A DNA stretch of 64,000 nt, taken from Acidimicrobiales bacterium. GTDB taxonomy: Bacteria; Actinomycetota; Acidimicrobiia; Acidimicrobiales; Poriferisodalaceae. A program made the position numbers and the translations under genes. Of this stretch, positions 1-64,000 are shown piece by piece; position 1 is the stretch's first letter, and every line of letters begins with the position of its first letter. The stretch spans positions 1-64,000 of the forward strand of contig VYDH01000014.1 in assembly GCA_009843525.1 (NCBI GenBank). Reading direction: 5' to 3'. A model generated the notes under the pieces. The model saw nothing but the letters and a program-made list of their open reading frames with translations. It made no database searches and was not told the origin of the DNA.

Positions 1-50
1 AATGATGGCGCAACCGCCACAAAATCGCGACCAACTAACAACTCAGGACA

Positions 51-533
51 CTAGACGTCGGCGTTGAGAACCGTCGCCATGTACCGGTCAACCCCGCCGT
101 TGCCTTTTATTACGGCTTCGGTCCATGCCCGGCGCTCGAAGTCGACTACTTCGAGTTCCCACAGGCAGCCGATCAGGTCGCTGGTCTCGGGCTGGAAGTC
201 CGTGGGCGCATCATGGCCTGCGCGAAAGAGCTCGCTGCGCAGCAAGATGTCCTCGGCCCATCTGTTGACAAGCAGCCAGTTGGCGAGGCCGCCCTGGTGG
301 ATAATCAGGAAACCGTAGCGACCGGTGTTTGAGGTCTCGAGTCCTTCGAGGAGGCCATGCCCGACTCGTGCCGCCGCGGCTTCGACGTCAGGATCCAAGA
401 CGTCGTCGGACCGCTGGGGCATAGCGTTGATGCCGTAAGTCTTGAGGTGCCAGCCATGGACGGTCTGGGTGCTGAGGTGCCGGATCGGCCGCGGCCGGTA
501 GTCGCCTTCAGCTAGGTCGTTGGCGTGGTCCAT
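51..533 (-). CDS. Hypothetical protein, third gene of molybdoenzyme operon
   Basis: I do not recognise this 160-residue protein. It is soluble-looking, with no signal peptide or membrane segment, and rich in Trp and acidic residues, with a central stretch reading GFLIIHQGGLANWLL. I chose the ATG at 533 over an upstream ATG at 584. That shortens its overlap with the preceding NTF2-like gene to 22 bases, which suggests translational coupling. It is the last visible gene of a minus-strand operon headed by a molybdopterin oxidoreductase, so an accessory or pathway role in the same conversion is a reasonable inference only. Confidence 0.6.
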   Translation of the reverse strand: MDHANDLAEGDYRPRPIRHLSTQTVHGWHLKTYGINAMPQRSDDVLDPDVEAAAARVGHGLLEGLETSNTGRYGFLIIHQGGLANWLLVNRWAEDILLRSELFRAGHDAPTDFQPETSDLIGCLWELEVVDFERRAWTEAVIKGNGGVDRYMATVLNADV

Positions 534-925
534 GTCGACGATCGCTCCTCGTTCGTTGCCCACGTGTTGAAGTACGCCTCCCACCGTGCGCAGCGTCCGT
601 CCGCGGCGAGCGTGAGGATTTCAGCACCTCGCCCTTGCATCTGCGTGCCGGTCTCTGGGTCGGTCCAGTCGCCTTCCCACGTGCCGATCACGACGTTGTC
701 AACAACACTTCGCAGTGTCTTGGTCAGGGTGTAGTCGCGTTGTCGAGCGAATCTGGTTGTCAGGAACTGCTCGATGGCCGCTTGGCCGCGGATGGCCGGA
801 ACGTCGGCGAAGATCACCTCTGCGTCGTCGGTGAAACCTTCGAGGATGGATGGGATGTCTTGGGCGGAGAAGAGCTTCTCGTAGGTTCGAAGAAGCTCCC
901 AGGCCTCATGTTCTGAGATGGTCAC
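512..925 (-). CDS. SnoaL/NTF2-like fold protein
   Basis: This 137-residue protein has the layout of a SnoaL/nuclear-transport-factor-2 domain. An N-terminal helix (ELLRTYEKLFSAQD) is followed by a GFTDDAEVIFADVPAIRG segment and alternating beta strands ending in EAYFNTWA. Such folds form a conical pocket and act as small isomerases, hydrolases or binding proteins; the sequence does not reveal the substrate. Its ATG overlaps the stop of the upstream oxidoreductase as ATGA, so the two are almost certainly translated together. The last ten residues (after NEERS) look like non-conserved tail. Family confidence is good, specific function unknown. Confidence 0.75.
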   Translation of the reverse strand: MTISEHEAWELLRTYEKLFSAQDIPSILEGFTDDAEVIFADVPAIRGQAAIEQFLTTRFARQRDYTLTKTLRSVVDNVVIGTWEGDWTDPETGTQMQGRGAEILTLAADGRCARWEAYFNTWATNEERSSTWTTPTT

Positions 926-2982
926 GGAGTGCTGTGGTCCTTTCTTGTCAGCGGTTCGATCTGCACGACGTTGTCGTGGAAGACAGCTCCGCCTCCCATG
1001 TCGGAGTCGCGTTCGTCCACGGTCGCGTTGGCGTTCGAGCCTCCGGCGTTTGCTGGCCAGTGGCCTTTCGTCGTTGCAGCGACACCCTCTGGCACTGCGC
1101 CGGAGGTCCGTAGCGTCGCCGCGAAGCCGCCTCGATCGTTGAAGACGAACACCGCGGAGTCATTCTCTAAGCCACGCTGCATCGCGTCCTTGGCATTGAC
1201 CAGGATCGTGGGAGCGCCTTCACGGTCGCGGTGAAGTTCAGAGTTCGCGAACGTCGAGTTCAGAAAGTTGTGAGTGGCGGCAGATATCAGAACCAAACCG
1301 CGGTGATCGGATCGAGCGCGCACTCCCGCCGGCATGTATCCGGGCACAGGGTCGAGCCCTGCCTGCGCCATTCGCTCCGAGAAGAACTCGAGCTTCCCCG
1401 ATGGCGTCGGGAAGCCCTCTGCGAAGGGCACGAACGGTTCGGGGTAATTCAACCGGCTCCATCCGTGTCGCTTCAGATACTCGAGATCGATCCCGTGCAG
1501 GGATTGATCCGTGCTGTCGAGCACCGCCCGTGCGAGGTCTTCGTCGCTTTCGTAGAGACATGCGTGCTCGAGCCCGAGCGCACCGGCCAGGCGGCGGAAG
1601 AGCTCCGAGTTCGGGATCGCTTCTCCGGGCGGGTCAACTGCGGGCTCGTTCCACGAGAGGTACAGGTGGCCGTAGCTGTGTTGGAGGTCGGCGTGCTCGG
1701 TCTGCATGGTCGCTGGCAGCACGATGTCCGCGTACGCAGTCGTGTCAGTGTGGAAGTGTTCGGACACGACGACGAACAGATCGCCTCTGGCAAGCCCGTC
1801 GCGGACCCGTCGCTGGTCGGGATTGCTGGCGACAGGGTTGGCGTTATAGACGAACAGGTCTTTCACCGGAGGGTCATCAAGGTCCAATAGGGACGCAGCG
1901 AGTCGCGTCATGGAGAGATGACGTGTTCCTTCGGGGCGGAGGTCGTCGCGCCACAGCGCGTCCCAGCTGCCACCGAAGAATCCCCGCGTGTCATAGCACG
2001 CGCCTCCGCCAAGGCGGCCCCAGTCGCCGGTGACGCCGGGGATGCAGGTGATGGTTCGCGCGGCCATGCCGCCACCGGGGTGGCGCTGCATTCCCATGGC
2101 GAGGCGGATGCCTGTTGGCCGCCGCTCAGCCAACAGTGTCCCGACCGTTTCGATGTCGTCCGCGCCCAGCCCGGTGATCTCAGCGACGCGAGACGGCGGC
2201 GCATCGACAATGCGTGCACGAAACTCCTGCCAGCCCACGGTGTGTTTCGCGATGAACTCGGTGTCCTCGGCACCACGGCGTAGCACCACGTTGAGTAGGC
2301 CGAGTGCAAGCGCCGCGTCGGTTCCGGGCTGAGGCGCAAGATGAATGTCAGCCTGCTCTGCGGTTCGGGTTCGCACAGGATCGATGACAACCAACATTGC
2401 CCCATTGCGTCGCGCCTCGCGGATCGTCGGCCACAGATGGAGGTTCGTCGAGAGTGTGTTGGTGCCCCATAGCAATACCAACTTCGCGTGGCGGAGTGTT
2501 TCGGGGTCCATGCCGACCTGGTTGTGGCCGATCGTGTACCCGGTTCCGACTCCACCGGCGATCGTGCAGATTGTCATCTGATGTTGCGATGTGCCAAGGA
2601 CGTTCCACAGTCGTCGGCCCGCTCCAGCGAGGCCCTGGATCATGCCCATCGAACCCGTGCCGTAGTACGGCCAGATCGCCTCTGCCCCATACACGTTGAT
2701 CGTTTCGCGCCAGCGCGTGGCGATCTCTTCGATCGCGTCCTCCCAGGTGATGCGCTCGAACTCGCCGTCGCCCTTTCGGCCCACTCGTCGCAACGGATGG
2801 AGGATCCGTCGAGGGTCCGACGCGTGCTCGAGAAAGCTGTTCACCTTCACACACAGGCCACCCCGGGTGACGGGGTGCTTTCGATCTCCCCGGAGCCGGA
2901 CGGCTCGTCCGTCCTCCACCGTGACGACCCACGAACAGGTGTCTGGGCAATCGAGCGGGCAGTGCCCACGGACGGTAGTCAT
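922..2982 (-). CDS. Molybdopterin (bis-MGD) oxidoreductase, single subunit
   Basis: A 686-residue catalytic subunit of the DMSO-reductase superfamily. The N-terminus carries a 4Fe-4S motif (Cys8, Cys12, Cys16, Cys44), followed by the Mo-MGD domains. A cysteine in QMTICTIAGG (Cys139) sits where the molybdenum ligand is expected. Signature blocks include LLWGTNTLSTN, VIDPVRTRTAEQAD and the C-terminal MGD-binding TTKGHWPANAGGSNANATV region. There is no Tat signal, so it is probably cytoplasmic, and no adjacent Fe-S or membrane-anchor subunit is present. The substrate cannot be read from sequence. It heads an operon with an NTF2-like gene and an unknown gene, lies divergent to a MocR regulator, and has a paralogue at 5423-7441. 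Confidence 0.85.
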   Translation of the reverse strand: MTTVRGHCPLDCPDTCSWVVTVEDGRAVRLRGDRKHPVTRGGLCVKVNSFLEHASDPRRILHPLRRVGRKGDGEFERITWEDAIEEIATRWRETINVYGAEAIWPYYGTGSMGMIQGLAGAGRRLWNVLGTSQHQMTICTIAGGVGTGYTIGHNQVGMDPETLRHAKLVLLWGTNTLSTNLHLWPTIREARRNGAMLVVIDPVRTRTAEQADIHLAPQPGTDAALALGLLNVVLRRGAEDTEFIAKHTVGWQEFRARIVDAPPSRVAEITGLGADDIETVGTLLAERRPTGIRLAMGMQRHPGGGMAARTITCIPGVTGDWGRLGGGACYDTRGFFGGSWDALWRDDLRPEGTRHLSMTRLAASLLDLDDPPVKDLFVYNANPVASNPDQRRVRDGLARGDLFVVVSEHFHTDTTAYADIVLPATMQTEHADLQHSYGHLYLSWNEPAVDPPGEAIPNSELFRRLAGALGLEHACLYESDEDLARAVLDSTDQSLHGIDLEYLKRHGWSRLNYPEPFVPFAEGFPTPSGKLEFFSERMAQAGLDPVPGYMPAGVRARSDHRGLVLISAATHNFLNSTFANSELHRDREGAPTILVNAKDAMQRGLENDSAVFVFNDRGGFAATLRTSGAVPEGVAATTKGHWPANAGGSNANATVDERDSDMGGGAVFHDNVVQIEPLTRKDHSTP

Positions 2983-3140
2983 CGCTCCACCGTTGCCGCG
3001 CGACGACTTCTGCCGTCCGGGCCCGCCACTGTGCCCTCGATCACATGCACGCGTTCCTCCCGATCACTGCGCTCCTGCCAACGTAGCGACAAACTGGTGC
3101 TACTCTCAAGCCCAATTCGGGACAGAAACGCGGGACCACT
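2983..3140. promoter_or_regulatory. Divergent promoter region, molybdoenzyme operon / mocR
   Basis: This 158-base gap separates the minus-strand molybdoenzyme operon from the plus-strand MocR-type regulator. MocR proteins commonly bind such shared intergenic regions and control the divergent neighbour, so an operator here is expected. I could not identify a convincing repeated binding motif by eye. Confidence 0.4.
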
Positions 3141-4676
3141 TTGACGACCGAGCTTCACCTCTCGATTGACCGTTCGGCGTCGGTGCCGCGCCAGATTGCC
3201 GATCAGCTCCGCGTCATGATCGCCGCAGGAAACCTCAAGCGCGGCGTCCGTCTGCCTCCGACACGCACGTTGGCTACCGAACTCGGGGTCGGACGGCGCT
3301 CCGTCGTTGACGCGTTCGAACAGCTCATCGGCGAAGGTTGGCTCCGATCGACTCACGGATCAGGAACGTGGGTTGCCGACATCCGGCCCATTCCCCGCGC
3401 CGCAGACGACAACCCGGAGCTCTACCCAGAACCCGCCACGCCGCGCTTCGACCTCTACTCCGGCGAGGTCGACATCTCTGAGAAATTTCAAGACGCGTGG
3501 CGCTCCGCCGCTCGGCGAGTTCCGCTCGATGGCGTTCTCGCCCCCGACGTCGGCGAACATAGGCTCCGTGCCGCCATCACGCACCGGCTCAGTGCCGTCC
3601 GCGGCCTCACTGCTCATCCCGGTGAGGTCCTCATCACCGCGGGAACGACCGAGAGCATGTTGCTCATCGCTCTCGGTCTCGAGCTCAACCGTGGGTTGGG
3701 CATCGGAATGGAAGACCCCGGCTACCCCCGCACCACCGACGTCCTTCGCACGATCGGTGCCAAACTCCGCCCCATCCCGATCACCAGTGACGGCATCGAC
3801 ACGGCCGCGTTGCGAGCAGCCGCCCCCGAGCTGGCCGCCGTCGTAGTTTCGCCGAGCCACCAATACCCGATGGGCCACCGAATGCCAATCGCGTCGCGCC
3901 AAGAGATCATCGCCATCGGCAAACAGAGCCAAGTAACCATCATCGAGGACGACTATGACTCCGAGTTCCGCTATGGGGCTCCTCCCCTGCCTCCCCTTGC
4001 CACCCTCGATGCAGAAGTCATCTATCTCGGTACGCTCTCGAAGCTGCTCGCCCCGTCCATCCGCCTGTCCTACATCGTTGCCCGCGGTGCGCGCCTCGAC
4101 GCGCTGAAGCGAATCCGAACCGCCCTCGGCCCCACCGTCGCCAAACCGATCCAGCTCATCGTCGCCGATCTGCTCGAATCAGGTGAGCTCGACGCCCACG
4201 CGAGCCGACAGCGCCGACGTTACGCGCGCCGCCGCCACGACCTCGCCAACAGGTTCGACGACACGCCCGGAGTCGTTCGCATCAGCGGCCTCGATGCCGG
4301 CCTCCACGTCACCCTCGAGCTTGACGAACGGCTCGACGCGCCGGCCATCCAACGACAGCTCAAGTCTCAAGGCATCGCGGTCGGGACGTTGCATGACTGC
4401 CATCTCGACCCGACGACGGCGCGCCAAGGCCTGATCGTCATCTACTCAGGCCATGAACTGGATGACCTCGCGACCTGTGCGACAGCGATCCAAGACGTCA
4501 TCTCATCCGCCCAGCTGACAGAACGCGCCGACCTCCGCTCCCCCCCCAGCACCACACAGCGGCCGCCGCCTAACCACGTGTATCGCGCCATCAGCAGCCC
4601 ATCTCGAAACGAGAGCCAGCAGGACACACCCGAACAGGGTTTTGACGGTGGCGGGAATTGGGCCGCGACAAGTTGA
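3141..4676 (+). CDS. MocR/PdxR-type GntR-family transcriptional regulator
   Basis: A 511-residue fusion of a GntR winged helix (residues about 5-80, LPPTRTLATELGVGRRSVVDAFEQL) with a fold-type I aminotransferase-like domain. Conserved PLP-site blocks are SPSHQYPMGHRM, EDDYDSEFRY and GTLSKLLAPSIRLSY with the Schiff-base lysine at Lys301. Members sense PLP or an amine/amino-acid adduct and regulate neighbouring metabolic genes. The start is TTG. About 45 C-terminal residues after DVISSAQLT are Pro/Ser-rich, unlike the family, and run into a gene-poor scar, so the original 3' end may have been replaced by read-through sequence. The divergent molybdoenzyme operon is the likely target. Confidence 0.88.
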   Translation: MTTELHLSIDRSASVPRQIADQLRVMIAAGNLKRGVRLPPTRTLATELGVGRRSVVDAFEQLIGEGWLRSTHGSGTWVADIRPIPRAADDNPELYPEPATPRFDLYSGEVDISEKFQDAWRSAARRVPLDGVLAPDVGEHRLRAAITHRLSAVRGLTAHPGEVLITAGTTESMLLIALGLELNRGLGIGMEDPGYPRTTDVLRTIGAKLRPIPITSDGIDTAALRAAAPELAAVVVSPSHQYPMGHRMPIASRQEIIAIGKQSQVTIIEDDYDSEFRYGAPPLPPLATLDAEVIYLGTLSKLLAPSIRLSYIVARGARLDALKRIRTALGPTVAKPIQLIVADLLESGELDAHASRQRRRYARRRHDLANRFDDTPGVVRISGLDAGLHVTLELDERLDAPAIQRQLKSQGIAVGTLHDCHLDPTTARQGLIVIYSGHELDDLATCATAIQDVISSAQLTERADLRSPPSTTQRPPPNHVYRAISSPSRNESQQDTPEQGFDGGGNWAATS

Positions 4677-5422
4677 GCTGCATCAGCGCGCGACTTGATG
4701 AACCCAACCGTCCGCTGCGGGCTGGTCCAACCCGTCTCCGGGTCGACCACATGCCTGGCGTGAACTCGGCCCCTCGGAGCATCTACCGATGGCACGAACC
4801 TCCATCGGGCAGCCTGCGGCGAAACGAGCCCAAGCGGCTGCACCTCTAGACACTCAACACAAGGGCGAAGGACCTCAAGTGAGCTTCACCGGGACAGTCA
4901 GATTCTGACAGTCGTGCCCCCGAGGACACCTACGACACCAACTCGCGCGCCGCAAGCCCCCGTAAAGCCGACGTGACACCGCACGACAGCCAGAACCCCC
5001 CATTCGTGAGCCACACCCTCTTCGAAGTCCTGGAGGCCGACACTGAATATCGGGCCTACATCATGGGCGCCTACCAGTACTGCGGCGACGACGTCAACTG
5101 CACCGACACCCACGAAGGCCGAATCCACACCGTGAGCGACGCCACCCGCGAATCAGCCATCATCACCTTCCGCACACCCCGCAGCCGGCCCTTGTTCGCC
5201 CCAGCAACCCCCGGGCCGTCCGACAAATGATCCTCCGGGCGGTGCTGTGGTGGTGGCTGCTACTACGGTGTTGGCTGTCAGTCTGACGGTGTCGGCGGCG
5301 CAGACGCGGCGCTCGTCGCCTTCACGCTTCCTGGGCAGCAATGCTGGTGTGCCCTGATGAACCGTGACGAATCCGTGCTCGACGCCGACGGGTGACCCGG
5401 CGATCACTGGCCGAAGAGGAAC
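4677..5422. other. Gene-poor stretch with possible coding remnants
   Basis: About 746 bases between the MocR gene and the second molybdoenzyme hold no gene I can defend. Short open frames exist on both strands but look like chance or decay. The best candidate is the fibronectin-III-like fragment entered separately at 4973-5230. The stretch resembles a rearrangement scar within an island; no insertion-sequence ends or transposase fragments were recognised. Confidence 0.5.
4973..5230 (+). pseudogene. Possible remnant of a fibronectin type III-like domain
   Basis: The frame stays open from about 4883 to 5230. It contains FEVLEADTEYRAYIMGAYQY followed by a CGDDVNC loop and SAIITFRTP, reminiscent of the last strands of a fibronectin type III domain from a secreted protein. 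There is no convincing start or ribosome binding site (only a GTG at 4973), no signal peptide and no complete domain. I read it as a degenerate fragment of a larger surface-protein gene; it could also be chance. Confidence 0.25.
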
Positions 5423-7441
5423 TCAGCTCGCCGGTTCGAGGCTCACGTGGGTGCCGTGCACGGCGCTGCAGCCCGCAATGTCGGCCGAAATGTTCTCGTG
5501 CAGCGCGTTGACGTTGCACCCGTCTGGCTCCAGCTTCGGCCATCGCCCCTTGTAGGCCACCAGGACGCCCCGGGCAGCGACCTCCTCGATGTTTGCCTGC
5601 AGGGTGATCTGGCCGGCATCGTTGCGAAGGCGGACCGGGTCGCCGTCTGCGATGCCGAGATCGGCCGCGTCGGCTGGGTGAACGGTGACCGTCGCCGGAC
5701 CGGATCGCCGACCGATCATCCGGTCGTTGGCGTGGGAGTCGTTGAGCCGCCAGCGCGATGCCGGAGACAGCAGCCGGAACCGTCCGTCCTCGTCGGGCGT
5801 GTCGGCCGTCGCTGAGGGCACCAGATCAAGCCCGACTTCTACCGCCGCCTCCGACGCGATCTCGATGCGCCCCGAAGGCGTGCGGAACCGGCGATCTGCG
5901 AAGAAGTCGTGCGGCTCATCGGTGAGATAGACGTGACCCCGCTCGGCCAGCTCGGCATGGGAGAGCCCGAGGTCGAGCTGGTCCAAGAGCCGCTCGATGA
6001 GCACGTCGTCGGTCACATGCAGCTCGGGCTCGTCGTATCCCATCGCTGCTGCGAGTCGCCGGAAGATCTCCTGGTTCGGCAGCGACTCGCCGACGGGTTC
6101 GCGCACCTTGCGCTGAGCTCCGACGATCGGGTTCATGTAGCTGAAGGTGAGATCGTCGAATTCCAAGAAGCTGGCTGCGGGCAGGACGATGTCGGCGTAG
6201 TCGACGGTGTCGGTGGCGAAGCAGTCGACAACGACCGTGAACAGATCTTCCCGGCGGAACGCCTCGCGCAGCCTGAGCTGTTCGGCCGCTGACGCCAGCG
6301 GGTTGGTGTTCCAGCTGAACAGCGCACCAAAGCGGTCCGGATCCTCCAAGGCACCGGCGAGACCGATGTGGTTCAGCTTGGAGGGCTCGCCGTCAACCAG
6401 CGACGCGCCGGCGAGATCGTCGAAGTCGGCGCCCAGCATCGCTGCCGCGACGTTGAGGTAGCAGATGCCCGATCCGGGCTTGCCGATATTGCCGGTGAGC
6501 GTGGGCAGCAGGCCCACAGCGCGCATGACGTTGGCGCCGGTGCGCTGTCGCTGCAAGCCCTGACCCGCCCACAGCAGCGCAGGGCCCGAGGCATAGAGCT
6601 GTGCCGCTCGCCGGATCTGGACCGCGGGCACCCCCGTCTGCTGCTCGCCCCAATCGGCGGTGCAAGTCTCGATTGCGGGCAGGACGCTCTCGGCGCCCAG
6701 GACATGTGCCGCAATGAACTCGTCATCGAACGCTCCGAGGGCTCGCAGCTCATGCGCCATGGCGAACGCAAGCGCTGCGTCAGTGCCCGGGCGCAGCTGC
6801 AGATGAAGGTCGGCCCGCGCTGCGGTGTCGGTACGGATCGGATCGACCACGACGACCGCTCCGTCGAAGTCGCCGAGCCAGTGCTGGTCCATGTGGGGGC
6901 CGCTGTGAGACGGGTTCGCGCCCCACACCACAATGCACGACGAGTCCGCCGCGGTACGCGGGTCGAAACCGGCCACCGAGGTGCCGAACATCAACGTCCA
7001 TGCGATGTGGCCGGCCAGGTTGCAGATCGAATCCGGGTCGACCTCGGTGGCGCCGAGCCGGTTGAAGAACCGCATCGGGAACATGAACGCCACCATCGAC
7101 AGCGTCCCCGAATAGTGCGTATGCAGAACGCTGGCGGGCCCGCGTTCGTCAACCACCCGCTGGGTTCGTTCGGCCGTGTAAGCGAGGGCGGCTTCCCAGC
7201 TGATCGGCTCGAACGCGCCCTCGCCTTTCGGGCCGACCCGGCGGAGCGGGGCCGACAGGCGTTGGTCGGGGTCCTGCCACACGCCGTTGTACGCGGTCGC
7301 ACACTTGGTGCACAGCGTTCCCCGGTTGATCGGGTGATCGGGGTCGCCCCGCACGATCACCCTGCCATTCTTGCCTGAACGCACCACGATCCCGCAGTTG
7401 TCGTAGCAGTCACGGGGGCAATTCGTCCGCAGCTCCGTCAC
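5423..7441 (-). CDS. Molybdopterin (bis-MGD) oxidoreductase, paralogue
   Basis: A second 672-residue single-subunit DMSO-reductase-family enzyme. It has the same N-terminal 4Fe-4S spacing (Cys8, Cys12, Cys16, Cys44) and a candidate molybdenum-ligand cysteine in DSICNLAGHIAW (Cys140). Further family blocks are VVWGANPSHSG, VVDPIRTDTAARADLH and, near the C-terminus, YKGRWPKLEPDGCNVNALHE. It has no Tat signal and no partner subunits. It stands alone on the minus strand between the gene-poor scar and the integrase region. Similarity in length and architecture to the 922-2982 enzyme suggests old duplication or parallel acquisition, but the two differ too much for recent duplication. Substrate unknown. 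Confidence 0.85.
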   Translation of the reverse strand: MTELRTNCPRDCYDNCGIVVRSGKNGRVIVRGDPDHPINRGTLCTKCATAYNGVWQDPDQRLSAPLRRVGPKGEGAFEPISWEAALAYTAERTQRVVDERGPASVLHTHYSGTLSMVAFMFPMRFFNRLGATEVDPDSICNLAGHIAWTLMFGTSVAGFDPRTAADSSCIVVWGANPSHSGPHMDQHWLGDFDGAVVVVDPIRTDTAARADLHLQLRPGTDAALAFAMAHELRALGAFDDEFIAAHVLGAESVLPAIETCTADWGEQQTGVPAVQIRRAAQLYASGPALLWAGQGLQRQRTGANVMRAVGLLPTLTGNIGKPGSGICYLNVAAAMLGADFDDLAGASLVDGEPSKLNHIGLAGALEDPDRFGALFSWNTNPLASAAEQLRLREAFRREDLFTVVVDCFATDTVDYADIVLPAASFLEFDDLTFSYMNPIVGAQRKVREPVGESLPNQEIFRRLAAAMGYDEPELHVTDDVLIERLLDQLDLGLSHAELAERGHVYLTDEPHDFFADRRFRTPSGRIEIASEAAVEVGLDLVPSATADTPDEDGRFRLLSPASRWRLNDSHANDRMIGRRSGPATVTVHPADAADLGIADGDPVRLRNDAGQITLQANIEEVAARGVLVAYKGRWPKLEPDGCNVNALHENISADIAGCSAVHGTHVSLEPAS

Positions 7442-7537
7442 TTCCTACCTCCAAGGGTCATTGGACCATAGCCCCTGCTGAGACTGGCCCGGCGTTAGGT
7501 TCCGCGTCAACGTGACGTTGCTGTCAGCGGAGACTCT

Positions 7538-7903
7538 CTAGGGTGGCGTCCCGGACGCCCACCATTCAGTCGGAGTGGTCGTGGTGGTCGTAGGGGGCGT
7601 CGTAGTCGTCTCCGATGCGCATGGCTTCAGCGCCATAGAGACCACGCCGCCATTCGACCAATACCAAAAGTCGGCGTCAACCTCGTCGAACGCATAGAAC
7701 GCCAATTCGTCGTACACGAGAGACTGGATGAGCGTGCCCAGCACGGTGCGATCCCTGGTGAGCTTGACTGAGTGGATCGCTTCACCGGGCACAACGAAAT
7801 TGCTGTCTGAGTCGTTGCGGGCTATCTCCTGGCACATTCGGTGCCCTCCGGCGCCACTTCTGCGGTTGCGATCCTCGATGTTGTTCGCCTCCTCTGTGGT
7901 CAT
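7538..7903 (-). CDS. Hypothetical protein overlapping integrase 3' end
   Basis: A 121-residue frame whose middle (SLVYDELAFYAFDEVDADFW) looks like genuine protein sequence and whose tail is a Thr/Pro-rich linker ending near TPTEWWASG. It has no signal peptide and matches no family I know. Its 5' part overlaps the integrase frame by 122 bases on the same strand in another frame, so at least one of the two ends is not native. It may be a truncated secreted-protein gene joined here by the integration event. Confidence 0.35.
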   Translation of the reverse strand: MTTEEANNIEDRNRRSGAGGHRMCQEIARNDSDSNFVVPGEAIHSVKLTRDRTVLGTLIQSLVYDELAFYAFDEVDADFWYWSNGGVVSMALKPCASETTTTPPTTTTTTPTEWWASGTPP

Positions 7904-9137
7904 TACAGCTAGGACTGAATCGCTCGCTCACTTGACGGAGCTCATCAAGCGGATGCGGCAGCCGATTGGCCGGGGAGGCCCGGCTGCACGCACCCACGTA
8001 GTCGGCCCAGTCCTGCATGAGTTGGCGGCGCTGCTCGAAGAGGTCTGAGCGGACATAGGCGGCCTCGACGCTGTTGCCGATGACATGGGCGAGTGCGGCC
8101 TCGCCGACAGCCCAGGGCACTGAGGTCTGCTCGATGCACCAAGTCTTGAATGAAGAACGGAAGCCGTGTGCGGTGGAGTCGATGCCAGCAGTGCGGAGCA
8201 CTTTCAGCAGCGCTTCCCAGCTCAGGGGCTGGCCGGCTCGCAGCGGGCTCGGGAACACGAGGCCGCTGCCGTCGCGCAGCTCCGCCGCTTCTTCGAGGAC
8301 CCCGAGCGCTTGGCGGCTGAGTGGCACTCGATGTTCGCCGTTGGCCTTCATGCGATCCGCCGGGATCGTCCAGGTGGCGCCCGGCAAGTCGAACTCCTCC
8401 CAACGGGCACCCCTCGCCTCGCCGCTTCGCGTCGCCGTGAGTATCAGCAGCCGCAGGCACAGCTTGGATGCCAACGACGCCTGGGAACCACCGATTGTCC
8501 GCAGCGCAGCGGGCACGTCGACGTAGGAGAGCGCTCGCTGGTGGTTCTTCGTCTTGGTCATCGACGGCAGCGCCCCATTGATGACCTCACCCGCGGGATT
8601 GACGTCGATCCAGCCGTGGGCGGTGCCGTACTCGAGCACCTTGCGGACTCGCTGGCGAACCCGGCGCGCCGTTTCCGGCTTGACGGTCCAGACAGGCAGC
8701 AGGACGCTCAGCACGTCGGCTCGCTGTATGCGGTGCAGGGGCACGTCACCGAGGCTCTCGAATGCATAGCGCTCGAGACTGGCGAGCCACTCCCGCGCCG
8801 CTTGCTCATTGCGCCAGCGCGGCAGGTTCATCTCGTGGACGATGCGCGCCGCCGCGGCGAAAGTCGGGATCCCGCTCCGGCGTGAGGCCGTAACCGGATC
8901 GTCGCCCCCGGCCGCGTGAGCACGCAATTCCGCTGCCCGCAGGCGGGCGTCGGCGAGACTCACGTCGGGGTAGCCCCCGATGCCGATGTCTCGCTGCTTG
9001 CCGTCTGCAGTTGCCCGAACGACCCATGACCGCGCGCCGGAAGCCTTGACGATGAGTGACAGACCACCGCCGTCAGCGTGCTTTCCGCGTGGCGCATGTT
9101 CGACGAGCTTGGCAGCCAGCCGCTTGGTAGCCCGCAT
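7782..9137 (-). CDS. P4-type tyrosine integrase
   Basis: A site-specific tyrosine recombinase (451 residues as open). The N-terminus has the DUF4102-type arm-binding domain (KHADGGGLSLIVKASGARSW, IGIGGYPDVSLADAR). The core-binding domain follows at about 90-190. The catalytic residues are visible: Arg237 in TATRSGEARG, Lys264, His324-x2-Arg327 in HGFRSSF, His351 and nucleophile Tyr361 in AAYVRSDLFEQRR. The family normally stops soon after QDWADY, so the last roughly 65 residues are probably read-through into foreign sequence. The gene reads away from tRNA-Ala, whose 3' end is 138 bases upstream, the classic layout of a tRNA-integrated island. Confidence 0.9.
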   Translation of the reverse strand: MRATKRLAAKLVEHAPRGKHADGGGLSLIVKASGARSWVVRATADGKQRDIGIGGYPDVSLADARLRAAELRAHAAGGDDPVTASRRSGIPTFAAAARIVHEMNLPRWRNEQAAREWLASLERYAFESLGDVPLHRIQRADVLSVLLPVWTVKPETARRVRQRVRKVLEYGTAHGWIDVNPAGEVINGALPSMTKTKNHQRALSYVDVPAALRTIGGSQASLASKLCLRLLILTATRSGEARGARWEEFDLPGATWTIPADRMKANGEHRVPLSRQALGVLEEAAELRDGSGLVFPSPLRAGQPLSWEALLKVLRTAGIDSTAHGFRSSFKTWCIEQTSVPWAVGEAALAHVIGNSVEAAYVRSDLFEQRRQLMQDWADYVGACSRASPANRLPHPLDELRQVSERFSPSCNDHRGGEQHRGSQPQKWRRRAPNVPGDSPQRLRQQFRCAR

Positions 9138-9139
9138 GC

Positions 9140-9196
9140 AGTTCCCTTTTCGAGTTCGCTTTTTCTTGGGGAACTCACGCTACGACATGGGAACTC
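9140..9196. promoter_or_regulatory. Repeated GGGAACTC motifs upstream of integrase
   Basis: Two direct copies of GGGAACTC (9169-9176 and 9189-9196) lie 20 bp apart, with an inverted AGTTCCC at 9140-9146, all between the integrase start and the tRNA gene. Spacing by two helical turns suits arm-type integrase sites or an excisionase/repressor operator. This is inference from pattern and position only. Confidence 0.4.
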
Positions 9197-9275
9197 TTGA
9201 GGAGTGGCTTTGCGGAAAACTGCTTCTGACCTGCTGTTATAGTCAATTCTGGGAATAAGTGGCAATCTGTTCTCG

Positions 9276-9348
9276 TGGAGGTGAGGGGAATCGAACCCCT
9301 GGCCTCTTCGATGCGACCGAAGCGCTCTACCAACTGAGCTACACCCCC
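9276..9348 (-). tRNA. tRNA-Ala (anticodon CGC)
   Basis: Read on the minus strand, the 73 bases fold as a full cloverleaf. The acceptor GGGGGTG pairs with CACCTCC, the D stem is GCTC/GAGC, the anticodon stem CTTCG/CGAAG carries loop GTCGCAT with anticodon CGC, and the T stem is AGGGG/CCCCT with TTCGATT. The G3-U70 wobble, the alanine identity element, is present, as is discriminator A. CCA is not encoded. The integrase next to its 3' end suggests this gene is, or was, an island attachment site. Confidence 0.96.
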
Positions 9349-9380
9349 GAGTCGGGCGGCCGTCGAATATACCTGCGCTG

Positions 9381-9434
9381 CTGTGACTACTCGTTCGCCT
9401 GACGGCGCTGTGTCTACTCGTTCGCCTGACGGCG
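9381..9434. repeat. 27-bp tandem duplication of a gene 3' end
   Basis: Two tandem 27-bp units (9381-9407 and 9408-9434) differ at one base. The inner copy is the last codons and stop of the membrane-protein gene at 9414-9920; the outer copy repeats them just beyond it. Each unit contains the small inverted repeat CGCC-TGAC-GGCG. Confidence 0.8.
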
Positions 9435-9920
9435 AATCATCCTGACGGTCGACGCGGTGGCTGGGTCTCGCAACGGCAGGTAGTGCACTTCGGCCGTGGG
9501 CGCTGCGCGGCGTCGGCGCACGACGAGCATGACGAATGCGGCCGACGCCACGAACAGCACGCCACAGGCGGCAAGCGCCCACAGCGATCCGGTGACCAGC
9601 GTGCCGGCGAGCGCCACCAGGGTGCACAGCACCAGCAGCGTGCCGATGTCGCGCCGACGGATTGCCGCCTGGGCTGGCGTGGCCGGCATCGACGTGGACG
9701 GGCTGGTCCATCGTCGCTGCGGTCCGCCGGAGTGCCTCAGCTTGTGCTCCTGTGAGATCTGGGCCGCGGCCGGTGCTGATCGGCCGAGTGAATCGAGTTG
9801 CTGGCGGAACTGGTCGACAGAGGAGGTCGCTCTCCGGCGCGGTCGGAACAGACGCGCCACGTCAGGGGCTAGGACAACGATCCAGACGACGGCCAGCAGC
9901 ACCAGGACCAGTTGTGTCAC
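9414..9920 (-). CDS. Hypothetical membrane protein
   Basis: A 168-residue protein with one N-terminal hydrophobic segment (residues about 3-20, LVLVLLAVVWIVVLAPDVA) and a C-terminal pair (about 93-113 and 117-136). These are separated by a basic, Ser/Gln-rich cytoplasmic-looking loop with a VDQFRQQLDSLGR helix. The pattern resembles small conserved actinobacterial membrane proteins of unknown function. It lies between tRNA-Ala and moaC. No catalytic motif is visible. Its last codons are duplicated just downstream (9381-9434). Confidence 0.75.
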   Translation of the reverse strand: MTQLVLVLLAVVWIVVLAPDVARLFRPRRRATSSVDQFRQQLDSLGRSAPAAAQISQEHKLRHSGGPQRRWTSPSTSMPATPAQAAIRRRDIGTLLVLCTLVALAGTLVTGSLWALAACGVLFVASAAFVMLVVRRRRAAPTAEVHYLPLRDPATASTVRMIRRQANE

Positions 9921-10012
9921 GCATCACCTGCCTCGCCGGCGGGCCTGCCCACACAGGGTGCCATCTCGCGATGCACGCACAGCGCATTGCTGATGAGCGA
10001 ATTGGCCGAAGA

Positions 10013-10507
10013 CTAGTGCTCCTCGGCGGACTCTGTCCGCCGGTACGGGCCTGACTTGCCGCCGGTCTTCTCCCACAGCGTGAGGTCGCCGATGACCATG
10101 GACCGGTCGGCCGACTTGCACATGTCGTAGATGGTGAGCGCAGCGATCGAACAGGCCGTCATGGCTTCCATCTCGACGCCGGTTCGATCCACCGTCTCGA
10201 CTTGAGCCTCGATCTCGATCCATGTGTCGGCGATCTCGAAGTTCACATACACAGCACCGACCAGCAGAGGGTGGCAGAGCGGGATGAGATCCGGAGTGCG
10301 CTTGGCGGCCTGGATGCCGGCCACCCGGGCGACAGCAATGACGTCTCCCTTCGCGATCGCACCGCGCGCAACCAGCGACGCCGTCTCGGCTGCCATGTGC
10401 ACACGACAGCGAGCAATCGCGCGGCGGTGGGATGCCTCCTTCGGCGTCACATCGACCATGCGTGCCCGGCCGAGCGGGTCCAAGTGGGTGAAGGGTGACT
10501 CGGCCAT
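10013..10507 (-). CDS. moaC: Cyclic pyranopterin monophosphate synthase MoaC
   Basis: A 164-residue MoaC, which with MoaA converts GTP to cyclic pyranopterin monophosphate, the first step of molybdenum cofactor synthesis. Family blocks are clear: MVDVTPKEASHRRAIA, KGDVIAVARVAGIQAAKRT, LIPLCHPL, VETVDRTGVEMEAMTACSIA and the C-terminal EKTGGKSG. Length is normal. Its ATG lies 4 bases after the moaA stop, so moeA-moaA-moaC form one minus-strand operon. It supplies the cofactor that the molybdoenzymes at 922-7441 need. Confidence 0.97.
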   Translation of the reverse strand: MAESPFTHLDPLGRARMVDVTPKEASHRRAIARCRVHMAAETASLVARGAIAKGDVIAVARVAGIQAAKRTPDLIPLCHPLLVGAVYVNFEIADTWIEIEAQVETVDRTGVEMEAMTACSIAALTIYDMCKSADRSMVIGDLTLWEKTGGKSGPYRRTESAEEH

Positions 10508-10511
10508 GCCT

Positions 10512-11540
10512 TCAGCCGCCGATCTGACTCATCGTCCGTTTGGGTTTGATGAAATTGACCTGACCGATGGAGTGGCCGGCCCATTTCGTGCCGACCGCAT
10601 CGCGGACCGCTGTTGCCAGCAGATCATCCAGCTCGTCGCCCGTCGCACCGCCGCGCAGAATCGACCGCATGTCGAACTCGTCGAGCGCGAACAGGCACGT
10701 GCGGAACTGGCCCTCGGCAGTGAGCCGCACCCGGTCGCAGTTGCCGCAGAACGGTTTGGTGACGCTGGCGATGACACCGACCTGGCCGCCGCCGTCGAGA
10801 TACCGGTAGCGCTCGGCGGGCTCGTTTGCGCGCATGACGGGCTCGGTCGGAAACTCAGCCGAGATTGCCGCCAGGATCTCGTCAGCAGGCACAACGACAT
10901 CTGCATTCCACACGTCGCCGGCTTCGAGCGGCATGAACTCGATGAAGCGGACTTCGACGCCCCGCTCGCGGCCGTACCGGGCGAAATCCACAACTTCGTC
11001 GTCGTTGATGCCACGCATCATGACCGTGTTGATCTTCACCGGGGCGAGCCCGGCATCGACGGCCGCGTCAATGCCGTCGAGCACACGGTCCAGCTCGTCG
11101 CGTCGGGTCAGCTCCAGGAACCGGTCGCGCTGCAGCGAATCGAGGCTGATATTGATGCGCGACAGGCCGGCGGAGGCCAGCGGCTTGGCATGCAGGCGCA
11201 ACGTGGCGCCGTTTGTCGTCAGCGCAACGTCGACGCCCAGCCCGGCGAGGCGTTCGACCAACCGCGGCAGGTGAGCGCGCACCAAGGGCTCACCTCCCGT
11301 CAGGCGAATGCTCTCGAAGCCGAATCGCTCCACGCACACCTTGGCGAATCGCTCGATCTCCTCGAAGCTCAGGATCTCCGATCGCGGCAGCCACGTCATG
11401 CCTTCGGCCGGCATGCAGTACTGGCAGCGGAAGTTGCACCGGTCGGTGACGGAAATGCGCAGGTCGCCCACGATCCGGCCAAACGGATCGATGAGATCGG
11501 TTGCCCGGGCCGGAGCAACGACACCTGCTGCGCCATTCAT
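10512..11540 (-). CDS. moaA: GTP 3',8-cyclase MoaA
   Basis: A 342-residue radical SAM enzyme that rearranges GTP to 3',8-cyclo-GTP for molybdopterin synthesis. The SAM cluster motif is Cys35-x3-Cys39-x2-Cys42 (CNFRCQYC). The second 4Fe-4S site is in FCGNCDRVRLTAEGQFRTC near the C-terminus, and the protein ends in the Gly-Gly needed for activity. LTGGEPLVR and SLDSLQRDRFLELT are further family blocks. ATG start; 33 bases follow the moeA stop and 4 bases precede moaC. Confidence 0.97.
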   Translation of the reverse strand: MNGAAGVVAPARATDLIDPFGRIVGDLRISVTDRCNFRCQYCMPAEGMTWLPRSEILSFEEIERFAKVCVERFGFESIRLTGGEPLVRAHLPRLVERLAGLGVDVALTTNGATLRLHAKPLASAGLSRINISLDSLQRDRFLELTRRDELDRVLDGIDAAVDAGLAPVKINTVMMRGINDDEVVDFARYGRERGVEVRFIEFMPLEAGDVWNADVVVPADEILAAISAEFPTEPVMRANEPAERYRYLDGGGQVGVIASVTKPFCGNCDRVRLTAEGQFRTCLFALDEFDMRSILRGGATGDELDDLLATAVRDAVGTKWAGHSIGQVNFIKPKRTMSQIGG

Positions 11541-11573
11541 TGGCCTGAGCGTATCCAGCGGCGTGCGGGCTGC

Positions 11574-12854
11574 TCAGTCGAGCAGCAGCACCTCAACCGA
11601 GCCGCCGGCGCGCACCCCATCGCCGTCGGGCACGACCGCCAGCGCATTGGCCTTCGCCATCGCCCACAGCATGTGCGAGCCCTGCCCGCCGGCGGAGCGC
11701 ACTTCGACGCCGCCGTCGGTAGGTGTCGCCAGCACCCGCATGAAATGCGTCTTGCCGTCGGAGCGCCGCGGCAGGGCCTCCGCAGCCGTGGCTTCAACCG
11801 TCGGTCGGACGGGATCGGGATGGCCCATCATCGAGCGCAGGCCCGGCCGGGCGAAGAGTTCGAACGACACCATGGACGAGACGGGATTTCCCGGCAGGCC
11901 GAATACCGGCACATCGCCCACTGTGCCGAACGCCAGCGGTTTTGCAGGCTTGATGGCCACCTGCATCCAACGCATGTCGCCGACGCGGTCGAGCACGGCC
12001 TTGACATAGTCGAAGTCGCCCATGCTGACGCCGCCGGAGGTGACGATGACATCGCATGTCTGCACACCTGTAGTGATCGCAGTTTCGATCTCGTCGGGAT
12101 CGTCGGGAGCTAGTCCCAGATCGACCGGGATCACATCGACCCGTTGCGCCAATGCCAGCAGGGTTCGACGGTTCGAATCGCGGATCTGACCGGGCCGCAG
12201 CGGGCTGCCGTCGTCGACGAGCTCATCGCCTGTCGACAGCACGCCGACCCGCAGCCGCGGGAAGACCTCCACTTCGGTCATCCCGAGGCTGCACAGCACG
12301 CCGAGATGTCCCGCAGTGAGTTCCGTGCCGGCGGCGAACACATGGGTTCCGGCATGCAGGTCGTCGCCGACGGGCCGCACATGGTTGCCCGGCGGAACGC
12401 TCACCTCAACGCGCACGGTCTCGGCGGCACCGTTTCCGGAAGCGGGCCCGTCGGCCGCCGTGCTGTTCGGATTCGCTGTGCTGCTCGGAGTCACGAGGCT
12501 GGTCCGCTCCACCATGACCACCGCATCGGCGCCCGGCGGGATGATCGCGCCCGTCATGATGCGGCTGGCCTCGCCCGGCCCCACCGTCACCTGAGGGGCA
12601 TGTCCCGCGGCAATCGTCTCGACGACCCGCAGTTCGCACGGCGCATCGACCACGTCGACAGACCGGACAGCGAATCCGTCCATAGCCGTGTTGGCGAATT
12701 GCGGGATGGCTTCAGACGAGATGATCTCGCTGGCTGTTACCAAGCCCAGTGCGTCGGCAACAGGCACCGATTGCGGCGCTCGCGCGGGGCATCGGTCGAG
12801 CACGAATTCGCGCACGGATTCCAAGGGCAACATCGGACGCAATGTACTGGGCAC
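11574..12854 (-). CDS. moeA: Molybdopterin molybdenumtransferase MoeA
   Basis: A 426-residue MoeA, inserting molybdate into adenylylated molybdopterin. Domains run in order: the N-terminal MoeA_N region with ANTAMDGFAV, the MogA-like domain with RVGVLSTGDELV and VTSGGVSMGDFDYVK, PAKPLAFG, PVFGLPGNPVSSMVSFELF, and the C-terminal domain IV. A Ser/Asn/Gly-rich insert around residues 127-150 is lineage-specific. It is the first gene of moeA-moaA-moaC. The upstream pyrophosphorylase stop is 23 bases before its start, so it may be part of the same transcript. Confidence 0.96.
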   Translation of the reverse strand: MPSTLRPMLPLESVREFVLDRCPARAPQSVPVADALGLVTASEIISSEAIPQFANTAMDGFAVRSVDVVDAPCELRVVETIAAGHAPQVTVGPGEASRIMTGAIIPPGADAVVMVERTSLVTPSSTANPNSTAADGPASGNGAAETVRVEVSVPPGNHVRPVGDDLHAGTHVFAAGTELTAGHLGVLCSLGMTEVEVFPRLRVGVLSTGDELVDDGSPLRPGQIRDSNRRTLLALAQRVDVIPVDLGLAPDDPDEIETAITTGVQTCDVIVTSGGVSMGDFDYVKAVLDRVGDMRWMQVAIKPAKPLAFGTVGDVPVFGLPGNPVSSMVSFELFARPGLRSMMGHPDPVRPTVEATAAEALPRRSDGKTHFMRVLATPTDGGVEVRSAGGQGSHMLWAMAKANALAVVPDGDGVRAGGSVEVLLLD

Positions 12855-12877
12855 GGCGATCTCGATGCGGGTGTACC

Positions 12878-14029
12878 TCAGTCGGCGATCTCGATGCCTC
12901 GTCCGGAGAGGATCCGAGTGATCTCGGGTCGGCGCGCCTCGAGTTCTGCTGGATCCTTGACGGGCTGGAAGCGGCCGTCGGGCCCATCGCGCTCGACCAG
13001 CAGCAATGCCGTTTCCGCGAACGCCGACAGCTCGCCGATCAGCCGCTCGAACTGCACCACCTCGGCGCCATCGACCTGCTTGTGCACCTCGAACCAGGTG
13101 AGCGGCCAGCTGGCTGCGAACACCTCTACGTCGGCGACGAGGGAGTTCGTATTCACCGCGCCAGGCGCCAGCGGATCAACGCCGGGTGGCAGTCGAAACG
13201 ACTCCACGATCTGCAGCCGCCCGTCCACACGCCACGGCGAGCCTCCCGAAGCGTCGCCCCGGACAACTTCGCAGGTGAGCGGTCTCGCCCCGGCAAGGTG
13301 CGCTCCGATCACCGCAGGATCCAGTGTTGCCGCAGCGTTGTCGACGTTGGTGACGAAGAGGCAGCGCCCGCCGCCTTGTGCGAACCGGCTCAGGTCGCCG
13401 CTCCGCTGCAGCGCCCATGGAGCGTCCCCATGCCCTGGTGCGTGCAGTGAGACAGCGCCGCGGGCATCTCGAAACACGCCACCGGCGGGTGTGAGTCGCA
13501 TCGAGACGCCCTGAGGGGCGATGCCGATGGGAACGTCGGGCGTCGCCGCCGCGGCTGCCCAGTCGCGCAGAACGCCATCGGACTGGAAGCTGGTCATCAG
13601 CCACAAGGGAACGGAGCACCCCAGCTGACCGGCGACGTGGCACAGGTCGGCCAGCTTTGCGGCCGCAAAAGTCAGGCCTGGGAGTACCTCGGCCAGCGCT
13701 TTCACCCCGCCCCCGAAGCGAGTGGCCATGCCCCCGGCCAAGAGCAAGACGCCCACCTGCCCGCCGCTGATCGCTTCGCGACCGGCGCGAGCGAGCTGCT
13801 CGCGTTCAACGGAGCCCGACGGGGGCAGCGGCACCAGGTCACCGTGCTGCGGGGGTTCAATGCTCCCGCTCACCCAGTTGGCATCGGTGCGGCCCGGTGT
13901 TGACGCCTGTCGAGCGGTCAGCCGGTTGCGCAGGCCGTCGAACGTTTCGGGCTCGAAGCCGTATGCCACCAGCGTCTCGGCCACCGCTCTGTCGATGCCG
14001 TACCGGTCTGCCAAGTCCGAGGCGAGCAC
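12878..14029 (-). CDS. UDP-sugar pyrophosphorylase family protein
   Basis: A 383-residue nucleotidyltransferase of the UDPGP type I family, which makes UDP-glucose or UDP-N-acetylhexosamine from UTP and sugar-1-phosphate. The nucleotide-binding loop is VLLLAGGMATRFGG (residues about 94-107). Later blocks are the MTSFQSDG segment, GHGDAPWAL for the sugar-phosphate site, and LFVTNVDNAAATLDP. It is shorter than eukaryotic UGPases (about 480-500), as is common for bacterial members, and has an N-terminal UBA-like helical segment. Substrate choice between glucose and GlcNAc cannot be decided by eye. Confidence 0.85.
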   Translation of the reverse strand: MLASDLADRYGIDRAVAETLVAYGFEPETFDGLRNRLTARQASTPGRTDANWVSGSIEPPQHGDLVPLPPSGSVEREQLARAGREAISGGQVGVLLLAGGMATRFGGGVKALAEVLPGLTFAAAKLADLCHVAGQLGCSVPLWLMTSFQSDGVLRDWAAAAATPDVPIGIAPQGVSMRLTPAGGVFRDARGAVSLHAPGHGDAPWALQRSGDLSRFAQGGGRCLFVTNVDNAAATLDPAVIGAHLAGARPLTCEVVRGDASGGSPWRVDGRLQIVESFRLPPGVDPLAPGAVNTNSLVADVEVFAASWPLTWFEVHKQVDGAEVVQFERLIGELSAFAETALLLVERDGPDGRFQPVKDPAELEARRPEITRILSGRGIEIAD

Positions 14030-14176
14030 GCTGCCAGAACCTAGGGCGTGAACGGAACGACTACTAACGGCCGGGAATTCGAGGCTGCCCGCTTCAGCCC
14101 AGGGCTACACTGCTCGGCGGCTCGGGTACTGCGGTGACCAGAGCGACTGGCCCCAAGGGACACCGGACGGGACTTC

Positions 14177-14584
14177 ATGCCGACCTACGAGTATCGCTGC
14201 ACCGTCTGCGGGCGGATGTTCGAGCGTTACCAGAGCTTTTCCGACGACCCCATCACCGTCTGCCCGCTGCCAGCAGCCGTACTGCCTGACAACATGGCAG
14301 CGCTCAACGGGGCCGAGACCAACGGAGCAGTGCCGGTGTGCAGCGGTGAGGTCCGCAAGGTGTTCTCCAACGTCGGGATCAGCTTCAAGGGCAGCGGCTT
14401 CTACCGGAACGACAGCAGGTCCGAGGGCCGGAGCACGTCGAAGGCTCCTGGCAATGACTCGTCGGGCTCATCGAACTCAAGCACCACCAGCGATTCTGCA
14501 AGCAAAGAATCGGCCTCGTCGGACAGCAACGCGTCGAAAGACTCGTCGAGTTCAACCGTCGGGGCCGCCTCGGCGTCAGGCTGA
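14177..14584 (+). CDS. FmdB-family zinc ribbon protein with split knuckle
   Basis: A 135-residue protein starting MPTYEYRCTVCGRMFE, the hallmark of FmdB/CxxC_CxxC_SSSS regulatory zinc ribbons. The first knuckle is Cys8/Cys11. The second, normally a compact CPxC before the EVRKVF block, is interrupted: Cys29-Pro30 and Val54-Cys55 are separated by 23 Ala/Asn-rich residues (DNA 14267-14335). After VGISFKGSGFYRNDSRSEG comes the usual Ser-rich tail of about 50 residues. Role in the family is poorly defined (a regulator of amide/formate genes is the historical name). Strong family match with an unusual insertion. Confidence 0.9.
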   Translation: MPTYEYRCTVCGRMFERYQSFSDDPITVCPLPAAVLPDNMAALNGAETNGAVPVCSGEVRKVFSNVGISFKGSGFYRNDSRSEGRSTSKAPGNDSSGSSNSSTTSDSASKESASSDSNASKDSSSSTVGAASASG

Positions 14585-14651
14585 CGCCTCCAGCATCGAG
14601 ACAAGCCCGCAGCGGCCCAGCCGCTGCCATGGCTTCGCGACGGAGGCTCTC

Positions 14652-15269
14652 ATGACGTTCATCTCACAGCTCAGCGACGTGTGGAGACGTCGCCCCAACA
14701 CAGTGCACTGGGCTGCGGTCGGCGTGGTCGCGCTCGTGGCGCTCTTGCTGGTCGCAGGGACGGCCGGCCGCGCGCGTTCGGCAGCAGCCGCCTGGGGAAC
14801 GTCGGTGCGAGTGCTGGCCGCGCAGACCTCGCTGGCAGTGGGTAGCTCGCCGACCGAGCATGTCGATCTCGTCGACGTACCAGCCCATCTCGTGCCTGCC
14901 GGGGCGCTCACCAGTGCGTTCGGTCTCGGCGAGCTGACCCGGGCCGTCCCGCAGGGCGCCTTGCTGACCGAGCTCGACTTCCACCCCGCATCAGGAGTGA
15001 GCCCAGGACGCCGCGGCATAGGCATCAGCGTCGTGCCGCATGCCCCCGATGTGAAGCCCGGCACCCCCGTCGAGCTCATGCTGTTCGCTGATCTCGATCC
15101 GTTCGATCCCGACGCGGGCGATGCCGATGCAGCTCGCGTGCCGGCTTTTGTCCTCGCCGCATCCCGGGATCGGTGGCTTGTCGAGATTGAGCCGGTCCAC
15201 CTCGACGCGGTGGCACGGGCCAGCGCCACGGGCGTCGTGGTACCCGTGGTGGTCAGCGCAGACCGCTGA
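14652..15269 (+). CDS. SAF-domain membrane-anchored protein (CpaB-like)
   Basis: I placed the start at ATG 14652 (MTFISQLSDVW), giving 205 residues; a longer open frame reaching into the FmdB gene is not coding. A single N-terminal membrane segment (VVALVALLLVAGTAG) is followed by an extracellular SAF-like domain. The VRVLAAQTSLAVGSSPTEHV and VPAHLVPAGALTS stretches resemble the RcpC/CpaB pilus-assembly or antifreeze-like module. A C-terminal domain of unknown role follows. No pilus genes are nearby. Its last 17 bases overlap the 3' end of uppP on the opposite strand. Confidence 0.65.
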   Translation: MTFISQLSDVWRRRPNTVHWAAVGVVALVALLLVAGTAGRARSAAAAWGTSVRVLAAQTSLAVGSSPTEHVDLVDVPAHLVPAGALTSAFGLGELTRAVPQGALLTELDFHPASGVSPGRRGIGISVVPHAPDVKPGTPVELMLFADLDPFDPDAGDADAARVPAFVLAASRDRWLVEIEPVHLDAVARASATGVVVPVVVSADR

Positions 15270-16113
15270 TGGCCACTACGGCCACAGCGGCTGCGAGTGC
15301 TAGCCGGTAGCCGGCGAACAGCGCGAACGGGCTGCGCTGCGGGCGGCGACCGGTCCGATCCAGCAACCACACCATGGCGGCAACGCCTGCCCACGACGAC
15401 ACTGCCGCAGCTAGGCCCCCCACGATGAACAGCCACAGCTCTGTACTGGTCGGCGCAGCATCGCCGAGCGTCGCGAAGCGATACACGCCTGCCCCGGCGA
15501 TGAGCGGCAGGCTCATGAGAAAGGCCAGCCGCGCCACTGCGGCTCGGTCGAAGCCAAGCCACCGACCTGCCGTGATGGTCACTCCCGATCGGCTGACGCC
15601 CGGGAGCAGCGCTGTCGCTTGCGCGAGGCCCATGCCGAGGGCGTCCCGTACCCGGTAGGAGTCTTGAGGCCGCTGCGCGCCCCGTCGGCGCGCCGCAACA
15701 TCGGACCGCCACAGCAGCCAGCCGAAGCCGGCCAATAGCACTGCGATCAGCAGCGGCTGCTCGGCGAGGTCGAGCAGCCGGCCTTCCAGGGCGACGCCCA
15801 CCACGGCTGCGGGAACCGCCGACAACGCCAAGCTCGCTGCGATCAAGGTGTCGCGCTCGGCACGCCCGCGGATGCCGCGCCAGAGTGCCGCGGCGTAGCG
15901 GGCGATGTCGGCACGCAGGAACAAGGCTGCTCCGGCCAGCGTGCCGACGTGCACGGCGACATCGAAGGCGTTTTCCAGCTCACTGTCGCCGTCGAAGAGA
16001 TCCCAGCCGGCCAGCCAGGGCACCACTTCGAGGTGGGCACTCGACGAGATTGGGAAGAACTCCGTCAGTCCCTGCAGCAGGCCAAGCAGGATCGCGACGG
16101 CCGGGTCCGGCAC
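15253..16113 (-). CDS. uppP: Undecaprenyl-diphosphatase UppP (BacA)
   Basis: A membrane phosphatase recycling the undecaprenyl carrier of peptidoglycan synthesis. I chose GTG 16113 (VPDPAVAILLGLLQGL), 8 bases after the PHP-gene stop, giving 286 residues, normal for the family. The catalytic blocks GLTEFFPISSSAHL near the N-terminus and PGVSRSGVTITAGRWLGFDR in the middle are intact. About eight hydrophobic segments follow the expected pattern. It is probably co-transcribed with the PHP-domain gene upstream. Confidence 0.95.
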   Translation of the reverse strand: MPDPAVAILLGLLQGLTEFFPISSSAHLEVVPWLAGWDLFDGDSELENAFDVAVHVGTLAGAALFLRADIARYAAALWRGIRGRAERDTLIAASLALSAVPAAVVGVALEGRLLDLAEQPLLIAVLLAGFGWLLWRSDVAARRRGAQRPQDSYRVRDALGMGLAQATALLPGVSRSGVTITAGRWLGFDRAAVARLAFLMSLPLIAGAGVYRFATLGDAAPTSTELWLFIVGGLAAAVSSWAGVAAMVWLLDRTGRRPQRSPFALFAGYRLALAAAVAVVAISGLR

Positions 16114-16121
16114 GGCAGCCC

Positions 16122-16847
16122 CTAGTCGTCGCTCCCCACCGAAGGAACGATGCGCGGCTTCCAGCGACGGGGTGGGTCGTAGTGATGGCCGACGGCCCAA
16201 CCCTGGCGCATCGATGCCAGAAAACCGGCGGGATCGTCGTCGCGGAAGTCGGGCATCTCCAGATATGCGCCCCCGAGTGCCTCGGCGACATGAGCGTCGC
16301 TGCCCGCGCCCGGCGCCAAGCCATGCTCACTGGCGTATCGGGATGCCCGCGAGTTGAGGCTGGACAGGCTCGTCTTTGCGTTAAGCACCTCAATGCCATC
16401 GACCAGGCCCTCGCCGACCAGCTCGTCGAGCACGTCGTGACGCAGGTTGTTGCGGAGCGGGTCGAACGGGTGCGGGATGTAGACGAGTCCGCCCTGAGAC
16501 TTCACTGCCTGTGCGGCCGCGACCGGTGCCAGGCCCTGCGGCACGCGTTCGGCCAGGAACAACCCGATGATCTCTCCGGCGTGAGTCTTCATCTCCTCGC
16601 CGATCACGACGCGGGCATCCAGCTCGCCTTGCAGTTGCTGGGCACCTCGCACCGCGTTGTGGTCGGTGATGCACACCACGTCGATGCCGCATTCGGACAG
16701 GCACTGCGCAAATTCTTCGGGTGTCGTTGTCGAGTCACCGGACCACATGGTGTGAGTGTGGAAGTCAACACGCACCCAGCCCGCCGGGCAGCTGTCGGCC
16801 AAGTGCGGATGCCGTTCGACGGCTGCTGGTGCGGGCGGGCGCGGCAT
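16122..16847 (-). CDS. PHP-domain metal-dependent phosphoesterase
   Basis: A 241-residue PHP (polymerase and histidinol phosphatase) protein. The metal ligands appear in order: DFHTHTMWSGD, CITDHN, a glutamate in GEEMKTHAGEIIG, IPHPFDPLRNN and GSDAH. Relatives hydrolyse nucleotide or sugar phosphates, such as 3',5'-nucleoside bisphosphates; the substrate here is not evident. It sits between pmbA and uppP with gaps of 3 and 8 bases, implying one minus-strand operon tldD-pmbA-PHP-uppP. Confidence 0.85.
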   Translation of the reverse strand: MPRPPAPAAVERHPHLADSCPAGWVRVDFHTHTMWSGDSTTTPEEFAQCLSECGIDVVCITDHNAVRGAQQLQGELDARVVIGEEMKTHAGEIIGLFLAERVPQGLAPVAAAQAVKSQGGLVYIPHPFDPLRNNLRHDVLDELVGEGLVDGIEVLNAKTSLSSLNSRASRYASEHGLAPGAGSDAHVAEALGGAYLEMPDFRDDDPAGFLASMRQGWAVGHHYDPPRRWKPRIVPSVGSDD

Positions 16848-16850
16848 CGC

Positions 16851-18215
16851 TCACACCCCCGAGAGCGCTATGTCGGCAACAACCAGCGGCGGCATTGACA
16901 TCCCCCCGGCAAGTGGCTCGGCGGTCGCGCCGACGCCGCAGATCCCGAGCAGCATCCGTTGCAGGGTGGAGGCGATCGTCGCCTCACGGAACGGTTCAGC
17001 GAGCTGGCCGCCCGCGATCCGGTGTCCCCAAGCTCCCACCGAGAAGTCTCCGCTGGTGGGGTTGACGCCGCTGTGCAGGCCGCTGACGCCGCGTACCAAC
17101 ACGCCATTCTCAATGGACTCGTACAACATGCCAGCGGGGATGTCGCCGGTGGCGACGACGGGTGCGTGGGTGCCGACGCCAGGAATGGACCGCGTGCCGC
17201 GCACTGCCGAGCCTGTGGATGCGGTGTCTGATCGGCGCGCTGTGTACGCGTTGTGCAGGAAACCACTCAGCACACCGGCTGAGATCAGCGCGTTGCGGCG
17301 TGCTGCAAGCCCCTCACCATCGAAGTTCGCGGCCCCGAGCGTCGTCGGGTCAGTGGGATCGTCGACGAGGTGGAGCCGCTCGTCGGCAATCTGCTCGCCG
17401 ACACGATCAGCGAACGGCGAGCGACCCTTGAGCACGCTGTCAGCGGCGAGCACGCTCGCCACTACCCCGATGAACGCTGCAGCGACCGGGGGGGCCAGCA
17501 CGACGGTGACACGTTCGCTCGGCGGCTTCGTCGCGCCGAGCTGACCGGTGGCCTGCGATGTCGACTCTGTGACCACACGGTCGATGTCAAGCTCATCGGG
17601 CCGCCATGCGGCGTCGCCGGCGTAGCCGATTTGCGTTTCGTCGCCATCGGTGGCCAGCGGTTGAGCACCGACCGAGCAGCTCCCGTGCTCGGACTGCACG
17701 CAGATGCCGGTGCTCGACGCGAGCGCCGACTGCGACCACCCGTCGCTCCAGGCCGCGACGCGCACGCCCGAGATGCGGGGATCCGCTGCCAGGCAACGGC
17801 GTTCGAGGTCGATGGCCACCGCGATCTTGTCGGCATCGGACACGCCGAGCACTGCCGGGTCGCTGAGATCCAAGCCCGGCGGGGCCACGTCGTCGGGTTC
17901 GGCAAGTCCCTGGTGGGGATCAGGCTCGCCGAATCTCACGTTGCTCCGAGCGGCGGCGAGCGTGTCGGCTACGACGTCGGCGTCCAGCGAGCCGGCCGAT
18001 GCGAAGCCTTGGCGGCCGTCTTCAACCACGCGCACGCCGATGGCCGCGCTGTGGCCAGAGCGCAGCGACTCGACATCCCCGTTGTACGCGCGCACCGTGG
18101 TTGAGCGCCCCGTCGACACGCAGACCTCGATCTGCTCGGTCCGCTGGGCCTGCTCGCACACCTGCTGCGCGAGCTGGGCCAATTCGTCAGTGTCGTACTG
18201 GCGCCGTCCGTTCAT
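16851..18215 (-). CDS. pmbA: TldE/PmbA family metalloprotease subunit
   Basis: A 454-residue PmbA/TldE protein, the non-catalytic partner of TldD in a heterodimeric protease that trims peptides such as modified peptide antibiotics. Family blocks include the N-terminal VRAYNGDVESLRSGHSAAIGVRVV, the mid-region LVDDPTDPTTLG and the C-terminal NPTSGDFSVGAWGHRI. It lacks the HExxxH motif, as expected for this subunit. It lies 44 bases after tldD on the same strand. Confidence 0.92.
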   Translation of the reverse strand: MNGRRQYDTDELAQLAQQVCEQAQRTEQIEVCVSTGRSTTVRAYNGDVESLRSGHSAAIGVRVVEDGRQGFASAGSLDADVVADTLAAARSNVRFGEPDPHQGLAEPDDVAPPGLDLSDPAVLGVSDADKIAVAIDLERRCLAADPRISGVRVAAWSDGWSQSALASSTGICVQSEHGSCSVGAQPLATDGDETQIGYAGDAAWRPDELDIDRVVTESTSQATGQLGATKPPSERVTVVLAPPVAAAFIGVVASVLAADSVLKGRSPFADRVGEQIADERLHLVDDPTDPTTLGAANFDGEGLAARRNALISAGVLSGFLHNAYTARRSDTASTGSAVRGTRSIPGVGTHAPVVATGDIPAGMLYESIENGVLVRGVSGLHSGVNPTSGDFSVGAWGHRIAGGQLAEPFREATIASTLQRMLLGICGVGATAEPLAGGMSMPPLVVADIALSGV

Positions 18216-18222
18216 GCGAGAT

Positions 18223-18266
18223 CACACCCCGCCGCTCACGCGCAGCCACACCCCGCCGCTCACGCG
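18223..18266. repeat. 20-bp direct repeat, duplicated tldD 3' end
   Basis: A 20-bp sequence occurs at 18223-18242 and again at 18247-18266, offset 24 bp. The second copy overlaps the tldD stop codon. On the minus strand the tldD end forms the hairpin CCGCCGC-GTGA-GCGGCGG with the stop in the loop, and the copy repeats part of it in the short gap before pmbA. Confidence 0.8.
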
Positions 18267-19705
18267 GCGGTTCCTCCGACCGTGAGTGCCCGTACGCGCA
18301 GCGTGGGCTGGCCGTCGCCGACGGGCACGCCTTGGCCATCTTTGCCGCACGTGCCAGGACTCCCCATGGCGAAGTCATTCCCGAGGGCGTCGATGTCGAG
18401 CAGCACTTGGGGACCGTTGCCGATCAGGTTTCCCTCCCGGAGCGGTTCAGTTATCACGCCGTCCTCGATGAGGTACGACTCGGTCATGCCGAACACGAAG
18501 TCGCCGGTGGCGGTGTTGACCTGACCGCCGCCGAGATGCGCCACATACACACCCCACGGCGTGTCAGCGATGATGTCGGCCGGGTCGATGTCGCCGTTGG
18601 TGACGAACGTGTTGGTCATCCGGACCATTGGCAGATGCGTGTAGCTCTGACGCCGACCATTGCCCGACGGCACCCGACCGTCATCTCGACTGCGCAGCCA
18701 ATCCCACATGTAGTCGGTGAGGACCCCGTCGCTGATCAGCTCGTTGCGCTGAGTGGGGTGGCCTTCGTCGTCGATGGCCAGCGCACCCCACTCAGGCCCC
18801 ATCGTGCCGTCATCGACCAGCGTCACCCCGTTGGCCGCCACCTGTGAGCCAACCCGGCCGGCGAACACTGACGCACCCTTGCGCACCAGATCAGCTTCAA
18901 GCCCATGCCCGCATGCCTCATGGAACAGGACTCCGCCCCCGCCGCGGGCGATCACCACAGGCACCTCGCCGCTCGGCGCAGGACGGGCCGCGAGCTTCGT
19001 GACGGCGCGCTGCGCGGCACGCTCGGCGAGCTCAGCAGGGTCGTGGTCGTCGAACAGCTCCCAGCCCACCGTGTACCCGACGGTCTCGCGGCCGGTCTGC
19101 AAGCCGCCGTCGCCGCTCGCGACGCATCCCACCGAAAACAGCGTCCGCACCTGGTCATCGGCCGCGCAGACACCATGCGTGTTGGCCACCATGATCCGGC
19201 GGCGACTCTCGCCATAGCGGGCAGTCACCTGGGTGATGGCCTTGTGGGTGGACCGGGCGGCATCATCTGCGGCACGCAGCAGCGCCACCTTGCGTTCGGC
19301 GCCGATGGATGCTGGCAGCACAGCGACCCGTGGCTCAGCGAGAGCGATCGCCCCGAGCGACGTCATGTCCACCGTGCCGCCCTGCGACTGACGTGTCGCC
19401 ACCGCGGCAGCGGTACGAGCGGCATCTGCCAAACCGTGAGCGCTCAAGTCCGACGTGTGCGCGTAGCCCGTGACTTCACCTGCAGTGACCCGGATGCCCA
19501 CACCGCGGTCGCGGCCCGAGTTCATCTCCTCCACCCGGCCTTCGTCAAAGACCACGCTGGCCGATTCCCGGTCCTCGGCGAACAGCTCTGCCCACTCGCC
19601 GCCCGTGTCCAGTGCCACCCGCAAGGTCGCATCGACGACATCGAAGTCAACGAGCGGCTCTGCTGTGATCTCTGCTGCGGCCGTCGTGTCGGATGTGCGT
19701 GTCAT
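18260..19705 (-). CDS. tldD: TldD metalloprotease catalytic subunit
   Basis: A 481-residue TldD with the zinc motif HEACGHGLEAD (HExxxH) at roughly residues 260-270, the family's active site. Other blocks are RDRGVGIRVTAGEVTGYAHT, the GTMGPEWGALAIDDEG loop and TNTFVTNGDIDPADII. I chose ATG 19705 (MTRTSDTTAAAE); the frame is open far upstream but that part is Arg-rich shadow sequence. With PmbA downstream it forms a peptide-cleaving heterodimer. No peptide-antibiotic precursor gene was recognised nearby. Confidence 0.94.
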   Translation of the reverse strand: MTRTSDTTAAAEITAEPLVDFDVVDATLRVALDTGGEWAELFAEDRESASVVFDEGRVEEMNSGRDRGVGIRVTAGEVTGYAHTSDLSAHGLADAARTAAAVATRQSQGGTVDMTSLGAIALAEPRVAVLPASIGAERKVALLRAADDAARSTHKAITQVTARYGESRRRIMVANTHGVCAADDQVRTLFSVGCVASGDGGLQTGRETVGYTVGWELFDDHDPAELAERAAQRAVTKLAARPAPSGEVPVVIARGGGGVLFHEACGHGLEADLVRKGASVFAGRVGSQVAANGVTLVDDGTMGPEWGALAIDDEGHPTQRNELISDGVLTDYMWDWLRSRDDGRVPSGNGRRQSYTHLPMVRMTNTFVTNGDIDPADIIADTPWGVYVAHLGGGQVNTATGDFVFGMTESYLIEDGVITEPLREGNLIGNGPQVLLDIDALGNDFAMGSPGTCGKDGQGVPVGDGQPTLRVRALTVGGTAA

Positions 19706-19915
19706 GAAGCTGCCAAGAATCTCAGAATTCGGCGCGGAGACGTTTTGCATCCGCGGCACGACCGTATGTGGGTCGCGCCGTCGCCACACTATTGTGCGAA
19801 GCCACGTGAAACGCTTCGGAACCGATGTGCGTCGCCGTACCCCCAAGGGCGACGCGCTGGGCGAGCGCTGCGGAGGGCAGCCTGAGCGTGACTCCCGCTC
19901 GGCAGGCTGACGGCG

Positions 19916-20935
19916 ATGCGCGGCGCCACAGCACCAGTTCCGCCATCGCAGCGGCGGGCGCGCATCCCGCACGGCCTCGTTACGGCGTTGCGCGTTGGCG
20001 CGAGCGCAGGTCTCTTGGCCCTGCTCATCATCATCAGCCGCGATGAACTGTCGGCGCTCGACGTCGGATCCAAGAGCGCTGCAGCTGCGTGGCTGACTGG
20101 TGCCGCCCTCGTCATCGCGGCAGCGTTCGTCATGGCCGCAGTGCGCTGGTGGCAGGTGGCCGACACGCTCGACGTCCCGGTGTCGGGGCGCTCGACGCTG
20201 TCCATCTATCTCGCCGCGCTGTTCGTCGGGAACTTCCTGCCCACCACCATCGGGGGCGACGTGCTGCGCGTCAACCGGCTGGCTCGCATCTGCGGCAGCC
20301 AGGCCAACGCCTTCGCCACGGTCATCATCGAACGCCTGACGGGCTGGGTCGTCCTGCCGCTGCTCACCTTGGCGGCGCTGATCTCGCAGCCGAGCCTGCT
20401 GAGTCACTCCGGAGGCCAGATCGCCGGCGGGCTCGCGCTGGGGACGCTGGTGGTGCTCGCACTCATCGTCTGGGTGGCAGAACATCCCCGCGGACTTGGC
20501 CGGCTTGCGGGCGGTACCCGCATCAGGGAAGCGCTCGGCGCGGTGCACACGGGTCTGAGCGTGTTCCGGCGACATCCGGGGGCCGCCGGCCGATTGCTCA
20601 CAGTCGGATTGGCGTATCAATTCCTGCTCGTAGTAGCGACGGCTTTGGCGGGGGCCGCAATCGGTGTGAATCCAGGTCTTCGAGCTTGGTTGGCCTTCGC
20701 GCCCATGGTGTTGATCGTTCAGAATCTGAGTGCCATCGGCGGTCTCGGAGTGCGTGAGGGGGCGCTCGTGCTGTTCCTCGATGCCCATGGTGTCAATGAG
20801 GGCGAAGCCGTGCTGCTGGGCCTCTTGGTGTATGCGCTGACGCTGCTGGTGAGCCTGACCGGAGCCCCAGCGCTGGCGCTCGGCGGCCGTCGTAACCGCA
20901 GCAAGGTGCCCGCCGAAGTGCCCGCCGGAAGCTGA
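19916..20935 (+). CDS. Flippase-like (LPG synthase TM domain) membrane protein
   Basis: A 339-residue integral membrane protein of the UPF0104/lysylphosphatidylglycerol-synthase transmembrane family, with about eight hydrophobic segments. The family's conserved loop is present in FLPTTIGGDVLRVNRLARICG followed by an FATVIIERLTGW helix. Only the membrane (flippase) part is present, with no aminoacyl-transferase domain, so lipid translocation rather than lysylation is the likely activity. It ends 17 bases before dxs on the same strand, so the pair may be co-transcribed. The 210-base gap upstream is a promoter region divergent from tldD. Confidence 0.8.
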   Translation: MRGATAPVPPSQRRARIPHGLVTALRVGASAGLLALLIIISRDELSALDVGSKSAAAAWLTGAALVIAAAFVMAAVRWWQVADTLDVPVSGRSTLSIYLAALFVGNFLPTTIGGDVLRVNRLARICGSQANAFATVIIERLTGWVVLPLLTLAALISQPSLLSHSGGQIAGGLALGTLVVLALIVWVAEHPRGLGRLAGGTRIREALGAVHTGLSVFRRHPGAAGRLLTVGLAYQFLLVVATALAGAAIGVNPGLRAWLAFAPMVLIVQNLSAIGGLGVREGALVLFLDAHGVNEGEAVLLGLLVYALTLLVSLTGAPALALGGRRNRSKVPAEVPAGS

Positions 20936-20952
20936 GTACCCTTGGGCCGCGA

Positions 20953-22917
20953 ATGCACCTCGCCAAGCTCACCAGCCCGGCTGACCTGCGAGCACTCAGC
21001 CCATCTCAGCTCGATGAGCTTTGCGCGGAGATCAGGGACTTCGTGGTGCAGGCTGTCTCGCAGACCGGCGGACATCTCGGTTCGAACCTCGGCGCAGTCG
21101 AGCTCAGCGTTGCGCTGCACCGGGTGTTCGAATCGCCACGCGACGTCATCATCTGGGACACCGGCCACCAGGCCTACGTGCACAAGCTCATCACCGGTCG
21201 GAGGGATGGCTTCGAGAAACTGCGCCAGCGGCATGGCCTGTCGGGGTACCCGAGCACATCCGAGTCGCCCCATGACGTCGTCGAGAACAGCCACGCTTCC
21301 ACCTCGCTGAGCTGGGCATCTGGGCTCGCCGCCGGATTCCAGCTCACCGGTCACGAGCACCGACGAGTCGTCGCAGTCATCGGCGACGGCTCCATGACCG
21401 GCGGGATGGCCTTCGAGGCACTGAACAACCTCGGCCATTACGCCCAGCGGGCATTGATCGTGCTCAACGACAACGGTCGCTCCTACGCCCCGACCGTCAG
21501 CCGGCTGTCCACAGTGATGTCGCGATTGAGACAGTCGCCCCACTACGTGCAGGGCCGCCGAGCGGTGGATCACCTGCTCGAGCGTGTGCCGCTGGGCGAC
21601 GGCGTGCGCCGGAGCCTGGACAGCGCTGCCGCCGCGATGCGCGAAATGTGGGAGCCGCCGGCGTTCTTCGAGACGCTCGGCGTGCGCTATGTCGGCCCGG
21701 TCGACGGGCACGACATCTCGGCCATGGAATCGGCATTCCGCGACGCTGCCGCCTACGCCGGCGGTCCCATTGTCGTTCATGTCGTGACGCAGAAGGGGCG
21801 CGGCTACGCCCCTGCCGAGCACGACACCGAGAAACACCTGCACGACATCGGCCTCTTCGACCCTGCCACGGGCAGTGCCCCAGCGCTCAGCACCGACAAG
21901 CCGTTACTGGCTCCGACGGTGCCCGATGAACCGGCACGCCAAGCTCAGCAGACCGTGCCTCAGGAGCGCGACTACACGGCCGTTTTCACCGAGACGCTCA
22001 TCGCGGCAGCACGACGCGACCGCGACATCGTCGCGATTACGGCCGCCATGCCCGGCTCCACCGGGCTGCTGCCCTTCCAGCGAGAGTTTCCCGATCGTTT
22101 CTATGACGTGGGCATCGCCGAGCAGCATGCACTCACATCGGCCGCCGGCATGGCACGCGCCGGTCTCCGACCGGTCGTGGCGGTGTACTCGACATTCCTG
22201 GCACGGGCCTTCGATCAGGCGCTCTATGACATCGGCCTGCACCGCCTGCCGGTCATCCTGTGCGTGGACCGCGCCGGCATCACCGGCCCCGACGGCGCAT
22301 CCCACCACGGCCTGTACGACATTGCCATGTTCACGCGCGTCCCCGGCATGACCCTGTTCGCCCCATCGGGACCCGACGAGCTGCCGGCAGCGTTCGCCCA
22401 AGCCCTCGAGATCACCGACGGCCCCGTAGCAATCCGATGGCCCCGCGGCAAAGGCCCAGTAAGCGGGACGGTCCGGCAACCAGATGCCGTGACGAGCGAC
22501 ATACGCGCGCAGGCCCGCCAACACCGTTCAGGCCCAGACGCATGCATCCTGGCCGCCGGCCAGACGTTCGGCGCAGCGATCGAAGCCGCCGAATTGCTGA
22601 GTGCCGAAGGCGTAGAAGTCTCGCTGTGGGACCCACGGATCCTCAAGCCGCTCGACCGCGCCATGCTGCTGGACGCCGCGGCGCACCCGCTGGTGGTGAC
22701 CGCAGAGGACGGTGTGCGCGTGGGCGGCTTCGGCAGCCTCGTCAACGACGCCCTCCAACAGCTCGACACCCCGACCATCCCACGCATCACCCAACTAGGC
22801 ACCCCCGACGCCTACCTCCCCCACGGCACCGCCCAAGAACTGCACGCCGAACTCGGCCTAGACGCCAAGGGCATTGCGGCCGCAGTCACCAAGACCCTCG
22901 CTCGCATCACCGCCTAG
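20953..22917 (+). CDS. dxs: 1-deoxy-D-xylulose-5-phosphate synthase
   Basis: A 654-residue thiamine-diphosphate enzyme condensing pyruvate and glyceraldehyde-3-phosphate at the entry to the MEP isoprenoid pathway. Visible blocks: GGHLGSNLGAVELSVALH, IWDTGHQAYVHKL, the ThDP motif GDGSMTGGMAFEALNN, PVDGHD, and in the second half DVGIAEQHAL with the catalytic Glu and DRAGITGPDGASHHG. It ends with the transketolase C-terminal domain. A strong hairpin follows the stop. MEP-pathway isoprenoids feed the undecaprenyl carrier recycled by uppP in this window. Confidence 0.97.
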   Translation: MHLAKLTSPADLRALSPSQLDELCAEIRDFVVQAVSQTGGHLGSNLGAVELSVALHRVFESPRDVIIWDTGHQAYVHKLITGRRDGFEKLRQRHGLSGYPSTSESPHDVVENSHASTSLSWASGLAAGFQLTGHEHRRVVAVIGDGSMTGGMAFEALNNLGHYAQRALIVLNDNGRSYAPTVSRLSTVMSRLRQSPHYVQGRRAVDHLLERVPLGDGVRRSLDSAAAAMREMWEPPAFFETLGVRYVGPVDGHDISAMESAFRDAAAYAGGPIVVHVVTQKGRGYAPAEHDTEKHLHDIGLFDPATGSAPALSTDKPLLAPTVPDEPARQAQQTVPQERDYTAVFTETLIAAARRDRDIVAITAAMPGSTGLLPFQREFPDRFYDVGIAEQHALTSAAGMARAGLRPVVAVYSTFLARAFDQALYDIGLHRLPVILCVDRAGITGPDGASHHGLYDIAMFTRVPGMTLFAPSGPDELPAAFAQALEITDGPVAIRWPRGKGPVSGTVRQPDAVTSDIRAQARQHRSGPDACILAAGQTFGAAIEAAELLSAEGVEVSLWDPRILKPLDRAMLLDAAAHPLVVTAEDGVRVGGFGSLVNDALQQLDTPTIPRITQLGTPDAYLPHGTAQELHAELGLDAKGIAAAVTKTLARITA

Positions 22918-22927
22918 CTGGCGCGCA

Positions 22928-22955
22928 ACGGCCCGGAGCCGATGCCCCGGGCCGT
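22928..22955. terminator. Hairpin terminator between converging dxs and thiolase
   Basis: A perfect 9-bp inverted repeat, ACGGCCCGG (22928-22936) and CCGGGCCGT (22947-22955) with a 10-base loop, lies just after dxs. No strong T-run follows, typical of GC-rich actinobacterial terminators. It could serve both converging genes. Confidence 0.75.
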
Positions 22956-23013
22956 CAAGCGTTGGATTGTTCCTGCGCCGCAGCAATGCTGCGGGCATCA
23001 GATACAGCGAGGG

Positions 23014-24216
23014 TCAGCCCAGCTCGGAACCAACAACCGAGACGAAGCTCACCGCCGCCCCAGGCTGCCCGCCCAGGTTGTGCGTGAGCCCCAGCGTTTT
23101 GCCCTGCTCGGTCACCGAGGGGATCTGCCGCTCAGGCGGGGCTTGACCGCGCAGCTGCAACCAGCACTCGAAGAGCATCCGCAGGCCGGATGCACCGATC
23201 GGGTGGCCGAAGCTCTTCAGACCGCCGTCGGGATTGACCGGGAGGTCGCCGTCGAGGTCGAACGTGCCGGCCATGGCTTCCTTCCAGCCCAAGCCACGCT
23301 CGGCAAATCCGAGGTCCTCCATGAGGACCAGCTCGGTGGGCGTGAAGCAGTCGTGCACCTCGGCCATCGCGATCTGCGAGCGCGGGTCGGTGATGCCAGC
23401 CTGCTTGTAGGCCTCGGTCGCGGACGCTACGACCTCACGGAAGGTCGTGTAGTCGTAGGTGCTGTCGAGCGCGCCGGTCGCAGGACCGGACGCAAAGCTG
23501 AGGGCCTTGATGTACAGCGGGTTGTCGCAGTACTTGTGGGCGTCCTCGGCCCGTACCAGGACTGCAGCCGCCGAGCCGTCGCTGACGCCCGAGCAGTCGA
23601 AGATGCCCAGCGGACCAGCGATCAGCGGCGAGCCGGCGATGGTCTCCTTGGCGACTTCCTTGCGGAACTGCGCTCGGGGATTCAGCGAACCGTTGCGGTG
23701 GTTCTTCCAGGCGATCCGGGTGAGGACTTCCTTCATGGTGTCCTCGTCGAGCCCGTACTTGTGGGCGTAGGCCGGTGCCAGCAGGCTGAATGTGGCCGGT
23801 GCAGTGATGGTGGAATCTGTGCCGTCGCTGGGCGGGCGGGCGCCTGTCAGACCCGAGTAGCCGGAGTCCTTCAGCTTCTCCACGCCGATCGCCATGACCA
23901 TGTCATAGGCGCCCGAAGCCACTGCGTAAGCAGCGTTGCGGAATGCCTCAGAGCCGGTGGCGCACATGTTCTCGAGCCGGGTGACCGGCTTGTAGTCGAG
24001 CTGCAGCGGCTTCGACAGCGTCAGGCCGGAGACGCCCGAGCCCATCGTGCCGAGCCAGAAGGCGTCGATGTCGTCTTGGGTGACGCCAGCGGATGCGTAC
24101 GCATCGTGCGCGGCGTCGGTGAGCATGTCATCGACGCTGCGATCCCAGTGCTCGCCGAACTGGGTGCAACCCATCCCGACGATCGCGACCTTGTCGCGAA
24201 TGCCATGTGAACTCAT
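23014..24216 (-). CDS. Thiolase / acyl-CoA acetyltransferase (SCP2-type)
   Basis: A 400-residue thiolase-fold enzyme. I chose ATG 24216 (MSSHGIRDKVAIVGMG) over an upstream ATG because VAIVGMG is the normal family N-terminus. The nucleophile Cys lies in ENMCATGSEAFRNAA. Later blocks are VHDCFTPTELVLMEDLG, SFGHPIGASGLRML and THNLGGQPGAAV, which places it with sterol-carrier-protein-like thiolases rather than classic PhaA/FadA. It follows the HMG-CoA-synthase-like/OB-fold gene by 68 bases. In archaea and some actinobacteria such pairs form a channelling complex with the OB-fold protein. Confidence 0.85.
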   Translation of the reverse strand: MSSHGIRDKVAIVGMGCTQFGEHWDRSVDDMLTDAAHDAYASAGVTQDDIDAFWLGTMGSGVSGLTLSKPLQLDYKPVTRLENMCATGSEAFRNAAYAVASGAYDMVMAIGVEKLKDSGYSGLTGARPPSDGTDSTITAPATFSLLAPAYAHKYGLDEDTMKEVLTRIAWKNHRNGSLNPRAQFRKEVAKETIAGSPLIAGPLGIFDCSGVSDGSAAAVLVRAEDAHKYCDNPLYIKALSFASGPATGALDSTYDYTTFREVVASATEAYKQAGITDPRSQIAMAEVHDCFTPTELVLMEDLGFAERGLGWKEAMAGTFDLDGDLPVNPDGGLKSFGHPIGASGLRMLFECWLQLRGQAPPERQIPSVTEQGKTLGLTHNLGGQPGAAVSFVSVVGSELG

Positions 24217-24284
24217 GTGTGCCTGCCTTGTGGTGAGTTGTGGGTACTTGACATTATGGCCGCTGGCAGCCAGTTCGTGCTGCG

Positions 24285-25694
24285 TCAAGCCGCAGCCGGG
24301 CGAGCCTTCCAGAAGTAGTTGTGGATTCCCTCGGCTGTGTACAGCCGACGGAAGGTCATCTCGACGCGGTCGCCGATGCGCACCTCATCGGGATCGACAT
24401 CGGTCATCTCGGCCTGGAAGCGCCCACCGCCGTCGTAGTCGATGACCACGGCCACCATGGGCGGCGACAGCGAGAACGCCAGCCGGTCCACGGTGAACGT
24501 TGCGATGGTGGCCGGAATGTCAGCCATGCGGACCGGCTCCATGTCGTCGACGGCGCCGCCCTCCATGGACACTCGCATGGGGGGCATGTGGATGGCGCCC
24601 GAGCTGCGGTCACGCGAGCCGATCAGGGCGTACTTCCAGTCCTCTGATCGGAATGCGGGGGGCGCGCCAGGCCGTTCGGGGTCGGGACGCCGGGGGGGCT
24701 CACGATCCAGGAATCCGCGCCACGTCAGATACTGGTTGTAGTCGAGCGCGTCGTTGCCGCCCTCAATCTGGGACCCAACGGTGCGGAACGGCTCGTAGTC
24801 GGCGATGGCATCGGTGGTGTGCATCACCGTTGCAGTAGCGCCGTCTGCCAGCCGGATGATGAGGTAGTTCTGGTTGGGCTCAGCGTCGTCAAGGATCGAT
24901 GCCACCACCAGGCCCGTCTGTGCCCCGCCGGCGTTGCCGATCTGGGCCGTGAGGTCGTTCACCAGCTTGTCGCCGGCCAGTCGCGACACGCCTCGCGCCG
25001 CCCGAGCGTGCATGCCGGTCACCGAGACACCGTCGATGTCGTCGATGGTGAGCTCAGCAGCGGCCAGGGCACGTTCGACGGCGCGCTGCGCAAGCGGCAG
25101 GTAGGCCTGCTCGCCGAAGCGTTCTTCCCACACGCGCGAGAAGTCGTCACCGGGTTGTCGGTAGCGATCGAGGAATTCAGCGACTTCAGTCGCCGAGCCG
25201 AGTTCGTGAGCAATGATCGGCGACGAGCTTCCATCACCGATCAGAAACGCGGCCGCGCCGTCACCGCCGCTGGCTTCGTCGCCGCTGGTCGGCCGACCGG
25301 TGCGAATATCGGACAGGACCATCAAGTTGTCACCTGGGGCGTTCAGCGCCAGCCCTAGGGCGGCCTCAATCGAACGGGGGGCGCCGTTGAGATCGAGAGC
25401 CGTCACCGAAGACGGCAGGTTGAGCGCCGCGTGGATGGCAGTGGCGTTGGTCTTGTCGAGGTAGGCCGGATTCGAAGTCGAGAAGATCACGCGGTCGACA
25501 GAGGCGTCGCCGCTGCCGCCCCGCAGGCAGTTGCGCGCCGCCTCGACGCCCAGCGTGGTGGTGTCCTCGTCGTAGCTGGCCACGGCACGGTGACCGCGGC
25601 CGCCGCCGGCACCCATGGCCGCTGTGATTCTCGACCGGTCGAGCCGCCAGTAGGGCACGTAGGTGCCGTACCCGATGATCCCTCGTTCCGCCAT
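24285..25694 (-). CDS. HMG-CoA-synthase-like protein fused to DUF35 OB-fold
   Basis: 469 residues: an N-terminal HMG-CoA-synthase/KAS-III-type thiolase fold (GIIGYGTYVPYWRLDR, DLNGAPRSIEAALGLA, GDGAAAFLIG) to about residue 300, then a C-terminal DUF35 OB-fold (VVIDYDGGGRFQAEMTDVDP, GDRVEMTFRRLY). The zinc-ribbon cysteines usual before the OB fold are absent. At the active-site position where the family has Ala-Cys, this protein has Ala105-Pro106, so the acyl-enzyme cysteine appears missing. That suggests a structural or CoA-channelling partner for the thiolase encoded next, not an independent synthase. Family call is firm, function inferred. Confidence 0.8.
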   Translation of the reverse strand: MAERGIIGYGTYVPYWRLDRSRITAAMGAGGGRGHRAVASYDEDTTTLGVEAARNCLRGGSGDASVDRVIFSTSNPAYLDKTNATAIHAALNLPSSVTALDLNGAPRSIEAALGLALNAPGDNLMVLSDIRTGRPTSGDEASGGDGAAAFLIGDGSSSPIIAHELGSATEVAEFLDRYRQPGDDFSRVWEERFGEQAYLPLAQRAVERALAAAELTIDDIDGVSVTGMHARAARGVSRLAGDKLVNDLTAQIGNAGGAQTGLVVASILDDAEPNQNYLIIRLADGATATVMHTTDAIADYEPFRTVGSQIEGGNDALDYNQYLTWRGFLDREPPRRPDPERPGAPPAFRSEDWKYALIGSRDRSSGAIHMPPMRVSMEGGAVDDMEPVRMADIPATIATFTVDRLAFSLSPPMVAVVIDYDGGGRFQAEMTDVDPDEVRIGDRVEMTFRRLYTAEGIHNYFWKARPAAA

Positions 25695-25810
25695 GTCGTC
25701 TCTCCCCGATACGAATCCTCAGCCAGGTTCCGATGCCGTCGGCACGTACGGCCGCCTGGCTCACCCCAGCCAGCGCAGGAGCCTACGAGGATGCGCCCTC
25801 GGGTGTTGAG

Positions 25811-26563
25811 TCAGCCGGCGGCGACGACGCGGAATGCCTCGGCGAGCCGGCCCTCCGGCAATCCGCCGGCGCGGGCCGTCTCGCTGGACCACTCGCGCAA
25901 CCGGCCGTCAAGGTCTTCCATGTGCTCGGTCTGGCTGCGGTGCTCGCGCAGTGCTGCGACCTTGTTCTCGAAGGTGTCGGTGATGTCGATGTATCGATTC
26001 GGCTCTGTGCCGATCAGCCAGATCTCGCTGACGTTGTGTGGCTTGTGGCCCTCGTCGAGCAGTTCCGGGAACGCACGCGGATTGCGCGAATCGGGGTACA
26101 CGGCGGCCAGCGCAGCAGTGGCAGTCGCCAGGTGGTCCGGGTGGGAGATGTAGATGTGGTCCCAGTTGGGGATCGTGGTCTGGCACAGCACAGCATCGGG
26201 ACGGACGATCCGGATCACCCGCGCGATGTCACGCCGCAGGCCGAGATCGGCCACGACCATGCCGTCGGGATGGCCGAGCCAGTGCAGCTCGCTCACACCC
26301 ACGTTCGCTGCCGCCGCGGTCTGCTCGGCCTGCCGCATCGCCGCCAGCTCTTCGGGCGTGTGGGACATGTCGTCGTCGCCAGCCTCCCCGCTTGTCGCCA
26401 GGCAGTACGCCACGTGGCATCCGGCTGAGGTCAGCGCGGCAACGGTTCCCGCCATGCCGAAGTCGATGTCATCGGGATGGGCCACGATGATCAGCGCCCG
26501 CGCGGGCGCTTCGATCTCTCCCTGATCGGTGAAGATCACGCCCACTGCCACAACCTCCGACAC
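25811..26563 (-). CDS. PIG-L/LmbE family N-acetyl-sugar deacetylase
   Basis: A 250-residue zinc-dependent deacetylase. The metal-binding AHPDDIDFG near residue 27 and the later ISHPDHLAT give the classic His-Pro-Asp-Asp and second His ligands. Relatives remove N-acetyl groups from GlcNAc-linked compounds, including MshB and Mca of mycothiol metabolism. Because mshC is also in this window, a mycothiol-related role is possible, but the protein is shorter than typical MshB and generic in sequence. GTG start at 26563; 32 bases follow the nfuA-like stop. Confidence 0.85.
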   Translation of the reverse strand: MSEVVAVGVIFTDQGEIEAPARALIIVAHPDDIDFGMAGTVAALTSAGCHVAYCLATSGEAGDDDMSHTPEELAAMRQAEQTAAAANVGVSELHWLGHPDGMVVADLGLRRDIARVIRIVRPDAVLCQTTIPNWDHIYISHPDHLATATAALAAVYPDSRNPRAFPELLDEGHKPHNVSEIWLIGTEPNRYIDITDTFENKVAALREHRSQTEHMEDLDGRLREWSSETARAGGLPEGRLAEAFRVVAAG

Positions 26564-26595
26564 TCGGGCGACGGCGTCGCCGTTCGGCTCAGCCG

Positions 26596-27261
26596 CTAGG
26601 TGAAGTAGGGGTTCTCGCCCGAGGCGTGGTCGGTGAGGTCGACGACCCGCTCGACTTCGGGAATCAGCTCTCGCAGCGTGCGTTCGATGCCGGCCGTGAC
26701 CGTGGCATTGGCCATGCCGCAGCCCTGGCAGCCACCGCCCAGCTTGACGACAACCGTGTCGCCCTCCACCGACACCAGCTCGGCGAACCCACCGTGCGCG
26801 GCAATCGAGGGGTTGATCCGCTTGGTGAGCACCTCGCGGACGTTGTCCTCCACCGTCCCATCGAGGTCGAGCTGGGCGTTGGGGCCGAGGTCGGGACGGT
26901 TCGGGTTGCGCAGCACCAGGCCCGGCTGGTTCGGGTTGGACGGCAGATCCAACGAAGCGCCGTCGAGCTTGGGCACATCGCGATCGGGAATCAGCACCGT
27001 CAGGCCGCCCCCGACTGCGAACGGCACGTCGGAGGCGTCGGCTTCGGCCAGCAGCTCGAAGGCAAGGTCGTAGGTGTAGTCGACGCCTTGGGCGCCGGTC
27101 ACCTCGATGCGAAGCGCCAGCTGGTCGCCGTCGACTTCGCTGTTTCGCAATTCGACCACCTTCTCGAGTGCGGCCGGCGTGACGTCGAAGGTCTCGCGCC
27201 GCGTCTCCATCATCGATTCGCGCACTGCGTCAGCGGGAGCCATCGGGTCGCTCAGGGCCAT
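26596..27261 (-). CDS. nfuA: NfuA-type Fe-S cluster carrier
   Basis: A 221-residue protein with an N-terminal HesB/IscA-like domain (FDVTPAALEKVVELRNSE to DRDVPKLDGASLD) that has lost the cluster cysteines. A C-terminal NifU-like domain carries the Cys-x2-Cys pair in GGGCQGCGMANATV. This is the NfuA architecture, delivering 4Fe-4S clusters to apoproteins. Several Fe-S enzymes encoded here (MoaA, both molybdoenzymes) are potential clients. It is divergent from the AcuI-like gene and may be co-transcribed with the PIG-L gene. Confidence 0.9.
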   Translation of the reverse strand: MALSDPMAPADAVRESMMETRRETFDVTPAALEKVVELRNSEVDGDQLALRIEVTGAQGVDYTYDLAFELLAEADASDVPFAVGGGLTVLIPDRDVPKLDGASLDLPSNPNQPGLVLRNPNRPDLGPNAQLDLDGTVEDNVREVLTKRINPSIAAHGGFAELVSVEGDTVVVKLGGGCQGCGMANATVTAGIERTLRELIPEVERVVDLTDHASGENPYFT

Positions 27262-27383
27262 ATCGGCAGCCTACTGACGGCACCCTGCGGGTCCGTGGGC
27301 AGCCCGGGGCAGCCTGGCGGTAGTGTCCCGCGCGCTCGCTGGACCTCTCAGGTCGAAGGCAGCCCGCAACAAAGGGGATCTTC

Positions 27384-28382
27384 ATGGCCTTCCGCGCATT
27401 GATGCTGCACGAACAGGACTGTCCAGATGGGTCGAGGGCCGTCTCGGCCGAGCTGGCCGACATCGACGACAGCCAGCTGCCGGACGGCAATGTCACCGTG
27501 GCCGTGGAGTACAGCACGCTCAACTACAAGGACGGGATGATCCTGGGCGGGATCGGGCGCCTTGTCCGCACGTACCCGCACGTGGGAGGCATCGACTTCG
27601 CAGGCGTCGTCGAGTCATCCGACGACAGCCGCTTCGCTCCAGGAGATCGGGTCGTGCTGACCGGGTGGCGAGTCGGCGAGACCCACTGGGGCGGTTACGC
27701 GGAGCGGGCACGCGTCAGCGGCGACTGGCTGGTGCGGCTGCCCGACGGGGTGTCCACGTTCGACGCGATGACGATCGGCACGGCCGGGTTCACCTCGATG
27801 CTGGCCGCCCAAGCGCTGGAGGAGCACGGCATTGGCTCGGGCCCGGTGCTCGTGACCGGCGCGGCTGGTGGGGTCGGCAGCGTGGCAGTGCACCTGCTGT
27901 CAGCGGCTGGTCACGAGGTCGCTGCCTCCACTGGCAGGCCGCAGACCGCCGACTACCTGCGCAACCTCGGCGCTTCGGAGATCATCGACCGAGCGGAGCT
28001 GTCTGAGCCGCCGGGGCGGCCGCTCGGCAGCGAACGATTCGGCGGCTGCGTGGACGCCGTCGGGGGGACCACGCTGGCGAACGCACTGACCCAGATGTCA
28101 TACGGGTCGAGCGTGGCAGCATGCGGCCTCGCCGGGGGCAACGGGCTCGATACCACCGTCATCCCGTTCCTGCTGCGCGGCGTGAACCTGCTCGGCATCG
28201 ATTCGGTGATGTGCCCCTACGAGCCGCGCGCTGCGGCATGGCAACGGCTGGACGAGCTGGTCGATCGGGATCTGCTGGCATCGATGGCCACAACGGTGGG
28301 TCTCGGCGATCTGGCCGAACTGGGGCCGAAGATCCTCGCGGGTGAAGTGCAAGGGCGCACCGTCGTCGATGTGCGCGCCTGA
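27384..28382 (+). CDS. AcuI/YhdH-family acryloyl-CoA reductase-like MDR protein
   Basis: A 332-residue zinc-independent medium-chain reductase. The AcuI/YhdH signature is visible: VEYSTLNYKDGMILGG, VGGIDFAGVVESS, and WGGYAERARVSGDWLVRLP. The Rossmann motif is VLVTGAAGGVGSVAV (residues about 153-167), and NLLGIDSV lies near the C-terminus. Members reduce acryloyl-CoA to propionyl-CoA with NADPH, protecting cells from toxic acryloyl-CoA. No DMSP lyase was seen in the window, so the pathway is undefined. The stop codon sits inside the first of three tandem hairpin repeats. Confidence 0.88.
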   Translation: MAFRALMLHEQDCPDGSRAVSAELADIDDSQLPDGNVTVAVEYSTLNYKDGMILGGIGRLVRTYPHVGGIDFAGVVESSDDSRFAPGDRVVLTGWRVGETHWGGYAERARVSGDWLVRLPDGVSTFDAMTIGTAGFTSMLAAQALEEHGIGSGPVLVTGAAGGVGSVAVHLLSAAGHEVAASTGRPQTADYLRNLGASEIIDRAELSEPPGRPLGSERFGGCVDAVGGTTLANALTQMSYGSSVAACGLAGGNGLDTTVIPFLLRGVNLLGIDSVMCPYEPRAAAWQRLDELVDRDLLASMATTVGLGDLAELGPKILAGEVQGRTVVDVRA

Positions 28383-28448
28383 CGGCGCGTCTGTCGATGT
28401 GCGCGCCTGACGGCGCGTCTGTCGATGTGCGCGCCTGACGGCGCGTCT
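28365..28448. repeat. Three tandem 28-bp hairpin units at a gene 3' end
   Basis: Three exact 28-bp units (28365-28392, 28393-28420, 28421-28448) are followed by a partial fourth. The first contains the last codons and stop of the AcuI-like gene. Each unit holds the inverted repeat GCGCGCC-TGAC-GGCGCGT, with the stop codon in the loop of the first. The array probably acts as stacked terminator hairpins between converging genes. Confidence 0.9.
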
Positions 28449-28466
28449 GTCGATGCGCGCAGGTGA

Positions 28467-28604
28467 CTAGAGCACAGAAGTGATCGCAGCGAAACCAGTC
28501 AGCAGCATCGCAGCAACGACAAGGACTGCGGTCCACCACAGACCCGGCTGGCGCTGGCGCAGCGGGCGCAGGTTGCCCATCGCGTCATAACGGTGACGTG
28601 GCAT
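28467..28604 (-). CDS. Small 45-residue membrane protein
   Basis: A short frame beginning MPRHRYDAMGNLRPLRQRQ, then a single hydrophobic helix (TAVLVVAAMLLTGFAAI) and ending SVL. The basic N-terminus followed by one membrane segment predicts an inner-membrane microprotein with the N-terminus inside. It starts 9 bases after the stop of the DUF4333-like lipoprotein gene, same strand, consistent with an operon. No family known to me. The 3' end abuts the tandem hairpin array. Confidence 0.6.
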   Translation of the reverse strand: MPRHRYDAMGNLRPLRQRQPGLWWTAVLVVAAMLLTGFAAITSVL

Positions 28605-28613
28605 GCGCTGGGC

Positions 28614-29183
28614 CTAGCCCTTCAGCCTCCACTCGATGGCGCCGATCTCGTTCTGAACCTCGACCTCGATGTCCTGTGTTGCCCCGGTATCGGAACGCTC
28701 GAGCGTGCACAGGAACGTATGGCCGACCGAAACCACCAGGTACTGGTCGTCGCCGCAATCGGCTTGGACGCCGAATCCCAACGCAGCTGCCGCTTCGGCA
28801 CCAAGCGCTGTCTCGGTGGCGTTGGTCTGCATCACCGCTTGGCGGGGTCGAATCTCGCGCCGGCCCTGTTCGTCGATGATCGTCACCTGCGCCTCATAGA
28901 ACGCTCCCTCGACGAGGCCGTCGCACAGGAACGTTGATCCCGGCCTGATGGGTGCGTCCTCGGGGCAGTCGATGTCGGCGATCTCGGCGGGTGCGACCAC
29001 GCTCTGCAAGTAATCCTGCACTTCGCGCTCCACCTGCGACTGGTCGGTACCGCCGCCGCAGGCCGCGAGCACCGCTGCCGTCAACACCGCCAAAACAGCC
29101 ATCCAGCCCCATCGGCCGATGCGATGCACACCTGTCCACCGTCCCCGCGCACAGGCTGTCTCCGGCGCGAGCGGTCTGGTCAA
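28614..29183 (-). CDS. DUF4333-like lipoprotein
   Basis: A 189-residue predicted lipoprotein with a hydrophobic leader ending in lipobox VLAACGGG. It is followed by two related halves, each with a CP/C...FLC pattern (IDCPEDAPIRPGSTFLC and ADCGDDQYLVVSVGHTFLC), resembling tandem DUF4333-type domains of mycobacterial and actinobacterial surface proteins. The two cysteines per half could form disulfides. The frame start may be internal (a GTG before HRIGRW or the ATG of MAVLAVL), because the first 20 residues are atypical of a signal. Function unknown. Confidence 0.7.
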   Translation of the reverse strand: MTRPLAPETACARGRWTGVHRIGRWGWMAVLAVLTAAVLAACGGGTDQSQVEREVQDYLQSVVAPAEIADIDCPEDAPIRPGSTFLCDGLVEGAFYEAQVTIIDEQGRREIRPRQAVMQTNATETALGAEAAAALGFGVQADCGDDQYLVVSVGHTFLCTLERSDTGATQDIEVEVQNEIGAIEWRLKG

Positions 29184-29320
29184 GTTGAGGGCCTCCGGCT
29201 AGGAATGACGGGACAATAGCCCAACGCCACGCCGCAACCTGTACTTCTCACAGCCGGCAAAATCACAGGTCATCCGCGTCCCCTGCAGAGCCTTGCGCTT
29301 CACGCTAATTCGGATGCCGA

Positions 29321-31024
<1,704 letters not shown>

Positions 31025-31077
31025 CTGCGACGCTTGAAGTGTATGCAGGAGCCCGCGGGCCGGCCCAGCCTCTGGGC

Positions 31078-31920
31078 TCAGAGAGCGAGCGGGTCGACCG
31101 GTCCGCGGCCGCTGCCGAGACGGCGATCTGCGCCCGCCGAGATGGCGCGTGCCGTCAGGTCGTGGGCACGATCAATCGCTGAGTCCACGTCCGTGCCTGC
31201 GGCGAGCTCGGCGCAGATGGCTGCCGAGAAGACATCGCCCGACCCCCTGACGTTGCGGGTGTCGATGCGCGGCGCCGACAGCAGCCGGACGCTGCCGTCC
31301 CGGACGACGACATCGGTAATGGTCTCACCGATCCGGAGCCGGCCACCGGTGACGACCACGGCCTCGGGGCCCGTAGCTGCGAGCTCGTGAGCCGCTTCGA
31401 TCCACGCCTCGATCTCGTCGCCGAGGTCTCTGCCCACCAGTCGACCCGCCTCAAGATGGTTGGGTGTCACGACTCGGGCGTTCGGCAGCAGGCGCGTCGC
31501 GACCGATCGCTCTGCCTCGGCGCTGAGCAGGGGCTCGCCGGCCCCGTCGACCAGCACCGGGTCCACCACCAACTGGGGAAGCCGGCGGGCAGCAATAGAT
31601 GCCACCGCCGCGACGGTCTCCGCCGTGAGCAGCAGGCCTGTCTTGGACGCCGCAATAGGCATGTCGTCGAGCACTGCGTGAACCTGGGCGGTCACCAGCT
31701 CGGCGGCCACAGGCTGTGCGTGCCGGAATTCGGCCGTGTTCTGTGCCGAAACCAGCGTCAGCGCAAAGGCCCCGTGCACGCCGCATGCCGCGAACGCCCG
31801 CAGGTCGGCCGCGAGACCGGCGCCGCCAGACGAATCTGCCCCCGCGATGGTCAGCGCCGCGGGCCACCAAGCGTGCTGCGCGGGTGGGCGGGGGTTCTCG
31901 CTCGCAATCCCACCGGCCAT
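31078..31920 (-). CDS. thiD: Hydroxymethylpyrimidine/phosphomethylpyrimidine kinase ThiD
   Basis: A 280-residue ribokinase-fold kinase that phosphorylates HMP and HMP-P in thiamine synthesis. The N-terminal [47 protein letters not shown] and the catalytic [14 protein letters not shown] (normally HGTGCTLSAAI) are in place. The anion-hole block is divergent: [12 protein letters not shown] instead of HGTGC, but the Gly-x-Gly-Asp base is retained. No TPP riboswitch motif was found upstream. Divergent from the ATP-NAD-kinase-like gene. The altered motif makes HMP kinase probable rather than certain. Confidence 0.82.
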
Positions 31921-31981
31921 GTCCCCAGTACAACAGTTGGGCTCGCCGCGCAGCGGTCACCCTGGTTAGCGTCGGCGGGCG

Positions 31982-33208
31982 ATGGCCGGATCTGCGTCGA
32001 GAGCGGAGCACTCGGGACAGGGCGCCTCCTGCAGTGGCCGCATTTCCCCCGACGGGACAGTGGGGATCATCGCCAACCCGGTTTCGGGACGCGACGTTCG
32101 CCGGGTGGCGGCGCGGGGAGCAGTGTCCACTACTGAGGACAAGCGCAACCGGATTGCCCGGGCAGTCATTGGCGCCGTCACCGCAGGAGCCACACGGATC
32201 GTGGCCATGGCAGAACCGTTCGGCATCGCCACCGGGGCGCTCACCGACCTGCGCATCGACGCCGAGATTGAGATCGTCGACGTGGGGGCGACCGTCTCGC
32301 CCACCGACACGATCCGGGCAGTCGAGGCGATGCGAGCCCGTGATGTCAGCGTGCTGGTGACGCTGGGCGGTGACGGCACCAACCGCACGATCGCTGGGGT
32401 CTGGCCCGATGCGACGCTCGTACCGATGTCCACGGGCACGAACAATGTGTTCCCCAGCCTCACCGAGCCCACCGTCGCTGGTGCCGCCGCGGGATTGCTG
32501 GCGAGCGGCGTGGTCGACCCTGAAGCGTGTGCGCCCCGGTCGAAGCTGATCACTGTCACATCGGGCAAGGGCACATCGGGCAAGGGCACATCGGGCAAGG
32601 GCACATCGGGCAAGGGCACATCGGGCAAGGGCACATCGCAGGAGGGGGAGCTGGCGCGAGGTTGGACCGAGATTGCACTGATCGATGCGGTCACGCTGGC
32701 CAATGACTTCGTCGGCAATCGCATGCCCGCGGACGGGGTTCGCATGCGGCAGGTGCTCGTGTCGCGCGCCCATCCGGCCAGCATCGGGCTGAGTTCGCTC
32801 GCGGGCCTGCTGCGACCCTGCTCGTTCGACGACGATGCGGGCGTGCTGGTGGAGTGCGGCCCGGGCGGACGCCCGATGCGCGTGGCGCTCGCACCCGGGC
32901 TGTACCGCACGGTGCCGGTGATCGATCACCGCGGCGTTGATCTGGGAGAGACCATCGAACTCCGGGGACCGACGGTGCTGTCGCTCGACGGCGACCGGGA
33001 GCGCACGATCGGTCCCGATGAAGCCGCAATTGCCGATGTGCGGCGCAGCGGACCCCGGGTGGTGGACGTGGATCGGGCACTGGAATTGGGCGCTGCCGCC
33101 GGAGTGTTCGAGACCTCTCGGGCGCCGACCGGCGACCGTCCGCTCAACGCAGTCGCCAAGGTTCACTACCACCACGCCGACGGCACCCCGATCCGTGATT
33201 GCTGCTAG
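31982..33208 (+). CDS. ATP-NAD kinase family (AcoX-like) protein with SGKGT repeats
   Basis: A 408-residue protein of the NAD-kinase/diacylglycerol-kinase superfamily: IIANPVSGRDVRR near the N-terminus, the ATP-binding LVTLGGDGTNR (residues about 121-131) and PMSTGTNNVFP. This long form resembles AcoX, encoded near acetoin genes in other bacteria; its substrate is unknown. A loop at about residues 193-219 contains five tandem TSGKG units encoded by a 15-bp DNA repeat, absent from relatives I know. The C-terminal domain contains DHRGVDLGETIELRGPTVLS. The loop repeat is in frame, so the protein is probably functional. Confidence 0.8.
   Translation: MAGSASRAEHSGQGASCSGRISPDGTVGIIANPVSGRDVRRVAARGAVSTTEDKRNRIARAVIGAVTAGATRIVAMAEPFGIATGALTDLRIDAEIEIVDVGATVSPTDTIRAVEAMRARDVSVLVTLGGDGTNRTIAGVWPDATLVPMSTGTNNVFPSLTEPTVAGAAAGLLASGVVDPEACAPRSKLITVTSGKGTSGKGTSGKGTSGKGTSGKGTSQEGELARGWTEIALIDAVTLANDFVGNRMPADGVRMRQVLVSRAHPASIGLSSLAGLLRPCSFDDDAGVLVECGPGGRPMRVALAPGLYRTVPVIDHRGVDLGETIELRGPTVLSLDGDRERTIGPDEAAIADVRRSGPRVVDVDRALELGAAAGVFETSRAPTGDRPLNAVAKVHYHHADGTPIRDCC
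32558..32632 (+). repeat. In-frame 15-bp tandem repeat (five units)
   Basis: Five exact copies of ACATCGGGCAAGGGC (32558-32632) followed by a partial sixth encode TSGKG repeats in the AcoX-like protein. Exact identity implies recent slippage-type expansion; copy number could vary between strains without breaking the frame. Confidence 0.95.
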
Positions 33209-33336
33209 GCGACTGAACCGCCAGTCAATTCCTGACTAATCCGGTCGGATTTATCGTCTAATGCGGCTATCCTCCGCGGCACGGCCTGCGCCGACTTGCG
33301 CAGCGCCGCACTTGCCGCATCGCAAGGAGTACGACC

Positions 33337-33999
33337 ATGGCACTGCGTCTCAATGACACCGCTCCCGATTTCACTGCCGACACCACCGAGGGCGAGATCA
33401 GCTTCCACGACTGGATCGGCGACGGCTGGGCGCTGCTCTTCTCCCATCCGAAGGACTTCACTCCGGTGTGCACCACCGAGCTGGGTGCCGTTGCAGCGCT
33501 GGCCGGTGACTTCGCCGCTCGCAATTGCAAGATCATCGGCATCAGCGTGGACGGGGTGAGCGACCACGTGGCCTGGAAGGCCGACATCGCCTCTGCTACC
33601 GGCCACGAGGCCAACTACCCGCTCATCGGCGACCCGGAGCTGGCAGTGGTGAAGCTCTACGACATGCTTCCCGCCGACGCAGGCGACACATCGCAGGGAC
33701 GCACCGCGGCCGATAACGCCACGGCTCGCACCGTGTTCATCATCGGCCCGGACAAGAAGATCAAGGCGTCGCTCACCTACCCGATGACCACCGGACGCAA
33801 CTTCGCCGAGATCCTGCGCCTGCTCGACTCGTGCCAGCTCACCGCCGCCGAGCAGGTCGCCACGCCGGCCAACTGGCAGCAGGGCGAGAACGTCATCATC
33901 GTGCCCGCGGTCTCGAACGAGGCCGCAGCCGAGAAGTACCCAGACGGCTGGGAATCACCGCTTCCGTACCTGCGCCTCGTGCCGCAGCCGGGCAAGTAG
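33337..33999 (+). CDS. 1-Cys (Prx6-type) peroxiredoxin
   Basis: A 220-residue peroxiredoxin reducing hydrogen peroxide and organic hydroperoxides. The peroxidatic Cys45 lies in SHPKDFTPVCTTELG, diagnostic of the Prx6 subfamily, with conserved Thr42 and later Arg in ATARTVFIIGPDKKI. The Prx6 C-terminal arm (YPMTTGRNFAEILRLLDSCQL) is complete. A strong RBS (GCAAGGAGTACGACC) precedes ATG 33337. Thiol donors are unknown; mycothiol is plausible as mshC is present. Confidence 0.95.
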   Translation: MALRLNDTAPDFTADTTEGEISFHDWIGDGWALLFSHPKDFTPVCTTELGAVAALAGDFAARNCKIIGISVDGVSDHVAWKADIASATGHEANYPLIGDPELAVVKLYDMLPADAGDTSQGRTAADNATARTVFIIGPDKKIKASLTYPMTTGRNFAEILRLLDSCQLTAAEQVATPANWQQGENVIIVPAVSNEAAAEKYPDGWESPLPYLRLVPQPGK

Positions 34000-34028
34000 T
34001 CACGAATAGCGACACGAGGCTGCGGCAC
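33979..34028. terminator. Bidirectional hairpin between peroxiredoxin and pncB
   Basis: A perfect 11-bp inverted repeat, GTGCCGCAGCC (33979-33989) and GGCTGCGGCAC (34018-34028), spans the peroxiredoxin stop and the gap to the converging pncB. The left arm is inside the peroxiredoxin coding sequence. The 28-base loop is long. Partial copies of the arm sequence recur at 34042-34055. Confidence 0.55.
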
Positions 34029-34057
34029 CTTCCGCAGCACAGGCCGCAGCCGGGCAC

Positions 34058-35389
34058 CTAATCGACGCTGGATTCGGCGACGACTTCGGCCTCGAAGGCC
34101 GGGGCGCCGTCAAGCCGGCGCATCGATTCGGGCAGCTCGGCGCGGACGCGCTGGTGGAACACCCGATCCTGGGCAAGCGTGTAGGGATAGGCGTTGTGGC
34201 CTGATCGCAGCAGCGGAACGTGCAGCGGCCGGCTGTTGGTGGGCCCGGGGCGATCCTGCTCGACGAGAGTTTCCGAATTGGCCTCGCCATCGCGCACCAC
34301 CCTGTAGGGCCGCACCACGCCGCCACGGGTGGCCTTGCCCTCTGATTCCTTGTAGACGGGAACCACCGGCTCGAACGTGCCGGAGTGCCGGGCGATGGCA
34401 ACTGCTTTGTACACCATGCCAGCAGTCGCATGGCCCGAGCCCACCACGAGTTGGGTGCCCACGCCGTAGCCATCCACCGGCAGGTCCGCGAGGCCGGCGA
34501 TGCGGTACTCGTCGAGATCGCCCGACACGACGATGCGGGTCGACTCAGCGCCAGCGTCATCCAGCCACTGTCGAACCCGGGGCACCTCGACCGTGAGATC
34601 TCCCGAGTCGATGCGCACGGCGCCCGGCACCCCGCCGAGACGCTTCGCCGCGGCGAGACCCCGTTCGAGCCCTGTTCTCAGGTCGAAAGTGTCGATCAGC
34701 AGCGTGGTCTCGAGGCCGTGCGCACGCATCTGTGCCTCGAAGGCGGCTTCCTCGTCGTGGTGCGCCAGCGTGAAGGCGTGGGCAGCGGTACCGGCCGTCG
34801 GGATGCCGTATTGCTCGCCGGCCAGCAGGTTGGACGTCGCATCGAAACCCACTAGCCAGGCGGCGCGCGCAGCGGCGACGGCTGCGAGCTCGTGGGTGCG
34901 ACGGCCGCCCATCTCGATGAGGTGGCGGCCCTCGGCGACATCGTGCATCCGCGCAGCCGCAGACGCCACGGCACAATCGTGGTTGAGCACCGAGAGCACC
35001 AGCGTCTCCACGAGCAGCGCTGTGCCGACCGAGGCATCGACCCGCAACACGGGGCTGCCGGGCACGTAGAAATCGCCCTCGCGGTAGCTCCAGGCATCGC
35101 CGTCGAATCGGAATGTCGCCAGATGATCGAGCAGACCGTCGCTGAAGCGGCCGAGCCCTGCCAGGTAGGCCAGATCGTCGGCCTCGAAGCGGTAGTCAGC
35201 CAGCAGCCCGGCCAGCCGGCCTGGACCTGCCACCACGCCGTAGCCACGTCCCGGCGGCAATCGCCGGGCGAACACCTCGAAGCAGGAGCGGCGTGATGCA
35301 ACCCCCGACTGGAGGGCCGCGTCGAGCATGGTCAGCTCGTACAGGTCGGTCATCATCGCCGTGCCCATGCCGAGAGTCTGCCCGCTCAC
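34058..35389 (-). CDS. pncB: Nicotinate phosphoribosyltransferase
   Basis: A 443-residue NAPRTase making nicotinate mononucleotide for NAD salvage. Family blocks: MMTDLYELTMLDAAL, CFEVFARRLPPGRGYGVVAG, the EMGGRRTHELAAVAAARAA active-site segment, GTAAHAFTLAHHDEEAAF, RIDSGDL and VGTQLVVG. I kept GTG 35389 as start, but ATG 35368 (MGTAMMTDLYE) is equally plausible. It converges on the peroxiredoxin gene. Confidence 0.95.
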   Translation of the reverse strand: MSGQTLGMGTAMMTDLYELTMLDAALQSGVASRRSCFEVFARRLPPGRGYGVVAGPGRLAGLLADYRFEADDLAYLAGLGRFSDGLLDHLATFRFDGDAWSYREGDFYVPGSPVLRVDASVGTALLVETLVLSVLNHDCAVASAAARMHDVAEGRHLIEMGGRRTHELAAVAAARAAWLVGFDATSNLLAGEQYGIPTAGTAAHAFTLAHHDEEAAFEAQMRAHGLETTLLIDTFDLRTGLERGLAAAKRLGGVPGAVRIDSGDLTVEVPRVRQWLDDAGAESTRIVVSGDLDEYRIAGLADLPVDGYGVGTQLVVGSGHATAGMVYKAVAIARHSGTFEPVVPVYKESEGKATRGGVVRPYRVVRDGEANSETLVEQDRPGPTNSRPLHVPLLRSGHNAYPYTLAQDRVFHQRVRAELPESMRRLDGAPAFEAEVVAESSVD

Positions 35390-35470
35390 GTTCTGGCTGC
35401 GCTCTGCAGCCGCTTCGTAGCCACCGTCGCGGGCCCGAACCGGAGGCTGTTCGCCAGTAGCGTCGCGGCG

Positions 35471-35872
35471 GTGGTCGCTGTCGGGCTATCGCGCCTTGTG
35501 GCTGCTTCGCACCTGAGCTACATCGTGTTCCTGCTCATCGGCGGCTTCATGGCAAAGCGCTGGCCGAAGCTCATGAAGTGGCACCTCGGCGCCATCGGTG
35601 CTGCCGCCGTGGTGAACATCACCGGCTCGGACTGTCCCCTGACGGTGTGGGAGAAGTGGTTCCTGCGCCAAGCCGGTCGGGAGCCGTATGAAACCGGCTT
35701 CATCTCGAACTACCTAGTGGAACCGGTGTACCCGCCGGGCATCACCGGCCGGGTCAACTTCGTGATCTTGGTCATCCTGACGGTGCCGATCACGGTCAGC
35801 TACTGGCGCATGCGCAAGACCGGCTCGTCTGCCGCATCCCACTCGGCACTGCGCCGACGGGGCAGCTCCTAG
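35471..35872 (+). CDS. DUF2784 small membrane protein
   Basis: A 133-residue protein with three or four hydrophobic segments and the DUF2784 signature (HLSYIVFLLIGGF, WHLGAIGAAAVVNITGSDCPLTVWEKW, YPPGITGRVNFVILVIL). Family function is unknown. The GTG start at 35471 is my choice; GTG 35498 is an alternative. It ends immediately before the cobalamin riboswitch and is not controlled by it. Confidence 0.8.
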   Translation: MVAVGLSRLVAASHLSYIVFLLIGGFMAKRWPKLMKWHLGAIGAAAVVNITGSDCPLTVWEKWFLRQAGREPYETGFISNYLVEPVYPPGITGRVNFVILVILTVPITVSYWRMRKTGSSAASHSALRRRGSS

Positions 35873-35873
35873 A

Positions 35874-36012
35874 CTCACGCCTGGTTGTCGTGAGCGAAGC
35901 CGGTGAGATCCCGGCACTGTCCCGCAACGGTGATGCCCCTCCGGGGGACGAGTCCGGTCGCCTCCCGGCCGCCATCACGCGAACCGATTCCTCGAGGTAA
36001 GGAGCGGCTCGT
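35874..36012 (+). ncRNA. Cobalamin riboswitch
   Basis: The conserved core is readable in order: AAGCCGGTGAGATCCCGGCA, CTGTCCCGCAAC, then the B12-box-like GAGTCCGGTCGCCTCCCGG (about 35950-35967), and the actinobacterial closing segment CCTCGAGGTAAGGAGCG. A 5' hairpin CTCACG/CGTGAG (35874-35894) precedes it. It stands 50 bases upstream of the btuF start with an RBS (AGAAGGGAG), so it should repress the btuFCD-cobO operon when adenosylcobalamin is abundant. Exact boundaries are approximate. Confidence 0.9.
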
Positions 36013-36065
36013 GCGGTGGGTGCTCCCGCTGCTCGGCCCTGAACTCGAGCAGAAGGGAGAACACC

Positions 36066-37130
36066 ATGAACCGCATTGCCACCGAGCGAGCCCCTCTGTC
36101 GTCGCGACTGCTGTGGGCCTTGACAGCACTGCTCCTGCTGGCGTCAGCCTGCAGCAGCGACGACACCGCCAGCGGCCCGACGGCTGCGCCGGCCACGGAC
36201 GCCACACCGTCTAGCGAAGCACCTGCTGCAACACAGGCGCCGACGACCACGACCGAATCGGCTGCCGCCGAGACTGCGGACGCGCCGGATGAGATGCCAG
36301 CGTCGGTCGACGAGACCGAAGACAGCGAGCCCGAGCCCGCAGGGCCCGAGTACCAGTACCAGCGGATCGTGTCGATCTCGCCGACCGGAACCGAGATCCT
36401 GTTCGCGATCGGTGCCGGCGATCGCGTGGTGGCCGTGGACGAGTTCTCGTATTACCCGCCCGAGGCCCCAGTCACCGACCTGAGCGGCTGGCAGCCGAAC
36501 GTCGAAGCCATTGCGTCATACGACCCCGATCTCGTCGTGATGGGCAGCGATGGCGACATTCAGGCCAACCTCGAATCGCTGGGCATCGCGGTGCTTCCCA
36601 TCGACGCTCCTGCGACCTTCGACGAGGTCTATGTGCAGATCGCGCAGTTCGGCGACGCTACCGAACAGGCCGACGAAGCCGTTGCCCTGATTTCGGAGAT
36701 GCGCAGCGAGATCGCCGCCCTCATCGACGCCGCTCCCGACGCCTCCGGGCTCAGCTACTACCACGAGCTCACCGACGGCCTGTACTCGGTAACCAGCAGC
36801 ACCTTCATCGGACAGGTGTACTCGCTGTTCGGACTGCACAACATTGCCGATCCTGCAGACTCCGACGGCAGCTCCTACGGCTATCCGCAGCTCAGCGACG
36901 AGTACATCGTTGACGCCGACCCAGACTTGATCTTCCTGGCGGACACGCTGTGCTGCGGCCAGAACGCCGAGACGATCGCTGCCCGCCCAGGCTGGGACCT
37001 GCTGAGCGCAGTGCAGAACGGCCGGGTCGTCGAGCTCAATGACGACATCGTGTCGCGCTGGGGACCACGCCTCGTGGAGTTCATCGCGGCGATCTCGGAT
37101 GCCGTCGTCTCGATCGGCGCAGCGAGCTGA
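36066..37130 (+). CDS. btuF: Cobalamin ABC transporter substrate-binding lipoprotein
   Basis: A 354-residue periplasmic-binding-protein-type lipoprotein with lipobox LLASACSSDD. A long Thr/Ala/Glu-rich linker (to about residue 92) is followed by a class III binding domain (RIVSISPTGTEILFAIGAGDRVVAV, DPDLVVMGSDGD, ARPGWDLLSAVQNGRVVEL). Homologous lipoproteins bind cobalamin or Fe(III) siderophores; the upstream cobalamin riboswitch and downstream cobO decide for cobalamin. First gene of the operon. Confidence 0.92.
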   Translation: MNRIATERAPLSSRLLWALTALLLLASACSSDDTASGPTAAPATDATPSSEAPAATQAPTTTTESAAAETADAPDEMPASVDETEDSEPEPAGPEYQYQRIVSISPTGTEILFAIGAGDRVVAVDEFSYYPPEAPVTDLSGWQPNVEAIASYDPDLVVMGSDGDIQANLESLGIAVLPIDAPATFDEVYVQIAQFGDATEQADEAVALISEMRSEIAALIDAAPDASGLSYYHELTDGLYSVTSSTFIGQVYSLFGLHNIADPADSDGSSYGYPQLSDEYIVDADPDLIFLADTLCCGQNAETIAARPGWDLLSAVQNGRVVELNDDIVSRWGPRLVEFIAAISDAVVSIGAAS

Positions 37131-37133
37131 TCG

Positions 37134-38173
37134 GTGCCCACTGAGCTGGGGGTATCGCGACTGCGGGCCCCGGCGCTCGTCGCCGGCATCCTTGCCGTCA
37201 TCATTGCGGTCGTCGCAGGGCTGACCATTGGCCCGGCCGGCATCGCAGCTCCACGGGTACTCATGGAGCTCGCCAATCTGCTGCCTGGCATCGCAGTCGA
37301 GTCGGGACTCAGCGATGCGCACAAGGCGATCGTCACCGACATCCGGCTGCCGCGGGTTGTGCTGGGACTGCTGGTGGGCGCCACGCTCGCCATGAGCGGT
37401 GCCACCTATCAGGCGGCATTCCGAAACCCCCTCGCCGATCCATACCTGCTCGGCATTGCCGCCGGTGCCGGGCTGGGAGCGACCATCGCCATCGTCAACG
37501 ACATCGGGGACGGTGCCGGCGTGTTCGACCTCGTTCCGCTCGCTGCGTTCGGCGGCGCACTCGGCGCGGTCACCGTTGCCTACCTCGCGGGGCACATCGG
37601 CGGCCGTTCGACAGCTTCGCTGATCCTGGCAGGGATCGCCGTGGCGAGCTTTCTGGCGGCCTGCCAGACATATCTGCTGCAGGCGAATGCAGATGCATTC
37701 CGCCAGATCCTCGCGTGGCTTCTCGGTCGGATCGCCACCTCGGGCTGGTCCGAGCCGGCGCTGCTGCTGCCGTATTTCGTGGTGACGACCGCCGTGGTGC
37801 TGCGCTACCGGCGAGCGCTCGACGTGCTTGCCGTCGGCGACGAAGAGGCGGCCGCGCTCGGCCTCGAGCCCCGCCGGATCCGGCTGATCGTCCTGATTGC
37901 CGCGTCGCTCGGCGCGGCCGCCGCGGTGTCGGTGAGCGGGCTGATCAGCTTTGTCGGCATCATCGTGCCGCACGCGATCCGGCTGATCTTCGGCAGCAGC
38001 AACCGCGTTCTGCTGCCGCTCTCGGTGCTGTTCGGCGGGGCGTTCCTGGTGCTTGCCGACCTGACCGCACGCACGGTGCTGTCTCCCGCCGAGCTGCCGA
38101 TCGGCGTGGTCACGGCATTCCTCGGAGCGCCCTTCTTCGTGTTCGTGCTGCGCACAAGCCGCCGGGAGATCTG

Positions 38174-38177
<4 letters not shown>
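37134..38177 (+). CDS. btuC: Cobalamin ABC transporter permease (FecCD family)
   Basis: A 347-residue FecCD/BtuC permease with about ten membrane helices. Visible blocks are RLPRVVLGLLVGATLAMSGA, AFRNPLADPYLLGIAAGAGLG, and GLISFVGIIVPHAIRL for ATPase contact. The GTG start lies 3 bases after btuF. Its stop overlaps the btuD GTG as GTGA, indicating coupled translation. Confidence 0.94.
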
Positions 38178-39003
<826 letters not shown>

Positions 39004-39007
<4 letters not shown>

Positions 39008-39600
39008 ATGCATCACAGCCTGACGGCTCGACGCCCACCGACGCGCCGCCCACCGATGACCCTCGCCCCGACGGGCTGCGCACGGCGCGCAGCCTGGTGG
39101 TGGTGAACACCGGCGATGGCAAAGGAAAATCGTCGGCGGCATTCGGCATGGCGATGCGAGCACGAGCGCGGGAATGGCCGGTTGCGGTGGTGCAGTTCCT
39201 GAAGTCCGACAACTGGGTGACCGGCGAGCAGATGATGGCCGAGCCGCTAGGCATCGACTTCTGGTCGCTCGGCGAGGGCTTCACCTGGGACAGCGAGGAC
39301 CTCACACGCGATGAAGCCGAGGCCCGCGAGGCGTGGCGGCACGGCAAGGAGCTGGTGCAGGCGGGCGACCACCGACTGGTGATCTTCGACGAGATCACCT
39401 ACCCGCTCAACTGGGGCTGGATCGATGCCGCCGACGTGGAGGAGACCTTCCGCAATCGGCCCGAGCGCGTCTCGCTCGTGCTGACTGGCCGCGACGCTCC
39501 CGGGTGGATGATCGAGCTCGCCGACACGGTGACCGAGATGGTCAAGACCAAGCACGCCTACGACGACGGCATCCGGGCCAAGAAGGGCATCGACTACTAA
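39004..39600 (+). CDS. cobO: Cob(I)yrinic acid a,c-diamide adenosyltransferase
   Basis: A 198-residue CobO/BtuR-type adenosyltransferase that attaches the 5'-deoxyadenosyl group to cob(I)alamin or precursors. The P-loop is VVNTGDGKGKSSAAFGMAMRA; further blocks are VQFLKSDNW, EGFTWDSED, VIFDEITYPLNWGW and VLTGRDAPGWMIELADTVTEM. Last gene of the riboswitch-controlled operon, so imported cobalamin is activated in step with uptake. The B12-dependent mutase in the window is a likely consumer. Confidence 0.96.
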
Positions 39601-39624
39601 GGCTGCGTGCTGGCCCGTGGACGC

Positions 39625-41118
39625 TCAGGCTCCGAGGCCGACGATCTCGAAGAGTGTGCCGAGGTCGAGATGTTCTTCGAGGGCGTCGGCGACGCGATCG
39701 AACTGCTGATCTCGGCGTTCGGCGAATGAGCCGCGTGCCGGCACAAAATCGCATCCCCGAATCTTGGCGACGTGCGCGAGAAACGCATGGCGGAACGCGT
39801 CTGAGTCGAACACGCCGTGCAGCGAGGTGCCCATGATCGGTCCGTCGCAGAATCCGTCCGGCTCGCCATCGAGCCAGAGCCACGGTTCTGCGGCCCCCGC
39901 CAGGCACGGTCGTACCCGGCCGTGGTGGATCTGGTAGCCCTCGACATCGACCCCGAGTGCCTCGCCGTGCCGCTGGGCGAGCACCTTGTCATGCTCGAAC
40001 ACGGTCTCGACGGCGAGCAGGTCGAGCGCTGCCACGACACCCGCCGCCGACTCGACCTCGTCGGCAATGCTGCTGCCCATCATCTGGTATCCGCCGCAGA
40101 TCCCGAGCACGACGGCGCCGTGTTCACTGGCGACTTCCTGCACGGCAGCGGCGATGCCCCGCTCGCGCATCCACGCCAGATCGGCCACCGTGGACTTGGA
40201 GCCTCCCAGCAGGATGAGGTCTGGCCGGCCCAGCTCGCGTGCTGAGCGCACCAAGCGCAATGCCACGTCGGGCTCGCTCGTCAGGGGATCGAAGTCGGTG
40301 AAGTTCGACAGGCGCGGAAAGGCGACGACAGCAATATCCAACTGCGCTGTGTCGTGCGGCCGCCAGTTCTCTGCCAGCGCGACCGAGTCCTCGGCAGGCA
40401 GACGCAGGTCGTCGAGCATCGGGATCACGCCCAGCGTCGGCACACCGCAGTGCCGTTCGAGCTCGTCGAGCCCATCTCCGAGCAGCGCCGGATCGCCGCG
40501 GAACTTGTTGATGACGAAACCCCGCACCAAGTCGCGCTGTGCCGGCGGGAGCAAGGCGACAGTGCCGGCGAGCGCAGCAAAGACGCCCCCGAGATCGATG
40601 TCGCCCACCAGCACGGCACTGATGCCCGCCCGCTCGGCAACCCGCAGGTTGACGATGTCATCGGCGGCCAGGTTGATCTCAGCCGGGCTGCCAGCCCCTT
40701 CCGCGATCACCACGTCGAAGGTGCCCCGCAGGCGCTGCAAGGAAGCCAGTACCAACTCGAAGAGCTCCGGTTTGTACTCGTGGTACGCCGCTGCGCTCAT
40801 CGCGCCGATCGGTCGTCCTGCCACGATCACCTGCGCGTCGCGATCACTGGTCGGCTTGAGCAGCACCGGGTTCATGTCGACAGTTGCCGGGACGCCGGCC
40901 GCCCGCGCCTGAGCGAACTGTGCTCGGCCGATCTCGTGGCCGGACGAGGTGACCGCCGAGTTCAGCGCCATGTTCTGTGCCTTGAACGGTGCGACGCGCA
41001 GATCTCGTCGCGCCAGCAGGCGGCACAAACCGGCGACGACGGTCGTCTTGCCCGCGTTCGAGGAAGTCCCGCACACCATCAAACCAGGCGCCAGAGCGTC
41101 AGGGGTGTGGCCGGCCAC
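39625..41118 (-). CDS. cobQ: Cobyric acid synthase CobQ
   Basis: A glutamine-dependent amidase converting adenosylcobyrinic a,c-diamide to cobyric acid. It has an N-terminal ATP-binding synthetase domain (LMVCGTSSNAGKTTVVAGLCR, PFKAQNMALNSAVT, EGAGSPAEINL) and a C-terminal class I amidotransferase domain with nucleophile Cys in VLGICGGYQMMG and the GYQIHHGR/SLHGVFD histidines. The frame is open to 41547, but the Arg/Ser-rich upstream part is not CobQ. I chose GTG 41118 (497 residues); GTG 41163 or ATG 41079 are alternatives. It converges on cobO. Confidence 0.93.
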   Translation of the reverse strand: MAGHTPDALAPGLMVCGTSSNAGKTTVVAGLCRLLARRDLRVAPFKAQNMALNSAVTSSGHEIGRAQFAQARAAGVPATVDMNPVLLKPTSDRDAQVIVAGRPIGAMSAAAYHEYKPELFELVLASLQRLRGTFDVVIAEGAGSPAEINLAADDIVNLRVAERAGISAVLVGDIDLGGVFAALAGTVALLPPAQRDLVRGFVINKFRGDPALLGDGLDELERHCGVPTLGVIPMLDDLRLPAEDSVALAENWRPHDTAQLDIAVVAFPRLSNFTDFDPLTSEPDVALRLVRSARELGRPDLILLGGSKSTVADLAWMRERGIAAAVQEVASEHGAVVLGICGGYQMMGSSIADEVESAAGVVAALDLLAVETVFEHDKVLAQRHGEALGVDVEGYQIHHGRVRPCLAGAAEPWLWLDGEPDGFCDGPIMGTSLHGVFDSDAFRHAFLAHVAKIRGCDFVPARGSFAERRDQQFDRVADALEEHLDLGTLFEIVGLGA

Positions 41119-41334
41119 CGCGGCAGCGTACAAACGCCCCGCACCGGTCTCGGGCGAGTGCACAGTCGACCACGGTTTCAGGTCACAGCTCTGCACTAGT
41201 GGCGGAGCCTTCGGCTCCCGCGGAGCGACTGACTGCCCACCGGTACGATTCGCGCCCGTGGACGCAGCACTCCAGCGGCTGTCGCAGGCTCTCTCAGTAC
41301 CGCGGGACCCCGACTCGGCAACCCGGGCTCTGGG

Positions 41335-42039
41335 TTGTCTGAGCGACGGTTCCGACTCTTGAGCATCCGGGTCCAGCCTTCCCGAGTCGCCGCCGCCGCA
41401 GGTCATCGCGGCGTGCTCGTATGGAAGTGGTCGGCATCCGTGATTGCTGTGTCGTCGGCACCAGTGGGCGGCGGAATTGGCCCGGTGGACTGGGCGCTCA
41501 ACATCGGTGTGGGTTCGGACTACAGCCGCACGGACTTGAGCGGGCACGCCGCCGAGATCACGGCGGATCTGGGCCTGAGCGGTTCAGGGGCCGCGATGTT
41601 CACCGCGGTCGACCTGGACCGGCTGGTCGGCGCAGACGGCAACGGCGTGTCCGTCGACGCCACGGTGGGGATCAGCCATCCGACGTGGGCTGTCGACCCC
41701 GCTGAGGTGGCAACTGCTCAAAGCAGCCCGGGCACAATCAATCTGGTTGTTCAAGTGCCTGTGGCGTTGGACCCTGGGGCTGCGGTCAACGCAGTGATGA
41801 CCGCCACCGAGGCCAAGGCGCAGGCTCTGGCGGACCGAGGCGTGCCGGGAACGGGAACAGCCACCGACGCCGTGATCGTGGTATGGCCCGAAGAGGGCGC
41901 TGCCGAGCGGCTCGCCGGACCCCGCTCGCAGTGGGGCTCGCGGATCGGCCGGGCGGTGTACCAAGCAGTTTGGGCCGGGTCCCGGGCATGGAGCATGTCG
42001 CCGCCGGTGACCGGCTCGACTCCAGGGGTCGTGCCCTGA
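41335..42039 (+). CDS. cbiZ: Adenosylcobinamide amidohydrolase CbiZ
   Basis: A 234-residue CbiZ that cleaves the aminopropanol side chain of adenosylcobinamide to give adenosylcobyric acid, so salvaged corrinoids can be rebuilt with the cell's own lower ligand. Family blocks: SSAPVGGGIGPVDWALNIGV, SDYSRTDLSGHAAEI, ATVGISHPTWA, GTINLVVQVPV and AQALADRGVPGTGTATDAV. Start is taken as TTG 41335 and is uncertain; a GTG at 41258 opens a different short frame just upstream. Its 3' end overlaps cbiB by about 50 bases. Confidence 0.9.
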   Translation: MSERRFRLLSIRVQPSRVAAAAGHRGVLVWKWSASVIAVSSAPVGGGIGPVDWALNIGVGSDYSRTDLSGHAAEITADLGLSGSGAAMFTAVDLDRLVGADGNGVSVDATVGISHPTWAVDPAEVATAQSSPGTINLVVQVPVALDPGAAVNAVMTATEAKAQALADRGVPGTGTATDAVIVVWPEEGAAERLAGPRSQWGSRIGRAVYQAVWAGSRAWSMSPPVTGSTPGVVP

Positions 42040-42959
42040 GCAGGCTGGGCCCGCGCTGTCTGGCGGTCGCGGCGGGGTTGGTGCTGGACCGCCTTCTCGG
42101 CGAGCCATCCGCAAGTGTCCATCCAGTGGCGGCCTTCGGCCGCACGATGGAACGCATCGAGCAAACACTGTGGGCCGACCGCCGATCGAACGGTGCGATC
42201 TATACAGCGGCGGGCGTAGCTCTGGGCGCGGCGGCGGGTTCGGCAGCCGGGTCGACGGCGGTCGCCGTGTGGGTGGCGGCCGCGGGTCGGGAGCTGCGTC
42301 GAGTGGCTTCCCACGTCGGTGAGTTGATCGCGGCGGGAAACTTGGCCACAGCGCGTGCGGAGCTGCCTGCGCTGGTAGGCCGTGACCCGTCTGGGTTGGA
42401 TACGTCGCAGATCGCGGCCGCGGTGATCGAGTCGGTAGCCGAAAACAGCGTCGACGCTGTGATTGCTCCAGCATTCTGGGCCGTCGTGGCCGGTGCGCCC
42501 GGCGCGGCTGCCTACCGGGCCGTCAACACGATGGACGCGATGGTCGGAAGGCGCAATGAGAGGTACGCGAATTTCGGCTGGGCCGCGGCCCGCCTCGATG
42601 ACGTAGCCAACTACGTTCCTGCCCGGATCTTTGCCGGACTCTTGGCCGCGCTGCACTTCGAACGGGCGCACCAACTCATGGTCACCGTGCGCCGCGACGC
42701 ACCGGCACATCCGTCCCCCAACGCGGGGGTGGCCGAAGCGGCGATGGCCGCGGCAATCGGCTGCCAGCTCGGAGGACCTCTGCGGTACGGAGCTGTCGAG
42801 GAAAATCGTCCTGTGTTGGGTGGCGGCCCCCGGCCTGATCCGCAGGACGTGCCAGCTGCAGTCGGCATAGCCGACCGGGTCGAGTGTCTCAGCATCGCGC
42901 TGCTGTGCTTCGTCGGACTGTCCAGCATCCTTTCGGAGCGCCGCCGAAGAACCGCGTGA
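41988..42959 (+). CDS. cbiB: Adenosylcobinamide-phosphate synthase CbiB/CobD
   Basis: A membrane enzyme joining aminopropanol (phosphate) to adenosylcobyric acid. From ATG 41988 it is 323 residues; the family N-terminus AGLVLDRLLGEPSASVHPVAAFGR follows. Others: VIESVAENSVDAVIAPAFWAV, RAVNTMDAMVG, YANFGWAAARLDDVANYVPAR and SPNAGVAEAAMA. Hydrophobic segments are as expected. Together with CbiZ and CobQ it completes a salvage loop: cobinamide to cobyric acid and back to cobinamide phosphate. Confidence 0.93.
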   Translation: MEHVAAGDRLDSRGRALSRLGPRCLAVAAGLVLDRLLGEPSASVHPVAAFGRTMERIEQTLWADRRSNGAIYTAAGVALGAAAGSAAGSTAVAVWVAAAGRELRRVASHVGELIAAGNLATARAELPALVGRDPSGLDTSQIAAAVIESVAENSVDAVIAPAFWAVVAGAPGAAAYRAVNTMDAMVGRRNERYANFGWAAARLDDVANYVPARIFAGLLAALHFERAHQLMVTVRRDAPAHPSPNAGVAEAAMAAAIGCQLGGPLRYGAVEENRPVLGGGPRPDPQDVPAAVGIADRVECLSIALLCFVGLSSILSERRRRTA

Positions 42960-43037
42960 GCCAGTCGGGCGCGGGCCGCTCTGCCCGGGGCTCTGTCTCT
43001 TAGCCTCTGACGCCATGCAACGGCACGGCGACGCTTC

Positions 43038-44195
43038 GTGAGCGGCTTGAAAGTCTCCGAGCGGGCGGACATCGCGCCCTTCTTTGTGATGGAGATGATG
43101 CGGGCTGCCGCCGACAGGGAGGCGGCCGGCGGCGATGTGGTGCACATGGAGGTCGGCCAGCCATCCACGCCCGCGCCGGCCGGGGCGCGCGCTGCTGCCA
43201 AGGCCGCAATCGACAACGACGTGCTGGGTTACACGTCGGCCGTGGGCATCGAACCGTTGCGCACGAGGCTGGTCCAGCACTACGCCGACTGGTACGGCCA
43301 CGACACCGATGCCGACCGCATCATCGTCACTCAGGGTGCCAGCGGGGCATTCACACTCGCATTCCTGGCGTGCTTCGAAGCCGGCGACCGGGTGGCGGTG
43401 ACTGCACCCGGCTATCCCTGCTACCGCAACACGCTCGAAGCGCTGGACATCGAAGTCGTCGAGATCGCCGTCACACCCGAGTCCGGGTTCCGGCTGACCG
43501 CTGACATGGTCGAGAGCGCCGGCGCGTTCGACGGGTTGGTCGTCGCCAGCCCCGCCAACCCCACCGGCACGATGCTCGTGGCTGACGAGCTGGGGCGACT
43601 CGCTCGCCGGTGCCACGGCGCCGGCGTGCGGCTGATCTCCGATGAGATCTACCACGGCATCTCCTACGGCACCCCTGCGGCAACGGCCGCCGCATCGAGC
43701 CCCAGTGCCGTCGTGGTGAACAGCTTCTCCAAGTACTTCTCGATGACCGGTTGGCGCCTGGGCTGGCTGCTGCTGCCGCCCGATCTGGTCTCACCGGTCG
43801 AACGCCTCGCCCAGAACGCCACCATTGCTGCCGCCACCGTGAGCCAGCACGCCGCGCTCGGCGGGTTCGACAGCATCGACGAGCTCGAGGCCAACGTGGC
43901 CCGCTACCGGACGAACCGCCAGATCCTGCTCGACGGCCTGCCCGCTGCAGGGATCGACCGCATCGCCCCGCCCGATGGGGCGTTCTACATCTACGCCAAT
44001 GTCGATCACCTCACCGACGACAGCGCCGATCTGGCCGCGACCTGGCTCGCGGAACTCGGCATCGCCACCACGCCGGGCATCGACTTCGACCCTGCTGAAG
44101 GTCATCGCTACATCCGGTTCTCGTTCGCGGGCAGCAACGACGACATGATCCAGACCGTCGAACGCCTCACCGCCTGGGCCAAGCAGCAGCAGTGA
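43038..44195 (+). CDS. Class I/II PLP-dependent aminotransferase
   Basis: A 385-residue aspartate-aminotransferase-fold enzyme. Visible residues: VGQPSTPAP near the N-terminus, TQGASGAFTLAFLA, SPANPTGTML (Asn), SDEIYHGISYG (Asp/Tyr) and the PLP lysine in NSFSKYFSMTGWRLGWLL, then the substrate-binding Arg in YIRFSFAG. GTG start at 43038. It follows cbiB by 78 bases but is not CobC-like, so the link to cobalamin is probably only positional. Substrate unknown. Confidence 0.9.
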   Translation: MSGLKVSERADIAPFFVMEMMRAAADREAAGGDVVHMEVGQPSTPAPAGARAAAKAAIDNDVLGYTSAVGIEPLRTRLVQHYADWYGHDTDADRIIVTQGASGAFTLAFLACFEAGDRVAVTAPGYPCYRNTLEALDIEVVEIAVTPESGFRLTADMVESAGAFDGLVVASPANPTGTMLVADELGRLARRCHGAGVRLISDEIYHGISYGTPAATAAASSPSAVVVNSFSKYFSMTGWRLGWLLLPPDLVSPVERLAQNATIAAATVSQHAALGGFDSIDELEANVARYRTNRQILLDGLPAAGIDRIAPPDGAFYIYANVDHLTDDSADLAATWLAELGIATTPGIDFDPAEGHRYIRFSFAGSNDDMIQTVERLTAWAKQQQ

Positions 44196-44238
44196 GCCCT
44201 CCGGCGCTACGGGAGTCCCACCGCTAGCGTCGCTGCTC

Positions 44239-45033
44239 ATGGAATCGGCAGAACTCGAAACGCTCTTCATCGATGCGGCAGACAACGGCGTGGTGACCAT
44301 CACGATGAACCGGCCCAAGCGCCTCAACGCGGCGAGCCCGCAGATGTTCACCGAGCTGCGCGAGACATGGAACGAGATCGGCGGTGATCCCACAGTGCGC
44401 TGCGTGGTGATGACCGGCGCCGGCGACGCCTTCTGCAGCGGCGCCGACCTGGCCGCCGACGGCGGAGACGGCCCGCGCAGGCATGCGCTGCAGGGACTCA
44501 ACGTGATCCACCAGACCGTGTCGGCGCTCTACTCGATCATGGTGCCGGTCATCGCCAAGGTGAACGGCGTGGCCGCGGGCGCGGGCATGAACCTCGCCTT
44601 GGCGTGCGACCTGATCGTGGCCTCCGACCAAGCCCGCTTCAGCGAGATCTTCGCCCGGCGCGGCCTGTCGATGGACTTCGGCGGCACGTGGATCCTCCCC
44701 CGGCTCATCGGTCTGCACCGCGCCAAGGAACTGGCGTTCTTCGCGGACGTGATCGATGCCAAGCAGGCCGAGGACTTCGGCATCGTCAACAAGGTGGTGC
44801 CCCATGGCGAGCTCGACGCCTTCGTCGACGACTGGGCCGGCCGCCTCGCGGCCGGGCCGCCCATCGCCGTCGCCATGACCAAGCGCCTGCTCACCCTCAA
44901 CGCCTCAGCCGACTTCGCCGCGGCGCTGGAAGCCGAAGGCATGGCTCAGTCGCTCAACTTCACCACCGAGGACACCAAAGAGGCCGTCAAGGCATTCCTC
45001 GAGAAGCGCCCGCCCACGTTCACCGGCCGCTGA
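44239..45033 (+). CDS. Enoyl-CoA hydratase/isomerase
   Basis: A 264-residue crotonase-fold protein: ITMNRPKRLNAAS, VVMTGAGDAFCSGADLAADGG (oxyanion hole), VNGVAAGAGMNLALACDLIVAS and RRGLSMDFGGTWILPRLIGL. The first catalytic Glu position has Met-Asn (AGAGMNLAL) and the second has Asp/Gly-rich sequence (SMDFGGTW), so hydratase activity is not assured; isomerase or thioesterase activity is possible. It faces an acyl-CoA dehydrogenase, consistent with fatty-acid or steroid degradation. Confidence 0.87.
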   Translation: MESAELETLFIDAADNGVVTITMNRPKRLNAASPQMFTELRETWNEIGGDPTVRCVVMTGAGDAFCSGADLAADGGDGPRRHALQGLNVIHQTVSALYSIMVPVIAKVNGVAAGAGMNLALACDLIVASDQARFSEIFARRGLSMDFGGTWILPRLIGLHRAKELAFFADVIDAKQAEDFGIVNKVVPHGELDAFVDDWAGRLAAGPPIAVAMTKRLLTLNASADFAAALEAEGMAQSLNFTTEDTKEAVKAFLEKRPPTFTGR

Positions 45034-45064
45034 CCAGGGCCGATCCCGATCTGATCAGCGAGGA

Positions 45065-46267
45065 TCATGCGAGGGAGGCTCGGGCCTCTGACCAGGACTT
45101 GCCGGACTCCACGTCGACGTCGTGAGGCAGGCCCAGCACCCGCTCAGCGATGATGTTGCGCTGCACCTCCGAGGTGCCGCCGCCGATGGTCAGGGCCGGG
45201 CTGAACAGGTAGCCGCCGTGCCAGCCGTTCCAGCCCTCCACCACCGCTTGCGTCTTGGGGAACTGCGGCGACGTGCCCAGCGGACCGGTGTCGGCCAGCA
45301 GCCCGTGAGCACCTGAGAGATCTTTGGCCAGCGTCATCACGTGCTGGCCGTGATCGTCGGCGAGCGCCTTGCGCACGCTGGCCTCGGGCCCGGGCTGGCG
45401 ACCCTGCAGGCGAGCACTCAGCGTTCGCAGCCGGATGAGGCGCAGCACCTCGCCTTCGATGTGCAGGCGTGCTGCCCGATCGCGCATCACCGGATCGCTC
45501 AACCCACCGGCAGAACGGATGACATCCAGCAAATCTGCCGCGCTGGGGCCGCTGCCCCACAGCGCCCCCTCGCCCGAGAGCGACACCCGCTCGTTGCCGA
45601 GCGTGACCTTGGCCAGCCGCCACCCATCGTTCTCGTCGCCGATCCGATTCTCCACCGGCAGTTCCATGTCGGTGAAGAACGTCTGGTTGAACGAGTACGC
45701 CGTGGTCATGTCGATGATGGGGCGAAGTTCGAGGCCGGGCGTGTCCATCGGGCAGATGAAGTACGACACGCCCCGATGCTTGGGCACGTCGGGATCGGTG
45801 CGGGCGATGAGGATGCCGAACTTGCTGCGGTGCGCACCGGAGGACCAGATCTTCGAACCGTTCACGATGTAGCGGTCGCCGTCGCGCACGGCGCGGGTGG
45901 CCAGGTTCGCCAGGTCTGAGCCGCTGTCGGGCTCGGAGAAGAGCTGGCACCAGACCTCCTCACCGGTGAGGATCGGCCACAGGTAGCGGTCCATCTGAGC
46001 CTGATCACCGCCGTAGATGATCGTCGGCCCTGCCCAGCCCAGCCCGATGCCGCCAGCCAGGCGCTTCACGCCGGCCGAGGCCAGCTCCTCGTCGATCAGC
46101 AGCTGGGTGATCGGGTCGGCTTCGAGGCCGTAGGGCTTGGGCCAGTGCGGTGCCACGTATCCGGCGTGTGCCAGCGCCTCCTGGCTCGGATTGCCGTCGT
46201 GATCGTCGAGCCAGTCGCGCACGGCGACGCGGCGAGGATCGTCATCGTCCGGCCAGTCGAAATCCAT
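45065..46267 (-). CDS. Acyl-CoA dehydrogenase
   Basis: A 400-residue FAD enzyme oxidising an acyl-CoA at C2-C3. FAD/substrate blocks: CQLFSEPDSGSDLANLATRA, WSSGAHRSKFGILIARTD, GNERVSLSGEGALWG and the C-terminal LTIGGGTSEVQRNIIAERVLGLP. The FadE-like arrangement resembles the steroid- and branched-chain-degrading dehydrogenases of actinobacteria. The usual catalytic Glu position before GGTSE is occupied by SPALTIG, so the base may lie elsewhere in the fold. An unusual leader region precedes it (46268-46574). Confidence 0.9.
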   Translation of the reverse strand: MDFDWPDDDDPRRVAVRDWLDDHDGNPSQEALAHAGYVAPHWPKPYGLEADPITQLLIDEELASAGVKRLAGGIGLGWAGPTIIYGGDQAQMDRYLWPILTGEEVWCQLFSEPDSGSDLANLATRAVRDGDRYIVNGSKIWSSGAHRSKFGILIARTDPDVPKHRGVSYFICPMDTPGLELRPIIDMTTAYSFNQTFFTDMELPVENRIGDENDGWRLAKVTLGNERVSLSGEGALWGSGPSAADLLDVIRSAGGLSDPVMRDRAARLHIEGEVLRLIRLRTLSARLQGRQPGPEASVRKALADDHGQHVMTLAKDLSGAHGLLADTGPLGTSPQFPKTQAVVEGWNGWHGGYLFSPALTIGGGTSEVQRNIIAERVLGLPHDVDVESGKSWSEARASLA

Positions 46268-46574
46268 GTGCGGACCCTAGTGGTATGCCCTCAGACGCGA
46301 ACAGGCCCCCGCTCGACTGAGCAGGGGCCTGCTGCTACCCGAAGATCGTGTTCGCGCCTCCGCCGGTCGGCGGGGCCGCGGCCGCGTGAGGACCAGCACG
46401 CGGATCTTGTGGGGTTCGGTGGTCCGGGTTGGAGTCGCCACCTGATGGAGACGTCCCCTTCTCGGAAGCGGGTCGCCTCAGCGCCCGGCCACCTCCAGAG
46501 TCCTGTTGCGTTTCGGCATTGCTTGGACCACCCCCTTTCTCTGGTGCAACTAGATTGCCACACTCAGCACCAGA
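46268..46574. other. Leader-like intergenic region upstream of acyl-CoA dehydrogenase
   Basis: This 307-base gap separates two minus-strand genes (P1 peptidase upstream, acyl-CoA dehydrogenase downstream). Reading on the minus strand, a good RBS-like AGAAAGGGGG precedes a 13-codon frame MPKRNRTLEVAGR. GC-rich sequence and then a strong hairpin (46303-46332) come just before the dehydrogenase. The layout is that of an attenuated leader or a small RNA, without any known family match. Confidence 0.35.
46303..46332 (-). terminator. GC-rich hairpin upstream of acyl-CoA dehydrogenase
   Basis: CAGGCCCC (46303-46310) and GGGGCCTG (46325-46332) form a perfect 8-bp stem with a 14-base loop. On the minus strand it is followed by TTCGCGTCT. 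It may terminate the upstream transcript or act as an attenuator. Confidence 0.65.
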
Positions 46575-47495
46575 TCAGGAAGCGAATTCCGATCTGATCG
46601 CTCGCGCTACAGCAGCAGCCCCGAGCGTCGCCACCAAGTCAGGCTGGGTGTCCACCTCGCCCGTCGCAAGCAGGAACAACGCGTCGCCGTCGAAATTCGT
46701 GTGCGGGGGCTCGATGGCCCGGGCAATTCCCGTGTGCGCCAGGTCGACCGCACGGCACGCCTCGGGCTTGGTCAGGCGAGCGTTGGTCACCAAGCAGCCG
46801 ATTGTCGTATTGCCGCGCTCGGGCGATTCCGGCTTTGCCGTGCCGCGGCCAGTGAATCCGGGAATCGCCTCGACCGGGTCATACGGGTAGCGCTCAGCCC
46901 CGGGCGGCGCCGTACAGCCGGCCAGCACGGTCCCATCGGCGTCGATGACGTCACCCAAGGCATTGACCGCCACGAGCGCGCCGACGACCAGGTCGCCCGA
47001 GCGCTCCACCGCAGTGCCCAGTGCGCCCGGGACGGAGAAGTCCCGACCGGCGACCTTGCCGATCGTGCAGCCCCGCCCCACGCCGACCCGCCCGGTGGCG
47101 GGCTCGTCAGCGCTGGCAGCCTCGCAGGCAGCCCAGCCGGCCTCGGCGGTCGGTCGTGGACTGTCGGGCCCCGCGATGTCGTACACCACGGCGGCAGCCA
47201 CCACCGGCACGATGCTGTCGCGGATGTCCAGCCCGCGGCCATGCTCGGCGCACCACCGCACCACGCCGTCGGCTGCTGCGAGCCCGAACACACTGTTGCC
47301 GCACAGCACCACGCCGTGACACTCGACGCCGGCGCCGGTCGAGCTGAGCGCAGCCGCTTCACGTGTCCCGGGCGCGCCCCCGCGCACAGCAATGGCACCG
47401 AGCGTGCCCTCCGGCGGCAGCACCACGGTCACGCCCGTCTCCGCGACCTCGTCGGTCCACGAGCCCACCAGCACCGACGGCAAACCCAATGCCAT
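46575..47495 (-). CDS. P1 family peptidase (DmpA/L-aminopeptidase type)
   Basis: A 306-residue N-terminal-nucleophile hydrolase that self-cleaves into two chains. The cleavage/nucleophile region is RGNTTIGCLVTNARLTKPEA, with Thr/Cys at the family's self-processing site. Upstream blocks LSSTGAGVECHGVVLCGNSVFGLAAADGVV and VNALGDVIDADG also fit. Known members act on D- or beta-amino peptides or beta-lactam-like substrates. It is divergent from the lipoprotein-MacAB operon. The stop lies inside a GATCAG...CTGATC inverted repeat. Confidence 0.88.
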   Translation of the reverse strand: MALGLPSVLVGSWTDEVAETGVTVVLPPEGTLGAIAVRGGAPGTREAAALSSTGAGVECHGVVLCGNSVFGLAAADGVVRWCAEHGRGLDIRDSIVPVVAAAVVYDIAGPDSPRPTAEAGWAACEAASADEPATGRVGVGRGCTIGKVAGRDFSVPGALGTAVERSGDLVVGALVAVNALGDVIDADGTVLAGCTAPPGAERYPYDPVEAIPGFTGRGTAKPESPERGNTTIGCLVTNARLTKPEACRAVDLAHTGIARAIEPPHTNFDGDALFLLATGEVDTQPDLVATLGAAAVARAIRSEFAS

Positions 47496-47563
47496 GGCCG
47501 CGCACCCTACGCGCTGGTCCGCCTTCCGGGTCCTTCCCGGCGATGCGAACGATCTGTCCCATC

Positions 47564-47603
47564 CTTAGCCAGCTCTCAGCCAGTCCTTAGCCGGCTCTCA
47601 TTT
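47564..47603 (+). promoter_or_regulatory. 11-bp-phased heptamer operator of the lipoprotein-MacAB operon
   Basis: Four heptamers recur every 11 bp: CTTAGCC (47564), CTCAGCC (47575), CTTAGCC (47586) and CTCATTT (47597). This is the arrangement bound by OmpR/PhoB-family response regulators. A TACGGT (47612-47617) lies just downstream as a candidate -10 element, then a strong RBS and ATG 47648. No response regulator gene is in the window. Confidence 0.75.
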
Positions 47604-47647
47604 TCGGTTCCTACGGTTCGGCCCGCCCGACTCGGAGGACCTCCTGC

Positions 47648-48430
47648 ATGCCCAGGCTTTCTTGGACGACACGACTCACTGTGGCGGCACTCATCACGCT
47701 CATGGCGGCCGCCTGTGGAGGCGACGACTCCAGCGGCCTCGCCACGCTGCAGGGGGTGACCACCACTGCCCCCGATGAGACCATCACCGCTGCCGGCGCT
47801 GAAGAACCCACATCCGAAGTGGGCGTGGCGCGGGACGGCGAGGAGACCGCGACCAGTGGCGCAGTCGGCGACACGGGGACCGACGACACCGCTGCCGACC
47901 ATTCCACTGGCGACGTGACCAGGGATGGCGAGACAGCGTCGGCTGGCGACGCCGACGATCTCACCGATGAGGAACGCCTGCTCGAATTCGCCCAGTGCAT
48001 GCGCGACTACGGCGTCGAGTTTCCCGATCCCGTCGTGGAGGCCGACGGCACGATCACCTTCGGACTGCGTCCCGGCAGAGGCACCGGCGGGCAAGACGCC
48101 GAGGGTCTCCAGGCCATCGGCCGCGATCCGGATCTGCCGGCAGCTCAAGCCGCGTGCAGCGAGATCATCGACGGCCAGGCTCTCGGTCCCGGCGGGCAGA
48201 ACTTCGACGAGGTCCAGATCGAGCTCATGGACCGCCTGCTCGAATTCGCCCAGTGCATGCGCGACGAGGGCGTCGATATATCCGACCCCGACCCGACTGT
48301 GTTCGGTCCCGGCAGCGGAGGCGGGAGGCCGTTCGGCGGGCTTGATTTCGACGATGCAGACGTGAGTGCCGCATTCGAGGTCTGCGGCGATCGACTGCCC
48401 GCTCGTCCGGGCCGTGGAGGCGGACAGTGA
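47648..48430 (+). CDS. Lipoprotein with duplicated CMRD motif
   Basis: A 260-residue predicted lipoprotein (lipobox MAAACGGDD) with a long acidic, Thr/Gly-rich linker to about residue 105. Two related segments follow, each beginning LLEFAQCMRD, then GVEFPDP or GVDISDP, with another cysteine downstream (AACSEIID, FEVCGDRLP). The paired Cys in each repeat suggests two disulfide-stabilised modules. It is the first gene of an operon with a MacA-like adaptor and MacB-type transporter, overlapping the next GTG as GTGA, so it is probably an extracytoplasmic component or cargo sensor of that complex. Confidence 0.8.
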   Translation: MPRLSWTTRLTVAALITLMAAACGGDDSSGLATLQGVTTTAPDETITAAGAEEPTSEVGVARDGEETATSGAVGDTGTDDTAADHSTGDVTRDGETASAGDADDLTDEERLLEFAQCMRDYGVEFPDPVVEADGTITFGLRPGRGTGGQDAEGLQAIGRDPDLPAAQAACSEIIDGQALGPGGQNFDEVQIELMDRLLEFAQCMRDEGVDISDPDPTVFGPGSGGGRPFGGLDFDDADVSAAFEVCGDRLPARPGRGGGQ

Positions 48431-50511
48431 CCCCTCAGCGCAGGCGCCGGCTGCTCGGCACCGCAGTCGTGGCTGTGGTTGGCGTCGCCGCCGCCGTCGT
48501 CATCCTGCTCATATCTGGTGCCGACAACGGCGGCAGCGTCGATCAGGCAGAAGAGACCGAGATCAGCACCGTCACGGTGACCCAACGTGATCTCACTGAG
48601 TATCTGGAGATCTCCGGGACCCTCGACTACGAGGGAACGGTGACGCTCACATCTCGCGATAACGGCGTGCTCATGCACCTTGCAGACGAGGGGACGATCC
48701 TGCGTCAGGGCGAGCAGATCTACCTTGTCCGCTATGAGCCGTCGGAGGCGGAGACCGCGCGCGTCCTCGCTGGGGTGGCCTCGGCTCGAGATGCGCTGTC
48801 GGCCGCTGCCGACAAGCTGGACGCCGCCACCTCTGGGCCTGACGAAGCTGACGCTGCAGCGGCGCGGGCTGCAGTGGCCGAGGCCGTCGAGGCCCGCGAC
48901 CGGCTGATCGAACCGCCGAGCCCCGCGGAGATCAGCAGCGCTCAAGCTGCGGTAGCTGCTGCATCAGAGGCCTTGGACGCATTGGACAATCCCACAGCCG
49001 GCGATCTGGCAGCTGCGGGGGCAGAGATAGCCACGGCCGAAGCCAGGCTGGCCGACCTCAGAGCAGGGCCGTCGGCAGCCGAAGTCAACTCGGCACAAGC
49101 GGCAGTGCAAACAGCCAAGCAGGCGCTGGCCGATCTGAGAGCAGGGTCGTCCGAAGCGGAAATCGACACGGCAGAGGCGGCACGGCTGGCCGCTTGGGAG
49201 CGACTCCGAGACGAGCTCCAGCGCTCCGACAACAATGTCGACATCGAGTTGGCCCGCGCGGAGCTGCTCACCGCCGAGGAGGCACTCGCCGACCTGCTCG
49301 CAGGACCGACCGACGCAGAGATCGACGACGCCGAAGCTCGGGTACTGACTGCCGAGGAGGCACTCGCCGACCTGCTCGCAGGACCGACCGACGCAGAGAT
49401 CGACGACGCCGAAGCCCAAGTGCTGGCCGCGACAGAACGACTGGACTTGCTCGAGAACCCGACAGAGGCCCAGTACGCGCAGGCGCGCGCCGACCTCGAC
49501 ACCGCCGAGGAGGCGCTCATCGACCTTCGCACCGGGCCGACGCGAGCCGAGATCGATGCCGCGGACGCCGACATGCTGAGCGCTGAGCAGACCCTCGCCG
49601 ACCTTCTCGCTGAGGTGACCCCCGCAGAGCTTGCGGCGCTGGAAGCTGCCGTGGCCAGTGCCGAAGCCGAGCTGGTCAGCGCTCAAGCAGACCTCGCCGA
49701 TCATGACGAGATGTACCGACCGCTCTACCTCATGTACGGCACCAGTCCGGCATACAGGAATATGACGATGGGCCTCGAAGGCCCCGACATCAGGCAGCTC
49801 GAAGAGAACCTGGCCAGCTTGGGCTTCGGAGACGACGCGTTCGCGGTCGACGGCGTCTTCGACGAGCACACCGCCGTCGCGGTGCAGGGGTGGCAGCAAG
49901 AAACCGGGCAGCACATCGACGGCATGGTGAGTACCGCCGACGTGCTCTTCGTCGCAGGTCCCTCGGTAGTCGGTTCCTGGGAGCCGGGCGTCGAGATCGG
50001 TCAAGAGTTGGCAGCCGGCAGAACGCTCGCTTCGCTCACTGCGGTCGAGACACCCGAGCGAGCCGGCATGACGACAACGCAGCGGGTCGCAGCCAATCTG
50101 CCGCTCAGCGATCGTGACCTCGTCTCGGTCGGCATCGAAGTCAACGTCGAGCTGCCGGACGACACCGACGTCACCGGATCCGTCTCCGCCATCAACCCCG
50201 CGCCTGTGCTCGACACCCAGACGGGCGAGAACTATGTCGAGGTGACGATCTTGCTCTCCGAGCCCGCCTCACCGACTTGGATCGGCGCAACGGTCACCGT
50301 CGAAATCACCCAAACGCTGATCCCTGACGCCCTGGTGCTGCCCGCCACTGCCCTGCTCGCCCTCGTCGAAGGCGGCAGTGCTGTGGAAGTGCTCGACGCC
50401 AACGGTTCTGTGCGTCTCGTGGGCGTCGAAACCGGGCTGTTCGTCGACGGCGATGTCGAGGTGATCAGCCCAGAGCTCGAGGCCGGCATGCGCATCGTGG
50501 TTCCACGGTGA
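48427..50511 (+). CDS. MacA/HlyD-like adaptor with peptidoglycan-binding domain
   Basis: A 694-residue membrane-anchored adaptor: one N-terminal membrane helix, a lipoyl-like half-motif, then a long region (residues about 105-425) of 26-27-residue repeats with pattern ALADLLAGPTDAEIDDAEA that should form an extended coiled coil. A PG_binding_1 domain follows (LEENLASLGFGDDAFAVDG, VQGWQQETGQ) and C-terminal beta-barrel/membrane-proximal domains. In Gram-positive-type cells there is no TolC, so the peptidoglycan-binding domain may anchor the pump at the wall. Two of the repeats are a perfect 65-bp DNA duplication. The start overlaps the upstream lipoprotein stop. Confidence 0.88.
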   Translation: MTPQRRRRLLGTAVVAVVGVAAAVVILLISGADNGGSVDQAEETEISTVTVTQRDLTEYLEISGTLDYEGTVTLTSRDNGVLMHLADEGTILRQGEQIYLVRYEPSEAETARVLAGVASARDALSAAADKLDAATSGPDEADAAAARAAVAEAVEARDRLIEPPSPAEISSAQAAVAAASEALDALDNPTAGDLAAAGAEIATAEARLADLRAGPSAAEVNSAQAAVQTAKQALADLRAGSSEAEIDTAEAARLAAWERLRDELQRSDNNVDIELARAELLTAEEALADLLAGPTDAEIDDAEARVLTAEEALADLLAGPTDAEIDDAEAQVLAATERLDLLENPTEAQYAQARADLDTAEEALIDLRTGPTRAEIDAADADMLSAEQTLADLLAEVTPAELAALEAAVASAEAELVSAQADLADHDEMYRPLYLMYGTSPAYRNMTMGLEGPDIRQLEENLASLGFGDDAFAVDGVFDEHTAVAVQGWQQETGQHIDGMVSTADVLFVAGPSVVGSWEPGVEIGQELAAGRTLASLTAVETPERAGMTTTQRVAANLPLSDRDLVSVGIEVNVELPDDTDVTGSVSAINPAPVLDTQTGENYVEVTILLSEPASPTWIGATVTVEITQTLIPDALVLPATALLALVEGGSAVEVLDANGSVRLVGVETGLFVDGDVEVISPELEAGMRIVVPR
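49273..49415 (+). repeat. 65-bp exact direct repeat in adaptor coiled coil
   Basis: Copies at 49273-49337 and 49351-49415 are identical over 65 bases and offset by 78 bases (26 codons), one coiled-coil repeat of the adaptor. The identity at DNA level among otherwise diverged repeats implies a recent duplication that lengthened the hairpin. Confidence 0.95.
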
Positions 50512-51209
50512 ATCCCGCGGCACCGGCCATCGAGCTGCGCGATGTGTCCAAGCGCTACGCCGGCTCACCGCCAGTGATCGCGCTAGATCGGGTGACCGTG
50601 CAGATCTGCCAGGGCGAGATGGTTGCGGTCGTCGGGCAGTCGGGCAGCGGCAAGTCCACGATGCTCCACGTCATGGGCACGCTCGACCAGCCGACGAGCG
50701 GCTCGGTGCTGATCGAAGGAATCGACACCTCAGCGCTGCCCGACGACCGTCTCGCTGCAATCCGGGGGCGTCGCGTCGGATTCGTCTTCCAGCGCTTCTT
50801 CCTCCTGCCCGGAATTCCCACCATCGACAACGTCGCAAACGGCTTGCTCTACACCGGTACCTCGCGCTCGGAACGGCGCACAGCCGCGGAGGCCGTGCTG
50901 GATCGCGTTGGGCTCGGCGACCGCATGTGGCACCGGCCCAACGAACTGTCCGGCGGGGAAACGCAGCGAGTTGCCGTTGCTCGCGCACTGGTCCATCGAC
51001 CTGCGTTCATCCTGGCCGATGAGCCCACGGGCAATCTCGACTCTGCGTCATCGGCGTCGATCATGGATCTCTTCCACTCACTGCACTCCGAAGGCCGCAC
51101 GATCGTGATCGTCACCCACAACGAGTCGATTGCAGCAGCGCTGCCTCGACGACTGCACATCCTCGATGGACGGCTCGAACGCGACGTCCGTGGATCCTCG
51201 GGATGCTGA
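50508..51209 (+). CDS. MacB-type ABC transporter ATPase
   Basis: A 233-residue ATPase of the MacB/LolD class: Walker A VVGQSGSGKSTMLH, Q-loop FVFQRFFLLPG, signature LSGGETQRVAVARAL, Walker B FILADEPTGNLDS, H-loop IVTHN. The start GTG overlaps the adaptor stop as GTGA. Ends with a cysteine-containing tail. Pairs with the FtsX-like permease encoded next. Confidence 0.93.
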   Translation: MNPAAPAIELRDVSKRYAGSPPVIALDRVTVQICQGEMVAVVGQSGSGKSTMLHVMGTLDQPTSGSVLIEGIDTSALPDDRLAAIRGRRVGFVFQRFFLLPGIPTIDNVANGLLYTGTSRSERRTAAEAVLDRVGLGDRMWHRPNELSGGETQRVAVARALVHRPAFILADEPTGNLDSASSASIMDLFHSLHSEGRTIVIVTHNESIAAALPRRLHILDGRLERDVRGSSGC

Positions 51210-51225
51210 TGTCTCCGGTGATCTG

Positions 51226-52461
51226 GTGACCGTCGAACTCGCACGGTCGGATCAAAGCGCCCTCAACGGTGCCATCGCGCCAAGTCGCCTGCGCCTGTCC
51301 GAGGTCATCCGGGTCGGTCTCGGCTCGCTCGCAGCACGCAAGCTGCGTTCTGTTCTGTCGGCCCTGGGCATCGCCATCGGCATCGCGTCGCTGGTCAGCG
51401 TGCTCGGCTTGTCAGATTCGTCCAAGTCGGCACTGCTGGACCAGATCGGCGCCCTCGGCACCAACCTGCTGACCGTCGAGGCCGGATCAGGGTTCGGTGC
51501 TGGCGATGCGGCACTGCCCGGCACAGCCGTCGCAACCGTCGGGCGGGTCGCGACCGTCGAGGCCACGGCGGCTGTGTACAGCGTCGGCGTCGGGGTCTAC
51601 CGCAACGACCTCGTGCCCGAGGATCGCACGGGCGGGATCAGCGTGTTCGCGACGGATCCAGGGCTGATGGGCGCGCTGAACGGCAGCATCGCGCACGGCG
51701 CCTTCCTTTCCGAAGCCACACGGGCGCACCCGGTCGCCGTCGTCGGCGCCGTGGCTGCGGAACGCCTGGGTATTCGCAACCTGGACACTCCCGTCGAGCT
51801 CTACCTCGGCGGACGCTGGGTCGAAGTGCTCGGAGTTCTCGAGCCGTTCGCGCTGGCGGCAGACCTCGACCGGGCCGTCTTGATCGGCGACCACGCAGCG
51901 GAGACCTACTACGACGTCGAACTCGCGCCGACGGTGGTGTACGTGCGTGTCGACGAAGACCACATCGATGCAACCCGTGACGTGCTCGCCGGAACGATCG
52001 ACCCCGAGAATCCAGAAGAAGTCGAGATCAGCCGGCCGTCAGACCTGCTGGAGGCACGATCGGCGGCCGAGAGTTCCTTCACCGGGTTGTTCTTGGGCTT
52101 GGGTGCAGTTGCGCTGCTCGTGGGCGGCATCGGCGTAGCGAACGTCATGGTGATCGGCGTCATCGAACGACGAGGCGAGATCGGCCTGCGCCGAGCCATC
52201 GGAGCGACTCGGGCGCACATCCGTCGCCAGTTCCTCACCGAGGCCCTGACGCTCGCCTCGCTGGGCGGCACCGTCGGGGTACTGATGGGAGTTTCGGTCA
52301 CCTACGTGTACGCGACCACGCAGGGATGGCGGGTGATCATCCCGACGGTGGCACTCGTCGGGGGACTCACCGCATCGGTCGTGATCGGGGCGATTGCCGG
52401 CCTCTACCCGGCCATCCGGGCCGCCAGGGTGTCCCCGACCGAAGCCCTCCGCTCAGACTGA
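51226..52461 (+). CDS. MacB-like FtsX-family permease
   Basis: A mechanotransmission-type permease, 411 residues from GTG 51226. An upstream ATG (51166) or GTG (51190) inside the ATPase gene could add residues. The first membrane helix (RKLRSVLSALGIAIGIASLVSVLGL) precedes an extracytoplasmic MacB_PCD domain of about 210 residues. The FtsX block follows with three helices (LGAVALLVGGIGVANVMVI, GEIGLRRAIGATRAHIRRQFL). With the adaptor and ATPase it forms a MacAB-like complex. It converges with the SPFH gene 7 bases away. Confidence 0.88.
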   Translation: MTVELARSDQSALNGAIAPSRLRLSEVIRVGLGSLAARKLRSVLSALGIAIGIASLVSVLGLSDSSKSALLDQIGALGTNLLTVEAGSGFGAGDAALPGTAVATVGRVATVEATAAVYSVGVGVYRNDLVPEDRTGGISVFATDPGLMGALNGSIAHGAFLSEATRAHPVAVVGAVAAERLGIRNLDTPVELYLGGRWVEVLGVLEPFALAADLDRAVLIGDHAAETYYDVELAPTVVYVRVDEDHIDATRDVLAGTIDPENPEEVEISRPSDLLEARSAAESSFTGLFLGLGAVALLVGGIGVANVMVIGVIERRGEIGLRRAIGATRAHIRRQFLTEALTLASLGGTVGVLMGVSVTYVYATTQGWRVIIPTVALVGGLTASVVIGAIAGLYPAIRAARVSPTEALRSD

Positions 52462-52468
52462 TCCGGGC

Positions 52469-53425
52469 CTAGCCGGAAGCTTCAGCGCCGCCGGAACTGG
52501 CAGCGGCGTCGCTGCGTTCGCGGAACATCTCGCCCATCGCGGCCACGGCGCCGAGCACGCCGCTGGTGTCAAGCGGCAGGAAGATCTTGGTGGCCTGGCC
52601 GTTCGCAACGCCTTCCAGCGCTTCGAGGTACTTGATCGCGATCAGGTCGTCGGTGGGATCACCGTTGTGGATCGCCAGGAACACCCGCTCGATGGCTTGG
52701 CCCTCGCCTTCGGCGACGGTGAGCTTCTGGTACTTGTCGGCGTCGGCCACCCGCTTGATGGCCTCAGCCTCGCCTTCGGCCCGCAGGATCTGCGACTGCT
52801 TCACGCCCTCGGCCTGCAGGATTGCCGCACGCTTCTCGCCTTCGGCCTCGGTGACAGCGGCACGCCGGTCGCGCTCGGCCTTCATCTGGCGGTGCATTGC
52901 GGTGGTCACGTCGGCGGGCGGCTCGATGCGCTGGATCTCCACGCGCACCACACGGGTGCCCCACTTGTCGGTGGCGTCATCGAGGATCTGACGCAGCTTG
53001 GAGTTGATGACCTCGCGCGACACCAGCGCATCGTCGAGCTGCAGGTCGCCGATCACGTTTCGCAGGTTCGTCTGCGCCAGCTTGGTCACGGCGATGATGA
53101 AGTTGCCCACCGCGTACTTCAGCTTCACCGGGTCGGTGGGCTCGTAGTAGATGACGGCATCGACGGTGACCGCGACGTTGTCCTTGGTGATCACCTCCTG
53201 CGGCGGCACGTCCACGACCTGCTCGCGCATGTCCACCTTCAAGATGCGCTGCACGAACGGGATCACGAAGCGCAGTCCTGGTTCGACCGTCATCCGGTAC
53301 TTGCCCAGGAACTCGATGAGGCCCTGCTCGAAGGGGCGCACGATGCGCAGGCCTTTCGCAGCGATCACGAAGATCGCAAGCGCAATGATTGCCAGGAGGA
53401 TCACTCCGGGGCTGATGCTGTCCAT
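52469..53425 (-). CDS. SPFH/stomatin-family membrane protein
   Basis: A 318-residue paraslipin/QmcA-like protein: N-terminal membrane segment ([16 protein letters not shown]), then the band-7 domain ([51 protein letters not shown]) and an Ala/Glu-rich coiled coil ([20 protein letters not shown]). Such proteins form large oligomers that organise membrane microdomains. Its start overlaps the NfeD gene stop by one base, the typical SPFH-NfeD pair. Confidence 0.93.
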
Positions 53426-54033
53426 CAGTCGCTCCTTGGGGTGGCGGTCTCGTCGTCTGGGGCGGTCGGCTGGTCGGCGGCGGCGGCGTCGCTGCCGCCG
53501 TCACCGGCATCGTGGTCGGCCGGTGACACAGGAGCATCTGGGCTCGGCGCTGCCGCGGTCGGATCCACATGAGGCACGTAGTCGTCAGGGGGCGGCTCGA
53601 CGAACTCGACTTGCAGCTTGGTACCGGCGAGCGCCACAACCCGCACCAGCGAGCCCTCCTCGATGCGGCCCGCTTCCTGGCAGGCCGCCCGCCACTCGTC
53701 AGACTCCACGCGCACCCGGCCCGTGTTGTTCACCGGATCGATGAGCTCAACGACGCGTCCCGACATGCCGATATACCGGTTCGCGCCAACCGGAAGGTCA
53801 TCCGGGCGGTCCTGGCGGCCCATGAAGCGGCGCAGCACCAGCATGGAGACAGTCGTGCCGCCGAAGAACAGCAGCCACTGAACGGCGCCATGGAGATCCA
53901 GCCACGCTGCTGCCGCCGCCAGCACGGCACCGAGCGCAAACGGCAGCAGGAAGAAGCCCGCGGTGAAGATCTCACCGATGCCCATGACCATCGCCACCGC
54001 GACCCAGACCCATCGCCACAGTTCGTTGTCCAC
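53425..54033 (-). CDS. NfeD-like membrane protein
   Basis: A 202-residue NfeD (short form): three or four membrane helices at the N-terminus ([50 protein letters not shown]), then the soluble OB-fold ([22 protein letters not shown]) and an acidic, Asp/Ala-rich C-terminal tail. Partner of the SPFH protein downstream; the pair is co-translated. Confidence 0.9.
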
Positions 54034-54154
54034 CCGAACCCCCTCGTCGGACGTGGTGCCAGTATGCCCCGCCCCAACGAGGCCGTTGCCGCGTCAACGG
54101 TGCTGCCGTGCTTGTTGGTGTTGCCCGCGGGATGTCAGCAGGCGCGCTGCTCTC

Positions 54155-55036
54155 TCAGCGTCGCTGGCAACGGGGGCACCAGGTGCTGGAGCGTTGGTCC
54201 AGCACCCGGCGGCGCAATTCGGTGCCGCAGCGCACGCACGGCTCGCCCACCCGGCCGTAGCAGACGAAGTACTTCTGATTGTCCCCTGCGCCTTCGAGGC
54301 TGTAGTAGTCGCGCAGCGTGCTGCCACCGCGTTCGATGCTCGCTGCCAGCACATCTCGCAGCGCTGCCAGCAGCCGTTCGGCTCGCGGCTTGGAGATCGC
54401 CCGGGCTGACGGGTTGATGCGTGCCAGGAACAGCGCCTCGTCGGCATAGATGTTGCCGACACCGGCGACCAGTCGCTGGTTCAGCAGCTGGGTCTTGATG
54501 CGCTGGCTGGACCGCCGGCTCGCCTGCCAGAACGTGCCCGCGTCCAAGCCCCCCTCGAGCGGCTCGGGACCCATGGCGGCAAGGGTGGGCAGACCTCGAT
54601 AATCGCCCCGGTCGCAAATGGCGATGCGGCCGAAGCGGCGCACATCGTGAAAGCAGAGCGTCTCGCCGTTGTCGAGACGCCACCACGCCCGCACGTACGG
54701 GTCGCTGACGCTCACCGCGTTCTGTGCCATGACCTCGGCCGCCGGCCCGTCCCGGGGCTGCACCGCAGGCATCGAGGGCACGTCGCCAGCCGCAGTGGCC
54801 GCCGCGAAGCACAGCCGTCCGGTCATGCCGAGGTGCACGATCAGGTCACGGCCGCAGTCCAGTTCGGCGATCAGGTACTTGCCGCGCCGTCGCAGTGTCT
54901 CGAACTCGCTGCCGACGGCATCGGCACCAGAAGCGAACTTGTGCGAGGGATGAGCCCATGCATCGGTGATCCGGCGTCCGACCAGCGGCCCGGCGAGCTG
55001 GTGCCGGATCACCTCGACTTCGGGCAGTTCAGGCAT
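54155..55036 (-). CDS. mutM: Formamidopyrimidine-DNA glycosylase
   Basis: A 293-residue Fpg/Nei glycosylase excising oxidised purines such as 8-oxoguanine. The catalytic Pro2-Glu3 N-terminus is MPELPEVEVIRHQL; the H2TH region contains LLNQRLVAGVGNIYADEALF with the Lys nearby in KTQLLNQ. The C-terminal zinc finger is complete: CYGRVGEPCVRCGTEL and CPRC. Length is normal. Confidence 0.96.
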   Translation of the reverse strand: MPELPEVEVIRHQLAGPLVGRRITDAWAHPSHKFASGADAVGSEFETLRRRGKYLIAELDCGRDLIVHLGMTGRLCFAAATAAGDVPSMPAVQPRDGPAAEVMAQNAVSVSDPYVRAWWRLDNGETLCFHDVRRFGRIAICDRGDYRGLPTLAAMGPEPLEGGLDAGTFWQASRRSSQRIKTQLLNQRLVAGVGNIYADEALFLARINPSARAISKPRAERLLAALRDVLAASIERGGSTLRDYYSLEGAGDNQKYFVCYGRVGEPCVRCGTELRRRVLDQRSSTWCPRCQRR

Positions 55037-55106
55037 CGCTGCGCCGCCGGCGACTCAGGGGCACTGTGCGAGTCCGCGGCGGGCGAACGCGGACTCGCAG
55101 ATGGGC

Positions 55107-55910
55107 CTACCGGAACCTCGGCGGGCGCTTCTCCAAGAATGCGGCAACGGCTTCGCGGTGATCGTCCGAAGCACGGGCGACGTTGAGCGCCTCCAGCTCA
55201 CGACGCTGCACGGCACCCAGATCGGTGTCGGAACCATTGGCAGAAAGCAGTTGCTTGGTGAGCTGCAACATGGTGGGCGGGTTCTCCGCGTAGCTGCTCG
55301 CCCGTGCGAGCGCCGCTTCGAGCACGTCGCCGTCGGTGACCTCGTCGACGAGGCCCATCTGGCCCGCTTCGGCACCCGTGACGATCCGGCCCGACAGCGC
55401 GAGGTCTGACGCGGAGCCCCAACCGCAGCGCTGGATGAGGATGTGCGACGACGCCAGTTCGGGCGTGACGCCCATCTTCACGAAACGGCACGACAGCTTG
55501 GCCTCGCTGTGGGCGATGAGGAAGTCCATCGACAGGATCATGGTGAGGCCGATGCCGATCGATGCGCCGTTGATTGCCGCCACCATGGGCTTGGAGCTGC
55601 GCACGAGCTCGACCCAGTCGTCTGCGGCGGAGTCGTCGTGGGCAGCCGCTTCGCCCACGCTGCTGCCCGCTTCGTCGGCTGCGTCGATGCGGGCCGCGAA
55701 GACCTCGGCGATGTCGGCGCCGGCGCAGAAGCCGCGACCCGCACCGGTCACGACGAATGCGCCGACCGACGGGTCGGCATTGCCGGCCTTCACAGCGTGC
55801 GTGAGCTCGACGTGCATGCGTGGCGTCCACGCGTTCAGCTTCTCCGGCCGGTTCAGCGTCACCACCCGTACGTCGTCGCGGTCGGCGACGGTGATCTGCT
55901 CGTACTCCAT
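55107..55910 (-). CDS. Enoyl-CoA hydratase/isomerase family protein
   Basis: A 267-residue crotonase-fold protein from ATG 55910 (MEYEQITVADRDD); the frame continues upstream without similarity. Blocks: LNRPEKLNAWTP, FVVTGAGRGFCAGADIAEVF, INGASIGIGLTMILSMDFLIA, RFVKMGVTPELASSHILIQR. The Glu in TPELASS fits the second catalytic position. It has an acidic insert around residues 72-90. Substrate unknown; not in an operon with other beta-oxidation genes here. Confidence 0.9.
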   Translation of the reverse strand: MEYEQITVADRDDVRVVTLNRPEKLNAWTPRMHVELTHAVKAGNADPSVGAFVVTGAGRGFCAGADIAEVFAARIDAADEAGSSVGEAAAHDDSAADDWVELVRSSKPMVAAINGASIGIGLTMILSMDFLIAHSEAKLSCRFVKMGVTPELASSHILIQRCGWGSASDLALSGRIVTGAEAGQMGLVDEVTDGDVLEAALARASSYAENPPTMLQLTKQLLSANGSDTDLGAVQRRELEALNVARASDDHREAVAAFLEKRPPRFR

Positions 55911-56004
55911 GTCGATACTCCCAAGTTCGCAGGATCGGGCTACAGCATGGCCGCTGTGCGCGCAGCATTGCTCACGCAGCGATGAGTGTTCAATGCGGGC
56001 TGTC

Positions 56005-56880
56005 TCACGCAGCCAGCCCGGTCCTCCGCTGGTGCTCGAGCTGGCCTTCGGGACAGTCGTGGCGGTAGGGACACCAACTGCACAGCGGGCCCGGGGTGGG
56101 TTCGAAGCAGTCGGTGGCAGCGGCCTCCGTGATCCGACCCCACGTGTCGCGATGTTCGCCGACCGCCGCCGAGACGGCGTCGGCATCGAACGGGCGGGCG
56201 ATCTCGGTGGGCCGACGTTCGTCGCGGCCAGCGCCCGTCTCGCCCAGGTACAGCAGCCGCACTTCGCTCACGTCGTCGCCGACCGATTCCAGCGCAGCTG
56301 CGTACAGCCAGACCTGCGACAGGCGGCTGTCGACGAAGCGCCGCGGGGGCGGTCGGCCGGTCTTGTAGTCGGTGACGCGCACACCTTCGGGCACCCGGTC
56401 GACGAGATCCACGATGCCCCGAAACGGCACGCCCTCCAGCGACGTATGGACATCGCGCTCGCGATCTAGCACGTCGACTTCCGCGGGATCCACCAGCTGG
56501 AAGTACCCCTCGATGTCGGTCCATGCGTTCCATCGAAAGGCCCGTTCTTGGGCTTCGGGCAGCTCCAGTGCCGCGAAATCGGGGCGGGTCGCAAGCTGCG
56601 GCCACAGATCCCGGCAGATGGCACGAGCTCGCTCAAGCGTTCGCTGCGCGGGTGCGACCGCGAGCAGCTCCTCCAGCACGTGATGCACGAACGTGCCGCG
56701 CAGCGCCGGCTCTCCGGGAGGGTCGGGCAGCTTGTCGACGTAGCGGAACTTCCAGCGCCGCGCGCACTGCCGGAACGTCGACGCGCCTGAAGGGCTCAGG
56801 CTCCGCGGAAGCTCGACCTCTCGCGCATCGTCGGCAGCGACGCTGCCGGTGCGGGGTTCCACCTTCACAGCGTGGCCCAT
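56005..56880 (-). CDS. Cas4/AddB-like PD-(D/E)XK nuclease with Fe-S cluster motif
   Basis: A 291-residue RecB-family nuclease. The catalytic core is FRGIVDLVDRVPEG and VRVTDYKTGRPP (Asp ... Asp-x-Lys). One cysteine near the N-terminus (FRQCARRWKFRY, Cys39) and three at the C-terminus (LCSWCPYRHDCPEG) match the 4Fe-4S arrangement of Cas4 and AddB. No CRISPR or helicase gene is adjacent, so a standalone DNA-repair role, as in many actinobacteria, is likelier than CRISPR adaptation. ATG 56880. Confidence 0.9.
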   Translation of the reverse strand: MGHAVKVEPRTGSVAADDAREVELPRSLSPSGASTFRQCARRWKFRYVDKLPDPPGEPALRGTFVHHVLEELLAVAPAQRTLERARAICRDLWPQLATRPDFAALELPEAQERAFRWNAWTDIEGYFQLVDPAEVDVLDRERDVHTSLEGVPFRGIVDLVDRVPEGVRVTDYKTGRPPPRRFVDSRLSQVWLYAAALESVGDDVSEVRLLYLGETGAGRDERRPTEIARPFDADAVSAAVGEHRDTWGRITEAAATDCFEPTPGPLCSWCPYRHDCPEGQLEHQRRTGLAA

Positions 56881-56904
56881 CCGATCATGGAGCGCGTGGA
56901 TGGG

Positions 56905-57204
56905 TTAGGGACGGCGTCGCCAGCGCCGCCACAGCCACCACGCCACGACTGCCGCAATCAGCCATCCGACGGCGACCGCCCCACCGAATGCGGCGAGCAG
57001 GCGCCGGTCGACCGGCTCGGCCTGGCGCGGCAGGAGGTGCGATGCAGGCCCCGGAGCCGGATCGGCATCGGTGTCGGCGACCGGAGCACCTGCGGCGGTC
57101 GGGGCAGCTGGTGCCTCGGCGGGCTCAGCCGCGGGCAAGTCGCCCGGGAGCGCGGCCGTGCCGTCGACGCTCGGTCGTGGTCGGTTCGGGTCGTAGTTGG
57201 CCAT
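56905..57204 (-). CDS. Small membrane protein with Ala/Pro-rich head
   Basis: A 99-residue protein from ATG 57204 (MANYDPNRPRPS). An Ala/Pro/Asp-rich low-complexity region precedes one C-terminal membrane helix (AAFGGAVAVGWLIAAVVAWWLW) and a basic tail WRRWRRRP. The helix near the C-terminus with a basic end predicts a tail-anchored type. Lies between parA and the nuclease. Function unknown. Confidence 0.6.
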   Translation of the reverse strand: MANYDPNRPRPSVDGTAALPGDLPAAEPAEAPAAPTAAGAPVADTDADPAPGPASHLLPRQAEPVDRRLLAAFGGAVAVGWLIAAVVAWWLWRRWRRRP

Positions 57205-57250
57205 GGTCAAACCCTGCAGCGACGCGCAATCCGAGCGTACCGCCGACCCG

Positions 57251-58021
57251 TCAGGCCAATCGGCTCTGCAGGTCGGCCCAGAGCTCGTTGAACGCCCCCA
57301 CCGCTTCGGGTGCACCAGGTCGGCGGCCGAGCGACCGCAGCGGCTGCGACTGCCCGGAGGCCTCGGCGATGGCGGCCCGCTGCGGGACGGGCGGCAGCAT
57401 GTCCGCGCCAAAGCGTTCAACGAGCTGCTGGGCCCAATAGGCGTTGTCACGGGTGCGCCCCACTCGGTTCAGCACGACACCGGCAATGGTGGGCGTGCCT
57501 TGGCGTTGCGCGACTCGACTGACGGTGGAACGCATGAGGTCGACGCCGTCGGCTGCCCAGGCAGCCGGCTCGGTCACCACCAGCGCACGGTCGGCTGCGA
57601 AGAGACCGTTGATGCACAGCAGCCCCAACGACGGCGGGCAATCGATGAGAACGAGATCGTGGTTCACGCCGGCGAGCGCGATTCGCAGCCGATCCTGTGC
57701 ACCCACCAGGTCGGCAGCCATCTGCGGTTCCCGGCTCGCCAGCGCATAGCTGCCCGGTACCAGCTGCGGGCACGGGCCTTCGGGCGGCCAGCGAGCGTCG
57801 GTGACCGCCGCGAGCGCCGCACCCGGCGTCGGATCGGCGAGTGCGTCGTCGACGTTCGGCGACCCGTTCCACACGCCGAGGCCAGCCGACGCGTTGGACT
57901 GTGGGTCGAGGTCCACGACGAGCACGCTCAGCCCCGAAGCGCATGCTGCCTCGGCGATGCCGAGTGCCACCGTGGTCTTGCCCACGCCGCCCTTCTGGTT
58001 GACCACAGCCAGTGTCGTCAT
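57251..58021 (-). CDS. ParA-family ATPase
   Basis: A 256-residue Walker-type ATPase. The deviant Walker A NQKGGVGKTTVALGIAEAA is at residues 8-26; DLDPQSNASAGLG and DLVLIDCPPSLGLLCINGLFAADRALVVTEP follow. Complete single-domain ParA/MinD class without a ParB neighbour, so chromosome or protein positioning roles are open. It ends 46 bases before the small membrane protein on the same strand. Confidence 0.92.
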   Translation of the reverse strand: MTTLAVVNQKGGVGKTTVALGIAEAACASGLSVLVVDLDPQSNASAGLGVWNGSPNVDDALADPTPGAALAAVTDARWPPEGPCPQLVPGSYALASREPQMAADLVGAQDRLRIALAGVNHDLVLIDCPPSLGLLCINGLFAADRALVVTEPAAWAADGVDLMRSTVSRVAQRQGTPTIAGVVLNRVGRTRDNAYWAQQLVERFGADMLPPVPQRAAIAEASGQSQPLRSLGRRPGAPEAVGAFNELWADLQSRLA

Positions 58022-58057
58022 CGCCAGTGCCCTACTCCAGCGTGGGCGAGCACCATG

Positions 58058-59260
58058 TCACGGCGCTGCAGTGGCCAGCGGCAAGGACAAGTCGATGCCG
58101 CACAGGTCCGCCGCGGCCGCCAGCTCGCGTCGCAGCGTGACGCCCGCGGCCCCGCGCTGAACCGCAGCGGCGGCGTCGAGCAGCGCAGCATGGGCCATCG
58201 GTGCATTGAGGTTGTCATCCAGCACAGCCTGCACCTCGGCGAGCAGGCCCGATGACCCGTCACCTGATCCAGCGGCAGGCGAGGCGCCCGCGCCGGCTGA
58301 CACCAGCGTGTCCAAGTCGCGCTGGGCAGTAAGACCCTCCGAATCGAACCACTCCCATTCGGTGTGGTAGTGGTGCGCCATCAGCGCCAGCCGGATGGCC
58401 CTGGGATCGATGCGGGCACGAAGATCCGAGACGAAAACCAGGTTGCCGAGCGATTTCGACATCTTGTGCCCCTGGTACGAGACCAGAGCCGCATGCACCC
58501 AGTAACGGGCCAGCGGAGCACCGTGCAGTGCCTCGCTCTGGGCAATCTCGCACTCGTGGTGGGGAAACACCAAATCGCCGCCCCCGCCATGTATGTCGAT
58601 GGTCTCGCCGAGCGCCGCGTAGCTCATGGCCGAGCACTCGATATGCCAGCCAGGCCGCCCCGGGCCGAACGACGACGGCCATGAGGGCTCGCCGTCTGCG
58701 CTGGCCTGCCACAGCACGAAGTCGAGCGCGTTGCGCTGCCGTGGGTCATCGGGGGTGCCGCCGCGCTCGATGGCCAGCTCGATCATGCGGTCGGCGCTGT
58801 AGCCGGACAGCTTCCCGAAGTCGGGGAAGGTGGTGACGTCAAAGAAAACCCGGTCCTCCGAGATGTAGGCATGCCCGGCATCGAGCAGCTGGGAAATCAT
58901 GGTGATCATGGCGTCAATGGACCAGGTGGCCCGCGGCTCGTGCGCCGCGGGCCGTGTTCGAAGTGCGGCCATGTCGGCTTCGAAGCGATCTATCTCCCGC
59001 TCGGCCAGCGACAAGTAGTGCTCGCCCAGCTCGGCCGCCTTGGGCAGGATGCTGTCGTCGACATCGGTGTAGTTGCGTACCAGCGTGACCGTGTGGCCCA
59101 TGTTTTCGAGGCGGCGGATCAGCAGGTCATAGGCCAGATAGGTGGCGGCGTGCCCGAGGTGGGTGGCGTCATAGGGCGTGATGCCGCAGACGTACATACC
59201 GACGTGGTCGTCAAGTTCCATCTCGACGATGGAGCGCTGCGCTGTGTCGTAGATGCGCAT
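58058..59260 (-). CDS. mshC: Cysteine:GlcN-inositol ligase MshC
   Basis: A 400-residue class I aminoacyl-tRNA-synthetase-like ligase from ATG 59260 (MRIYDTAQRS). The YVCGITPYDATHLGHAATYLAYD motif contains the family HIGH-equivalent and distinguishes MshC from CysS; KMSKS is present as HKMSKSLGN. Other blocks: GGGGDLVFPHHECEIAQSEAL (zinc/cysteine site) and VHAALVSYQG. MshC joins cysteine to glucosaminyl-inositol in mycothiol synthesis, supporting an actinobacterial host. The C-terminal anticodon-binding region of CysS is absent or shortened, as in MshC. Confidence 0.92.
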   Translation of the reverse strand: MRIYDTAQRSIVEMELDDHVGMYVCGITPYDATHLGHAATYLAYDLLIRRLENMGHTVTLVRNYTDVDDSILPKAAELGEHYLSLAEREIDRFEADMAALRTRPAAHEPRATWSIDAMITMISQLLDAGHAYISEDRVFFDVTTFPDFGKLSGYSADRMIELAIERGGTPDDPRQRNALDFVLWQASADGEPSWPSSFGPGRPGWHIECSAMSYAALGETIDIHGGGGDLVFPHHECEIAQSEALHGAPLARYWVHAALVSYQGHKMSKSLGNLVFVSDLRARIDPRAIRLALMAHHYHTEWEWFDSEGLTAQRDLDTLVSAGAGASPAAGSGDGSSGLLAEVQAVLDDNLNAPMAHAALLDAAAAVQRGAAGVTLRRELAAAADLCGIDLSLPLATAAP

Positions 59261-59292
59261 TCCCACGGCCCGACACGGTACTGTCGGAGCGG

Positions 59293-60471
59293 GTGGACAA
59301 GCGTGGAGGCGATCGGGCGCTGCTCGAGCGGATCGCCCTGTACCGGCATCGTCGTGGGCTGCCGCCACTGCAACCGGCGGTCATCGATGAGCTTGCCGAA
59401 TGGCTGAGAACCCACGGCGCCGACCCGCTCACCTATGTGTGCGATCTCTTTGAGCGTCACCAGGTGGTCTTCGTCGGCCACCACACCCCCACGCGCCGCG
59501 CGGGGCTGTTCCTGCAGGATCTCGTGGCCGCGGCGTACCGGTCAGGCGTGGGCATCGTGGCGATGGAGTACGCGTGCGTCGATGACCAAGCGCGGCTTGA
59601 CGCCGTGGTTACCGGCGCGACCTTCGACGAACAGCTTGCGCGAGATGCACTGCTCCGCTGGGGCATTCGCCACAACTTCGCCTACCGCGAATACCTCCAT
59701 GTGCTGAGCGCTGTCTGGGAGGTGAACCGCCGCTTCGTCGGCAACGGGCCGCCCATGCGTGTCCTGGCGCTCGACTACGACTTGGATCTCGACGCAGTCA
59801 CCGACACAGCCGACCTGCGGACCTCGTACGCGTGGCCGCATCTGCGCAGCCGCGGCCCGGTGTCGGCGCACATGTGCGACGTGCTGCTCGCCGAGGTCAT
59901 CGAACCGGGCCATCGCGCGCTCGTGCTTGCCCGCACGGCTCACGCGCTGACCCGGGCAAGGCGGCTGCCGCACCGGGTGTGGGACGCCATCGATGCCGAG
60001 ATCGTGGGAGGTCACGTGGTGGGCGCAGCGAACCGCGTGTACGAAGTGGTGGCCGACCGTGCCGTCACTGTGCTGATCCACGAACCATTGCCGGCCGACG
60101 GCGAGCTGTGCGATTACGCGCTGGTTGCCGACGGTGTGCTCGACGCGGCGTTTGCCATGCACGACGACTTGGCCGTGCCGCTCGCCTTCGACGTCGATCA
60201 AGGGCCTGCAGCCCGGCTCGGTTGCACGACGAGCCTCGATCGCGGGCCGCTCGGCAGCCTGGCCACCGGCTGGATCTACCTCGAACCCGACTACGAGCGC
60301 CGGGCGCCGACCCCGTTGGCCGAGCCGGTGCCTGCGGTGTACGTGAACTACGCCCGGCGGTATGCCCTCGATCCAGCGCTGCGAGACGAGAAATCTACTC
60401 CTGGCGACTTCGCAGCGGCCGTGTCCGAATCGGCAGCGGCAGCAGAGCTGGCCTGGACACAAGTGCTCTAG
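59293..60471 (+). CDS. Divergent TIKI/ChaN-superfamily-like protein, copy A
   Basis: A 392-residue soluble protein I place tentatively in the ChaN/EreA/TIKI-like fold: RHQVVFVGHHT (residues 56-65), then VAMEYACVDDQARLD (residues 89-103), FAYREYLHVLSAVWEVN and MRVLALDYD. The conserved GExH of the superfamily is replaced by Gly-His-His-Thr, but the downstream Glu92 is kept. GTG start with a TACTGT -10-like element 9 bases upstream suggests a leaderless mRNA, divergent from mshC. It is followed by a paralogue (copy B) and a phosphatase in one operon. Function unknown. Confidence 0.65.
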   Translation: MDKRGGDRALLERIALYRHRRGLPPLQPAVIDELAEWLRTHGADPLTYVCDLFERHQVVFVGHHTPTRRAGLFLQDLVAAAYRSGVGIVAMEYACVDDQARLDAVVTGATFDEQLARDALLRWGIRHNFAYREYLHVLSAVWEVNRRFVGNGPPMRVLALDYDLDLDAVTDTADLRTSYAWPHLRSRGPVSAHMCDVLLAEVIEPGHRALVLARTAHALTRARRLPHRVWDAIDAEIVGGHVVGAANRVYEVVADRAVTVLIHEPLPADGELCDYALVADGVLDAAFAMHDDLAVPLAFDVDQGPAARLGCTTSLDRGPLGSLATGWIYLEPDYERRAPTPLAEPVPAVYVNYARRYALDPALRDEKSTPGDFAAAVSESAAAAELAWTQVL

Positions 60472-60520
60472 TTCGGCGCACTGTCAGATTCCGGGCCGCC
60501 AGCGGGCAGACTCATGGGCG

Positions 60521-61672
60521 GTGCCGCCCGAAGACCCCACCGACGACGAGCGGCCCACGTCCGCGCTCCAGTCGCCTGAGGAGTACTTGGGCGACCTCTG
60601 CGGTCGCCACCAGATCGTCCTGCTCGGCGATCAGGTCGGAGTCCGCCAGCACCTGGGCTTTCTGGCGAGCGCGCTCGCCGAGCTGGCCGACAACGGCGTG
60701 GAGAATCTCGCTTGGGAGTTCACCAACTCACGCCGCCAAGCCGAGCTTGACGCCCTGATCGAAGCGCCCGAGTGGGACCGACGAGCCTGCGCCGACCTCT
60801 TCGTCGACTTGCTCGGTGCCGGGTTCGGCTACCAGGAGTACGCCGACGTGCTCCACGCGGTTTGGAAGCACAACGAAGCAGAGCGCTGCCGCGATGACGA
60901 CCGGCGGCCCATCCGCGTGATCGCGCTCGGCCTGCCCACCTACGTGGAAGACCCCGACCTGCTCGACGGCCGCTCTGCCGCCGAGCTGGGGCTGCGGAAT
61001 TGGTCGCTCGGCGGGCACTACCGCGACATGTCCGCGTTTCATGCCGCCAGCGTGCTCACCGCCGAGGTACTCCGCCGGGGAGAGCGTGCGCTCGTGTACA
61101 TGAGCGCCGCCGCCACCACCACCGGCCTCGTCGAGTGGGTCGACGGCGCACCGACGACGTCCGCAGGCAACCTCCTGTGGCGCTGGATGGCCGACGGATG
61201 CCGGCGAGTCGTGTTCCACGGCACTGTGGCCGACACTGCCGCCACCGAACGGGTCGAGGAGCTGATCTCACGCTCGCCCGAAGGGCGAGGCGACACCGAC
61301 ATCCGCTTCGGCCTGGACTTGGCAGCGTCAACGCTCGGCAGCGTCGCGATGACGGAGGTGCATGGCTCCGTCGACGGAGCCGATACCTCGCTGCGACTGC
61401 GCGAGGTGGCCGACGGTTACGTCTATCTGGGGCCGCGGGCCGAATGGGCACCGTGCACGCTGATCGATGACCTGATCACCGACGAGAACTTCGCGAGTGC
61501 CGAGGCCCGCTACCGGGCACTCGATCCCCGTCCGGAGCCCTACACCCGCGACGAGCTCGACGAGGTGCGCCGTTCCGGCCAGCAGGAGCTGTCGGGAGCC
61601 TGGCCGCCCCTGCCAGAGCCGCCCGAGGAGCCGAAGCGGCGTTTCGCACGGTTCCGCAAGGGCGACCAGTAG
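60521..61672 (+). CDS. Divergent TIKI/ChaN-superfamily-like protein, copy B
   Basis: A 383-residue paralogue of copy A from GTG 60521; the frame upstream is not coding. The shared blocks are RHQIVLLGDQV (residues 29-39), LAWEFTNSRRQAELD (63-77), FGYQEYADVLHAVWKHN (102-118) and IRVIALGLP. The motif aligned with copy A's GHHT reads Gly-Asp-Gln-Val, so the two have lost the canonical GExH in different ways while keeping the Trp-Glu/Met-Glu block. The C-terminus is basic and Pro-rich (PEEPKRRFARFRKG). It ends 8 bases before the phosphatase gene, so all three are probably one transcript. Confidence 0.65.
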   Translation: MPPEDPTDDERPTSALQSPEEYLGDLCGRHQIVLLGDQVGVRQHLGFLASALAELADNGVENLAWEFTNSRRQAELDALIEAPEWDRRACADLFVDLLGAGFGYQEYADVLHAVWKHNEAERCRDDDRRPIRVIALGLPTYVEDPDLLDGRSAAELGLRNWSLGGHYRDMSAFHAASVLTAEVLRRGERALVYMSAAATTTGLVEWVDGAPTTSAGNLLWRWMADGCRRVVFHGTVADTAATERVEELISRSPEGRGDTDIRFGLDLAASTLGSVAMTEVHGSVDGADTSLRLREVADGYVYLGPRAEWAPCTLIDDLITDENFASAEARYRALDPRPEPYTRDELDEVRRSGQQELSGAWPPLPEPPEEPKRRFARFRKGDQ

Positions 61673-61680
61673 CGAACACC

Positions 61681-62202
61681 GTGCTGCACCGCATCGACGA
61701 GATCCCGCTTCGGGCCGCTGTGCGGACGGGCCGCCTGTTCGTGACCAACTTTTCCGCGGTCGGGCCAGATCCGGGCGGCGCGCTGGATCGCGTGGGCGCA
61801 TCGGTCGTGGCGTGCATGCTGACGCCGCACGAGATCGAGCTGCGCTATCCCGACTACGGCGAGTGGCTCGCCACCCACAGCGACAGCGCCGGAAGCCCCC
61901 GGGCACTCTGGCTGCCCACGCCCGACGGCGGCGTGACGACGGACGGGCCGGTGCTCGAACTCGTAGAGGCAGTCGTCGCAGCGCTCGACCGCGGCGACAG
62001 CGTCCTCGTGCATTGCGGTGCCGGCATGGCTCGCACGGCGGTGATCGGGATCCTGACAATGGTGGCCTTCGGCGCCGACCCGGCCATCGCTGCTGTCGAC
62101 TTCCGGGCGGCCCGTCCCGGCGGAGGTCCCGACGGTCCTCCCCAAGAACGCCAGATCGCTCGCCTCGTCCCCAGAGCCAGACAGCTGCGCCCGAGCAGTT
62201 GA
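61681..62202 (+). CDS. Dual-specificity/tyrosine phosphatase-like protein
   Basis: A 173-residue cysteine phosphatase. The P-loop is VHCGAGMARTAVIG with His111, Cys112 and Arg118; Asp82 in LPTPDGGV fits the general acid. The fold is compact, as in bacterial dual-specificity phosphatases. GTG start 8 bases after copy B. It could act on phosphotyrosine/serine, RNA 5' ends or phosphoinositol-type compounds; the last is attractive only because mycothiol inositol chemistry (mshC) is encoded next door, which is speculation. Confidence 0.8.
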   Translation: MLHRIDEIPLRAAVRTGRLFVTNFSAVGPDPGGALDRVGASVVACMLTPHEIELRYPDYGEWLATHSDSAGSPRALWLPTPDGGVTTDGPVLELVEAVVAALDRGDSVLVHCGAGMARTAVIGILTMVAFGADPAIAAVDFRAARPGGGPDGPPQERQIARLVPRARQLRPSS

Positions 62203-62208
62203 GGCTGC

Positions 62209-63024
62209 TCAAGCCACGGCGGTGTCTGCACCGTCGTGTTCTTCCCAGCGCCAGCCTGAGCGGACCATGATGCAGCGGCGGCGCGGGCCGGGGGCATCCA
62301 GATCGCCGTCGGGAAAGGCCGAATCGCCGACATAGACGGCAATGTGGCCCGGATCGGTATCCGGCGACGGGATGATCTGCGTGTGGAAGCACGTGTGGCC
62401 ATTGATCGAGGCCAGCACATCGGCAGTGCGGGTGAACCCTGACAGCCAGGTGAGCGTCACGAACGTGGGCGTGACGAATTCGATCTCGGCCGCTGCGCGC
62501 CGCTCCAACGCGGCCGCCGGTGACACCCAAGCATGATCGAGGATCTCGCTTCCGTCGACGCGCACCGCCTCAAGGTCGGCTGGCGCCTCGCAGATGAAGA
62601 AGTGCGTCGAGAACCGCTTGGGGCGGATCGGCGGTGGCAGCCAGTGGGCGAAGTGCGTCAGCTCGGCGCGAGACAAGTCGATGCCGGCTTCTTCGTGCGC
62701 CTCCCGCACTGCTGCTGTTCGAAAGCCGCGCCGGTCGCCGTCATGCAGGCCACTTACGCCAGCGGTGCGAGGGTCGCACGCGGCCACCACATCGCCGGGG
62801 GTGTCACGATCAGGCGGGTCCACTCGGCCGCCGGGAAACACCCACATACCGCCGAAGAACCCTCGTGAGTTTCGCTGGAGCATGAGCACCTCGATGTGCG
62901 CTCCTGCGTCGCTCGCCGCGGCGTCGAAACCGTGACCCGGCGCAGCCGCAGGCGTGCCGTCGCGCAGCACCACGACGGTCGCCGCGTCGATCGGCGCGGG
63001 CGGCGCTGTGGGGGCATCAGTCAT
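62209..63024 (-). CDS. NUDT19-like Nudix hydrolase
   Basis: A 271-residue Nudix protein. It opens with AATVVVLRDG and VLMLQRNSRGFFGGMWVFPGG, and the Nudix box is split by an insert, resuming as FRTAAVREAHEEAGIDL (RE..EE...). This architecture resembles NUDT19/acyl-CoA-diphosphatase relatives. Substrate unproven. Converges with the phosphatase gene (6 bases apart). Confidence 0.86.
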   Translation of the reverse strand: MTDAPTAPPAPIDAATVVVLRDGTPAAAPGHGFDAAASDAGAHIEVLMLQRNSRGFFGGMWVFPGGRVDPPDRDTPGDVVAACDPRTAGVSGLHDGDRRGFRTAAVREAHEEAGIDLSRAELTHFAHWLPPPIRPKRFSTHFFICEAPADLEAVRVDGSEILDHAWVSPAAALERRAAAEIEFVTPTFVTLTWLSGFTRTADVLASINGHTCFHTQIIPSPDTDPGHIAVYVGDSAFPDGDLDAPGPRRRCIMVRSGWRWEEHDGADTAVA

Positions 63025-63033
63025 GCGGCCGGC

Positions 63034-63684
63034 CTACGCGGTATCCCGGGTTCGCAACTCCAAGCGATCGGAGCCGGCGTCCATCCCGGGCAGCGGGCGC
63101 GAGACGTAGCCGCTGTGCTTCGCCAGCAGCTCCACCACCATCTCCTCGACTTCGGCCCAGTCATGCGCCCTGGGTCCGTCTACCTGAGCGTTGTAGGGCT
63201 GGTCGAACGTGATCGCGTGCCCGCCCGCGGCACGGATGTCGATCACGTTGTGCGGAGCGTCTTCGATATAGGCGTCGGCGTTCACCATCGCCTTGTCAGC
63301 CACAAAGCAGATGTCGCGATAGGGAATGCGCTCGCGGTCGAGCCATTCGACCGTGTCGCTCACCGTCACGCGGTGGCCCCAGCTCACATACAGGCGGTGG
63401 GTGACGATCCGAATCCACACCCCTGCGTCAGACAGCCGCCACAGCGCCTCAGAGCACCCCTCCATCGGCTTCATCTCACGGAACATGCGGTAGTCGATGA
63501 CGGCGATGCGATGGAGCTCTTCGAACTCGCCGTCGGCTAGACCCCATTCGGTGAAGTTCCAGCCGCGCACGAGCGGCAGCGAGTCTTCCGGAACGCCGCG
63601 CTCGGCCGCCACCACGCGACGGAAGGCCTCAGTGTGCATCCCGCACACACCGTCGAGGTCCACTGCCAATACGAACGCAGGCAT
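63034..63684 (-). CDS. 5'-nucleotidase/HAD-like phosphatase
   Basis: A 216-residue HAD phosphatase of the 5'(3')-deoxyribonucleotidase (NT5C) type: VLAVDLDGVCGMH (motif I, with Asp nucleophile and acid), RIVTHR (motif II), and ADAYIEDAPHNV (motif IV). The central LVRGWNFTEWGLA and substrate-cap region fit the family. Nine bases separate it from the Nudix gene on the same strand; both could cleanse nucleotides. Confidence 0.8.
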   Translation of the reverse strand: MPAFVLAVDLDGVCGMHTEAFRRVVAAERGVPEDSLPLVRGWNFTEWGLADGEFEELHRIAVIDYRMFREMKPMEGCSEALWRLSDAGVWIRIVTHRLYVSWGHRVTVSDTVEWLDRERIPYRDICFVADKAMVNADAYIEDAPHNVIDIRAAGGHAITFDQPYNAQVDGPRAHDWAEVEEMVVELLAKHSGYVSRPLPGMDAGSDRLELRTRDTA

Positions 63685-63819
63685 CTCTGCAACCTAACAA
63701 CGCGGCCTGTGTTCGCTCGGGCGCATTGCCGTGGTTCCTGCACCGGCGCGGTCGCCGCCGTTTCCGCCACTCGCGCATTCGGCGGCGCTGCACGCCGCCG
63801 GGGTGCGAAGCTGTGGCGG

Positions 63820-64000
63820 ATGCAGACCGATGCCGGAGAGCGCAGCGTTCACGACCTCGGCGGCGTGACCGGATTCGGGCCGGTGCCGCACGATCCGGCG
63901 GAGCCGCCGTTCCACGCCGACTGGGAGAAGCGCGTGTTCGGCCTGCTGGGCGCGGTCACCTCCGCGACCGCTCGCCGACCCGGCGAATTCCGGTACGCCC
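63820..64000 (+). CDS. nthB: Nitrile hydratase beta subunit, 5' part (runs off the window)
   Basis: From ATG 63820 the frame stays open to the window end. The start matches nitrile hydratase beta subunits: HDLGGVTGFGPV, FHADWEKRVFGLLGAV and EFRYA. Beta is the non-catalytic partner of the Co/Fe alpha subunit. In beta-first operons alpha and an activator would follow, past the right edge. It could instead be a beta-like thiocyanate hydrolase or other SH3-fold member. Incomplete, about 60 residues visible. Confidence 0.8.
   Translation, partial: MQTDAGERSVHDLGGVTGFGPVPHDPAEPPFHADWEKRVFGLLGAVTSATARRPGEFRYA

What the first reader, a model, noticed from the sequence alone, without database searches (positions are those of the whole stretch)
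59293..62202. Tandem degenerate TIKI/ChaN-like paralogues plus a phosphatase in one operon
Seen: two adjacent paralogues (392 and 383 residues) share four blocks (for example RHQVVFVG/RHQIVLLG, AMEYACVDDQARLD/AWEFTNSRRQAELD, FAYREYLHVL/FGYQEYADVL). A dual-specificity phosphatase (HCGAGMART) follows 8 bases after the second. Known: ChaN/EreA/TIKI-type proteins use a GExH motif plus glutamate. Here that motif is GHHT in one copy and GDQV in the other, while the second Glu is retained. Inference: a duplicated, chemically diverged pair acting with a phosphatase, perhaps as a heterodimer. The operon may start as a leaderless transcript divergent from mshC.
Basis: partly seen in the sequence, partly recalled or inferred. 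Interest (0 to 1): 0.72.

Follow-up and report, generated by a model that had tools for sequence, protein, structure and literature searches.

The report
Paired ChaN/TIKI-fold proteins without catalytic histidine
One family of actinobacteria known from metagenomes carries two related proteins built on the fold of erythromycin-cleaving enzymes and the heme-binding protein ChaN, but the histidine those enzymes use is missing, so they probably bind or process something else.

Summary
Adjacent genes A (59293-60471) and B (60521-61672) are full-length paralogues (hhalign probability 99.9%, 320 columns), and a CX5R phosphatase starts 8 bases after B. Modest-confidence models put both in the TIKI/EreA/ChaN superfamily. 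The GExH histidine is absent from all 36 homologues aligned (19 A, 17 B). What remains differs: in B an Asp and a Glu are fixed (17 of 17), while A drifts (E/H/Q, E/D, H/N). In the genomes searched the pair is confined to one Acidimicrobiia family: A in 35 of 37, A and B adjacent in 29, A in 0 of 24 genomes of other families of the order. The phosphatase trio is not general: an orthologue beside B occurs only in the window's genus (11 of 11); in 16 of 16 fetched loci of five other genera B is followed by a 5'-nucleotidase and a Nudix gene. The leaderless-start guess is supported: GTACTSTCR ends just before A in 27 of 27 genomes, a box also found at enolase, ftsK and ruvC genes. Most likely a clade-specific cytosolic pair with a repurposed pocket in B; heterodimer and substrate untested.

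The parts
59277..59286 (+). GGTACTGTCG, TANNNT-type -10 box; TACTGT ends 8 nt before the GTG of A; leaderless promoter
   Evidence: GTACTSTCR upstream of A in 27 of 27 relatives (GGTACTSTCR in 26), 7-9 nt from the start; in 0 of 24 B, 0 of 27 mshC, 0 of 25 NT5C, 0 of 22 Nudix and 0 of 4 phosphatase upstreams
59293..60471 (+). Gene A: ChaN/TIKI-fold protein, 392 aa, no membrane-like or signal-like stretch
   Evidence: PF04187 E 2e-4; Foldseek HopBA1, BcR135, ChaN; hydropathy
59476..59490 (+). A residues G62-P66 (GHHTP), place of GExH; no His at the base position
   Evidence: 19 A sequences
59566..59568 (+). A E92, second Glu (E in 15 of 19, D in 4)
60079..60081 (+). A H263, invariant His at the end of a later strand, aligned with B H233
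   Evidence: 19 of 19; A-B alignment
60521..61672 (+). Gene B: ChaN/TIKI-fold paralogue, 383 aa
   Evidence: Foldseek 3b55, HopBA1, ChaN, EreC
60626..60652 (+). B residues G36-H44 (GDQVGVRQH): fixed D37 and H44 (17 of 17 each), no GExH His
60716..60718 (+). B E66, retained second Glu (17 of 17)
61217..61219 (+). B H233 (17 of 17)
61634..61669 (+). B basic C-terminal tail (5-8 K/R in the last 12 residues in 17 of 17 B; 0-1 in 19 of 19 A)
61681..62202 (+). Dual-specificity-type phosphatase, CX5R signature at C112; conserved beside B only in this genus
58058..59260 (-). mshC-like ligase, divergent neighbour (32 bases from A if it starts at the ATG at 59260)
   Evidence: synteny
62209..63024 (-). 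Nudix hydrolase; co-directional with A-B in genera g2 and g4-g7
63034..63684 (-). NT5C-type 5'-nucleotidase (PF06941); follows B in genera g2 and g4-g7

Best explanation
A and B are an old duplicate pair of cytosolic TIKI/EreA/ChaN-fold proteins, found only in one Acidimicrobiia family among the genomes searched, with A starting at a leaderless promoter of housekeeping type. Shown at the level stated: fold, paralogy, restricted range, purifying selection, promoter element, and no His at the aligned GExH base position in 36 of 36. Inferred: the classical 2His/2Glu chemistry is gone; B keeps a fixed but altered pocket (D37, E66, perhaps with invariant H44 and H233) that binds or acts on a ligand and may dock through its basic tail; A, whose site drifts, is a non-catalytic partner that shapes or stabilises B, or a parallel binding protein. 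The phosphatase is a genus-level neighbour, not part of the core mechanism.
For: Superfamily structures are the first 18 PDB matches of B and the first 14 of A. A-B profile match is full length; the tree puts all 19 A on one side and all 17 B on the other (support 100). GExH His 0 of 36; first acid E 6 / H 10 / Q 3 in A, D 17 of 17 in B; second Glu E 15 / D 4 in A, E 17 of 17 in B; late-strand His H 10 / N 9 in A, 0 of 17 in B. Range. B is found in 34 of the 35 family genomes with A. dN/dS well under 1. [quoted passage not shown]
Against: AF2 models are modest (mean pLDDT 64, pTM 0.69-0.70); only 6 (B) and 2 (A) PDB matches reach E 0.001; TM-scores are low; no coordinates were available to test pocket geometry, and catalytic places rest on sequence alignment. 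In the same TIKI protease the mutants of the GExH Glu or His kept some activity in cells (PMC6254334, section 7), so losing that His need not end all activity. No complex was modelled. A without detectable B in G012. The A-drifts / B-fixed contrast rests on 19 and 17 sequences.
Confidence: 0.42

Rival explanations
1. Both are pseudoenzymes: ligand-binding, scaffold or regulatory proteins with no chemistry, as the TIKI-fold region of Pasteurella multocida toxin lacks the 2His/2Glu set.
For: GExH His absent in 36 of 36; late-strand His absent in 17 of 17 B; A site drifts. A motif-less TIKI domain is described in PMC6254334 (section 7 read).
Against: B keeps D37, E66, H44 and H233 in 17 of 17, which looks like a constrained pocket; but these residues could be structural or ligand-binding.
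Confidence: 0.3
2. A reprogrammed hydrolase: an invariant His on a later strand (A H263, B H233) or B H44 replaces the lost base, so one or both still hydrolyse an ester, peptide or phosphoester.
For: H263 19 of 19 and H233 17 of 17, aligned to each other; retained acidic residues in B.
Against: Geometry untested; the acids at these places vary in A.
Confidence: 0.15
3. Heme or tetrapyrrole binding as reported for Campylobacter ChaN.
For: The only Pfam match of A up to E 1 is ChaN; ChaN 2g5g is in both fold lists.
Against: No signal-like N-terminus; the neighbours tracked are not heme genes by their Pfam matches, though not every neighbour was named; ChaN heme ligands were not compared.
Confidence: 0.05
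4. One reading: A, B and the phosphatase form one functional system.
For: 8-base gap, same strand, orthologue after B in 11 of 11 genomes of the genus.
Against: In the other 26 family genomes no phosphatase match lies beside B (17 have a weak match elsewhere); in 16 of 16 fetched loci of genera g2 and g4-g7 B is followed by NT5C and Nudix.
Confidence: 0.06

Closest known systems
ChaN (PF04187, PDB 2g5g)
   Same: Fold; Pfam match of A residues 54-174; a Q...LD block after the second Glu, invariant in A and B (presence in ChaN is recalled)
   Different: GExH His lost; longer than the Pfam match; no export signal seen; present as a duplicated pair
EreC and the BcR135-type proteins (erythromycin esterase family; 6xcq/6xcs, 3b55/2rad, 2qgm)
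   Same: Similar length and fold matches over about 400 columns; second Glu
   Different: Base H50 (EreC numbering, PMC7979712 passages) has no counterpart in 36 of 36; H289 counterpart absent in B
HopBA1 (PDB 5t09)
   Same: First fold match of A and third of B; its GDEH strand aligns with B GDQV and A GHHT, at non-significant E 0.28 and 0.64
   Different: HopBA1 has His where A and B do not; about 220 residues
Pasteurella multocida toxin TIKI-fold region (2ebf)
   Same: Superfamily fold without the 2His/2Glu set (PMC6254334); listed for both models
   Different: A toxin; A and B are a chromosomal pair with a housekeeping-type promoter

Membership tests
TIKI/EreA/ChaN superfamily | Common parallel beta-sheet core with helices | tested here: met
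   B: first 18 PDB matches are superfamily structures, E 6e-6 to 2e-2; A: first 14, E 3e-4 to 7e-3. Six entries titled only 'bacterial protein toxins' (6a7h, 6a8j chains) are counted as RRSP by recall. Models of modest confidence
TIKI/EreA/ChaN superfamily | Sequence-profile match | tested here: inconclusive
   A: PF04187 E 2e-4, 21.8 bits under the cut-off of 27.7, 7 of 19 A members match at E up to 1; B: none for the window protein, 4 of 17 members, best E 0.015
Active TIKI/Ere hydrolases | GExH or GExxH His, the general base | tested here: not met
   No His at either place in 19 of 19 A and 17 of 17 B; places from sequence alignment
Active TIKI/Ere hydrolases | First Glu | tested here: not met
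   Window A has H, window B has D; A: E in 6 of 19; B: D in 17 of 17
Active TIKI/Ere hydrolases | Second Glu | tested here: met
   A E 15, D 4 of 19; B E 17 of 17
Active TIKI/Ere hydrolases | Late-strand His (EreC H289) | tested here: inconclusive
   A H 10 (window included), N 9 of 19; B 0 of 17: met by window A, not by B; place from sequence alignment only, in a low-confidence part of the models
ChaN heme proteins | Export or lipoprotein signal | tested here: not met
   No hydrophobic N-terminus in the window proteins or four further sequences of each kind
ChaN heme proteins | Heme binding | not testable with these tools
   needs purified protein
Dual-specificity phosphatase (third gene) | CX5R signature | tested here: met
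   HCGAGMART
Dual-specificity phosphatase (third gene) | Family profile match | tested here: inconclusive
   PF22784 E 3e-5, PF00782 E 2e-4, both under cut-off; solved phosphatases from E 2e-5
Leaderless gene (gene A) | TANNNT about 12 bp before the start codon | tested here: met
   27 of 27 genomes; criterion from PMC3160421 passages; the transcript start itself was not tested

The most novel reading that the evidence does not exclude
A family-specific core heterocomplex of two TIKI-fold proteins in which the old His-base site was dismantled in both subunits and a new acid/His pocket (D37, E66, H44, H233) in B carries out a chemistry not known for the superfamily, with A as a pseudo-subunit.
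Probability: 0.18. Interest if true: 0.6.

Novelty: new variant of a known kind. Interest (0 to 1): 0.38.

Why it matters
The TIKI/EreA/ChaN fold serves Wnt proteases, macrolide esterases, heme binding and toxins (PMC6254334, PMC7979712). A strongly conserved, lineage-restricted pair without the catalytic histidine, one of them behind a housekeeping-type promoter, is a clean natural case for asking what the fold does without its classical site and whether enzyme/pseudoenzyme pairing occurs in it. It also suggests a leaderless promoter consensus for a family known here only from metagenome assemblies.

Tried and rejected
Phosphatase as conserved partner: rejected on its genus-only place beside B. 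Co-loss of A/B with mshC as a functional link: G023 and G033 lack A, B and the mshC orthologue, but also the neighbouring ParA and NT5C orthologues, so a missing block or assembly gap explains it. The promoter motif as an A-only operator: rejected, because it also precedes enolase, ftsK and ruvC genes. Defence link: no PADLOC match for A, B or the phosphatase; the Nudix protein matched PDC-S07 over 27 residues. Phage link: no PHROG match for A or B; the phosphatase matched phage dual-specificity phosphatase families weakly. Wider homologues: A profile, 0 of 295 other genomes of the class sample; B profile, 1 of 295, a weak match in an EreA-like protein with GETHH (G157), and 1 of 395 in the phylum sample, a weak 84-position match in an 884-residue frame (G530), not followed. 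These three searches scored at most 4-6 first-look candidates per genome, so they may miss remote relatives; the A profile was not run on the phylum. Second structural aligner: not available. Papers: no paper in the listed parts of searches has a title or shown abstract on this pair; two listed 15 of 1,382 and 10 of 161 papers, and the whole-word term 'acidimicrobi' in 79 could match no longer word, so this is a thin search.

Full report
Observation. The three genes are as described. A and B are paralogues: BLASTP 29% identity over 229 columns, E 6e-16; profiles of 19 A and 17 B homologues align over 320 columns with probability 99.9%. A tree of the 36 sequences puts all A on one side and all B on the other (support 100; a quick tree with long branches flagged), so the duplication is probably older than the sampled family.

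Fold. A matches Pfam PF04187 (ChaN) at E 2e-4, under the curated cut-off; B alone has no Pfam match up to E 1. AlphaFold2 models from 17 (A) and 15 (B) sequences have mean pLDDT 64 and pTM 0.69-0.70. In Foldseek against the PDB the first 18 matches of B (BcR135, HopBA1, Pasteurella toxin C-terminal region, 2qgm, ChaN, EreC, RRSP; best E 6e-6, six at E up to 0.001) and the first 14 of A (best E 3e-4, two at E up to 0.001) are superfamily structures; the entries titled only 'bacterial protein toxins' are counted as RRSP by recall. TM-scores by query length are low (0.29-0.45), and the ranks after these are unrelated P-loop and other folds with much lower probability. Two separately predicted paralogues giving the same list is the main strength.

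Active site. [quoted passage not shown] In EreC the base is H50 with E47, E78 and H289 (PMC7979712, passages read). Here no His stands at the base place in 36 of 36. A, of 19: first acid E 6, H 10, Q 3; second Glu E 15, D 4; late-strand residue H 10, N 9. B, of 17: first acid D 17; second Glu 17; late-strand residue never His. The six E of A are those of the deep branches (L048-L053), so the first Glu was most simply lost within the family. B also has invariant H44, H174 and H233, A invariant H227 and H263; B H233 aligns with A H263. B ends in a basic tail (5-8 K/R among the last 12 residues, 17 of 17), A does not (0-1 in 19 of 19). In the five A and five B sequences printed no 19-residue stretch exceeds a mean hydropathy of 1.67 and the N-termini are not hydrophobic, so I take both as cytosolic. 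The catalytic places rest on sequence alignment, helped by weak, non-significant alignments to HopBA1, not on superposed coordinates.

Range. A is found in 35 of 61 relatives: 11 of 11 genomes of the genus (window's included), 24 of 26 others of the family, 0 of 24 in other families of the order. With profiles: 0 of 295 other genomes of the class sample for A, 1 weak of 295 for B, 1 weak of 395 of the phylum sample for B; these scored only 4-6 candidates per genome. The 18 named loci are all metagenome assemblies titled Acidimicrobiia or a group within it, or Actinomycetota. Of the 35 genomes with A, 29 have B adjacent on the same strand, five have B elsewhere (G018 about 3.2 kb away; G017, G019, G020 and G025 on other contigs, where distance is unknown), and one (G012) has no detectable B. 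The two family genomes without A lack the whole block.

Context. In the fetched loci A is divergent from the mshC-like gene: directly in genera g1, g2 and g4-g7, and 1.2-2.6 kb away in the six deep-branch loci L048-L053, with a BrkB gene between (Pfam in L051; by eye in others). In 16 of 16 fetched loci of genera g2 and g4-g7 that hold B, it is followed on the same strand by an NT5C-type 5'-nucleotidase and a Nudix gene. In the window's genus these two are inverted and the phosphatase sits between. In three deep-branch loci with upstream sequence, B is preceded by a PEP-utilizer domain protein (L048, L054, L057). A phosphatase orthologue (74-100% identity) beside B is found in 11 of 11 genomes of the genus; of the other 26 family genomes 17 have a weak match elsewhere and none beside B; five of 24 genomes of other families have a match, four of them at 34-49% over 109 residues or more.

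Promoter. GTACTSTCR lies upstream of A in 27 of 27 genomes examined, GGTACTSTCR in 26, with 7-9 nt between TACTST and the start codon; it is absent upstream of B (24 loci), NT5C (25), Nudix (22), mshC (27) and the phosphatase (4), and the 26 GGTACTSTCR in 354,157 bases are those of A. A looser TANNNT at 6-9 nt is also seen at 6 of 25 NT5C and 4 of 27 mshC starts. In the window alone GGTACTSTC occurs once against 0.24 expected, which 22 of 100 shuffles reach, so the case rests on the conservation. It fits the TANNNT signal about 12 bp before leaderless starts (PMC3160421, passages read). In six whole genomes the motif plus a start codon at 5-7 nt occurs 23 times (5 of them at A; A of G018 has TGTACT and is not matched) against 7 for the reversed pattern. 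By Pfam these others include enolase, FtsK (two), RuvC, a GntR-type regulator, an AMP-binding enzyme and a glycosyltransferase; two of nine tested had no match, and three open frames of 26-77 codons, probably chance. So A has what looks like a housekeeping leaderless promoter, not a private operator. The gap to mshC is about 32 bases in the window and about 140 in L035.

Selection. Against four same-genus genomes dN/dS is 0.055-0.125 for A, 0.12-0.18 for B, 0.15-0.23 for the phosphatase and 0.13-0.18 for the mshC-like gene.

Reading. Fold, paralogy, loss of the GExH His, restricted range, constraint and the promoter element are shown at the level stated. That B holds the working pocket and A is a partner is inferred from the contrast in conservation. 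Substrate, complex formation and any link to mshC, NT5C or Nudix are unknown. I rate this a new variant of a known superfamily with moderate interest.

Noticed in passing
window 62209-63684 (Nudix, NT5C): Window NT5C is 96-97% identical to L033, L034 and L062 but 76% to L032, although A and B are closer to L032 than to L033 or L062: looks like recombination or gene replacement at this end of the cluster.
   Followed up: no
L048 7403-9151, L057 2162-4027, L054 6592-7860: Deep-branch genomes have a PEP-utilizer domain protein (PF00391) just upstream of B, touching or overlapping it in L048 and L057.
   Followed up: partly
L052 (G012) 7900-10525: An HrpB-type helicase gene (PF08482) lies between A and the regulator-like and NT5C genes, where B might be expected; no B was found in this genome.
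   Followed up: partly
window 58058-59260: The mshC-like gene scores higher for MshC but misses its cut-off, while meeting that of CysS; G012 has three such genes.
   Followed up: no
L119-L141: GGTACTSTCR with a nearby start codon marks enolase and FtsK genes in several genomes, a candidate leaderless promoter consensus for the family.
   Followed up: partly
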